From positions 1-37,450 of the forward strand of contig NZ_JAJOMA010000041.1 of assembly GCF_021129235.1 (NCBI RefSeq): a stretch of 37,450 nt of DNA, given 5' to 3'. Under the pieces are notes generated by a model that saw nothing but the letters and a program-made list of their open reading frames with translations, searched no databases and had not been told where the DNA came from. The translations under genes were made by a program, and so were the position numbers. Source of the DNA: Kineosporia mesophila (GTDB lineage Bacteria > Actinomycetota > Actinomycetes > Actinomycetales > Kineosporiaceae). Shown here piece after piece: positions 1 to 37,450 of this stretch. Numbering within the stretch: the stretch's first letter is position 1; every line of letters begins with the position of its first letter.

Positions 1-195
1 GGGGTGGCCGGGGTGGCCGGGGTGGCCAAGGCGGCCAAGGTGGACGAGGCGGCCGGGTCGGCCGGGGTGAACGGGGCGGACGAGGCGGCGGGGCGGACGA
101 GGCGGACGAGGCGGCCAAGGTGGCCAAGGTGGACGGGGCACCGGGTCAGCCGGGTCAGCCGGGGCGGCCGGGTCAGCCGGGGTGGACGGAGTGGA
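1..195. repeat. GC-rich minisatellite-like tandem repeat
   Basis: The first ~195 bases are degenerate 9-bp-like units: ggccggggt several times, then ggccaaggt and ggacgaggc variants, then cgggtcagc/cggggcggc variants. The period is a multiple of three, so all forward frames give repeat peptides. One frame gives Gly-Gly-Arg/Gln triplets followed by collagen-like Gly-Gln-Pro/Gly-Arg-Pro triplets. The array touches the window edge, so its full length and whether it belongs to a coding region to the left cannot be decided. The collagen-like frame runs into the antisense of the next gene, which argues against a real downstream product. Bases 196-278 show nothing further. Confidence 0.7.
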
Positions 196-278
196 CGGGG
201 CCGGCTGATCAGGGATGGTCTGGCGCAGGCGGGCCCGAGGTGAGCAACCGCGTCCTCAATTCTGAAACTCCCGCGCTT

Positions 279-839
279 TCAGAAATAGTGGGGCTGCGCC
301 TGGGTCGGGTCAGCTCGCACGATGTCGAGGCCGGGCACGGCCATGAGTTCTTCGACAGCGGCCTCGGAGGCGCCGATGCCGGCCCAGTGCGGGTCGATGT
401 CGCGGGCCACGCACCAGGCGTGGTCGGCCGGCCAGACGAATGCCGGGGGAGGGGGGTTCTCGTCGTGGCCTGCCACCCATTGCCCGTAAGCGCTCAGGGG
501 GCCCTCGAAAAGGTAATAGGCGCGGTTGGGGATCTCGACGTCGGCCGGACCGGACCCCTCGGGGGTCACGCCCCATCCCTCCCAGAGGCAGAAGTAGCCG
601 AGTCGGGGGGTGCGGGTGTGACGCGACAGCACGTCGAGCAGCAGGCCCAGCTGGCGGTGCTCGGAGAGGGCTTGAGTGCTGTTGTCGGTGGCGCCCGGGT
701 GTTCCGGATCGGGCATGAACCGCAGCCGGGCGTGCGCGGGCAGGCTCGGGGGCCCGAATACGGCGGTTTCGGACCAGTCCTGTGCCGCTCCGGTGATCCA
801 CGAAGCCGCAGTCAGATGAGTGGAGGGCAAAAGGGACAT
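279..839 (-). CDS. conserved actinobacterial hypothetical protein
   Basis: A 186-residue soluble protein with no signal peptide or membrane segment. The C-terminal half has the pattern FVWPADHAWCVARDIDPHWA, then GIGAS, then a short acidic-hydrophobic tail. I recognise this as a widespread actinobacterial hypothetical family with no assigned function to my knowledge. The frame stays open 30 codons further upstream, but I chose the ATG at 839: it removes a low-quality N-terminus and restores a 62-bp divergent gap to the TetR gene. The Shine-Dalgarno (GGGAG) lies unusually close to this ATG, so the start is uncertain. It is divergent from the TetR regulator and may be its target. The role is unknown. 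Confidence 0.7.
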   Translation of the reverse strand: MSLLPSTHLTAASWITGAAQDWSETAVFGPPSLPAHARLRFMPDPEHPGATDNSTQALSEHRQLGLLLDVLSRHTRTPRLGYFCLWEGWGVTPEGSGPADVEIPNRAYYLFEGPLSAYGQWVAGHDENPPPPAFVWPADHAWCVARDIDPHWAGIGASEAAVEELMAVPGLDIVRADPTQAQPHYF

Positions 840-860
840 GCTCCCAGCGTGACAGACAAT

Positions 861-874
861 GTTGGTTAACGAAC
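861..874. promoter_or_regulatory. candidate TetR operator in divergent gap
   Basis: gttggttaacgaac is a 14-bp inverted repeat centred on TTAA with one mismatch. It lies in the 62-bp gap between the divergent genes starting at 839 and 902. Position and size suit autoregulation by the adjacent TetR protein plus control of the hypothetical gene. This is inferred from symmetry and location only. Confidence 0.45.
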
Positions 875-901
875 GAAAGGTTACGTGCGTATTATCGAGG
901 G

Positions 902-1525
902 GTGGAGAAGACCGGGACGACCCGTACACGTAATCGCCGGGGCGAGGGTGGCCGCCTGCGTGAGGAAATCATCCAGGCTGCCATTGATCTGCTCGACGAG
1001 ACCGGTGACGAACGGAACCTGACGCTGCGGTCGATCGCGCGCCAGGCCGGCATCGCGGCGCCGTCGATCTACAAGCACTTTCCCGACCAGCCGGCGATCA
1101 TGCTCGCCGTCGTGCAGAGCGCCTTCGTGGAGCTGAACGCGGCCCTGCGGGCGGCGGACGCGGGGGACGACCCGCGCGTTCGGCTCGAGTCGGTCTGTCA
1201 CGCGTACCTGAAGTTCGCGCAGACCCACCCCCAGCGCTACCGCACGATGTTCGGTGGGCTCTGGGTGCCGACTCTGGGGGAGGGCACCTCGGTGACCGCG
1301 GACGACCTGGGCGCGCTGGGGGTGGAGAGCTTCGAGATTCTTACCGGGTCGCTCGTCGACTGCGCCGCTGCGGGCAAATCGGCCAGTCAGGACCCGGCCA
1401 CCGATGCCGTCGCGCTGTGGCTGGGCCTGCACGGCCTGGCCCATCAGCGGGCCGTGACGGCTGCCTTTCCCTGGCCTGCCGACATCGAGCAGCGGATCGT
1501 CGCCTCACTGGCCCATCTCTCCTGA
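902..1525 (+). CDS. TetR/AcrR family transcriptional regulator
   Basis: A 207-residue one-component regulator. The N-terminal TetR DNA-binding domain covers residues ~18-65, with the helix-turn-helix LTLRSIARQAGIAAPSIYKHF at ~40-60. The C-terminal ligand/dimer domain (~80-205) contains AYLKFAQTHPQRYRTMFGG and a late LWLGLHGLAHQR stretch, as in the WHG/TetR_C_13-type subgroup. The start is GTG at 902; the basic N-terminal arm RTRNRR is usual for the family. It is divergent from the hypothetical gene ending at 279 and is followed after 12 bp by a LysR gene, so the two regulators may be cotranscribed. The effector is unknown. Confidence 0.9.
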   Translation: MEKTGTTRTRNRRGEGGRLREEIIQAAIDLLDETGDERNLTLRSIARQAGIAAPSIYKHFPDQPAIMLAVVQSAFVELNAALRAADAGDDPRVRLESVCHAYLKFAQTHPQRYRTMFGGLWVPTLGEGTSVTADDLGALGVESFEILTGSLVDCAAAGKSASQDPATDAVALWLGLHGLAHQRAVTAAFPWPADIEQRIVASLAHLS

Positions 1526-1537
1526 CCGGCCTGCACC

Positions 1538-2398
1538 ATGGCTGACCTGGACCTGCGCCGGCTGCGGTACTTCGTCACGCTCGCCGCGACCCTGAACTAC
1601 GGTCAGGCGGCGCAGGCCCTGCACATTGCCCAGCCCGCGCTCAGCCGGTCGATCAGCACTCTTGAACGAGAGCTCGGCGTCACGCTTTTCGAGCGTTCAC
1701 GAGCGGGGACGAAGCTGACCGCGGCCGGGGAGTTGCTGCGGGACGAGGCCCAGACGCTGCTGCACTCGGCCGAGATCCTGCAGCAGCGTCTGCGCCGGGC
1801 CGACCGTGCGAGCCTGACCGTGGGTTTCATGCCCGGCCTGATCCTCACCCCGTTGGTGCGGCACCTGGAGGAACGGTTCGTTGGGCTGCGCGTGCACGCC
1901 CTCCGCACCTCCTGGGCCGACCAGCTCACCGGGCTGCGCGACGGCCGGTTCGACGCCTGCCTGGCCCATCGGCCCTTCGACGACGAAGGGCTCACTGTCG
2001 TGGACCTCTTCGAGGAACCCCGCCTGGTCGCACTGCCGCTGGACCACCCGTGCTCCGGCCGCCCCGAGATCACGCTCGCCGACCTGGCCGATGACGAACT
2101 GCTCCAGCCCGCCCGGGCCGTACCCGGCTGGCCCGGCGCCTACGCCACGGCCTGCGAGGCGCCGCCGTCGGTGGAGGAGAAGTTCGAGCAGGTCGCCGCG
2201 GGCCGGGGCATCGTGATCGTGCCGCTGTCCGCCTCGCGCTATTACCACCGCCCCGACCTGGCCTTCTCCCGGGTGAACGACCTGGACCCGGTACGGGTGT
2301 GCCTGGTGATCGAGACCCGCCGCACCGAACCGACGCTCCACGAACTGCTCCAGGCCGCGCCGAAGCTCCTGACCAGCCCTGATGCCGGCCCGGCATGA
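1538..2398 (+). CDS. LysR family transcriptional regulator
   Basis: 286 residues, a normal LysR length. The N-terminal winged helix-turn-helix (~5-63) has the hallmark LNYGQAAQALHIAQPALSRS and a linker of the LGVTLFERS type. The substrate-binding domain (~90-275) begins at LTVGFMPG. The start is ATG at 1538. The SDR gene lies on the same strand 82 bp downstream, which departs from the classical divergent LysR-target layout. Several small palindromes lie in that gap (accagctggt 2406-2415; cctcaccgtgagg 2425-2437), so it may still act there. The effector is unknown. Confidence 0.92.
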   Translation: MADLDLRRLRYFVTLAATLNYGQAAQALHIAQPALSRSISTLERELGVTLFERSRAGTKLTAAGELLRDEAQTLLHSAEILQQRLRRADRASLTVGFMPGLILTPLVRHLEERFVGLRVHALRTSWADQLTGLRDGRFDACLAHRPFDDEGLTVVDLFEEPRLVALPLDHPCSGRPEITLADLADDELLQPARAVPGWPGAYATACEAPPSVEEKFEQVAAGRGIVIVPLSASRYYHRPDLAFSRVNDLDPVRVCLVIETRRTEPTLHELLQAAPKLLTSPDAGPA

Positions 2399-2480
2399 GT
2401 TGGTAACCAGCTGGTCCTGGACGCCCTCACCGTGAGGCACCCAGGGTGGGAGGACATCGTCGTCCGGAAGGAACGTCCTC

Positions 2481-3191
2481 TTGTCTCTCTCGCCTTCTGC
2501 CCGTGTCGTCATCATCGGCGGCACCAGTGGCATCGGCCTCGCCGTCGCCCACCAGGTCGCCGCCACCGGCGCCCGGGTGATCATCGGATCGCGCTCGCCG
2601 CAGTCGGTGGAGCAGGCGCTCACCGGGCTGCCCGAAAACGCCTCGGGGGCTGCGGTCGACGTCACCGATCCGGCCTCCCTGCAGGAGTTTCTCGACGCGG
2701 CCGGACCGTTCGACCATCTCGCCTACACCGCGGGCGACGAGCTCGTCCGTGGCCCGATCAGTTCCTACGATCCTGAGCGGGCGGCGGCCTTCTTCGACGT
2801 GCGCTTCTTCCGGGCGCTCGACGCCGTGCGCCTGGCCCGGCCCCACCTGCACGAACGCGGTTCGATCACTCTGACCGCCGGTGCTGCGGCCCTGCACGGC
2901 GGACCGGGGCGGGCGCTGGGTGGGGCTGTCGGGGGTGCGGTGATCGCTGCTGCCCGGTCTTTGGCCGTCGAGCTGGCGCCGGTGCGGGTCAACGTGATCG
3001 CTCCCGGCCTGGTGCGCACGCCGCTGTTCCGGGACCTGCCGGCCTCCTTCTTCGAACAGGCCGGTGAAGCAACACTTCTGGGGCGGGTGGCGGAACCGGA
3101 GGATGTTGCGCAGGCGTTCGTCGCGGCCATGGAGCAGGATTATCTGACTGGGAACGTCACGGTGGTCGACGGGGGAAGCGTGCTGAAATGA
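2481..3191 (+). CDS. SDR-fold protein lacking the catalytic Ser-Tyr-Lys
   Basis: 236 residues with a Rossmann fold. The cofactor loop is GGTSGIG (13-19), D60 lies in the VDVTD motif, and TAG stands where NAG is usual. The C-terminal VNVIAPGLVRTPLF and VTVVDGG are typical SDR. The catalytic positions are not: lined up on the downstream ARSLAVEL helix, the Tyr and Lys positions hold Gly147 and Gly151, and the Ser position is Ala133. The protein may bind nucleotide but is unlikely to be a standard dehydrogenase. The start is TTG at 2481, supported by GGAAGGAA at 2466-2473. It follows the LysR gene. Actinomycete SDR-like proteins with a degenerate active site exist, so this may be an atypical subfamily rather than decay. 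Confidence 0.85.
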   Translation: MSLSPSARVVIIGGTSGIGLAVAHQVAATGARVIIGSRSPQSVEQALTGLPENASGAAVDVTDPASLQEFLDAAGPFDHLAYTAGDELVRGPISSYDPERAAAFFDVRFFRALDAVRLARPHLHERGSITLTAGAAALHGGPGRALGGAVGGAVIAAARSLAVELAPVRVNVIAPGLVRTPLFRDLPASFFEQAGEATLLGRVAEPEDVAQAFVAAMEQDYLTGNVTVVDGGSVLK

Positions 3192-3276
3192 CCTACGGAT
3201 GAACGGTTCGCTGACATCTGCCTCTCGGGGTACCCCGGTCAGGCTTCGTTCAGGAGTGGGTGCCTAGGCTCGGGGC

Positions 3277-3963
3277 ATGACGTTCGCGCTCACGGTCTTG
3301 CTGTCCCAGATGGGCCCGGCCGCCGTGCTGCTGCTCGCACTGATCATCTTTGCCGAGACAGGTCTGCTGGTGGGGTTCTTCCTGCCCGGTGACTCGCTGC
3401 TGTTTGCCGCCGGGCTGCTCGTGGCCAACGGCACCGTGCCGGTGCCGCTGGTCGTGGTGATCGGGGCGGTCTGGGCCGCCGCGAGTCTGGGGGATCAGCT
3501 GGGGTACTGGATCGGGGGACGCATCGGGCCGCGCCTTTTCGGTGGGAGGCCCGGTCGCTGGATCCGGGCCCGGCACGTCGACGCGGCTAGGGAGTTCTTC
3601 GACCGGCACGGCAGCAAGGCGGTGATCACGGCCCGGTTCGTTGCGCTGGTGCGTACCTTCACGCCGGTGGTGGCGGGGGCCGTGGGCATGCCGCGGCGCC
3701 GCTTCACCGTGTACAACGTGGCCGGTGGGCTGCTGTGGACGGCCGGGATGCTGCTGAGCGGGTACTTCCTCGGGGCGATCCCGTTCGTCGCCGACCACGT
3801 CGAGCTCACGACCCTCGCTCTCGACGCGCTCGTGGTGACGCCGGCGGTGGTGGCGTTCCTGATCCGGTGGTGGCGTCGGCCTCCGGATGGGGCGATGAGC
3901 GCCGCGCACCGTGGTGCGGGCGCCCGAGCGGTGGCGGAATCTGGTTCAGGTGCACGTTCCTGA
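3277..3963 (+). CDS. DedA family (VTT domain) membrane protein
   Basis: 228 residues, integral membrane. The DedA signatures are present: FAETGLLVGFFLPGDSLLF (~25-43), LGDQLGYWIGGRIG (~72-85), then FFDRHGSKAVITARFVALVRTFTPVVAG (~108-135), the conserved Arg-rich amphipathic stretch of this family. Hydrophobic segments lie at ~5-25, 35-70, 130-160 and 170-200. DedA proteins are linked to membrane-lipid (undecaprenyl-phosphate or phospholipid) flipping and envelope homeostasis. The specific substrate here is not deducible. The gene appears monocistronic. The C-terminal ~25 residues are low-complexity and hydrophilic. The following 230 bp hold only the presumed promoter of the secreted protein gene. 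Confidence 0.9.
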   Translation: MTFALTVLLSQMGPAAVLLLALIIFAETGLLVGFFLPGDSLLFAAGLLVANGTVPVPLVVVIGAVWAAASLGDQLGYWIGGRIGPRLFGGRPGRWIRARHVDAAREFFDRHGSKAVITARFVALVRTFTPVVAGAVGMPRRRFTVYNVAGGLLWTAGMLLSGYFLGAIPFVADHVELTTLALDALVVTPAVVAFLIRWWRRPPDGAMSAAHRGAGARAVAESGSGARS

Positions 3964-4193
3964 CCCGGAAACCTGTTTCGCTCCTGAGTGATTCACCGTG
4001 CTGTGCAGTGGAACGGATGAAGTCCCGACGGCCGGAACTTCAGCGGGCCGGCAGTCACGGTCCATGTTCCGGTCGCGGATCGTTCACTTGCCGGTGACGT
4101 AATGGCCGAGCTTGGTCATTCGGGGTAAATCGGATGCGCTTCGGGGGCGCCGATGCCTTAATTCGTTCGTTTCCGTTTCTGGGGAGGATATTC

Positions 4194-4691
4194 GTGGCAA
4201 ACACCGCTCTGCTCGCGTCCCGCTTTCGCCGTGCCCCGCTGGTACTCGTTGCCTTGGTGACGTTGCTGCTGTCTGCGGGATTCGTCACCGTCGCTTCACC
4301 GGCCTCGGCGGCCACCGTGCTGGGGACATCGACGATCGTCAACGTCAATTACACCAACGACTGCCTGAGCTCGAACTTCGCGGGCAGTGTCTATGCCACG
4401 CCGTGCAGTGGAAGCGAGTACCACCGCTGGCAGAAGATGAGCAACGGCGAACTGCGTAACGTGGGAACGGGCCTGTGCCTGAGCGCGAACGCGGACGACG
4501 TGTACACGGTTGCCTGCAGCGATGCCCGGACCCACGTCTGGTTACATCACCTGGTGACCGGCACGGCCAACAGCTACTACCTCGGCAACAACTACTACAA
4601 CACCATGGAACTGAGCATGAACGACGCCAACGACGTGTACCTGGCCGGTGGCAATAACATTCTCGCTCACATGTGGTATACGAACTTCTGA
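4194..4691 (+). CDS. secreted ricin-type beta-trefoil-like protein
   Basis: 165 residues. The start is GTG at 4194, chosen because ggggagg sits 7 nt upstream (4181-4187) and because it places a clean signal peptide first: basic RFRR (10-13), hydrophobic core 15-34, and an Ala-X-Ala-like site after residue 39. The mature part has DCLSS...TPC and LCLSA...VAC cysteine pairs, HRWQ, and repeated G/L/Y-rich strands, resembling ricin B/carbohydrate-binding trefoil repeats. It has no catalytic domain, so it is probably an extracellular carbohydrate-binding or lectin-like protein. The third repeat is divergent. It ends at a strong terminator. Confidence 0.72.
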   Translation: MANTALLASRFRRAPLVLVALVTLLLSAGFVTVASPASAATVLGTSTIVNVNYTNDCLSSNFAGSVYATPCSGSEYHRWQKMSNGELRNVGTGLCLSANADDVYTVACSDARTHVWLHHLVTGTANSYYLGNNYYNTMELSMNDANDVYLAGGNNILAHMWYTNF

Positions 4692-4697
4692 TGAATC

Positions 4698-4739
4698 AGG
4701 GCGATGGACCGTCCTGTTCACGGGGTGGTCCATCGCCCT
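4698..4739. terminator. bidirectional intrinsic terminator-like hairpin
   Basis: agggcgatggacc (4698-4710) pairs perfectly with ggtccatcgccct (4727-4739), giving a 13-bp stem and a 16-nt loop. It sits just after the stop of the secreted protein gene and just before the stop of the convergent XRE gene, so it can serve both strands. There is no long T-tract, as is usual in high-GC actinomycetes. Confidence 0.8.
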
Positions 4740-4754
4740 CCTGATGGTTCGTGC

Positions 4755-6770
<2,016 letters not shown>

Positions 6771-6830
6771 CCGGGTTTTATCGGACTGGGTCGTCCGCCG
6801 TGCGCTCGTCGGAGAAACGTGACGAAGCGG

Positions 6831-7613
6831 TCAGCTCTGGCGGAGGAGGTACTCGCGCCATGCCCGTGAATACTGGGCAATCTCCTGAGGCCAGTCCTTC
6901 GGGCCGGGCATGATTGCGATCTCGTCCCAAATAGCCTGGAAAGTGTCGGCGAACGCGGTTACGGCGGCCGCTGGCCGGTTTTGCCAGGCTGGAATGCGCG
7001 ACGCCCAAGCATCAGCTGAGGCAGGTGTGTGACCGTGCCTGACCAGGTAGACGGCCCAGATGAAGGGGTCGACCCAGGCTGGCCCGGCCGTGAGCCAGGC
7101 CCAATCGATGACGTGAGCCCCCCGGGCACTGATCATGACGTTGTCCGTGTGCAGGTCGGTGTGCAAGAGGGCCGGCCCGGCCGGACAGCCGGGCCAGCGC
7201 GTCTCGGCTCTGAGCGATGCGGTTACTGCCGAGTGGGTGCCGAGTTCGGCAATGGTGGTTGCCACGACACCGAGGTCGGCAGACCCGGGTCGGTAGTCGG
7301 CAGGCCGCGATTCGGACGGCAGAGCATCGAAGGCGATGATGTCCCAGGCGGGGCCTACGCTGCGCCACTTCACAGCCGGACAGAAACCGGGCAGGATCGC
7401 CGCCGCGCTGGCCTCGCGTTCCTGAGTCTTCCAGGGACGGTCGTGCCGGATGGGTAGACCCTTGATGAATAGACGGTTTCGGCCCTGGGTAACGATCCCG
7501 GCGATAGCACTGTTCCTGCCTGGTCCGACGGTCTCGTACGAGTCGATGGGACCAAGGTGGGCGACGACAGCGTCGAGTGCTTCAGCAGGAAGCTCGGTGA
7601 TTCTGTCGGGCAC
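6831..7613 (-). CDS. aminoglycoside phosphotransferase/choline-kinase-like kinase
   Basis: 260 residues. The catalytic loop HTDLHTDN at ~165-172 (Brenner-type HxDxxxxN) and the metal-binding Asp in VIDWAW follow at the usual spacing. The N-lobe (~1-95) is short, with RLFIKGLP as the probable lysine strand. Such kinases phosphorylate small molecules, sugars or peptides. The gene is on the same strand as, and downstream of, the radical SAM gene and peptide gene, with a strong hairpin between. It could be a tailoring kinase, a self-protection enzyme or an unrelated neighbour. The start is GTG at 7613; the Shine-Dalgarno GGAGAGG lies only 2 nt away, so the start may be slightly misplaced. GC is lower than in flanking regions. 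Confidence 0.85.
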   Translation of the reverse strand: MPDRITELPAEALDAVVAHLGPIDSYETVGPGRNSAIAGIVTQGRNRLFIKGLPIRHDRPWKTQEREASAAAILPGFCPAVKWRSVGPAWDIIAFDALPSESRPADYRPGSADLGVVATTIAELGTHSAVTASLRAETRWPGCPAGPALLHTDLHTDNVMISARGAHVIDWAWLTAGPAWVDPFIWAVYLVRHGHTPASADAWASRIPAWQNRPAAAVTAFADTFQAIWDEIAIMPGPKDWPQEIAQYSRAWREYLLRQS

Positions 7614-7636
7614 TGCCTCTCCGATTCCCCGTGACG

Positions 7637-7675
7637 TGTGCTGTCCGGCCGGAGCCGGACCGGCCGGACAGCACA
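7637..7675. terminator. 16-bp perfect hairpin after the peptide gene
   Basis: tgtgctgtccggccgg (7637-7652) and its exact complement (7660-7675) flank a 7-nt loop. On the minus strand it lies 15 nt after the peptide stop and 23 nt before the kinase start. It could terminate most transcripts after the peptide, giving peptide expression in excess over the kinase, or stabilise the peptide mRNA 3' end. Confidence 0.8.
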
Positions 7676-7690
7676 GTACCCCGAGCTACT

Positions 7691-7825
7691 TCAGTTGTAG
7701 GGTTGGTCGTCCCCGGCGCTACAGGAACATCCCTTCAGGTCAAGGCCCTTGAGGTCCTCGATCGGGATGACGCCTTCCTCTAGCTCGCTGGTGCGCGTGG
7801 ATGTCAGTTCCAGGATGACCGTCAT
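7691..7825 (-). CDS. candidate RiPP precursor peptide with CxC core
   Basis: A 44-residue ORF whose ATG overlaps the stop of the radical SAM gene (ATGA), so it is translationally coupled. The N-terminal leader-like part is MTVILELTSTRTSELEEG, followed by VIPIEDLKGLDLK. The candidate core GCSCSAGDDQPYN runs from Gly32, with Cys33 and Cys35 as the only cysteines. Acidic/hydrophobic leader, Gly before the Cys motif, short polar C-terminus and position beside a SPASM enzyme are what a radical SAM-modified peptide should look like. I do not match it to a named family. The core boundary and chemistry (for example Cys thioether links) are inference. Without a modification role it would be a small protein of unknown function. 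Confidence 0.75.
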   Translation of the reverse strand: MTVILELTSTRTSELEEGVIPIEDLKGLDLKGCSCSAGDDQPYN

Positions 7826-8943
7826 GACATTTGCTCCTTCTCACCGTGTTGGCAGTACCTGTTCAGTTCCGCCCCCGCTTCCTGATAGAGCTTCGCCAGC
7901 GGTCGGCACGTGGAGCAGGTGCCGGACAAAGTGCAGCCGGCGCAGCCGCCAGTGCGGAGGTGACCTTCGTCGGCGTAGTCGCCGAGTTTCCGCAGGCCGT
8001 TCGCGCCCTCCTGAAGCACATCGACTTCCTTCTCGCGGGCGATCTTGCAGAAGGTCGCCTTGCCGAGCGGATCGACGGCGAAGAAGGTGTGGCCGGCGTT
8101 GCAACCGGTGAATGGCTTCCGCTTGCGCCCGTGCCGGGTGGACTGCTGGGTCATCACATCGCCCTCCCCGTTGAAGGTGGGGGTGATCTGGTGATAAGAG
8201 AAGTGGCTGATACCGAGGTCTTCGGCGTAGGTGGCCATGTCGGCTTCTTCGGCGTCGTTGTGACGGGTGACAATGATGTTCAGCTTGACCGGCAGCCCGG
8301 CCGCCACCGCTGCCTCCACTCCCCGCTTGAACTGCTTGTACGAGCCCCGCCGCTGGGTCAGGGCCTCGTAGGACTCCTGGGTCGCGCCGTACATGCTGAC
8401 GGCGATCTCCTTCGGCGCAGCCTGCCGGAACGCGTCCAGAATGTCCTCACGCCATAACCTCGACCCGTTAGTCGACAGGTTGACCAGGATGCCGAGCTGT
8501 GACGCGAGGAGGTAAGTCCTCACAAAATCGCGGTCGACGGTTGCCTCGCCACCGGTGACCTGAAGATAAAGAACGCCGACATCGCGAAGAACTTCGAGGA
8601 GCCGTACCTTCTTCTCCCATGGCAGTCCGATGAACGGCTTGTCACCTAGATAGCAATGTGTGCAGTCGTAGTTGCAACCGAGGTTGATCTCGTAAGACGC
8701 CCGGGCGAATGCGGGTTCGGTCTCTTCCCGCACGAGCACTCGCTCTGCGGCCGGGCCGGTGAGATCGTGTACGCCGAGGTAACGGGGCGCGGCCTTGGCC
8801 AACCATTCTGGTACGGAATTGCCATCATCAACAGCATCTTTCAAGCCCAGGTAATGCCTTCGGGTGACCTTCAGTCCGGCGCTGCCGGTGCGTGATGCAA
8901 TGACGTGGTGATCGAGGTACGGCGAGGCAATGAGCTCATGCAC
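7822..8943 (-). CDS. radical SAM/SPASM peptide maturase
   Basis: 373 residues. The radical SAM cluster motif is Cys90-x3-Cys94-x2-Cys97, and TGGE (130-133) is the SAM-binding motif. The C-terminal SPASM set is nearly complete: Cys281, Gly294-x4-Cys299, Cys334-x2-Cys337-x5-Cys343-x2-Cys346, then Cys364, enough for two auxiliary 4Fe-4S clusters. The first ~80 residues precede the core and may recognise the peptide leader. Related enzymes install thioether or C-C crosslinks in ribosomal peptides. The start is GTG at 8943, with GAGAGG 8 nt upstream. It overlaps the 44-residue peptide gene by 4 bp. A sampled stretch (8641-8700) is only 50% GC, which suggests acquisition. Confidence 0.9.
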   Translation of the reverse strand: MHELIASPYLDHHVIASRTGSAGLKVTRRHYLGLKDAVDDGNSVPEWLAKAAPRYLGVHDLTGPAAERVLVREETEPAFARASYEINLGCNYDCTHCYLGDKPFIGLPWEKKVRLLEVLRDVGVLYLQVTGGEATVDRDFVRTYLLASQLGILVNLSTNGSRLWREDILDAFRQAAPKEIAVSMYGATQESYEALTQRRGSYKQFKRGVEAAVAAGLPVKLNIIVTRHNDAEEADMATYAEDLGISHFSYHQITPTFNGEGDVMTQQSTRHGRKRKPFTGCNAGHTFFAVDPLGKATFCKIAREKEVDVLQEGANGLRKLGDYADEGHLRTGGCAGCTLSGTCSTCRPLAKLYQEAGAELNRYCQHGEKEQMS

Positions 8944-9251
8944 TGTTCGGTCCTCTCTGGGGAAGCCCAGGATGCATCACTGGCAGTCTTATTCCTAGGG
9001 CTAAATTCAGTTTGCGTTCATTCAAAAATCTCGCCATGTAATGGTTTGTGAAATCCAAGAAAACTTCGGGGTCAACAAAAGGCGGCGGGCCCGTGTGGAC
9101 CCGGACGCGGCCCTGGCTGCGCGCCGTTGCCCGGGGCACTATGAGTCTCCGTGAGGCGTCCGGAATCGTGACGAAGCATGTGGTTCTGAACCCGGCGGGT
9201 CTAGGTCAAGTTGAGGGCGCGCGGAGTCAACCGCCAGCGTGAGAGCATTTC
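8944..9251. other. AT-rich upstream region of the radical SAM gene
   Basis: About 308 bp without a convincing gene. Bases ~8985-9080 are markedly AT-rich for this genome and presumably hold the radical SAM promoter. No strong -35/-10 pair can be chosen. A minus-strand 67-codon ORF (8936-9139) crosses it, but its codon use is unlike coding DNA here. Confidence 0.5.
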
Positions 9252-9515
9252 TCAATCCCGCGATGGCGACGCGACGTGATGCGCTCGAAATTCAGGTCCA
9301 TCGGCATCGGAGGGTATGAGATCGAACTCCCCGGCCTTGACGGCTTCGAGGAAGGCTCGCCATTCGTCGTGGGTGAAGGAGAAGGGTAGAGCCTGGCTCA
9401 TTTTCGTGTCGCCCACCTTGATGCCGACACCTCGGCTGTCGACGCGTACCTGCACGCAGTCCCGACCGCGGGCCGAGGTGCTTGCCTTCTGCCAACGGCC
9501 GTCGGTCCTGAGCAT
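9252..9515 (-). CDS. DUF397 domain-containing protein
   Basis: 87 residues with the DUF397 pattern: W-x-KAS-T-S near the N-terminus, Cys20 in DCVQVRVDSRGVGIKVGDTK, then LPFSFTHDEWRAFLEAVKAGEFDL. DUF397 proteins are common in actinomycetes and usually sit directly beside an XRE-DUF5753 regulator, with which they act in developmental or secondary-metabolism switching. Here no such partner adjoins: the gene stands alone between the radical SAM locus and the iron transporter. It may regulate, or have travelled with, the peptide locus. The start is ATG at 9515. Confidence 0.88.
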   Translation of the reverse strand: MLRTDGRWQKASTSARGRDCVQVRVDSRGVGIKVGDTKMSQALPFSFTHDEWRAFLEAVKAGEFDLIPSDADGPEFRAHHVASPSRD

Positions 9516-9540
9516 GGTGATCCTCCTGATCGGTGAAAGT

Positions 9541-9582
9541 GCAGGGGGTGGGTCCGGATCCCCGTCGGGCCCGCCCCCCTGC
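9541..9582 (-). terminator. GC-rich terminator-like hairpin
   Basis: gcagggggtgggtcc (from 9541) can pair with gggcccgcccccctgc (ending 9582) with one bulge and G-U pairs. It lies just after the stop of the iron permease gene in the minus direction, so it probably terminates the permease operon before the DUF397 gene. Confidence 0.5.
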
Positions 9583-9597
9583 CGGTGGCGCCGCTGC

Positions 9598-10635
9598 CTA
9601 ACCCTTCCTCCAGGTCAGCACCCACAACAGGTACAGCCCACCCAGCGCCGCCGTGACCAGCCCGACCGGGATCTGGAAAGGGCTGAGCAGACGCTGGGCC
9701 AGGAGGTCGCCGGCGCTGAGCAGCACCGCGCCCATCGCCATTGAGGGCAGCAGGGCGATGCCGGGGGAGTGGGCGACCTTGCGGGCCAGCTGAGGCGCGG
9801 CCATGGCCAGGAAACCGATCGGGCCGGACGTGGCCACGGCCACCCCGGCCAGAGCAACGCCCGCTGCCAGCAACAAGATTCGGACACGAGCGACCTCGAC
9901 CCCGAGACCGCTGGCGGCGTCGTCCCCCATTTCCAGCACTCGCATCGGCCCGGCCAGGGCCAGGGTGAGGGGCACCAGGACAGCGAGCACGACGAGGACC
10001 GGGGTGACATGCGGCCAGGTGATGGTGTTCAGGCTGCCGAACTGCCAGGCCTTGGCCGTCTCGGCGTCTTCCAGTGTGGCCCGGGTGATGAGGTAGTCGT
10101 TGACCGAGGAGAGCATGGCACCGACCGCGATGCCGGTGAGAATGAGGCGTTCGCCGCCCTTTCCGTGACCGGCGCTGAGGGCGTAGACGAACAGCGCGGT
10201 GGCGAAGCCGCCGGTCACGGTGCCGGTGGCGATGCTCGCGAACGACGAGGTGCCCGCCAGGAGAATGACGATCAGGCCGCCGCTGGCCGATCCGGTGGCG
10301 AAACCGACCACGTCCGGGCTGCCGAGAGGGTTGCGGCTGATGCTCTGGAACACTGCCCCGGACAGGCCGAGGGCGGCGCCGACGAGCACGGCGGCGACGG
10401 CCCGGGGCAGGCGCTGGCGCAGCACGATGAATTGGTCCATGTCGCTGCCACCGCCCATAAGGGTATGCAGCAGATCACTTCTGGTGATCTCGTAGGCGCC
10501 GGTGGCGACGGTGACGGCCACAATGATGGACGCCGTGGTCAGCAGGGCGGCGACGGTCACGGTGGAGCGGCGGTGCAGTCGGAGAGTGAAACCTCCGGGC
10601 AGCTTCAGCGCGGTGAAGCCGGGCACGGTGGTCAT
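9598..10635 (-). CDS. FecCD-type iron-siderophore ABC permease (second)
   Basis: 345 residues with about nine to ten hydrophobic segments. FecCD signatures are present: VLRQRLPRAVAAVLVGAALG, LSGAVFQSISRNPLGSPDVVG, and a C-terminal GPIGFLAMAAPQLAR followed by LLAQRLLSPFQIPVGLVTAALGG. The true start is ATG at 10635, overlapping the upstream permease stop by 4 bp (ATGA); the longer upstream frame is Arg-rich noise. It forms the membrane channel with the next permease to import ferric siderophores or haem-like chelates. It is expected to be under the iron box at 11700. Confidence 0.93.
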   Translation of the reverse strand: MTTVPGFTALKLPGGFTLRLHRRSTVTVAALLTTASIIVAVTVATGAYEITRSDLLHTLMGGGSDMDQFIVLRQRLPRAVAAVLVGAALGLSGAVFQSISRNPLGSPDVVGFATGSASGGLIVILLAGTSSFASIATGTVTGGFATALFVYALSAGHGKGGERLILTGIAVGAMLSSVNDYLITRATLEDAETAKAWQFGSLNTITWPHVTPVLVVLAVLVPLTLALAGPMRVLEMGDDAASGLGVEVARVRILLLAAGVALAGVAVATSGPIGFLAMAAPQLARKVAHSPGIALLPSMAMGAVLLSAGDLLAQRLLSPFQIPVGLVTAALGGLYLLWVLTWRKG

Positions 10636-11699
10636 GAGTTTCTCCTGGACTGCCGGAGCACGAGATGGACGAGAACGGGCGCCCCGACGAAAGCGGTGAC
10701 GATGCCGGCCTCGACCTCTCCTGGACGGGCGATCACCCGGCCCACGATGTCGGCGGCGAGAACCAGCGCGGGCCCGGCGATCAGCGAGAGGGCGAGTACC
10801 CGGCGCTGGTCGGGGCCGGTGATCAGCCGTACGGCGTGCGGTACCACCAGCCCGACGAACGCGATCGGCCCGGCCGCGGCGGTTGCGGCACCGCACAGCA
10901 GGGTGAGGACGGCGAAACAGAGGACGCGGATGTGCGCGACTTTGAGTCCCAGCGAGGAGGCCTGGTCGTCACCGAGGGCCAGGGCGTTCAGGGACGGGCC
11001 GAGCGCGAGGGCGACCAGCAGGCCGATCCCGGCAAACGGCAGAAAGGCCAGGAGGATTGACTGGTCGCGGTTGGCCAGTGATCCGACCACCCAGAAGCGG
11101 TAGGAGTCGAAGGCGTCTTCGTCGAACATCGTGATGATGCCGGTGCAGGCGCTCAGGCACGCCGACAGGGCGACACCCGCCAGCAGGAGCCGGGTCTGGC
11201 TGTTGCCCGCTGTTGTCGGATGGCCGAGTTGCCCGCAGGCCCGCTGATTCACCGCCCAGACCAGCGTGGACGCGAGAGCCGCTCCGGCGCAGGCGAACCA
11301 GACGTAACCGGTGAATGACGTGGCCCCGAACCCGGCGATCGCCACGACCACCGCGAAGGCCGCGCCGGCGTTCACCCCGAGGATGCCGGGCTCGGCCAGC
11401 GGGTTGCGGGTGAGCGCCTGCATCACGGCCCCGGCCACGCCGAGACAGGCCCCGACGGTGAGGGCGAGCACCGTGCGCGGCATGCGCAGCTGCCAGATGA
11501 TGACCGACTCCGTGCTCCGGTCACGGTGCAGGAGCCCGTCCCAGACATCGGCCATCGGGATGGGGCGTGAGCCGACGGCGACGCTGGTCATGACCAGGAT
11601 CACGATCAGGCCCAGCCCGAGCACGGCGGCGAGGGGACTGAGGACGCGTCCGGCCCCCTGCGAGGTAGTTAGAGTCCCGTACGATCTTGTGGTCGGCAC
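10632..11699 (-). CDS. FecCD-type iron-siderophore ABC permease (first)
   Basis: 355 residues. FecCD hallmarks are IIWQLRMPRTVLALTVGACLG, VAGAVMQALTRNPLAEPGILG and GPIAFVGLVVPHAVRLITGPD, with multiple transmembrane helices. The first helix begins near residue 20, so the start must lie upstream of that. The only visible candidate is GTG at 11699, which has no Shine-Dalgarno and directly abuts the iron box. TAGGCT lies 7 nt upstream, so a leaderless transcript is likely. It pairs with the downstream permease, with the binding protein and ATPase encoded divergently. Confidence 0.92.
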   Translation of the reverse strand: MPTTRSYGTLTTSQGAGRVLSPLAAVLGLGLIVILVMTSVAVGSRPIPMADVWDGLLHRDRSTESVIIWQLRMPRTVLALTVGACLGVAGAVMQALTRNPLAEPGILGVNAGAAFAVVVAIAGFGATSFTGYVWFACAGAALASTLVWAVNQRACGQLGHPTTAGNSQTRLLLAGVALSACLSACTGIITMFDEDAFDSYRFWVVGSLANRDQSILLAFLPFAGIGLLVALALGPSLNALALGDDQASSLGLKVAHIRVLCFAVLTLLCGAATAAAGPIAFVGLVVPHAVRLITGPDQRRVLALSLIAGPALVLAADIVGRVIARPGEVEAGIVTAFVGAPVLVHLVLRQSRRNS

Positions 11700-11718
11700 T
11701 TAGGTAAGCCTAGGCTAA
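11700..11718. promoter_or_regulatory. IdeR/DmdR iron box and overlapping divergent promoters
   Basis: ttaggtaagcctaggctaa matches the actinomycete iron-box consensus (TTAGGTTAGGCTAACCTAA) at 15 of 19 positions and contains the perfect palindrome agcctaggct (11707-11716). It fills the 24-bp gap between the GTG starts at 11699 and 11724. TAGGCT occurs on both strands, 7 nt before each GTG, so the same palindrome may hold both -10 elements. Iron-loaded repressor bound here should silence both operons. Confidence 0.85.
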
Positions 11719-11723
11719 CTTCC

Positions 11724-12755
11724 GTGAACATCCGAACCCCCCTCCGGCCGTTTGTGGCCGTGAGCTGCGTCATCTCCGCCGCACTGGTGCTCAGCGCCTG
11801 CGGTGGAGGCTCGTCCGAGTCCTCTGCGCCCGCCTCGGCCGCAACCCAGAAGAGCGAATACGTCACCCCGCGCACCATGCCCGAAGGCAAGGGCAGTAAC
11901 GCCGCGGACGGTGATTTCCCTCGCACCGTCGTGCATTTCCAGGGTAAGAGCACGCTGGAAGCCGAACCCGAGAAGATCGTCGTGATCTCCACCGGTCAGG
12001 CCGACGCTCTGCTCACGCTCGGGGTGGTGCCGGTCGGTTCCACCGCCGGTGACGGCGCCGACATGATCCCGGCGTACCTGACCGAGGCATTCCCCGACGA
12101 CGCCGACGACCTGGCCGCAGTGACGTCGGTGGGCGACCGGTTCGCCCCCGACCTGGAGTCGGTGGCCAACCTCAAGCCCGACTTGATCCTGATGAACACG
12201 GCCGGCAAGGATGCCGCCGCGATGTACAAGAGCCTCAGCGAGATCGCGCCCACGGTTGCCACCCAGGGCACCGGCCTGTACTGGAAGCAGGACTTCCTGC
12301 TGCTGGGCGACGCGATCGGCAAGCGTGAGCAGGCCGAGAAGTGGCTGGACGACTACCAGACCGAGGCCGCCGACTTCGGGAAGGGGCTCCCGGACCCGGG
12401 GAACGTCTCCTTCCTGCGGCAGAACGAAGACCGCACGCGGGTGTTCGGCGTCGCCTCGTTCAGTGGCTCGGTCGCCGAGGACATCGGCCTGCCGCGCCCG
12501 GAGAGCCAGAGCTTCACCGACGAGACCTCGCAGGACATCAGCTCCGAGCAGCTCGACCTGGCCGACGGCGACCACCTGTTCTACGGCGTGCAGGGCGGCG
12601 ACGCGACCAAGCTGACCGGCCTTCCGCTGTGGGACTCGCTCGCCGTGGTGCAGGCCGGGAAGGCCGTCGCGGTCGACGACGACACGTTTTACCTCAACAC
12701 CGGCCCGACCGCCGCACGGGGGATCCTGTCCACGCTCGAGAAGACCCTCGGGTGA
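11724..12755 (+). CDS. iron-siderophore ABC transporter binding lipoprotein
   Basis: 343 residues. The signal peptide has a lipobox LSAC (Cys at ~26), then a Ser/Ala-rich linker. The FhuD/FepB-like body has KIVVISTGQADALLTLGVVPVG (~84-105), SLADLKPDLIL-like NLKPDLILMN, and the second lobe ending LAVVQAGKAVAVDDDTFYLNTGPTAARGIL. It is anchored to the outer face of the membrane and delivers ferric siderophore to the divergent permeases. The GTG at 11724 has no Shine-Dalgarno and is probably leaderless. The last codons overlap the ATPase start (GTGA). Confidence 0.93.
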   Translation: MNIRTPLRPFVAVSCVISAALVLSACGGGSSESSAPASAATQKSEYVTPRTMPEGKGSNAADGDFPRTVVHFQGKSTLEAEPEKIVVISTGQADALLTLGVVPVGSTAGDGADMIPAYLTEAFPDDADDLAAVTSVGDRFAPDLESVANLKPDLILMNTAGKDAAAMYKSLSEIAPTVATQGTGLYWKQDFLLLGDAIGKREQAEKWLDDYQTEAADFGKGLPDPGNVSFLRQNEDRTRVFGVASFSGSVAEDIGLPRPESQSFTDETSQDISSEQLDLADGDHLFYGVQGGDATKLTGLPLWDSLAVVQAGKAVAVDDDTFYLNTGPTAARGILSTLEKTLG

Positions 12756-13564
12756 GTCGTTCCCAGGGCGGGCCGAGGCTGGTGGTGGAAGCCGCCGGCC
12801 TCGGCTACTCCGCGGACCGGATGATCTGCGTGGGCCTGGACGTGGCGATCCCGGACGGCGAGATCACGGTCATCGTCGGCCCGAACGCCTGCGGTAAGTC
12901 GACCCTGCTGCGGGCCCTGGCCCGGCTCCTGAAACCCCATACCGGTCAGGTGCTCCTGGACGGCCGGTCGATCTCGGCCTACGGCGCCAAGGAACTCGCC
13001 CGTCAGGTCGGCCTGCTGCCGCAGACCTCCATCGCGCCCGACGGCATCACGGTGGCGGATCTGGTGGGCAGAGGACGATTCCCGCACCAGAGTCTGCTGC
13101 ACCAGTGGTCGTCGGCGGACGACGCGGCGGTACGGTCGGCGATGGAGCGCACCTCGGTCACGGAACTGGCGGCCCGCGGGGTGGACGAGCTGTCCGGTGG
13201 TCAGCGGCAGCGGGTCTGGGTGGCCATGGCACTGGCCCAGCAGACCCCGGTGCTGCTGCTCGACGAGCCCACGACCTTTCTCGACATCGCCCATCAGGTC
13301 GAGGTTCTCGAACTGTGCCGGGAACTGAACCAGGCCGAGGGCAAGACGATCGTGGCGGTGCTGCACGACCTGAACCAGGCCTGCCGCTACGCCGATCACA
13401 TCATCGCGATGAAGGACGGCGCGATCGTGGCCCAGGGCCGCCCCGCCGACGTGATCACGGCCGAGGTGGTCGAGGCGGTGTTCGGGCTAAAGTGCCTGAT
13501 CATCGACGACCCGGTGACCGGCACACCTCTCACTGTGCCGCTGGTCGGCGTCCACCGGAAGTAG
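12752..13564 (+). CDS. iron-siderophore ABC transporter ATPase
   Basis: 270 residues, FepC/FecE type. Walker A GPNACGKST at 43-51, a Q-loop in VGLLPQTS, signature LSGGQRQRVWVAMALA, Walker B VLLLDEPTTFLDIAHQVEVL and the switch histidine in VAVLHDLNQACRYADHI are all intact. The GTG start at 12752 overlaps the binding-protein stop by 4 bp; the frame is open far upstream but only as an alternative reading of that gene. It powers the FecCD permeases encoded on the opposite strand. Confidence 0.95.
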   Translation: MSRSQGGPRLVVEAAGLGYSADRMICVGLDVAIPDGEITVIVGPNACGKSTLLRALARLLKPHTGQVLLDGRSISAYGAKELARQVGLLPQTSIAPDGITVADLVGRGRFPHQSLLHQWSSADDAAVRSAMERTSVTELAARGVDELSGGQRQRVWVAMALAQQTPVLLLDEPTTFLDIAHQVEVLELCRELNQAEGKTIVAVLHDLNQACRYADHIIAMKDGAIVAQGRPADVITAEVVEAVFGLKCLIIDDPVTGTPLTVPLVGVHRK

Positions 13565-13581
13565 TTGGGTAGCCTGACGGC

Positions 13582-14094
13582 ATGCGGTCCGAGGAAGTAA
13601 CGCAGCCGGGAGACGATGTCCTGAGCGAAGCGGTGGTCGCGGTGGCCGTGCTCAGCCGTAGCCTGGAACGGGCTCTTTCGGATCTGACCCTGCCCCAGTT
13701 CCGGATCCTGGCCCTGATCGAGTCGCAGCCGCAGCGGGCGGCCCTGCTGGCCGACCGCTCGGAGGTCACCCGCGCCTCGCTGAGTAGCATCGTGCTCGTG
13801 CTGGAGCGGCGTGGCCTGGTGGTGCGCGAGAGCGTGTTCGGCGACAAGCGCGGCGTGCTCCTCGCCCTGACCGACGAGGGCCGCACCGTGCTCGAGGAGT
13901 CCCGGCAGGTGCTCAACGACCGCATGCTGGCCTTCCTCTCCCGGTTCCCGGCCGCCGAGCAGCAGGCCGTGCTGGAGGGCCTGACGCTGATCGTCGGTTC
14001 CACGGGCAAGGGATATTCGGCCCGCGCGACGCACGAGGCCATGCGGGCGCAGCGCGACGCGGGTCTCCCCACCGTCGACGCCCACCCGGCCTGA
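13582..14094 (+). CDS. MarR family transcriptional regulator
   Basis: 170 residues. The winged-helix core covers ~40-110, with LTLPQFRILALIE, a recognition region TRASLSSIVLVLERRGLVVRE and a wing FGDKRGVLLALTDEGRTVLEE. Helices flanking it should form the dimer interface. It starts 17 bp after the iron ATPase and could share its transcript. Its TGA directly abuts the TGA of the convergent ATP-grasp operon (tgatca, no gap), so it also borders that cluster. A MarR-like operator motif (TTAGTTCACTAA, 19087-19098) lies upstream of the first gene of that operon, so it may be the cluster regulator. Confidence 0.92.
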   Translation: MRSEEVTQPGDDVLSEAVVAVAVLSRSLERALSDLTLPQFRILALIESQPQRAALLADRSEVTRASLSSIVLVLERRGLVVRESVFGDKRGVLLALTDEGRTVLEESRQVLNDRMLAFLSRFPAAEQQAVLEGLTLIVGSTGKGYSARATHEAMRAQRDAGLPTVDAHPA

Positions 14095-15324
14095 TCACGA
14101 AAGTTCTTGGGAACTCCCCGATCGGGCCTGCGCCCACAGCCAGGCGGCGGCCTCGGACAGGTGCTGTTCCACCTCGGCCACGTTCCGGCCGGACACGACC
14201 ACCCGGCCGACCCGGGTGTTGGTGTCCTCGAACGAGGTCATCGTCGATCCCGGCCGCAGCTTGTACTCGGCATGGACCACTCCGGGACGACGGGCGAGGT
14301 CGTCGAGACCGGGCAGGGACACGATCCGGCCGGGCGGGGCGAGCAGATCGAGGTTGCCGAAGGCGGCGTCCTCGCGGACGACCGCGGCCCCGGCACCGGT
14401 CGGGAGGCCGAGGACGGCGGCCGCCCACTCCTCGTGCAGGTCGACGCCGGTCGCGAGACGGATCATCTCGTCGATGCGCTTACCGGCGACCCGGCCCCCG
14501 CACTCGCCGAACACCAGCTGCCCGTCCGGCCGCTGGAACGCCTCCAGGTGGAACACCCCGGTGGTGTGCTCCATCGCCGTCAGTGAACGTGAGACGAGTT
14601 GCTGGGCAGCCTGATACAGCCCGGGCTCGTCGGCGGGACGCAGCAGGACCGAACCGTTCATCCCGCCGGCCGGGACATCGATCATGTTGGACAGGTACCG
14701 CGAGACGGTCAGCAGGACGACGCGACCCTCCCTGACCACGCCGTCCAGATGATGCTCGACCCCGTCGACGAACGCCTCGACCGTCCACGGGCCCGGGCGG
14801 GCCCGGCCGGCCCAGTGGGTGAGCGCGTCGTCGTCGGCCAGCCGCACCGTCTCCCGGGCGCCGGCCCCGTGCGGGGGCTTGACCACCACCGGAGGTCCGC
14901 CGACGGCCTTGACCGCGGCGGTCGCCTCCTGCTCGTCGGCGGCGGTCGTGTTCGCCGCCACCAGCACGCGGGCCCGGCGGACGACTCTCTTCTGCACGAT
15001 CTTGTCCCGCAGGCGGACGGCGGTGCTAACCGGTAGCACCGAGGTGGTGCCGGCCAGCGTGCCGATCACCGAGGCGGCCACCAGCCCGTACTCGAGAGCG
15101 CTGGTTACGACGTCGAACTCGGTCAGGTCGATGCCGTGCCGCCCCAGCCCCAGTAGGACGTCCTCTACGTCGGCGGGATCGTGCACCGGTACGGCCCGGA
15201 TCCCGGGCGGGAGGCCGGCGGCGTGCTTCACCGAAGCCACGCAGGTGATCTCGGCGCCGGCCCGCAGCAGGGACCGGACGGCACCGTCGGGCTTGGCCCC
15301 GATCAGTAGGACGGAGGACGGCAT
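14095..15324 (-). CDS. ATP-grasp ligase (second of the cluster)
   Basis: 409 residues. The N-terminal Rossmann-like domain (SSVLLIGAKPDGAV) is followed by the ATP-grasp fold: PPVVVKPPHGAGARETVRL (lysine and glycine-rich loop, ~148-166), WTVEAFVDGVEHHLDGVV, and metal-binding LVFGECGGRVAGKRIDEMIRLATGVDL. The usual ExNxR is replaced by E-C-G-G-R. It resembles carboxylate-amine ligases (L-amino-acid ligase/BacD or carnosine-synthase type) that join amino acids or small acids through acyl phosphates. It is the last gene of a five-gene operon, 25 bp after the unknown protein gene. Confidence 0.88.
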   Translation of the reverse strand: MPSSVLLIGAKPDGAVRSLLRAGAEITCVASVKHAAGLPPGIRAVPVHDPADVEDVLLGLGRHGIDLTEFDVVTSALEYGLVAASVIGTLAGTTSVLPVSTAVRLRDKIVQKRVVRRARVLVAANTTAADEQEATAAVKAVGGPPVVVKPPHGAGARETVRLADDDALTHWAGRARPGPWTVEAFVDGVEHHLDGVVREGRVVLLTVSRYLSNMIDVPAGGMNGSVLLRPADEPGLYQAAQQLVSRSLTAMEHTTGVFHLEAFQRPDGQLVFGECGGRVAGKRIDEMIRLATGVDLHEEWAAAVLGLPTGAGAAVVREDAAFGNLDLLAPPGRIVSLPGLDDLARRPGVVHAEYKLRPGSTMTSFEDTNTRVGRVVVSGRNVAEVEQHLSEAAAWLWAQARSGSSQELS

Positions 15325-15349
15325 CGCATCTCCTTCAGAGGGGGCCTGC

Positions 15350-16342
15350 TCATCGCGGGGTCATGAAGGCACCGTGCTCGGCGACGGCCAGGCCCTGCGA
15401 GTAGGGGATCCCGGCGGTGACCAGCTGGGCCAGCAGAGCAGGCGCGGGGTGGACTGGCGGCTGATCGAGGACATCGGGCACGGTCACCGGTCGTGGGGCG
15501 CCCAGCGTGGCCGGGGCCTGGGGCCGGAGCCGGTCGAGACGGGCTTCGATGTCGGGCCAGTAGGCGGCCATCTTGCCGCCCCCGAGCACCTCGGTCTCGC
15601 CCAGCAGAGCCAGCAGGGCCTGGTTGCTGGTGTTGTCCAGGACGTGGGCGTCGGCCGGGGGGCAGGGCACCAGGCGTCCGGAGTCGTCGACGCGCCGTCC
15701 CTCGGCCCCGGTGAGCAGGGCCTGGAGCCAGCGCCCGACAGCAGTGGCGGTGCCGGACTGCTCGCGGGCGAAGCGGACCAGCCAGTTCAGCGGCAGGTAG
15801 GTGACGGCGCCGGGAGCGGCCAGGCCGGCCGCTCGCTCGACCGCCGACATGATGAGCATGTACGAGGCGGACAGGTCGGCGCCGGACAGGGCCAGCTCTG
15901 CGGCCTCCCCGTCCGCACCCCGTACGCCCTCGGGGATCTCGCCGAGGCGGGGCCGGCTCCCGACGATCACGTGCTTGAGTTTCTTGCTGCGGGTGAACTG
16001 CCGGCTGCAGTGCAAGGTGCCATCGGCGCCCATGTACCACCAGGCGTAGGGGCGCCACCCCAGGTCGGAGAAGTTCACGTGGGTCAGGACGATCCGCACG
16101 TGGTGCAGATGCGGCAGCCCGGCCTGCCGGGAGGCCGCGAACCAGCCGACCCGGACCCGGGGGAAGAACACGTTGGGGCTGGCGTGGGGCAGGGTCACGA
16201 GGCTCCGCGACGCGTGCTGCCAGCGATCCAGCGAACCGTCGTCCAGGCCGAGCGAGGCCAGGGCCCGGGGGGAGCCGCCCGCCCGCAGCAGGCGTCCGCG
16301 TTCCCGGCGCACGAAGGCGGCGAGATCGGGGTCAGGCGACAC
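15350..16342 (-). CDS. unrecognised protein of the ATP-grasp cluster
   Basis: 330 residues, soluble, no signal peptide. I do not recognise the family. Visible features: a basic N-terminal helix, HASPNVFFPRVRVGWF, HVRIVLTHVNFSDLGWRPY, WWYMGADGTLHCSRQFTRSK (aromatic and His-rich, ~100-125), an Ala-rich helical middle with a two-Cys region (CPPADAHVLDNTSNQAL), and a Pro-rich C-terminus. The conserved-looking His and Trp clusters suggest an enzyme rather than a scaffold, but no catalytic motif is identifiable. I chose GTG at 16342 because GGGAGAGGG lies 6 nt upstream; it overlaps the MFS stop by 11 bp. Position implies a biosynthetic step. Confidence 0.75.
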   Translation of the reverse strand: MSPDPDLAAFVRRERGRLLRAGGSPRALASLGLDDGSLDRWQHASRSLVTLPHASPNVFFPRVRVGWFAASRQAGLPHLHHVRIVLTHVNFSDLGWRPYAWWYMGADGTLHCSRQFTRSKKLKHVIVGSRPRLGEIPEGVRGADGEAAELALSGADLSASYMLIMSAVERAAGLAAPGAVTYLPLNWLVRFAREQSGTATAVGRWLQALLTGAEGRRVDDSGRLVPCPPADAHVLDNTSNQALLALLGETEVLGGGKMAAYWPDIEARLDRLRPQAPATLGAPRPVTVPDVLDQPPVHPAPALLAQLVTAGIPYSQGLAVAEHGAFMTPR

Positions 16343-17564
16343 GGACGGCCCTCTCCCGGGCCGCGAGACTCGCGCCCCACCAGAGAACAGAGAACACCAG
16401 CAGCACCGCACCCAGCACGACCCAGGCGGTGTCGAGACCGCGGGCGTCCACCACCCAGCCGGCCAGCAGCGAGAAGCCGGCCTTGGCGGCCCCGGCCACC
16501 GAGTTCCGGAGCGTCGTGAACTTTCCGACCTCCTCCGGACGGGGCGCCTGGTTGGTCAGCACCTGCATACAGATGACGTGGGCGGTCAGCACCATCGACA
16601 CCGGCAGCATGAGCAGGAGCACCATTGCGGCCGAGTGCACCGGGGCGAGCACCAGGCACAGCACCCCGCCCAGGAGCAGGGCATGGCGCAGCACCGCCGG
16701 CATCGGCACCCGCTCGGACGAGACCAGGAGCCCCGCGGCGAAACCCCCCACGGTGGCGACCATCGACAGCGCGGAGTAGTAGGCACCCCGGCCCGGCGCC
16801 AGGGTGGCGGCGAGCGGGACCATGAGAGTCGAGATGAACGGCAGAGCGCCGCTGCTCGGCACCGAGAAGGCCAGAACCGTGCGTGGGCCGACCATCACGT
16901 CGGCGTCGTCGGTGGGCTGCGGTTTCTTCCGGGGCCGGGCCCCCCGCGCGGCCTGGCCGGACGTCTGGTCGTCGGCCGGGTGCCCGGGGGCGAGACTACG
17001 GCGGACGGCGATGATGCTGAGCGCGTACAACCCGGCGGTCAGGCCGAAACACCAGGCGGGACCGGCGACATCCAGCAGGATCCCGGCCACCGCGCCACCG
17101 GCGAGCCCACCGGCCAGTCCCAGGGAGGTACCCCGGCTGACCAGCGCCCGGGCCTCGGCGGCGTCGAAACGCTCGCGCACGAACCGGCCCACGTAAGCCT
17201 TGTTAAGCATCTTGACCAGGCTCAGACTGCACTGGACCGCGAGAAAACAGCCGACCATGGCCGGGACCGGTGCGCCCGCCAGCCAGACGACCGTGAGTAG
17301 CAGCGAACCGATCAGCAGCACCCGGTTGGTCAGACCCAGGAGCCGGGAGGCGTGGCCCCGGTCGGCGTAGCGGCGGAAGACCAGGCCGGCCAGCACCGCC
17401 GGCACGTACGCGGTCGCGTTCACCACCCCGACCAGGGTGGCGTTACCGGTCAGGCGGTAGGTGACCCAGTACATGCCGAGCGTCTGGACGATCTCGGCCA
17501 TCGAGGTGACCGAGAAGAACACCAGCAGCCAATGGCCACCCGGCCGGACCCAGTTCCGTATCAC
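16332..17564 (-). CDS. MFS transporter, probable product exporter
   Basis: 410 residues, about 12 hydrophobic segments, divided by a charged cytoplasmic loop (GHPADDQTSGQAARGARPRKK) in the middle. The N-half has VVNATAYVPAVLAGLVFRRYADR, a motif-A-like loop after TM2, typical of drug or metabolite exporters of the MFS_3/EntS type. GTG at 17564 overlaps the ATP-grasp stop by 4 bp (GTGA); the longer frame upstream is only a shadow of that gene. It lies between the two ligase genes, so it most likely exports the cluster product or confers self-resistance. Confidence 0.88.
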   Translation of the reverse strand: MIRNWVRPGGHWLLVFFSVTSMAEIVQTLGMYWVTYRLTGNATLVGVVNATAYVPAVLAGLVFRRYADRGHASRLLGLTNRVLLIGSLLLTVVWLAGAPVPAMVGCFLAVQCSLSLVKMLNKAYVGRFVRERFDAAEARALVSRGTSLGLAGGLAGGAVAGILLDVAGPAWCFGLTAGLYALSIIAVRRSLAPGHPADDQTSGQAARGARPRKKPQPTDDADVMVGPRTVLAFSVPSSGALPFISTLMVPLAATLAPGRGAYYSALSMVATVGGFAAGLLVSSERVPMPAVLRHALLLGGVLCLVLAPVHSAAMVLLLMLPVSMVLTAHVICMQVLTNQAPRPEEVGKFTTLRNSVAGAAKAGFSLLAGWVVDARGLDTAWVVLGAVLLVFSVLWWGASLAARERAVRVA

Positions 17565-18676
17565 TGCGCGGCCTCCCGGCCGATCCGCCCACGCAGGCGC
17601 TCGACCGAGCCCGGGGAGAGGTTCTCGAAGAAGGCCAGGTACTCGAACTCGCACATGTTGGACGGCTGGTGCCCGGTCGGCAGATTGCCGTCCGCGGTGC
17701 CGTCGACCCCCGGCAGCCGCCGGGCCTCGTGCCGGGGGAGAGGAGGTTGGCCGTCCTGCGTGGGGCGGGCCATCACCAGGCCGGACAACTCGGGGACCGC
17801 CCGGACCGGTCCCTGCCCGCGGGGGTCGTGACCCAGTTGGGCCGCGACGTGGGCGGCCCACAGGTCCGCCCCGGAACTGCGCAGCAGCAGTTCGGCGATC
17901 CCGGTACCGGCCGGACGCAGCCCGATCTCGCCGAAGTAAAGGGTCTCCCCGGCCCACAGCGTCTCCAGGTGGAAGACCGCGGAACCGATACCCAGGCCGC
18001 CGAGGACCTCCCCGGCCAGGTGGGCCAGACCCGCCCGGAACGGGGAGGAGGTCGGTAACACCGTGGTGGTGCGGGTACCGAACGACCGCAGCACCGGGCG
18101 GTCGTACTCCGAACACAGCAGCCACTCCACGTGACCGTCGTGGACCACCCCGTCGCAGTGGAACTCCCGCTCCACCGCGAGGGCCTCCTCGACGAGCCAG
18201 AGCCCGCGGTTCGCGCGCAGGAACGCGCGCGCGGCCGGGGTTGGCATCCGGCTCACCCCGCGTGCGGAACTCGAGGCCAGCGGCTTGATCACCACCTCTG
18301 GCACGGGGCTCGCCGCCAGATCGAGGAAGGCCCCGGACAGCCAGGCCTGCGGGGCCGCGACCCGGCCCCGCAGGGCCGAGCGCATCAGCCACTTGTTGGT
18401 GCCCAGCGCGGCCTGCTCGGGCCCGAGCCCGGGAAGGGCGTAGCGGCCCCGCAGGAACGCGGCCGCGGGCATGGTGCTCTCGGAACTCGCCAGCACCGCC
18501 GCCAGCGGCCGCCGGCCGGCCACGGCGTCCACCGCGTCCACCAGGTCGGGACCGATCGAGGTCACTGTGACGTCGCCCGGGAGATCGACGAACTCGTAGT
18601 CGCCGGCGAACCGGGACATCGCCCGCACCGCGCCACTTTTGCGGGCACCGAGGACGATCGCAACCGGGCGGCTCAT
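17561..18676 (-). CDS. ATP-grasp ligase (first of the cluster)
   Basis: 371 residues. The start AIVLGARKSGAV mirrors the second ligase (VLLIGAKPDGAV). ATP-grasp elements: EVVIKPLASSSARGVSRM (~126-145), LWLVEEALAVEREFHCDGVV, FHLETLWAGETLYFGEIGLRPAG. As in its partner, the canonical ExNxR is altered (E-I-G-L-R). The C-terminus is extended (~300-371). It probably activates a carboxylate as acyl phosphate and joins it to an amine. ATG overlaps the stop of the small upstream gene (ATGA). The two ligases share architecture but are clearly diverged, so two successive or different couplings are likely. Confidence 0.88.
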   Translation of the reverse strand: MSRPVAIVLGARKSGAVRAMSRFAGDYEFVDLPGDVTVTSIGPDLVDAVDAVAGRRPLAAVLASSESTMPAAAFLRGRYALPGLGPEQAALGTNKWLMRSALRGRVAAPQAWLSGAFLDLAASPVPEVVIKPLASSSARGVSRMPTPAARAFLRANRGLWLVEEALAVEREFHCDGVVHDGHVEWLLCSEYDRPVLRSFGTRTTTVLPTSSPFRAGLAHLAGEVLGGLGIGSAVFHLETLWAGETLYFGEIGLRPAGTGIAELLLRSSGADLWAAHVAAQLGHDPRGQGPVRAVPELSGLVMARPTQDGQPPLPRHEARRLPGVDGTADGNLPTGHQPSNMCEFEYLAFFENLSPGSVERLRGRIGREAAQ

Positions 18677-19035
18677 CCGCGCCCTCGGTTGAAGTCGGAG
18701 ACCTGCCGCATCAGAGTGACCACCCCGTCATGGGTGTCGTGGGACACCAGCGCGTGCCCGCAGCGCCCGTAGGACCCCAGGGCCCCCGGAACGGGCTGAT
18801 AAGAGATCTCCTGCCGGGGAAACCGTTCCCGGAACGCGTCTTCGGTGAGTCGCCCGGCTGGGTCCTCGGTGAGGAAGACCCAGCCGTGCACCCGTGGGGG
18901 GACGCCGGGCGACCCGGGCAGAACCGGGGGCCGGCGATTCTCCGTGCGGTGCTGTCGTCGCTCACCGGGCCGGTCCTTCGCGGCTCCAGAGAGAAGGTGA
19001 GCGGCCGGTTCCTTAAAATCTTCGAAGTTTTCCAC
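18673..19035 (-). CDS. small first gene of the ATP-grasp cluster, unknown
   Basis: 120 residues from GTG at 19035. Three parts are visible: an acidic N-terminus (MENFEDFKEPAAHLLSG, leader-like), an Arg/Pro-rich linker (~22-48) and a C-terminal part (~49-120: VHGWVFLTEDPAGRLTEDAF, then YGRCGHALVSHDTHDGVV). It is translationally coupled (ATGA) to the first ATP-grasp ligase. It could be a ribosomal substrate (graspetide- or PEARL-like scaffold), a carrier or partner of the ligase, or a small enzyme; the sequence does not decide. The start is not strongly supported (weak AGGT upstream). An alternative GTG at residue 49 has no ribosome site. Confidence 0.6.
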   Translation of the reverse strand: MENFEDFKEPAAHLLSGAAKDRPGERRQHRTENRRPPVLPGSPGVPPRVHGWVFLTEDPAGRLTEDAFRERFPRQEISYQPVPGALGSYGRCGHALVSHDTHDGVVTLMRQVSDFNRGRG

Positions 19036-19086
19036 GGTGCACTGACCTGCATCTCATGCGTGGCCCTTCCCGGCGCTGCCCAGTCT

Positions 19087-19098
19087 TTAGTTCACTAA
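19087..19098. promoter_or_regulatory. candidate operator upstream of the ATP-grasp operon
   Basis: ttagttcactaa is an inverted repeat (TTAGT, 2-nt spacer, ACTAA), 51 bp upstream of the first gene of the minus-strand operon. The TTAGT/ACTAA half-sites resemble MarR/HxlR-type operators. The adjacent 19050-19210 is somewhat AT-richer and contains no gene. Confidence 0.45.
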
Positions 19099-19259
19099 GC
19101 GACCTTATGGACCGGTTCGTTATACCGCACGATGCCGTGGGTGATCGAGGGACTTCTGCGGGTGACGACGCCCTGGTAAAATCCACCGGGCGGGGAGCCC
19201 GACCCGGAACGGGATCAGATCAGGAACACCGGACTGCCCACGGTCGCCGGGCCGGCGCG

Positions 19260-19635
19260 ACGACCGAGCCGTAGATGCCGAGGTAGGTGTCGCGATGCCG
19301 GGCGAGCTTCATCACCTGCGCCCGAGCTCGTCGGCGAGTTCGGGTGAGGTGATCTCCAGCTCGGTGTCGGCGGGGGTGTGCACGAGCCCGCCCGACTGGT
19401 CGGGGCGGGCCGGGTCGCTCCACCGCGGGCGGTAGGAGTTGAGGCCGTTGCGCCGGCGCAGGGTCAGCCAGGGGAAACCGTTCTCCTCCAGGCCCGGCCG
19501 CACGAAGGCCCAGCGCCGGTTCCCGGACAGGCCGTGCTGGGAGACGTCGGCCGACTCCAGCGGTTCGGCCGCCATCGACTTGACCGGGTAGCGGAAGATC
19601 GCCGCGACCCGTCCCACGCATGCGTCCTCGACCAT
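19260..19635 (-). pseudogene. decayed MOSC-domain protein
   Basis: From ATG 19635 the frame encodes a MOSC N-terminal beta-barrel: GRVAAIFRYPVKSMAAEPLE, QHGLSGNRRWAFVRP, PWLTLRRRNGLNSYRPRW, ending ITSPELADELG. At about 19315-19325 the reading frame shifts: the expected continuation (AQVMKLARHRDTYLGIYGSVV) is found in another frame. The catalytic MOSC domain proper is absent after ~19260. This is a frameshifted, truncated remnant of a molybdenum-cofactor-sulfurase C-terminal-like protein. No functional product is expected. Bases 19636-19924 show no gene. Confidence 0.75.
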
Positions 19636-19924
19636 CTCGACCACCCCCCGGTGAGGTGCCCTTGTGCTGATGCGGATCGGGTGGATCGTGGCGAACATTG
19701 TTCCGTCGCAGCGCCTCTCCGCCCGGGCGGGGACCAGAATCTCACAGCGGCAGCCCGGGATGCGTTTCGTTTGGAAGGGGCGTGAGACGCTGCACCTGAA
19801 CTCACGTAGCACCGAGGGCATCCGACTTCTGCGACGGAACAATCAGTCTCGCGCCCCGGGCTCCGACGTCGGACGGCATCAGGAGTTGCCGCGGCGATCG
19901 GCACTAAGCGGCAGATAGGGAAGT

Positions 19925-20130
19925 GTGAACCTCTTCCCCTCGGTCATCGCACGTCGTCACGGTTTTCGCGCTCGTACTGGGTACCGGTTTGCTCGGTGCC
20001 CAGGCGACCGGTGCGGTCGTGCGCCTGCAGGATGGTGGCGCCTGGCCGGCCAACGTCGCGCAGGGCTCGGTCACCTGGGTGAACGGCTGTGCCGGGCAGG
20101 CCGGCAAGACGGTCACGGTCGGGTCGCTGA
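19925..20130 (+). pseudogene. 5' remnant of a secreted repeat/fibronectin-type protein
   Basis: GTG 19925 opens a frame reading VNLFPSVIARRH. The natural continuation, a signal-anchor VVTVFALVLGTGLLGAQATG and then AVVRLQDGGAWPANVAQGSVTWVNG, is in a different frame from 19953 onward. That frame has no start codon and loses similarity after ~20130. It looks like the N-terminus of the large secreted fibronectin/Ig-like proteins of actinomycetes, broken by a frameshift and a 3' truncation. Family assignment is from memory of the pattern and is moderately sure. Confidence 0.55.
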
Positions 20131-20169
20131 AGTCGCCTTTTTCGAAAAGTTTTCGACGCCCTCACCTCG

Positions 20170-20199
20170 TTGACAGGCCTCTGCAAACGGTTGCATGCT
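20170..20199 (+). promoter_or_regulatory. promoter with LacI-type operator for the ABC importer
   Basis: A perfect -35 hexamer TTGACA lies at 20170-20175, with a poor -10 (catgct, 20194-20199) 18 nt on. Within the spacer lies TGCAAACGGTTGCA (20182-20195), 5-bp arms around a 4-nt centre containing CG, the classic LacI/GalR operator form (TGCAAnCGnTTGCA). Overlap with the promoter implies repression. No LacI gene is in the window. Confidence 0.7.
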
Positions 20200-20265
20200 G
20201 CTCTAGCACTTCCGGCAAAACGGACATGATCGCCCTTCTCGGCGCTGACGAAGGGGAACAACCTC

Positions 20266-21492
20266 ATGAGCATGAGCCGCCGCCAGATTCTGGCCGTCAC
20301 GGCCACGGCAGCGATGGGAGCCGCGGTCTCCGCGTGCGGATCGCCGGACTCGCCGGGCTCCGGCTCGCCGGTCGCGGGGGCCGCCGAGGCCGTACCCGCG
20401 GCGCCGGAAAAGCCCGTGGTGCTGAACATCCTCGATGTCGCGGGCAATCTGCAGCTGACCCAGCCGATGATCGACGATTTCGTGAAGAAGAACCCGAAAG
20501 TCATCTCGAAGGTGACCTACGCGACCGCCACGGCCCCCGACCTGGTCGGGAAGATCAAGGCGCAGCAGGGTGCCAAGCGGGTCAGCATCGGGCTGGTGCT
20601 CACCGGCACCGACGGCCTGTCCGCCGGGATCGAGCAGGGACTCTGGCAGCAGCTGCTGCCGGTCAACGAGAAACTGCTCTCGAACATGAGCACCTACCAG
20701 GAGCCCGCGGCGAACATGCAGAAACTCGCCGGTGACAGTGGTGTCGTGGTCACCTACTACCCCTCCGGGCCGCTCCTGGAGTACATGCCCGACCGCGTCC
20801 CCAAGCCGCCGACCACCGCGGAAGAGCTTCTGGCGTACGCCAAGGCGAATCCGGGCAAGGTGGAGTACGCCCGCCCGGCCAACTCCGGCCCGGGGCGAAC
20901 GCTGCTCATGGGCCTGCCGTACGTGCTGGGTGACTCCGACCCCCAGGACCCGGTCAAGGGCTGGGACAAGACCTGGGCCTACCTGGCCGAATTGGCTAAG
21001 TACATCGACCGTTACCCCTCCGGCACCACCCAGACGATGAAAGACCTGGCCGGCGGCACGGTCGACATCATCGCGAGCACCACCGGCTGGGACATCAACG
21101 CGCGCGCCCTGGGCACCGTCCCGGCCGAGGCGAAAATAACCACCCTGAAAGGCTTTCACTGGGTGACGGACGCGCACTACGCCGTCGTCCCGCGCGGTGT
21201 CACCCGCGACCAGGAAGCCGCGGTGCTCGCTCTGGTGCAGAACATGCTGACGCCGCAGCAGCAGGCCAAGGCCTACGACACCGGCTACTTCTACCCCGGC
21301 CCGGCCGTCGAGGGCGTCGACGTGTCGATGGCCCCGGAGAAGAGCCGCCAGGTGCTCGACACCTACGGCCGCCCGGAGTACGACGCGCTGATCGAGAACA
21401 ACCCGAAAGAGGTTCCGCTGGCGGCCGAGGCGCTGGTCACGGCGTTCGACACCTGGGACCGCACGATCGGCGGCTCCAAGGTGGAGAAGTGA
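20266..21492 (+). CDS. ABC transporter extracellular solute-binding lipoprotein
   Basis: 408 residues. The N-terminus combines a twin-arginine-like MSRRQILAVTATAAMGAAVSACG with a lipobox (VSAC), so it is probably a Tat-exported lipoprotein. The mature body is a family-1/PotD-FbpA-like periplasmic-binding fold: VVLNILDVAGNLQLTQPMIDDF, DLVGKIKAQQG, GVVVTYYPSGPLLEYMPDRVPKPPTTAEELLAYAKANPG, GFHWVTDAHYAVVPRG. ATG at 20266 is preceded by aagggga. Its stop overlaps the ATPase start. The substrate is unclear; spermidine/putrescine, aminophosphonate or ferric ion are the usual choices. Confidence 0.9.
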   Translation: MSMSRRQILAVTATAAMGAAVSACGSPDSPGSGSPVAGAAEAVPAAPEKPVVLNILDVAGNLQLTQPMIDDFVKKNPKVISKVTYATATAPDLVGKIKAQQGAKRVSIGLVLTGTDGLSAGIEQGLWQQLLPVNEKLLSNMSTYQEPAANMQKLAGDSGVVVTYYPSGPLLEYMPDRVPKPPTTAEELLAYAKANPGKVEYARPANSGPGRTLLMGLPYVLGDSDPQDPVKGWDKTWAYLAELAKYIDRYPSGTTQTMKDLAGGTVDIIASTTGWDINARALGTVPAEAKITTLKGFHWVTDAHYAVVPRGVTRDQEAAVLALVQNMLTPQQQAKAYDTGYFYPGPAVEGVDVSMAPEKSRQVLDTYGRPEYDALIENNPKEVPLAAEALVTAFDTWDRTIGGSKVEK

Positions 21493-22634
21493 CCTTTTCC
21501 CGGCTGCGCCTGGAGAACGTCGGGCGGCGCTTCGCCGGTACCGACGCGCTCCAGCATCTCGACCTCACGATCGAGCAGGGCGAGTTCATCGCCCTGCTGG
21601 GCCCTTCCGGCTGCGGGAAGTCGACCGCCCTGAACTGCGTGGCCGGTCTGCTGCCGCTCAGCAGTGGGCGGATCTGGCTGGACGAGAAGCGGATCGACGT
21701 GCTGGCCCCCGAACGCCGCGGGTTCGGCATGGTCTTCCAGAACTACGCCCTGTTCCCCCACCTGACCGTGCGACGCAACATCGAGTTCGGGCTGCGCATG
21801 CGCCGACTGCCCAAACCCGAGATCGCCCGCCGGGCCGCGCAGGCCCTGGAACTGGTGCACCTGGAGGACCAGGCCGGCAAACTGCCCGGCCAGCTCTCCG
21901 GCGGGCAGCAGCAGCGGGTGGCCATCGCCCGCGCCGTCGCCCTGGAACCCTCCGTGGTGCTGATGGACGAGCCGCTGTCGAACCTCGACGCCAAGCTGCG
22001 CCTCGAGATGCGCACCGAGATCCGGCGCCTGCACCAGAGTCTCGGCCTGACCACGATCTACGTGACGCACGACCAGGAGGAGGCCCTCTCGATGGCCGAC
22101 CGCCTGGTGGTACTGCGCCACGGCCAGGTTCAGCAGATCGGCACCCCCGAAGAGCTGCACTCGCACCCCGTCAGCTGGCCCGTGGCCGATTTCATGGGCT
22201 GCCGCAACCTGTTCGCGGGGTCCCTCCTCACCCCGGCGGCCGACCGGGGAGAAGCGGCCATGGTGGACGTCCTGGGTCTGCGCATCGAGGGAACCGCGGC
22301 TGCGCACGTGGAGACTCCCGGAGCGGTGGCCGTGGGGATCCGGCCCGAGGACATCGAGGTCGTCCCGGTCCCCGGGCCGCACACGGTGGACGCCACGGTC
22401 TCCGTCGTGGAGTACCAGGGCCGGGAGTTCGCCGTGGAGGCCCTCACCGGACCCGGCCTGAGGCTGCACGTGCGCACCGCGGAACGTCTGGTGCCCGGCG
22501 ACCCGGTGGCCCTGCGCCTGCCGCCCGAACGCCTGCTGGTCTTCCCCGGCGGCGCCGACCTGCCCCGGCCGGTCGCCCCGCTCGACGAGGAGATCACGCC
22601 CGACCTCCCGGCGGATGCGGGCGCGCCGGCATGA
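21489..22634 (+). CDS. ABC transporter ATPase, PotA/FbpC type
   Basis: 381 residues. Walker [10 protein letters not shown] at 38-46, Q-loop in [14 protein letters not shown], signature [14 protein letters not shown], Walker [16 protein letters not shown] and switch [10 protein letters not shown] are intact. The C-terminal ~120 residues are a TOBE-like regulatory domain ([12 protein letters not shown]). GTG at 21489 overlaps the binding-protein stop (GTGA), and its stop overlaps permease 1 (ATGA). It energises the two permeases. The TOBE domain is usual for polyamine, iron and 2-aminoethylphosphonate importers. Confidence 0.93.
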
Positions 22635-23569
22635 CCACCGCAGCGACCACCGAACCGACCACCGAACCGACGGCCGCCTCGTCCTCTGATCGGGCCGGTC
22701 TGCGTCATCGCCTGGCCGAACGCGGTATCGACGCCCGCCTGCTGCTGCTCCTGCCCGGCCTGGTGCTCGTCATCGCGCTGTTCGTCTACCCGTTCGTCTA
22801 CGGCCTGGGCCTGTCGTTCCAGCCGATGGACGGCGGCGGCCCGTTCGAGAACTACCGCCGGTTCTTCGGCGACGCCTTCCAGCGGGCCACGATCGGCAAG
22901 ACCCTCTGGCTGGCCCTGCCCGCCGCCCTTCTCAACGTCGCCGCCTCCGTCCCGATCGCCTACCGCCTGCGCGGACGGTTCCGGGGAAAGCGGATCCTGA
23001 CCACGATTCTCGTCATCCCGATCACCCTCGGAACGGTCCTGACCGCCGAGGGCCTGCTGAACTTCGCCGGCCCCTCCGGCTGGCTCAACCGGGCCCTGCT
23101 GGGCATCGGCCTGATCGATGATCCGCTGCGCCTGGTGAACAACTACTGGGGCGTCTTCTTCTCGCTGATCATCAGCGGATTCCCCTTCGCCTTCCTGCTC
23201 ATCCTGAGCTACCTGTCCGGCATCGACCCGTCCCTCGAACGCGCCGCCGCCTCACTGGGTGCTAACGCCTGGAACCGCTTCCGCCTCATCACCCTTCCCC
23301 TCCTGGCACCCGGACTGGCCACCACGTTCTGCCTCACCTTCGTCCTCGCGTTCAGCGTCTTCCCCTCCGCGATCCTCGTCGGCGACCCCACCGACTCCAC
23401 CCGCGTCATCTCGATCGCCGCCTACCAGGCCGCCTACGAGCAGTACGACTACCCGTTCGCGTCCACCATCGCGATCGTCATGGGCGTCATCGAACTCGCC
23501 GTGATCGGGGTGGTGCTGGCCGGCCGGTCGCGCCTCTACACCGGCACCACCGGAGGCAAGGGCGCATGA
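22631..23569 (+). CDS. ABC transporter permease (first, PotB-like)
   Basis: 312 residues, six predicted membrane helices; the N-terminal ~30 residues are cytoplasmic and Thr/Ala-rich. The EAA-loop signature ERAAASLGANAWNRFRLITLPLLAPG (~197-222) docks on the ATPase. An early segment LLLLPGLVLVIALFVYPFVYGLGLSF is typical of PotB/CysU-like permeases. It overlaps both neighbours by 4 bp. It forms the translocation pore with the next gene. Confidence 0.93.
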   Translation: MTTAATTEPTTEPTAASSSDRAGLRHRLAERGIDARLLLLLPGLVLVIALFVYPFVYGLGLSFQPMDGGGPFENYRRFFGDAFQRATIGKTLWLALPAALLNVAASVPIAYRLRGRFRGKRILTTILVIPITLGTVLTAEGLLNFAGPSGWLNRALLGIGLIDDPLRLVNNYWGVFFSLIISGFPFAFLLILSYLSGIDPSLERAAASLGANAWNRFRLITLPLLAPGLATTFCLTFVLAFSVFPSAILVGDPTDSTRVISIAAYQAAYEQYDYPFASTIAIVMGVIELAVIGVVLAGRSRLYTGTTGGKGA

Positions 23570-24438
23570 CCACCACCCCCACCCGTGACATCCCTGGGCC
23601 CGCACCCCGCCGCCTGGTCGCGTCCCCCCTGGCCTGGCTGGTCTGGGGCGCCGTCGGCCTCTTCCTGCTGGCCCTGCTCGGGGTCGTCGCCTCGGTGGTC
23701 GTGAACTCCCTGGGCAGCCGCTGGTTCGACACCTGGCTACCCTCGGGCTGGACCGCCCAGTGGTACCGCGAGGCCTGGACCGGCTTCGACCTGTTCTCGG
23801 TCATCGTCACCACCCTCGAGGTCGCGCTCGCCGTCGTGGTGCTGTCGATCCTCGTCGGCGTCCCCACCGCCTACGTGCTGGCCCGCCGCACCTTCCCCGG
23901 AAAACGCCTGGTCTTCCTGCTGTTCCTGCTGCCGATCATGATGCCGCCCATCACCTACGGCATTCCCCTGGCGACCGTCCTCTACAAGGTCGGCCTGGCC
24001 GGCAACCTCAGCGGCGTCATCCTGGCCAACCTGGTGCCGTGCGTGCCCTTCGTGGTGCTGACCATGACCCCGTTCATCGAGCAGATCGACCCGGCCATCG
24101 AGAACGCCGCGAGGATGTCCGGGGCCGGCACCTTCCCGGTCTTCACCCGGATCCTGGCCCCCCTGCTCCTGCCCGGCATCCTCGCCTCCGCGATCCTCGT
24201 CCTGGTGCGCACGGTCGGCATGTTCGAGCTGACCTTCCTGACGGCCGGCCCCACCTCGACCACCCTCGTCGTGGCCCTGTTCAACTCGATGAACGCCGCC
24301 GGCATCCGCGCCCAGCAGTCCGTCGACGCGATGGCCGTGGTCTACATGCTGGTGATGCTCGTGCTCCTGGTCACGGCCCTGCGCTTCGTCAACCCGACCC
24401 AGCTGGTCAGCCAGGTGAAGGAAGAACCCCTGGAGTAG
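23566..24438 (+). CDS. ABC transporter permease (second, PotC-like)
   Basis: 290 residues, six membrane helices. The EAA loop is ENAARMSGAGTFPVFTRILAPLLLPG (~178-203), with VVVLSILVGVPTAYVLARRTFPGKRL and the PPITYGIPLATVLY helix earlier. It is the last gene of the importer operon; its stop lies 3 bp from the stop of the convergent monooxygenase gene, with no terminator visible between. Confidence 0.93.
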   Translation: MTTTPTRDIPGPAPRRLVASPLAWLVWGAVGLFLLALLGVVASVVVNSLGSRWFDTWLPSGWTAQWYREAWTGFDLFSVIVTTLEVALAVVVLSILVGVPTAYVLARRTFPGKRLVFLLFLLPIMMPPITYGIPLATVLYKVGLAGNLSGVILANLVPCVPFVVLTMTPFIEQIDPAIENAARMSGAGTFPVFTRILAPLLLPGILASAILVLVRTVGMFELTFLTAGPTSTTLVVALFNSMNAAGIRAQQSVDAMAVVYMLVMLVLLVTALRFVNPTQLVSQVKEEPLE

Positions 24439-24441
24439 CCC

Positions 24442-25728
24442 TCACCCGGTCAGGTGCTCCCGCAGGGTGCTGCCCGTGTACTCGGTGCGGAACCGGCCGC
24501 GCTTCTGCAGGACGGGGACGACCTGGTCGACGAAGGTGGCCAGCTCGTAGGGGAGGGTCGAGCCCATGACGGTGAAACCGTCGACAGCGCCGGCGTCCTG
24601 CCACTCGATGATCATGTCGGCGAGTTGTTCGGGGGTGCCGACGAAATGGGTCTGGCCGGCGCCGCCCTCGATGTGTTGCGCCACCTCCCGCAACGAGGCT
24701 TCCGGACGCGCCCGGGCCGCGGCGTACAGTCGCTCGGCGCGGCTGGAGGGGACGCTTCCGGTCGGTTCGGGCAGCGGTAGGTCGGGGTCGAAGGCGTCCG
24801 GGTCGAGACCGGCTGTGTAGAGGGCGTTCTGCCAGCGGAACTCCGGGCTGGAGAGTTCTTCCAGGGTGCGGGCGCGCTCCTGGGCCTCGGCCTCGGTGCT
24901 GCCCAGTGTCACCATCAGCGCGGGCAGGACGAGCACCTGGTCCGGGTGACGGCCTGCCTTCACCACCTGCTCGTGCAGAGTGGTGCGGAACTTCACCGCC
25001 GCCTCCAGGGACGGCGGCCCGGAAAAGACCAGCTCCGCGTACTTCGCCGCCAGCCCCACACCCGCCGACGACTGACCCGCCTGCACGAGCACCGGACGCC
25101 CCTGCGGGGAACGCGGGAACGGCAGGATGCCGTCGACGCGGTGGAACTGCCCATGGAAGTGCGGGTCGTTGACCTTCGAGCGGTCGGCCCACACGCCCCG
25201 CTCGCGGTCGCCGACGAGTGCGTCGTCCTCCCAGGCATCCCACAGGTGCGTGACGACGTCCGTAAATTCGTGGGCCCATACGTATCTTTCGGCCGGGTCG
25301 GGATGGCTCGCCTCACCGAAGGCGGCCGCCGCCAGCGGCGTGACCGTGGTGACGATGTTCCAGCCGGCCCGGCCCCCGCTCAGGTGGTCGAGGGTCGCGA
25401 AACGCCGCGCCAGGTCCCAGGGCTTGGCGTAGGTGGTCGAGCCGGTACCGATCAGGCCGATGTGGCTGGTGACGGCGGCCAGCGCCGACAGCACGGAGAT
25501 CGGGTCGAACTGGGTCTGGGGCAGATGGGTGACGCGGTACCCGGCGATCGCGAGGTTGTCGGCCAGGAAGATGGAGTCCATCAGGCCCCGCTCGGCGATC
25601 CTCGCGATCTCGGCGTAGTACGGCAGACCCAGAACGTGGCGGACGTCGTCGGGCACCACCCGCCAGGCCGACTCGTGATAACCGTGCGGCCAGATGAAGG
25701 CGTTGAAGTGCAGGGGTTTCGGGCTCAT
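24442..25728 (-). CDS. NtaA/SnaA/DszA-type flavin monooxygenase (LLM class)
   Basis: 428 residues, the usual size. Bacterial-luciferase-like TIM barrel with family motifs: HFNAFIWPHGYHESAWR near the N-terminus, LADNLAIAG, TSHIGLIGTGSTTYAKPWDLARRFATLDHLSGGRAGWNIVTT, GRPVLVQAGQSSAGVGLAAKYAELVFSG, HFVGTPEQLADMI. These enzymes use reduced FMN from a partner reductase to oxidise aminopolycarboxylates, sulfonates, thiophenes or related compounds. ATG at 25728 overlaps the regulator stop (ATGA). No flavin reductase is nearby. The convergent importer could supply its substrate. Confidence 0.92.
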   Translation of the reverse strand: MSPKPLHFNAFIWPHGYHESAWRVVPDDVRHVLGLPYYAEIARIAERGLMDSIFLADNLAIAGYRVTHLPQTQFDPISVLSALAAVTSHIGLIGTGSTTYAKPWDLARRFATLDHLSGGRAGWNIVTTVTPLAAAAFGEASHPDPAERYVWAHEFTDVVTHLWDAWEDDALVGDRERGVWADRSKVNDPHFHGQFHRVDGILPFPRSPQGRPVLVQAGQSSAGVGLAAKYAELVFSGPPSLEAAVKFRTTLHEQVVKAGRHPDQVLVLPALMVTLGSTEAEAQERARTLEELSSPEFRWQNALYTAGLDPDAFDPDLPLPEPTGSVPSSRAERLYAAARARPEASLREVAQHIEGGAGQTHFVGTPEQLADMIIEWQDAGAVDGFTVMGSTLPYELATFVDQVVPVLQKRGRFRTEYTGSTLREHLTG

Positions 25729-26558
25729 CGGGACCGTAGCCTCTCCAGGGCCGCGCGGCCCTCGTCGTCCGCTGCCCGGAAGATGAGCAGCCGCTGATCG
25801 GGATTCTGCATCGGTACCAGCATCTCGAAGTCCAGGGAGATGACGCCGACCTCCGGGTGGTGCATGACCTTGCGTCCACGGCCCTGGTGGCGGACCTCCG
25901 GATCGGCCCACAGCCGCGCGAAGTCCTCGACGTCGGCGATGAATTCGACGATCAGGTGATTCAGCTCCGGGTCGTCGGGATGGGCGGCCCAGGCGGTGCG
26001 CAGGTTGGCGATCCCGTCGCGTAGCACCTTCTCGCGGTCGGGGTAGGACCGGCTGATCTGCGGGTGGAGCAGACACAGCCGCACAAGATTACGTTCTGAC
26101 GGCGGCAGCGTATCGAAATCCACCAACAAACGCACCATTTCCGCATTCCAGGAGAGAATGTCGTAGCGGTGGTTGAGCAGCAGGACCGGGAGCGGCGACA
26201 GGTCGTCGACGAGCCCGCTCAGGGACGCGGTCGCGGTGGTGGCGGGACGGTCCGCCGTGCGGGGGCGCTGCTGGGCCAGGTCGAAGAGGTAGTCACGCTC
26301 GTCGGGGGCCAGGCGCATCGCCCGGGCCAGGGCCTCCAGCACGGTCACGGAGGGGCGCAGCCCCCGGGCCTGTTCCAGGCGCACGATGTAGTCGGTGCTG
26401 ACGCCCGCCAGTTCGGCGACCTCCTCGCGGCGCAGACCCGGGGTGCGCCGCGACTGCCGACGCCGGGGCAGGCCGAAGTCGCGGGGGTCCAGGCGCTCGC
26501 GCCGGGTGCGCAGGAACGTGGCCAGTTCCTGCGTCCGGTCCACTGTGCGGGTCGTCAT
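25725..26558 (-). CDS. XRE family regulator with MmyB-like domain
   Basis: 277 residues from ATG 26558. Helix-turn-helix (~25-70: RRTPGLRREEVAELAGVSTDYIVRLEQARG) plus MmyB-like sensor domain (~105-270, with VLLLNHRYDILSWNAEM and HHPEVGVISLDFEMLVPMQNPDQRLLIF). It is translationally coupled to the downstream flavin monooxygenase and divergent from an aldo-keto reductase across 117 bp, so it probably controls both. It is paralogous to the regulator at 4755-5636, which has the same divergent layout. Confidence 0.92.
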   Translation of the reverse strand: MTTRTVDRTQELATFLRTRRERLDPRDFGLPRRRQSRRTPGLRREEVAELAGVSTDYIVRLEQARGLRPSVTVLEALARAMRLAPDERDYLFDLAQQRPRTADRPATTATASLSGLVDDLSPLPVLLLNHRYDILSWNAEMVRLLVDFDTLPPSERNLVRLCLLHPQISRSYPDREKVLRDGIANLRTAWAAHPDDPELNHLIVEFIADVEDFARLWADPEVRHQGRGRKVMHHPEVGVISLDFEMLVPMQNPDQRLLIFRAADDEGRAALERLRSR

Positions 26559-26675
26559 TCCCGGTCCAACAGCAGGGTAGGACTGATATTCCCAGGAACT
26601 TCCTTCTCTGACCCCCGGCTCCCGGCCGTCCCAGACTCGGTTCACCACGGATCACCCGGCACAGGAGAGAAGACC

Positions 26676-27740
26676 ATGACCCTCACCCTCGACACCTACC
26701 GCCTGCTGGGCCGCTCCGGCCTGCGGGTCTCCCCGTTGGCCCTGGGAGCAGCCACCTTCGGCACCGACTGGGGCTGGGGCGCGGACCGGGACGATGCCCG
26801 CAAACTGTTCGATCTCTACGTGGATCGCGGCGGCAACTTCATCGACACGGCGGTGACCTACACCAACGGCCAGTCCGAGCGCATGCTGGGCGAGTTCGCC
26901 GGGCCCCGCCGCGAGAGCCTGGTGCTGTCGACGAAATACACCACCCTGCGCCGGCCCGGTGACCCGAACTCCGGCGGGAGCCACCGCAAGAGCCTGGTCG
27001 GTGCGGTGGAGACCAGCCTGCGGCAGCTGAACACGGACTACATCGACCTGCTCTACCTGCACGTGTGGGACTTCCGGACCCCGGTCGAGGAGATCCTGCG
27101 CAGCCTGGACGACGTCGTGCGGCAGGGCAAGGTCTTGTACGTCGCGATCTCCAACACCCCGGCCTGGCAGGTGTCGCGGATGCAGGCGATCGCCGATCTG
27201 CGGGGCTGGTCACCCCTGGCCGCGCTGCAGATCGAGTACAACCTGCTGCAGCGTGACGGCGAGCGCGACCTGATCCCGATGGCCCAGGAGATGGGTCTGG
27301 GAGTGACCCTGTGGTCGCCGCTGGCCGGAGGAGTGCTCACCGGCAAATACCGCCGCGAGGACCTGAACACCCCGAGCGCCGACGACGGCACGCGCAAGAG
27401 CTTCAACCTCGCCCTGGGCGGTATCGGCGAGCGCACCTTCGGCATCGTTGACGTGGTGAAGGAGATCGCCGCGGACCTGGGCCGCACTCCCGCCCAGGTC
27501 GCTCTGGCCTGGACCTTGCAGAACCCGGGGGTGACGGCCCCGATCCTCGGTGCCCGCACCCCCGATCAGCTGGAGGACAACCTGGGAGCCCTCGACGTCG
27601 AGTTCACCGCCGGTCAGCTGGCCCGGCTCGCGGAGGTCAGCGCGATCGACCTCGGCTTCCCGCACGCCATGCTGGCGAGCGACCACATCCGGGCCCAGAT
27701 GCTGGGGGACATGAAGGTGGAGCCCCGCACCCGGCCGTGA
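26676..27740 (+). CDS. aldo-keto reductase
   Basis: 354 residues. Catalytic tetrad: Asp57 (FIDTAVTY), Tyr62, Lys87 (LSTKY), His129 (YLHVWD). C-terminal cofactor-binding APILGARTPDQLEDNL. It resembles the YhdN/YghZ-like AKR group reducing aldehydes and ketones with NADPH. ATG at 26676, preceded by aggagag. Divergent from the XRE regulator; ends at a short hairpin shared with the convergent fusion gene. Confidence 0.92.
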   Translation: MTLTLDTYRLLGRSGLRVSPLALGAATFGTDWGWGADRDDARKLFDLYVDRGGNFIDTAVTYTNGQSERMLGEFAGPRRESLVLSTKYTTLRRPGDPNSGGSHRKSLVGAVETSLRQLNTDYIDLLYLHVWDFRTPVEEILRSLDDVVRQGKVLYVAISNTPAWQVSRMQAIADLRGWSPLAALQIEYNLLQRDGERDLIPMAQEMGLGVTLWSPLAGGVLTGKYRREDLNTPSADDGTRKSFNLALGGIGERTFGIVDVVKEIAADLGRTPAQVALAWTLQNPGVTAPILGARTPDQLEDNLGALDVEFTAGQLARLAEVSAIDLGFPHAMLASDHIRAQMLGDMKVEPRTRP

Positions 27741-27746
27741 TCAGGC

Positions 27747-27762
27747 AAACCCCTGCGGGTTT
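27747..27762. terminator. short bidirectional terminator hairpin
   Basis: aaaccc-ctgc-gggttt: a perfect 6-bp stem with a 4-nt loop between the convergent aldo-keto reductase and fusion genes. The T- and A-rich ends suit termination on both strands. It overlaps the final base of the fusion gene. Confidence 0.6.
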
Positions 27763-30650
27763 CACCAGCCGGTACGCAGGACCCTCTCCAGAGCATCGAC
27801 GAAGTAGGTCGCGGACTGCTCGCTCAGGCATAGTGGGGGCTTGATTTTCAGCACGTTCTGGTGATCGCCCGTGGGCTGCATGAACACGCCCAGCCCGAGG
27901 AGCCGGTCGCAGATGGCGGCCGTCTCCTCGGTGGCGGGTTCCAGGGTCTCGCGGTCCCGGACGAACTCCAGCCCGAGGTACAGGCCGTGGCCGTGCACGG
28001 CGCCGACAATCGGGTACGTGTCGCCGAGTTCCCGCAGCTGACGGTCCATTTCGCCGCCGACGTCCAGGGCGTTACGTTGCAGCTGCTCACTCTGGATGAT
28101 GTCGAGCACCGTCGTGCCGATGACGCTGGAGACCGGGGAGCCGCCGGTGGACGAGAAGAAGTAGCCGCCCGTGCGGTAGCAGTCGGCGATGGCCCGGGTG
28201 GTGACGACCGCGCCGACCGGATGCCCGCTGCCGGCCGACTTGGCCACGGCCACGATGTCCGGCACGACGTCCTGCTGCTCGAAACCCCAGAACCAGTGCC
28301 CCAGGCGTCCGTACCCGACCTGGACCTCGTCGGCGATGGCCAGCCCACCGGCCTCCCGCACGGCCTGGTACACGGCTTTCAGGTAGCCGTCGGGCAGGGC
28401 GATGCCGCCGGCGTTGCCGAAATAGCTCTCGGCCATGAAACCGGCTGCGCGGTGGCCGACTTCCCGGATCTTCGCGACCGCCTCGTCGGCGTAGCGCCAG
28501 GCATCGTCACCGCGGTACAGGCCGCGGTAGCTGTTCGCCGCCTCCACGGTGTGGACCCAGGACGGGCGCGTGGCCAGGGCGTTCGGGTTGTCGGCGACCG
28601 ACGTGGACACGGCGTCGCCGGCGTAGGTCCATCCGTGGTAAGCCTCGCGCATGGCGACGATGTCGGTGCGCCCGGTGGCGGCCATCGCCAGGCGGATCGC
28701 AAGATCGGCGGCCTCGGAACCCGAGTTCACGAAGAACACGGTGTCGAGCTCGTCGGGCAGCGTGGCGGTGATGCGCTCGGCGAACGTCGCGACGGCCTCG
28801 TAGTTGAAGCGGGAATTGGTGTTCAGCAGCCGCATCTGGCGATGGGCCGCCTCCACCAGCCGGGGATGGGCGTGCCCGACCGAGGTGACGTTGTTGACCA
28901 TGTCCAGGTAGACCCGGCCGTCGGTGTCGATCAGGTGCTCCCGCCAGCCCCGCTCGACCTGTGGCGGCTCGGCGTAGTAGTGCTCCTGCACCCCGGCGAC
29001 ATGACGTTCCCTGCGCTGCAACAGATCCGAGCCGATTGAGGACGTCGTTGTCACCAGCCCGAGAGCCCTTGCGGGATCGATCGTGGTGGCTTCCCAGCCC
29101 CTGCGGTACCCGGCCTCGACCAGGAACGGAGCCGGTGCCTGGCCGGGGGGAACCACCTGGACCCGGATGCGGGTGCGAGCGGGAATCACCCCGTCTTCCA
29201 GCGGCTCGGGATGACGATTTTGTTCGTGGTCAGGCACACTTTCCCCGGACGCCCGGGGAAAGTGTGCATGATCACGGAGGAGGGTGGGGCCGCCGGAGAG
29301 CGGTTGCTCTCGAATTGTTTTGGGCTCTTGAAGCCACAGGGTGACGCCCGTCGTCACGGTGGCGGGCGGGGCCGAGCTGTATGTCGGAGATCCGGCCAGG
29401 ACGGTGGCCCCGAAGGGCACGACGACCGCGTCGGCTCCCTCGTCCAAAAGCCTGGTTGCTTCTCGATCGAGGACGGTCGGGTCCGGCCAGGCGCCCTCGT
29501 CGAACAGCGGCGAGACGGTCGAGGTGTCCAGCACCTCCACCCGCCCCGAAAGGTCCACGACCGCGTCCCCTTGCCAGACCGGCCGTTCCGGGGCGGGCAG
29601 TCCCAGCTCGTGCCGGATCACACCCGCCATCACCTCGGCCGGTACGGATGTGGCCAGATCCAGGATGCGCTGCTCGGACTCCATACCCTCCAGCACGTAG
29701 GCATTGTCGGCGTCCAGCCGGACCTGCTGACGGCCACTCAGCACGAGCACGGCGCCGCGCAGCACGACCAGGGGCCAGAGAGCATCGGCCTCGGCCGGGG
29801 TCAGGGGGCGCAGGGTGTGGAAGGCCCGGACCGCCGGGAGCACCGACAGCGGCGTGGCTCCGTCATGATGCAGCACGCAGGAGATGGTGACGGCCAGCTC
29901 GGCGACCCGCCACGACCGCATCACGTCACCGAAGTCGATGATGGCGTCGGGCAGCGCCACGGGAGCGTGCGGGGCCATGACATTGTCGTCGGTGAGGTCG
30001 AAGTGCCCGATCTGCAGCGGAAGTTCGTTCTCGACCGCGGCCAGCAACCGTCCGGCCGTCGACGCGGCGGCGAGCACGTCGTCCCGTACCTGGAGATCCG
30101 GCTCGGACCCGGCCAGAAGATCGATCACCCGCCGGGCGTGCCGCAGGTCCCACTGCAGAACGCGGTCGGCGGCCGCATCGTCCAGGTCTTTCAGCGCCAG
30201 GCTGACCCGGCCGGCGAGCTCACCGAGCCGGGCGACGGCGGCGGGGGAGAGATACCGCGGCCCGCCGAGCGTGGCCCCCTCCACGTACTCGAGAACCCGA
30301 GCGCGCAGACGTCCACCATCGGTCGTCCAACTCGCATCCATCGGCCCGTTCGCCCCCTCGACCACCGCGGCCACCCGCAGATCCGGGTTGGCCTCGGCGA
30401 CCAGCCGCGCCGCCGTGGTCTGCAGATCGATCTCGGCGTCGGAGAAGGCCGGATTGCTGAGCTTGAGCACCCCCAGCGTGCGGGCGGTGCCGGGCTCCCG
30501 CAGAAGAAAGTTCTGGTCCTGCTGACTTCCCAGCGGCAGCAGCTCCGCGGTCATCCCGAAGGTGGCGGCCAGCAGCTCCCTGGCCTCGGCGACCGGCAGC
30601 GTGGGCACGGGCAGTTCCGGCTGCGCGAAGAAGTCGAAAACGGTGCTCAT
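27762..30650 (-). CDS. APH-kinase/class III aminotransferase fusion protein
   Basis: 962 residues, multidomain. Residues ~25-335 are an aminoglycoside-phosphotransferase fold with HFDLTDDN (216-223) and metal site IIDFGD (237-242). ~345-550 is a middle region that in homologues resembles an M23-peptidase-like domain but shows no metal motif here. ~560-962 is a class III PLP aminotransferase (NNVTSVGHAHPRLVEAA, FFVNSGSEAADLAIRLA, AIADEVQVGYGRLG, PLP lysine in VAKSAGSG). The fusion family is usually linked to amine or phosphoethanolamine/hydroxylysine-type catabolism. ATG at 30650 has AGGAGG 8 nt upstream. A 24-bp inverted repeat interrupts the middle region (residues ~459-476). Confidence 0.88.
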   Translation of the reverse strand: MSTVFDFFAQPELPVPTLPVAEARELLAATFGMTAELLPLGSQQDQNFLLREPGTARTLGVLKLSNPAFSDAEIDLQTTAARLVAEANPDLRVAAVVEGANGPMDASWTTDGGRLRARVLEYVEGATLGGPRYLSPAAVARLGELAGRVSLALKDLDDAAADRVLQWDLRHARRVIDLLAGSEPDLQVRDDVLAAASTAGRLLAAVENELPLQIGHFDLTDDNVMAPHAPVALPDAIIDFGDVMRSWRVAELAVTISCVLHHDGATPLSVLPAVRAFHTLRPLTPAEADALWPLVVLRGAVLVLSGRQQVRLDADNAYVLEGMESEQRILDLATSVPAEVMAGVIRHELGLPAPERPVWQGDAVVDLSGRVEVLDTSTVSPLFDEGAWPDPTVLDREATRLLDEGADAVVVPFGATVLAGSPTYSSAPPATVTTGVTLWLQEPKTIREQPLSGGPTLLRDHAHFPRASGESVPDHEQNRHPEPLEDGVIPARTRIRVQVVPPGQAPAPFLVEAGYRRGWEATTIDPARALGLVTTTSSIGSDLLQRRERHVAGVQEHYYAEPPQVERGWREHLIDTDGRVYLDMVNNVTSVGHAHPRLVEAAHRQMRLLNTNSRFNYEAVATFAERITATLPDELDTVFFVNSGSEAADLAIRLAMAATGRTDIVAMREAYHGWTYAGDAVSTSVADNPNALATRPSWVHTVEAANSYRGLYRGDDAWRYADEAVAKIREVGHRAAGFMAESYFGNAGGIALPDGYLKAVYQAVREAGGLAIADEVQVGYGRLGHWFWGFEQQDVVPDIVAVAKSAGSGHPVGAVVTTRAIADCYRTGGYFFSSTGGSPVSSVIGTTVLDIIQSEQLQRNALDVGGEMDRQLRELGDTYPIVGAVHGHGLYLGLEFVRDRETLEPATEETAAICDRLLGLGVFMQPTGDHQNVLKIKPPLCLSEQSATYFVDALERVLRTGW
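29225..29276. repeat. long inverted repeat inside the fusion gene
   Basis: gcacactttccccgg (29234-29248) and its exact complement (29253-29267) flank a 4-nt loop. The symmetry continues outward another 9 bp with two mismatches, giving 24-bp arms (22/24). It stays in frame within the variable middle region of the aminotransferase fusion. It could be a REP/MITE-like palindrome insertion or a structured mRNA element. No second copy is seen in the window. Confidence 0.8.
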
Positions 30651-30817
30651 GCCGGATGCCTCCTGGAGATACGGGTCTCCGAGAGGGTACGGGGCCGGTG
30701 GCGACGGGTGGCTACCCAGGTGTCGCAGACCGAGCGGGAGCTTCGTGTCACTGGTCCACATGCACCGGGCGCGCTGAGATCCGGTGGAGCCCGGCCTGGG
30801 AAACGACAAGGGTGCAA

Positions 30818-30863
30818 TGTGTACACCTGGTACAAGTGGTACCGCATGTACCAGGTGTACACA
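30818..30863. promoter_or_regulatory. multi-palindrome operator upstream of the fusion gene
   Basis: tgtgtacacctggtac (30818-30833) is repeated as its exact complement (30848-30863) across a 14-nt spacer that itself contains ggtacc. Each arm contains the palindrome gtgtacac. It lies 168 bp upstream of the fusion gene start. This nested symmetry suggests cooperative binding of a dimeric or tetrameric regulator, perhaps GntR/MocR-like. No such regulator is encoded nearby. Confidence 0.75.
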
Positions 30864-30956
30864 TCGAACGCATCGCGGCGCCATGGATCGCGCTGGATGG
30901 GAGGCAACTGATGAATTCGCGATCATTTTCTGGACGAGGAACACGGAGTAGTCGCT

Positions 30957-31147
30957 ATGAGGCCGATCGTCATGCTGCTCATCCCCAGAGCCGATCACAT
31001 CGAACTGATGGCCCGGCTACGTCGTGCCGGCTCGTACACCGACGACCGCCTCGACCGGCCGGGCTGCAGGGGCTCCTGGACACGGACTATGGCGAACTGA
31101 TCAGCTACGACGAGGTTCTCGCGAGGTTCCGACGGGAACCGGCCTGA
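30957..31147 (+). pseudogene. frameshifted small gene, antitoxin-like
   Basis: ATG 30957 (GGAG 8 nt upstream) opens MRPIVMLLIPRADHIELMAR and then LRRAGSYTDDRLDR, after which this frame degenerates and stops at 31100. A natural-looking C-terminus, GLLDTDYGELISYDEVLARF, continues in another frame to a stop at 31147. One frameshift near 31060 would join them into a ~63-residue protein resembling small addiction-module antitoxins. A programmed shift or overlapping genes are less likely. The antitoxin label is weak. Confidence 0.4.
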
Positions 31148-31194
31148 GACCGGCGGTCCTGGTCATGAGCCGGATGAGTTCGGCATCGCGATGA

Positions 31195-31545
31195 CTACCG
31201 TGAGGGGTTCGAAGGTTCGGTGACGTCCGTCGTCACTCTCGAAGGGCGGAGCGTCAGGGTCGGCTGCCGGCCCACTTCCACGGCGACCACCCGGGCCTGC
31301 CGGATTGCGCCGACCAGCTCCGACCCCATTCTTTCGGGGTAGCGCCCGTCTGCCATCTCGGGGATGTTCACATGCCCGTAGGGCTCGCCGTGTGACGTCA
31401 GCCGGACACCCAGACCGTAGGCGTGAGCGCAGACGATGCGCACTTCGACCAAGGCTCCGAGCAAGTCGGGGCTGAGTCCGCCCCACCGGTCGGGAGTCAG
31501 CTCATGAATGTCGCGATCGTTCGGCACGAGAACGCCTCTGGGCAC
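31195..31545 (-). CDS. small hypothetical protein
   Basis: 116 residues from GTG 31545; a second GTG lies six codons in. No recognised domain. Soluble, with DIHELTPDRWGGLSPDLLGAL, then VEVRIVCAHAYGLGVRL and a beta-rich middle (SHGEPYGHVNIPEM). The composition and third-position GC look coding. It follows the aldo-keto reductase gene on the same strand after a 45-bp gap. Function unknown. Confidence 0.55.
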   Translation of the reverse strand: MPRGVLVPNDRDIHELTPDRWGGLSPDLLGALVEVRIVCAHAYGLGVRLTSHGEPYGHVNIPEMADGRYPERMGSELVGAIRQARVVAVEVGRQPTLTLRPSRVTTDVTEPSNPSR

Positions 31546-31590
31546 GGAGTTCCCGCCCCGGCCGCACGACCGGGGCAGGAACGCCAGGGT

Positions 31591-32640
31591 TTACAGGAAG
31601 GGCTTGAGCAGGCTCAGGTCGGCTTCCGACAGCCGGTCGCTCGCGGTCGCGGCCTGGTGCCAGTACGGGTAGCGCAGCGGGGTCTGGCTCACGGTGTCGA
31701 GGCGGGTGCGTTCTTCGTCGGTGAGGACGAGGTCGGCGGCGGCGAGGTTGTCGGTCAGTTGGGCCTCGGTGCGGGCGCCGATGACCAGGGAGGTAACGCC
31801 GGGGCGGCCGAGCAGCCAGGCCAGGGCCACCTGGGCGGCCGAGACGTTGTGCGCCTCGCCGGTTTCGACCAGGGCGTCGACGATGTCGTAGAGCTTGCCC
31901 TCGTCGTGGACCGGCGGCTCGTTCCAGTCGCCGAGGTGGCGTGAGCCTTCGGGGGCCGTGACGTCGCGGCGGTACTTGCCCGACAGCAGACCTCCGGCGA
32001 GCGGGCTCCAGACCAGGATGCCGAGGTCCTGGTCGAGGGTGAGGGGGATGAGCTCGTCCTCGGCGTCGCGGGCCTGCAGCGTGTAGTGGATCTGCTGGGA
32101 GACGTAGCGCTGGTAGCCGCGGGAGTCCGCGGTGGCCAGGGCCTTCATCAGCTGCCAGCCGCTGTGGTTCGAGGCGCCGACGTAGCGGATCTTGCCCGCG
32201 CGGATCAGGCTGTCGAGTGCTTCGAGGGTCTCCTCGAGCGGGGTCTGGCCGTCCCACTCGTGGATCTGGAACAGGTCGATGTAGTCGGTGCGCAGGCGCT
32301 TCAGGCTGCGCTCGACCGAGCGGACGAGGTGGTGGCGCGAGGCCCCGCCGTCGTTGGGGCCGGGCCCCACGACCATCCGGGCCTTGGTGGCCAGCAGCAC
32401 GTCGTCACGACGCCCCTGCAGCACCTCCCCGGTGATCTCCTCGCTGACCCCGTCGCTGTACACGTCGGCGGTGTCGATCAGGTTCACACCCGCGTCCAGG
32501 GCCAGATCGATCTGGCGCCGGGCGGTTTCGACGTCGGTGTTGCCGACCGCGGAGAAGCCTCCCTTCCCGCCGAAGGTCATCGTGCCCATCGTCAATGTCG
32601 AGACGCGTAGTCCCGACCGTCCAAGTCGTCGGTACTCCAT
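31591..32640 (-). CDS. aldo-keto reductase
   Basis: 349 residues. Tetrad Asp56/Tyr61 (LIDTADVY), Lys86 (LATKAR), His127 (FQIHEWD). C-terminal LVIGARTEAQLTDNL binds NADPH. It is typical of the YakC/MocA-like AKR group annotated as general aldehyde reductases. ATG at 32640. It lies 22 bp downstream of the LysR gene on the same strand and is probably cotranscribed with it. It is the third AKR in the window with an adjacent dedicated regulator. Confidence 0.92.
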   Translation of the reverse strand: MEYRRLGRSGLRVSTLTMGTMTFGGKGGFSAVGNTDVETARRQIDLALDAGVNLIDTADVYSDGVSEEITGEVLQGRRDDVLLATKARMVVGPGPNDGGASRHHLVRSVERSLKRLRTDYIDLFQIHEWDGQTPLEETLEALDSLIRAGKIRYVGASNHSGWQLMKALATADSRGYQRYVSQQIHYTLQARDAEDELIPLTLDQDLGILVWSPLAGGLLSGKYRRDVTAPEGSRHLGDWNEPPVHDEGKLYDIVDALVETGEAHNVSAAQVALAWLLGRPGVTSLVIGARTEAQLTDNLAAADLVLTDEERTRLDTVSQTPLRYPYWHQAATASDRLSEADLSLLKPFL

Positions 32641-32662
32641 GGATGACGACGCTACCTGGTCG

Positions 32663-33502
32663 TCATCCCCTCGCGTTCTGAGCTGCGGCCGTGACGAGGG
32701 CGGTGACCGCTTCGCGGTGGTCGTGCTCCAGCCGGGCGATGACGATGCGGCTGGGTTCGGCGTCCTCGACCCGGACACAGACGATGCCGGTCGGTACCGG
32801 GGTGACGAGGGACCGGGGCAGGACGGCGACCACTCGCCCGATCCGGACCATCGGGATCAGCTCGGCGACATCCCCCAGTTCAGGGCCGTCCGTCTCCGTG
32901 GAGGAGAGGCCCCGCCAGCGCGGGAACGTCTCCCCGGCCAGCTCCGCCGTACGGATCTGCTCGCGCCCGGCCAGGGCGTGATGATCGGGCAGGATCGCGA
33001 CCCGGTCCTCGATGAGCAGGGTCTGCACGGCCAGCCCGGTGAGGTCGTCGAAGGGCGCGTAGAGGAGGCCCACGTCGGCGCGTCCCTCGTGGAGGAAACC
33101 GGCCCGGTCGGTGCTGCCGGAGAAGAGAATGTCGACCTGCCGAGTGTGGGGATGCCCGGCGAAGGCCGCGAGGATCCCGGACAGGAGGCCCGCGTCTCCA
33201 CCCGGCTTCAGGACGAGGCGGAGATGGTCGTGATCACCGGCGCGCCGGGTGTTCCGGACCGCGACGGTCATCGCGTTCAGGGCGTGCCGGCCATGCTCGA
33301 GCAGCACCGTTCCGGCCGGTGTGAGTGCAACGCTACGGCTGGTCCGGTCGAGCAGACGCACCCCGAGGCGTGACTCGATGCGCTGCAAGGTCTTCGACAG
33401 CGCCGGCTGGGCAATGCAGAGCCGTTCCGCGGCCCGGCCGAAGTGCAGCTCCTCGGCCACGGCGACGAAGTACCGCAACTCGCGCGTCTCCAGCAGATCC
33501 AT
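32663..33502 (-). CDS. LysR family transcriptional regulator
   Basis: 279 residues. Helix-turn-helix ~5-62 with LHFGRAAERLCIAQPALSKT and LGVRLLDRTSRSVALTPAG. Effector domain ~90-270 begins LRLVLKPGG and contains a FSGSTDRAGFLHEGRADVGL sensor strand. ATG at 33502. Divergent from the small A/B-barrel gene across 69 bp and upstream of the aldo-keto reductase, so either or both may be targets. Ligand unknown. Confidence 0.93.
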   Translation of the reverse strand: MDLLETRELRYFVAVAEELHFGRAAERLCIAQPALSKTLQRIESRLGVRLLDRTSRSVALTPAGTVLLEHGRHALNAMTVAVRNTRRAGDHDHLRLVLKPGGDAGLLSGILAAFAGHPHTRQVDILFSGSTDRAGFLHEGRADVGLLYAPFDDLTGLAVQTLLIEDRVAILPDHHALAGREQIRTAELAGETFPRWRGLSSTETDGPELGDVAELIPMVRIGRVVAVLPRSLVTPVPTGIVCVRVEDAEPSRIVIARLEHDHREAVTALVTAAAQNARG

Positions 33503-33571
33503 GCCTAAAGGTTATCGGTCGAGGCCCAGTCAATATTGGACGCACGGCTCGGTAGACGGTGAGATCGATGC

Positions 33572-33886
33572 ATGATCAATCACACGATGCTGGTCGCGTT
33601 CACCGATCCGATCCCCGATGCCGAACTCGATCAGTTCCTGGCCGACATCGAGGCGGCGGTGAAGAACACCGGCCTGATGCGCACTTTCTCGGCCCAGCAC
33701 CACATCCCGATCCCCGGTGAGGAGGCAATCCCGGCCTTCATCGCCACCGCCGTCCTGCAGTTCGGCGTCGACACCCGCGAAGACCTCACGGCCCTCTTCG
33801 CCACCCCCAGCGCCGAGGCGATCATTCACACCTGGCAGGCGCGTCGTCCGTACCGGGTGGCCTGGGTGAATCATGAAGTGGCCTGA
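33572..33886 (+). CDS. small alpha/beta-barrel (Dabb-like) protein
   Basis: 104 residues. It begins INHTMLVAFTDPIPDAELDQFLADIEA, then a central FSAQHHIPIPG and C-terminal LFATPSAEAIIHTWQARRPY; this is the length and beta-alpha-beta layout of stress-responsive Dabb or antibiotic-monooxygenase-like ferredoxin-fold proteins. ATG at 33572 with ggtgag upstream. No clear catalytic residues. Divergent from the LysR regulator, so possibly regulated by it. Family assignment is by pattern and moderate. Confidence 0.6.
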   Translation: MINHTMLVAFTDPIPDAELDQFLADIEAAVKNTGLMRTFSAQHHIPIPGEEAIPAFIATAVLQFGVDTREDLTALFATPSAEAIIHTWQARRPYRVAWVNHEVA

Positions 33887-33902
33887 ATTCTAGGATTGCC
33901 CG

Positions 33903-34571
33903 GTGGACGTCTACGAACTTGCTGCCGGATTGCCGGAGACCGAGGTTTTGCGAGCCAGGTGCCGGGCGCTGGCGCTTCTCGACCGGATCCTGGCCGGCGA
34001 GAACGGCTACCACCACTACGTCCCGGCCTGGGGTGACGACCAGGCGATGACCATGGACAACAACGGCGGCGACGAATGGACGATCGTGTTCACCGGCGCT
34101 GGTTGTTTCATCCGGATCTTCGATCACGAGTCGCCGATGACTCCCTGGCGTGACGAGGATCTGGAGCTGTGGCCCGGACTGGCCGATGGTCTCCCGGAGG
34201 TCTTCCGCGGGCAGCTCGACGAGCCGGCCTTCTCCACCGAGGACGGCGGGTACGTGGCGACAGCTCTGCTCTGGCGACAGGACGGCGATGATCGGTGGTC
34301 GGCCGGCCCGGACCTCACATTTCCCGAAGCTTCTGGCGCGTACCAGAAATCGCCGGACGGCGCGTCGATGCTCGACGTACTACTGGACGACATGGCCGTG
34401 CGGTACGTCGAGCTGGCCCGGGAGAACTACGAGGTCGACCTCGGCGCGGGCGATGTCCAGCCGATCGTTTCCGGGCGTCCCCTGACGGATGCGCTCGTGC
34501 TGGCGCTCAACCCGGAGGCGGATCTGGACGATGTCCGGACCTACGCTTCCGGCATCGGATATCCCGTGTGA
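33903..34571 (+). CDS. conserved actinobacterial hypothetical protein
   Basis: 222 residues, soluble. Notable acidic and aromatic motifs: YHHYVPAWGDDQAMTMDNNG, then GDEWTIVFTGAGCFIRIFDHES, then GYVATALLWRQDGDDRWSAG. These are typical of a conserved hypothetical family in actinomycetes of unknown function. It starts with GTG at 33903, 16 bp after the previous gene, and may be cotranscribed. The C-terminus (ALNPEADLDDVRTYASGIGYPV) is well conserved in appearance. An immunity or SUKH-like role was considered but no diagnostic motif is present. Confidence 0.7.
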   Translation: MDVYELAAGLPETEVLRARCRALALLDRILAGENGYHHYVPAWGDDQAMTMDNNGGDEWTIVFTGAGCFIRIFDHESPMTPWRDEDLELWPGLADGLPEVFRGQLDEPAFSTEDGGYVATALLWRQDGDDRWSAGPDLTFPEASGAYQKSPDGASMLDVLLDDMAVRYVELARENYEVDLGAGDVQPIVSGRPLTDALVLALNPEADLDDVRTYASGIGYPV

Positions 34572-34583
34572 AACGAGCCGGGC

Positions 34584-35216
34584 TCAGCCGGTGAGCCCTC
34601 CGAACAACCCTGCGGCCACCGCCGCCCCGAGCAGGAGCCCGGCTGCGACCTGGGCCGGGGTGTGGGCCCGGAGCCGGACGCGCGACCAGGCCACCGCGGC
34701 GGCGCCGACGACAGCGATCGCCGTGGTGGGCGTCCCCAGTTCGATTCCCAGACAGACGGTGCTGCCCGCGGCGACGGCCGCGTGCACCGAGATCTTCCAG
34801 ACCGTGGTGACGGCCAGGGTGGTGACCAGGCCTGCGGTCATGGCGATCACGAGGGCGCTCAGGGGTCTCGGGGCGCCGGCCAGGGCCAGCACGGTGAGGC
34901 CCACGATGATGGACGCGAGGGCGGCGGTCAGGGGGATCAGTCGCTGTTCGCGGATGCGTACGTGGCGGTCGGTCCACCAGCCCCGGCGGATGCCGACGAG
35001 GATCAGGGCGTAGGGCAGGCCCGGCGCGAAGAACAGGGTGAGCAGGCTCCAGCCCAGCCCGGCGGCCGGGCCCGATTCCGAGCAGGCGACCACGAGCACG
35101 GTGAGGGTCACCAGCGGCGCGGGGGCCAGAAGGTCGGTGATCTGCCGGGCCGCCCGGTCGGCGGGGGATCGGACATCGGGTTCGGCCTCGGCAACCACGG
35201 ACAAAACGTTACTCAC
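34584..35216 (-). CDS. PAP2-like membrane phosphatase, atypical
   Basis: 210 residues, about five membrane helices. The PAP2 order is visible: RxxR region (RIREQRLIP), KISVHAAVAAGS where SGH is usual, and SRVRLRAHTPAQVAAG for the SRxxxxxHxxxD block. The Gly of SGH is Val and the final Asp is Gln, so activity is uncertain. It resembles the small actinomycete PAP2/PA-phosphatase-related proteins acting on lipid phosphates. Start GTG at 35216. It is divergent from the cobalamin riboswitch, whose promoter must overlap its 5' end. Confidence 0.75.
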   Translation of the reverse strand: MSNVLSVVAEAEPDVRSPADRAARQITDLLAPAPLVTLTVLVVACSESGPAAGLGWSLLTLFFAPGLPYALILVGIRRGWWTDRHVRIREQRLIPLTAALASIIVGLTVLALAGAPRPLSALVIAMTAGLVTTLAVTTVWKISVHAAVAAGSTVCLGIELGTPTTAIAVVGAAAVAWSRVRLRAHTPAQVAAGLLLGAAVAAGLFGGLTG

Positions 35217-35228
35217 CGAAACGATTGA

Positions 35229-35360
35229 CGGTGCACCGGGGCACGCCTACCGTGAAGTGGCAGTTGACGACGTGAGGAAGCTGGTGCAATTCCAGCACGG
35301 TCGCGCCACCGTGATCCAGGCCCTTCGAGGTGCCCGGTGAGTCGGATACTCCGTCGTCAT
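35229..35360 (+). ncRNA. cobalamin (B12) riboswitch
   Basis: The conserved core is unmistakable: gaagctggtgcaattccagc (35278-35297) forms the GGTG-stem, followed by acggtcgcgccaccgtga (B12-box equivalent of GCCACTGTGA). A closing segment agtcggatactcc follows. It lies just upstream of cbtB. Downstream, aggga...tccct (35375-35391) can form a hairpin next to the ribosome site gaaggagg (35392-35399), a possible expression platform. B12 should reduce cbtBA expression. Exact ends are approximate. Confidence 0.88.
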
Positions 35361-35405
35361 GAAGCTCCACGTAGAGGGACGCAGAATCCCTGAAGGAGGC
35401 TTTTC

Positions 35406-35633
35406 GTGAGCAGCACCACCCCGTCGGGTTCGATTCCGGCAGCCGCGGCGACGCCCGTCGTCGTCCCCCTGTCGAGGGCGGGTCTCCTGCTCTTCGGCAC
35501 CGCGCTGCTGGCCATGCTCGTCTACTACTTCATCGGCGTGGACCAGGGCGCCTACTCCATTTTCGGTGCGGACACGCACATCCACGAGTTCGTCCACGAC
35601 GGCAGGCATTTCCTCGGATTCCCCTGCCACTGA
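35406..35633 (+). CDS. cbtB: cobalt transporter subunit CbtB
   Basis: 75 residues. One membrane helix (~24-45: AGLLLFGTALLAMLVYYFIGVDQ) and the diagnostic C-terminal HEFVHDGRHFLGFPCH with His and Cys likely to bind cobalt. GTG at 35406, with gaaggagg 6 nt upstream. It lies 20 bp before cbtA and works with it in cobalt uptake for cobalamin synthesis. It is controlled by the riboswitch immediately upstream. Confidence 0.95.
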   Translation: MSSTTPSGSIPAAAATPVVVPLSRAGLLLFGTALLAMLVYYFIGVDQGAYSIFGADTHIHEFVHDGRHFLGFPCH

Positions 35634-35653
35634 GCGAACTGAGCAGATAAACA

Positions 35654-36496
35654 ATGGAAAAGAAACTCATCCTGCGCGGCCTTCTGGCCGGCGCAGTCGG
35701 TGGCCTGCTCTCCTTCGTCTTCGCGCGAATCTTCGCCGAGCCGCAGATCCAGGCCGCGATCGACTACGAGGGTGCCCGTGACGCCGCCCAGGAGGCCCTG
35801 AGCACGGCCGCCCATGCGCACGAGGGGCACGAGGTGTTCAGCCGGACCCTTCAGGGCAACGCCGGTATCGGTGTGGCCCTGATCCTTTTCGGGATGGCGA
35901 TGGGCGCGCTCTTCGCCATCGTCTACTCGCTGTGCCTGGGGCGGGTGGGCAGGATCCAGCCACGCAACCTGTCCCTGCTGGTCGCGGGCGCGGGTTTCGT
36001 CGGGCTGTACCTGGTGCCGTTCGTCAAGTATCCGGCCAACCCACCGGCGGTCGGGCACGAGGACTCCATCCGCGACCGCACCGACCTCTACCTGCTGATG
36101 GTGCTGGCGTCGGTCGTGCTCCTGGTGCTGGCCGTGGTGCTCGGACAGCGCCTGCAGGCTCGCTTCGGCAACTGGACCGCGACGATCCTGGCCGGCACCG
36201 CCTATCTGGTCGCGGTCGGCGTCGTGATGGCGTTGCTGCCGCAGTTCGGGCATCTGGCCGTGAACGAGGCCAGCTACGGGAGCCACGCCTCGGAGACACC
36301 TCTGCCGCTGACCGACAGCGACGGCAACATCGTCTTCCCGGGATTCCCGGCCGATCTGCTCTTCGACTTCCGGCTGAACTCGGTGGCCGCGCAGCTGATC
36401 ATGTGGGCGGCGATCGGTGTGGTCTTCGCCCCGATGGCCGACCGGCTCCTGTCGCCCCGTACCGCGAAGATCCCGGCGGACCCGATCACCGCCTGA
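35654..36496 (+). CDS. cbtA: cobalt transporter subunit CbtA
   Basis: 280 residues, about five to six membrane helices, with the CbtA N-terminus LILRGLLAGAVGGLLSFVFARIFAEP and a charged, His-containing loop (AHAHEGHEVFSRTLQG, ~55-72). YLVPFVKYPANPPAVG is a family hallmark. ATG at 35654. Its last 11 nt overlap the stop of the convergent FhuF-like gene. It acts as the membrane channel with CbtB. Confidence 0.95.
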   Translation: MEKKLILRGLLAGAVGGLLSFVFARIFAEPQIQAAIDYEGARDAAQEALSTAAHAHEGHEVFSRTLQGNAGIGVALILFGMAMGALFAIVYSLCLGRVGRIQPRNLSLLVAGAGFVGLYLVPFVKYPANPPAVGHEDSIRDRTDLYLLMVLASVVLLVLAVVLGQRLQARFGNWTATILAGTAYLVAVGVVMALLPQFGHLAVNEASYGSHASETPLPLTDSDGNIVFPGFPADLLFDFRLNSVAAQLIMWAAIGVVFAPMADRLLSPRTAKIPADPITA

Positions 36497-37184
36497 GCGC
36501 GCAGTCTCCACACAGCGATCCGGGATCCGGACGGCTCCGCTCGTCGGTGAGGGCGATGCGGTAGATCAGGCAACAGCTGAGGCGGCGAAACCCCTTGCCC
36601 GTTCTGGTAACAGGACGGTGGTGGGGAATCGCCGCCATCAGCCGGTCGCCCTCTGCCCCCGCGCGGCCGCTCAGCGAGGGGTCGTGCGCCGCGATCATCG
36701 ACGTGGCGCTGTTCACCGCCGATGCCACGTTGCCCCAGAGCACCTGCGGCGACACCGGAACCACGGCGAGCACCGCCTCGGTCAGGGCCCTCACCGGTTC
36801 GGTGCCCCGGGCCGCCGGTGTGGACGCGGGCACCGACACCGGGTAGGGGCCACCGAGTTCGTCCTGCCACCAGATTGTTTCGAGACTCCAGCCCGGTTCG
36901 GCACCCCGGGCGACGGTGACGGCCAGGGTCGGTGCCAGCAGGCGGGCCACCAGACCGAGATGAGCAACGGACGCGGCAACGCGCGGTTCGATCCGGTCGG
37001 GGTCCCGGCCCGACATGCCCGCCAGCGAGACCCGCACCGCATCGATGCGCTTCCTGAGAACCTCCGGCCCGAGCACCAGTTCGACCATCGGACGCCACGG
37101 AGCGGTCGGGGACCCGGGGGCGGCGTGGGTCTCCAGCCCGAAGAACGGGCCGATAGCGCTGATGTCCTCGTACGTGTCGTCCAC
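36486..37184 (-). CDS. FhuF-like 2Fe-2S ferric-siderophore reductase
   Basis: 232 residues. The diagnostic C-terminal cluster is Cys204-Cys205 (SCCLIYR) with Cys225-x2-Cys228 (CGDCAL), the FhuF-type 2Fe-2S site. The rest (IPHHRPVTRTG, LWGNVASAVNSA) matches the FhuF/IucA-like reductase domain. It probably reduces siderophore-bound Fe(III) in the cytoplasm to release iron taken up by transporters such as the one at 9598-13564. GTG at 37184. No iron box is visible upstream. The 11-nt 3' overlap with cbtA is between convergent genes. Confidence 0.88.
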   Translation of the reverse strand: MDDTYEDISAIGPFFGLETHAAPGSPTAPWRPMVELVLGPEVLRKRIDAVRVSLAGMSGRDPDRIEPRVAASVAHLGLVARLLAPTLAVTVARGAEPGWSLETIWWQDELGGPYPVSVPASTPAARGTEPVRALTEAVLAVVPVSPQVLWGNVASAVNSATSMIAAHDPSLSGRAGAEGDRLMAAIPHHRPVTRTGKGFRRLSCCLIYRIALTDERSRPDPGSLCGDCALRR

Positions 37185-37197
37185 CCCCGGGTGAATT

Positions 37198-37450
37198 CTA
37201 CTGGTCGCGGTAGCGCTTCGCCTCGGCCAGGGCCTGCTCGAGCGTCTTCGCGGTGGCCGGTACGGCCGGGCCGGAGAAACCCTGCTCCGGGTGGACGTAC
37301 GGGGTGACGTACGCGGGCAGGTCGCGCTGGAAGCGCCAGCCCTGCGCGAGCGGCCCGGCGTCGAGGGTGTCGTAGCCGATCGAGTCGAAGAACCCGGTGA
37401 CGGTCTGCTTGGCCGCGGCGTCGTCGCCCGCGATGACCAGGGCCGAGCGG
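37198..37450 (-). CDS. 3' end of an F420/NADP-reductase-like protein (partial)
   Basis: The window holds only the last 83 codons, from the edge to TAG at 37198. SALVIAGDDAAAKQTVTGFF, then DSIGYDTLDAGPLAQGWRFQ and a final LAEAKRYRDQ match the C-terminus of NADPH-dependent F420 reductase/ProC-like NAD(P)-binding proteins of actinomycetes. The N-terminal Rossmann motif lies outside the window. It is on the same strand just upstream (13 bp) of the FhuF-like gene and could be cotranscribed. Confidence 0.85.
   Translation of the reverse strand, partial: RSALVIAGDDAAAKQTVTGFFDSIGYDTLDAGPLAQGWRFQRDLPAYVTPYVHPEQGFSGPAVPATAKTLEQALAEAKRYRDQ

Follow-up and report, generated by a model that had tools for sequence, protein, structure and literature searches.

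We analysed a stretch of 37,450 nucleotides from Kineosporia mesophila (contig NZ_JAJOMA010000041.1), here called the window, which carries on its minus strand a radical SAM gene, a 44-codon ORF and a kinase gene, in that order (Table 1). Pfam matched Radical_SAM to the first gene (E-value 1.1e-21) and APH to the third (E-value 3.6e-7), while no Pfam model matched the short ORF between them. The original prediction had placed the first two genes and their ATGA overlap at the positions and in the frames given here. It had also paired the two, which our results support, but it left out the third gene, the hairpin and the mobile setting described below. The short ORF and the kinase gene are 77 bases apart. 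Upstream of the locus lies a gene for a DUF397 protein, which may have a regulatory role; it is a neighbour, and its membership in the locus is only putative. One related locus (L010) also has a DUF397 gene upstream.

Table 1. Features of the locus and its upstream neighbour, numbered from the first nucleotide of the window
Feature	Position	Strand	Description
Radical SAM/SPASM peptide maturase	7822..8943	-	373 aa, GTG start; CX3CX2C at C90/C94/C97 and seven SPASM-type Cys
Precursor peptide	7691..7825	-	44 aa; ATGA (7825-7822) common to the maturase; leader, residues 1-31
Candidate core GCSCSAGDDQPYN and stop	7691..7732	-	C33, C35, D39-D40-Q41-P42-Y43
Hairpin between precursor and kinase	7637..7675	-	16 uninterrupted pairs
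APH-fold kinase	6831..7613	-	260 aa; HTDxxxxN (H151, D153, N158), D170, K51
DUF397 protein, upstream of the locus	9252..9515	-	Pfam DUF397, E-value 7.4e-11

Precursor, core and maturase

Related loci were collected from plasmids, phages, IMG/VR and genomes and reduced to 169 distinct near-complete enzymes. We dropped 11 incomplete maturase ORFs from this set, which ORFs below 300 aa never entered, and left out ten further places (seven fragments and three extra copies in one genome). An ORF with the tail pattern lies just 3' of 168 of the 169 enzymes. The pattern found 167 of these, and one (L236) was recognised by eye; its precursor ends in CSCSSSDANPYS, a DANP variant. At another locus (L028), cut by a contig edge, GCGDDNPYR is present in an ORF that runs on without a stop. 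Adjacency is tight, with the precursor start at -4 to +16 of the enzyme stop in 160 of the 167 and the 4-base overlap in 105. We also scanned 124 loci (1.84 Mb) in six frames for a stricter form of the pattern in ORFs of at least 25 codons. It matched 115 of 34,000 ORFs, every one of them at the precursor site. Computed over pairs of near relatives from 19 groups chosen by hand, dN/dS was 0.107 in the core (the last 13 residues), 0.385 in the leader and 0.32 over the whole precursor. An encoded precursor with a conserved core adjoins its enzyme across relatives, as expected of a RiPP locus.

The ten Cys originally assigned to the radical SAM and SPASM clusters (C90, C94, C97, C281, C299, C334, C337, C343, C346 and C364) all occupy invariant alignment columns. 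CX3CX2C and the seven SPASM Cys were invariant across 30 homologues in one alignment and 37 in another, so the enzyme belongs with the SPASM proteins. The peptide had been proposed as the substrate of this enzyme, a proposal that would have suffered had orthologous radical SAM genes lacked the ORF or had the ORF shown no coding constraint. Neither was the case, and adjacency, the invariant Cys and purifying selection that is strongest in the core all speak for it. Sequence data could hardly give the pairing of precursor and maturase stronger support.

Only one of the 169 enzymes lacks CX3CX2C, that of plasmid pSCAT of Streptantibioticus cattleyicolor (L011, 4001-4954), which has an internal deletion. 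Profile positions 156-208 are missing from it and CEHR replaces CxxC. This looks like a decayed locus whose precursor and kinase appear intact. In another maturase (L029), position 33 is followed by a long insert.

The AlphaFold model of the window maturase has a mean pLDDT of 85.9, lower in the SPASM part. Its closest solved folds are BlsE, SkfB, SuiB and entry 5why, followed by MoaA, viperin and PqqE (TM about 0.5 to 0.6). Three strands and three helices (b-b-b-a-a-a) stand ahead of the barrel in the model, and we read this region as RRE-like; Pfam gave no PqqD-like match in five maturase N-termini. Sequence matches in the PDB span the radical SAM core only. NCBIfam scores were far under every cut-off shown, the best being that of the mycofactocin maturase MftC (76 against a cut-off of 265 bits), and a mycofactocin identity was rejected on this score. 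We likewise rejected a prokaryotic viperin (pVip), since the PADLOC match covers only residues 86-259 of 373 (E-value 7e-14).

The core takes two forms. In 108 of the 167 precursors it reads x-C-S-C-x-A-G-D-D-N/Q-P-X or a variant, and in the other 59 it reads G-C-G/N-D/E/N-D-N-P-X or a variant, with a single core Cys. Counted over whole precursors, 58 have one Cys, 108 have two and one has three. Over a set of 122 precursors, the second position of the D-D pair holds D in 119, the one following it N in 90 and Q in 29, P is kept in 121, and the residue after P is Y in 90, H in 21, F in nine and N in two. Beyond it come N, R, K, Q, QK, NN or nothing. By our own loose patterns, the leader has a V-x-V-E-I-like start in 154 of the 167 and a D-hydrophobic-D/E/G turn in 140. 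The two-Cys CxC core of the original prediction describes the window, whose core has just C33 and C35, but relatives are looser, with CxC in the 108 cores only.

No NCBIfam model matched any of six precursors tested, PHROGs gave no match for two, and plasmid records annotate the precursors as hypothetical. SCIFF peptides have six Cys in about 45 residues, and this class was rejected for precursors with one to three. Together with the MftC score, these results agree with the earlier view that the peptide matches no named class. Searches of the open-licence literature of PubMed Central listed no title or abstract opening on this precursor and maturase family. It is a widespread family that is named by none of the family models used.

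A hairpin follows the precursor. In the window, the 70 bases 3' of the precursor stop fold with -41 kcal/mol (z -3.86). Across the 167 loci, the mean z of this stretch against shuffles was -3.66, with 133 below -2. As a control, the 70 bases 5' of the enzyme (n = 169) gave a mean z of 0.03, with 11 below -2. Because 70 bases can extend into the third gene, we re-scored the stretch only up to its start (n = 161; no start was found in six), and the mean z was -3.40, with 134 below -2. RNA alignments of two clades had two-sided changes in two of eight pairs (in a poor alignment) and in five of eight. Rfam did not match the hairpin, and a scan found no U-tailed terminator there. The hairpin may be an attenuator or a stabiliser of the mRNA end that favours the precursor over the third gene. 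Such elements are known between the structural and downstream genes of other RiPP operons.

The third gene and the residue after the core proline

The AlphaFold model of the window kinase (pLDDT 91.6) is closest to aminoglycoside, spectinomycin and corramycin phosphotransferases. K51, H151, N158 and D170 are invariant in 41 rows, and this fold with its catalytic HxDxxxxN and D makes the protein an APH-type kinase. Among the kinases of three relatives (L007, L009 and L010), Pfam APH matched one, under its cut-off, so we base the family assignment on the window match and the fold.

Third genes were called with profiles grown from the kinase of phage Success and the acetyltransferase of NBC_00390 (L028 was left unscored). 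A kinase is present in 122 of the 168 scored loci (117 with a kinase only, four with both genes, and L236), a GNAT only in 43, and neither in three. The best NCBIfam match of the GNAT is N-acetylglutamate synthase, and streptothricin and aminoglycoside acetyltransferases also match, all far under cut-off. The catalytic loop of the 122 kinase loci is HTDxxxxN in 112 and HTExxxxN in eight, and was not found in two. The HTE kinases (L123, L127, L130, L148, L188, L192, L252 and L254) may have a changed activity; their precursors still carry Tyr. One of these loci, L192, combines a GNAT and a kinase with the core CGDDNPYQK, the only single-Cys core with a GNAT among the 167.

The type of third gene goes with the residue after the core Pro. 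This residue is Tyr in all 122 kinase loci (L236 added by eye), while the 46 loci without a kinase have His (29), Phe (12), Asn (three) or Tyr (two). The two Tyr loci are L037 and L191, the latter without any third gene nearby; L008 and L152, which have neither kinase nor GNAT, are of the Phe type. L037 and L040 (Phe, no kinase) are sister loci; their clade has six members, three of which have GNAT and kinase with Tyr and three a GNAT only.

Since the loci are related, we built trees. On a tree of 122 rows the kinase changes six times, and in six independent pairs Tyr changed in the same direction in 4.7 on average and in the opposite direction in none. A tree of 167 rows needs about six kinase changes and five GNAT changes and gave five well-supported independent pairs, with Tyr in the same direction in 3.7 on average and again never in the opposite one. 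The median p of a sign test was 0.0625 and 0.125, respectively. Neither reaches 0.05 because only about six kinase switches exist. The association suggests that Tyr43 is likely the site that the kinase phosphorylates. Natural exchanges of kinase and acetyltransferase with a matched residue change would thus predict a modification site ahead of any chemistry.

Some loci retain the third gene with a missing or damaged maturase. Seven plasmid loci (L270-L276) have a kinase or GNAT relative and no maturase; their third gene is there by construction, because the queries that led to them were kinase or GNAT sequences. Of six plasmid records with a GNAT match, two hold the full locus and four lack the maturase. 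Thirty plasmid records had a kinase match; six new ones were inspected, of which three are distant (32-35% identity) and have no tail motif. In L274 and L276, on plasmids of NBC_01006 and HUAS 15-9, a precursor with an intact tail lies beside a GNAT or kinase gene, and the maturase is absent from the 8.7-8.8 kb fetched around them. The kinase of L276 is split between frames. Twelve further loci, found with the maturase query, have a damaged or shortened maturase (L004, L011, L032, L129, L200-L206 and L241). All 12 have a near full-length third gene, and the precursor is kept in 11. For some of them, an error of assembly or gene calling may account for the frameshift or the start. L174, L175 and L256, cut by contig ends or lacking the third-gene region, were unscored among 22 loci. 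In L206, profile positions 1-321 of the maturase and a GNAT form one ORF of 655 aa, as a deletion might leave behind, and no precursor was found.

Distribution and genomic setting

The locus is patchily distributed. Within its own genus it occurs in one of six genomes, that of the window, and within its own order in two of 396, the second with a broken copy (L004). Five of 198 genomes of the phylum carry it, all from one class. Of 392 genomes sampled from one genus, 71 carry it; we take this genus to be Streptomyces, because its member G564 has the same locus as a Streptomyces plasmid record (L006). In two other families it is present in 25 of 250 and six of 35 genomes. A single-protein scan of genome contigs found just one distant match.

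Copies also occur on phages and plasmids. The isolated Streptomyces phage Success has a complete locus at one genome end, and Streptomyces plasmids have complete loci and one without the third gene. Searching IMG/VR gave 28 matches, 22 of them full-length and with complete loci, and 18 distinct ones remained in the final set. On five of eight IMG/VR contigs, six of nine flank proteins matched PHROGs (primase/helicase, tail, terminase, integrase and regulator), while the flank proteins of the other three contigs had no PHROG match. A relaxase-type group lies about 4 kb upstream in 11 of 108 long loci, for example at 2959-4995 in L138, a hint of integrated conjugative elements. Two locus copies (L018 and L036) lie near both ends of a 6.14 Mb contig (contig 1 of G608), as if in the terminal inverted repeats of a linear chromosome.

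Other recurrent neighbours of the 108 long loci include an upstream DUF5753/HTH-type group near 36, of which one member was confirmed by Pfam, and a mixed group joined by single linkage (one ATPase-like and one further small protein), also upstream, near 45. An ABC-ATPase group lies near 12, at a distance of about 4 kb and on either strand, and does not amount to a consistent exporter. Among the flank groups inspected (seven by eye and ten by Pfam, overlapping), we saw no consistent exporter or protease.

The window copy is not evidently mobile, because its contig shows chromosomal-type genes (FecCD, LysR, an aldo-keto reductase and ABC transporters). Positions 9598-13564, upstream of the locus, are an iron-siderophore uptake group with a FecCD permease (10632-11699), a second FecCD-like ORF recognised by eye (9598-10896), a periplasmic binding protein and an ABC ATPase. 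A minus-strand ORF at 14095-15324 matches the L-amino acid ligase C-terminal domain LAL_C2 (E-value 1.1e-13) and is a possible peptide-forming ligase.

Interpretation and comparison with known systems

The gene set, its coding constraint, the precursor-maturase pairing, the kinase-Tyr association and the hairpin are established from the DNA itself. Our preferred reading, to which we give a probability of about 0.55, is a small, mobile-prone RiPP locus of three genes, in which the maturase links Cys to the tail, the kinase phosphorylates Tyr, and self-protection is somewhat likelier than tailoring. The leader would be bound by the RRE-like N-terminal part of the maturase, which would then modify the core. 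The most likely link is a thioether between the core Cys (in CxC cores, the second) and one residue of the fixed D-D-N/Q-P-X tail. That the tail is fixed and its distance to the Cys variable suggests an acceptor in the tail and a ring of variable size. The leader would probably be cleaved by a host protease, as we saw none that accompanies the locus. The kinase would recognise the tail and phosphorylate the phenol of the Tyr after Pro. In relatives, a GNAT would replace it and act on another group, so that Tyr becomes dispensable and turns into His, Phe or Asn. Finally, kinase or GNAT would disarm the product inside the producer. This last step, the toxicity that it presupposes, the Cys link and the phosphate on Tyr are what we infer. 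Several findings count against the reading: the sign tests stay above 0.05, two Tyr loci lack a kinase, two Phe loci have neither third gene, and eight kinases with a Glu loop accompany Tyr precursors.

The small ORF could in principle encode a regulator, or a peptide that binds metal, and lie there by coincidence. Its CxC and acidic residues could bind metal, and L274 and L276 keep it beside a kinase or GNAT gene with no maturase. We consider this very improbable, given that the strict pattern occurs nowhere else in 124 loci and that the ORF follows a SPASM enzyme almost without exception, mostly overlapping its stop. As a substrate, the peptide might be the scaffold from which a small redox cofactor or a signal is made, as with mycofactocin or PQQ, rather than a toxin. 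MftC is the best NCBIfam match of the maturase, albeit far below its cut-off, and the conserved part of the peptide is at its very end, as it is in MftA. The patchy distribution, with copies on phages, plasmids and viral contigs, and the flank groups inspected, among which we recognised no cofactor-type genes, make such a role improbable.

More weight falls on whether the kinase or GNAT protects the producer or finishes the product. In the latter case, phospho-Tyr would be part of the active molecule, like the Ser phosphate of paeninodin-type lasso peptides. This tailoring is a possible reading. It would lead to the kinase-Tyr association equally well, the third gene is missing from only three of 168 loci, and lasso kinases act on the C-terminal Ser of precursors (PMC8498205). 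Against it, the top folds of the kinase are antibiotic-modifying phosphotransferases, the GNAT matches, although below cut-off and led by N-acetylglutamate synthase, include enzymes that modify streptothricin and aminoglycosides, and both third genes change repeatedly on the tree and occur without the maturase. We lean towards protection because of this kinship to antibiotic enzymes, the replacement of kinase by GNAT, the maturase-less plasmid copies and the precedent of ComG. Of these, the argument from maturase-less loci is weak, because the finds depend on the query and 11 of the 12 damaged loci keep the precursor. The lack of a consistent exporter or protease among the inspected flanks would also be odd for a secreted toxin. 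If the product is a substrate of the kinase in the first place, we put protection at about even odds and tailoring clearly lower.

Tentatively, protection could be taken further, to a phage and plasmid toxin-antidote module in which a radical SAM enzyme makes a peptide toxin and an exchangeable kinase or acetyltransferase covalently disarms it and dictates a core residue. The locus might similarly serve the fitness of its phage or plasmid through superinfection exclusion, addiction or competition, with the peptide harming the cell that makes it or its neighbours, while the kinase or GNAT spares the carrier. The full locus of phage Success, the full-length IMG/VR matches with phage-type neighbours in most contigs inspected, the Streptomyces plasmid copies and the relaxase-type neighbours all fit this. 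On the other side, 141 of the 167 loci come from genome assemblies, with the setting worked out for a minority, and PADLOC matches just the radical SAM core to viperins. We therefore regard a fitness module as a doubtful option. With this family, phages and linear plasmids would join the carriers of such loci, and the modifying enzymes of the aminoglycoside type would gain a counterpart for peptides.

Self-protection by a kinase, as we prefer it, resembles the corramycin system in that an APH-fold kinase stands beside a peptide antibiotic, and the window kinase has the corramycin kinase among its top matches in fold. The making of corramycin is not known to involve a pair of precursor and radical SAM enzyme. 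ComG is described as an APH-fold kinase that inactivates the peptide antibiotic for its host (PMC10996006). The lasso-peptide kinases of paeninodin, ThcoK and SyanK also belong to RiPP loci and act on one C-terminal residue, as proposed here, but they are HPr-kinase homologues that act on Ser, in contrast to an APH fold and Tyr here (PMC8498205). Similarity to LxmK of class V lanthipeptides is weak (E-value 0.0025, 17 bits against a cut-off of 315), and this identity was rejected; the single-Cys cores, such as GCGDDNPYN, moreover have no Ser or Thr to dehydrate.

Among maturases, PapB of freyrasin joins Cys to Asp or Glu (PMC9413430), and the typical CxC cores here contain a Cys-X3-Asp that starts at their second Cys (C-S-A-G-D). 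The CX3D (CX3E) spacing of ranthipeptides is not general here, because the 59 single-Cys cores have a shorter distance from Cys to Asp. The SPASM maturases CteB, SuiB, SkfB, PqqE and MftC share a radical SAM core and SPASM-type Cys with the window maturase, which also matches SkfB, SuiB, entry 5why and PqqE in fold. These known maturases have an RRE-like N-terminal region and a short precursor encoded beside them. To our knowledge, the D-D-N/Q-P-X tail is unlike the substrates of these five. We regard these loci as a new RiPP family whose general kind is known, with an unusual association of an enzyme with a core residue and a mobile setting.
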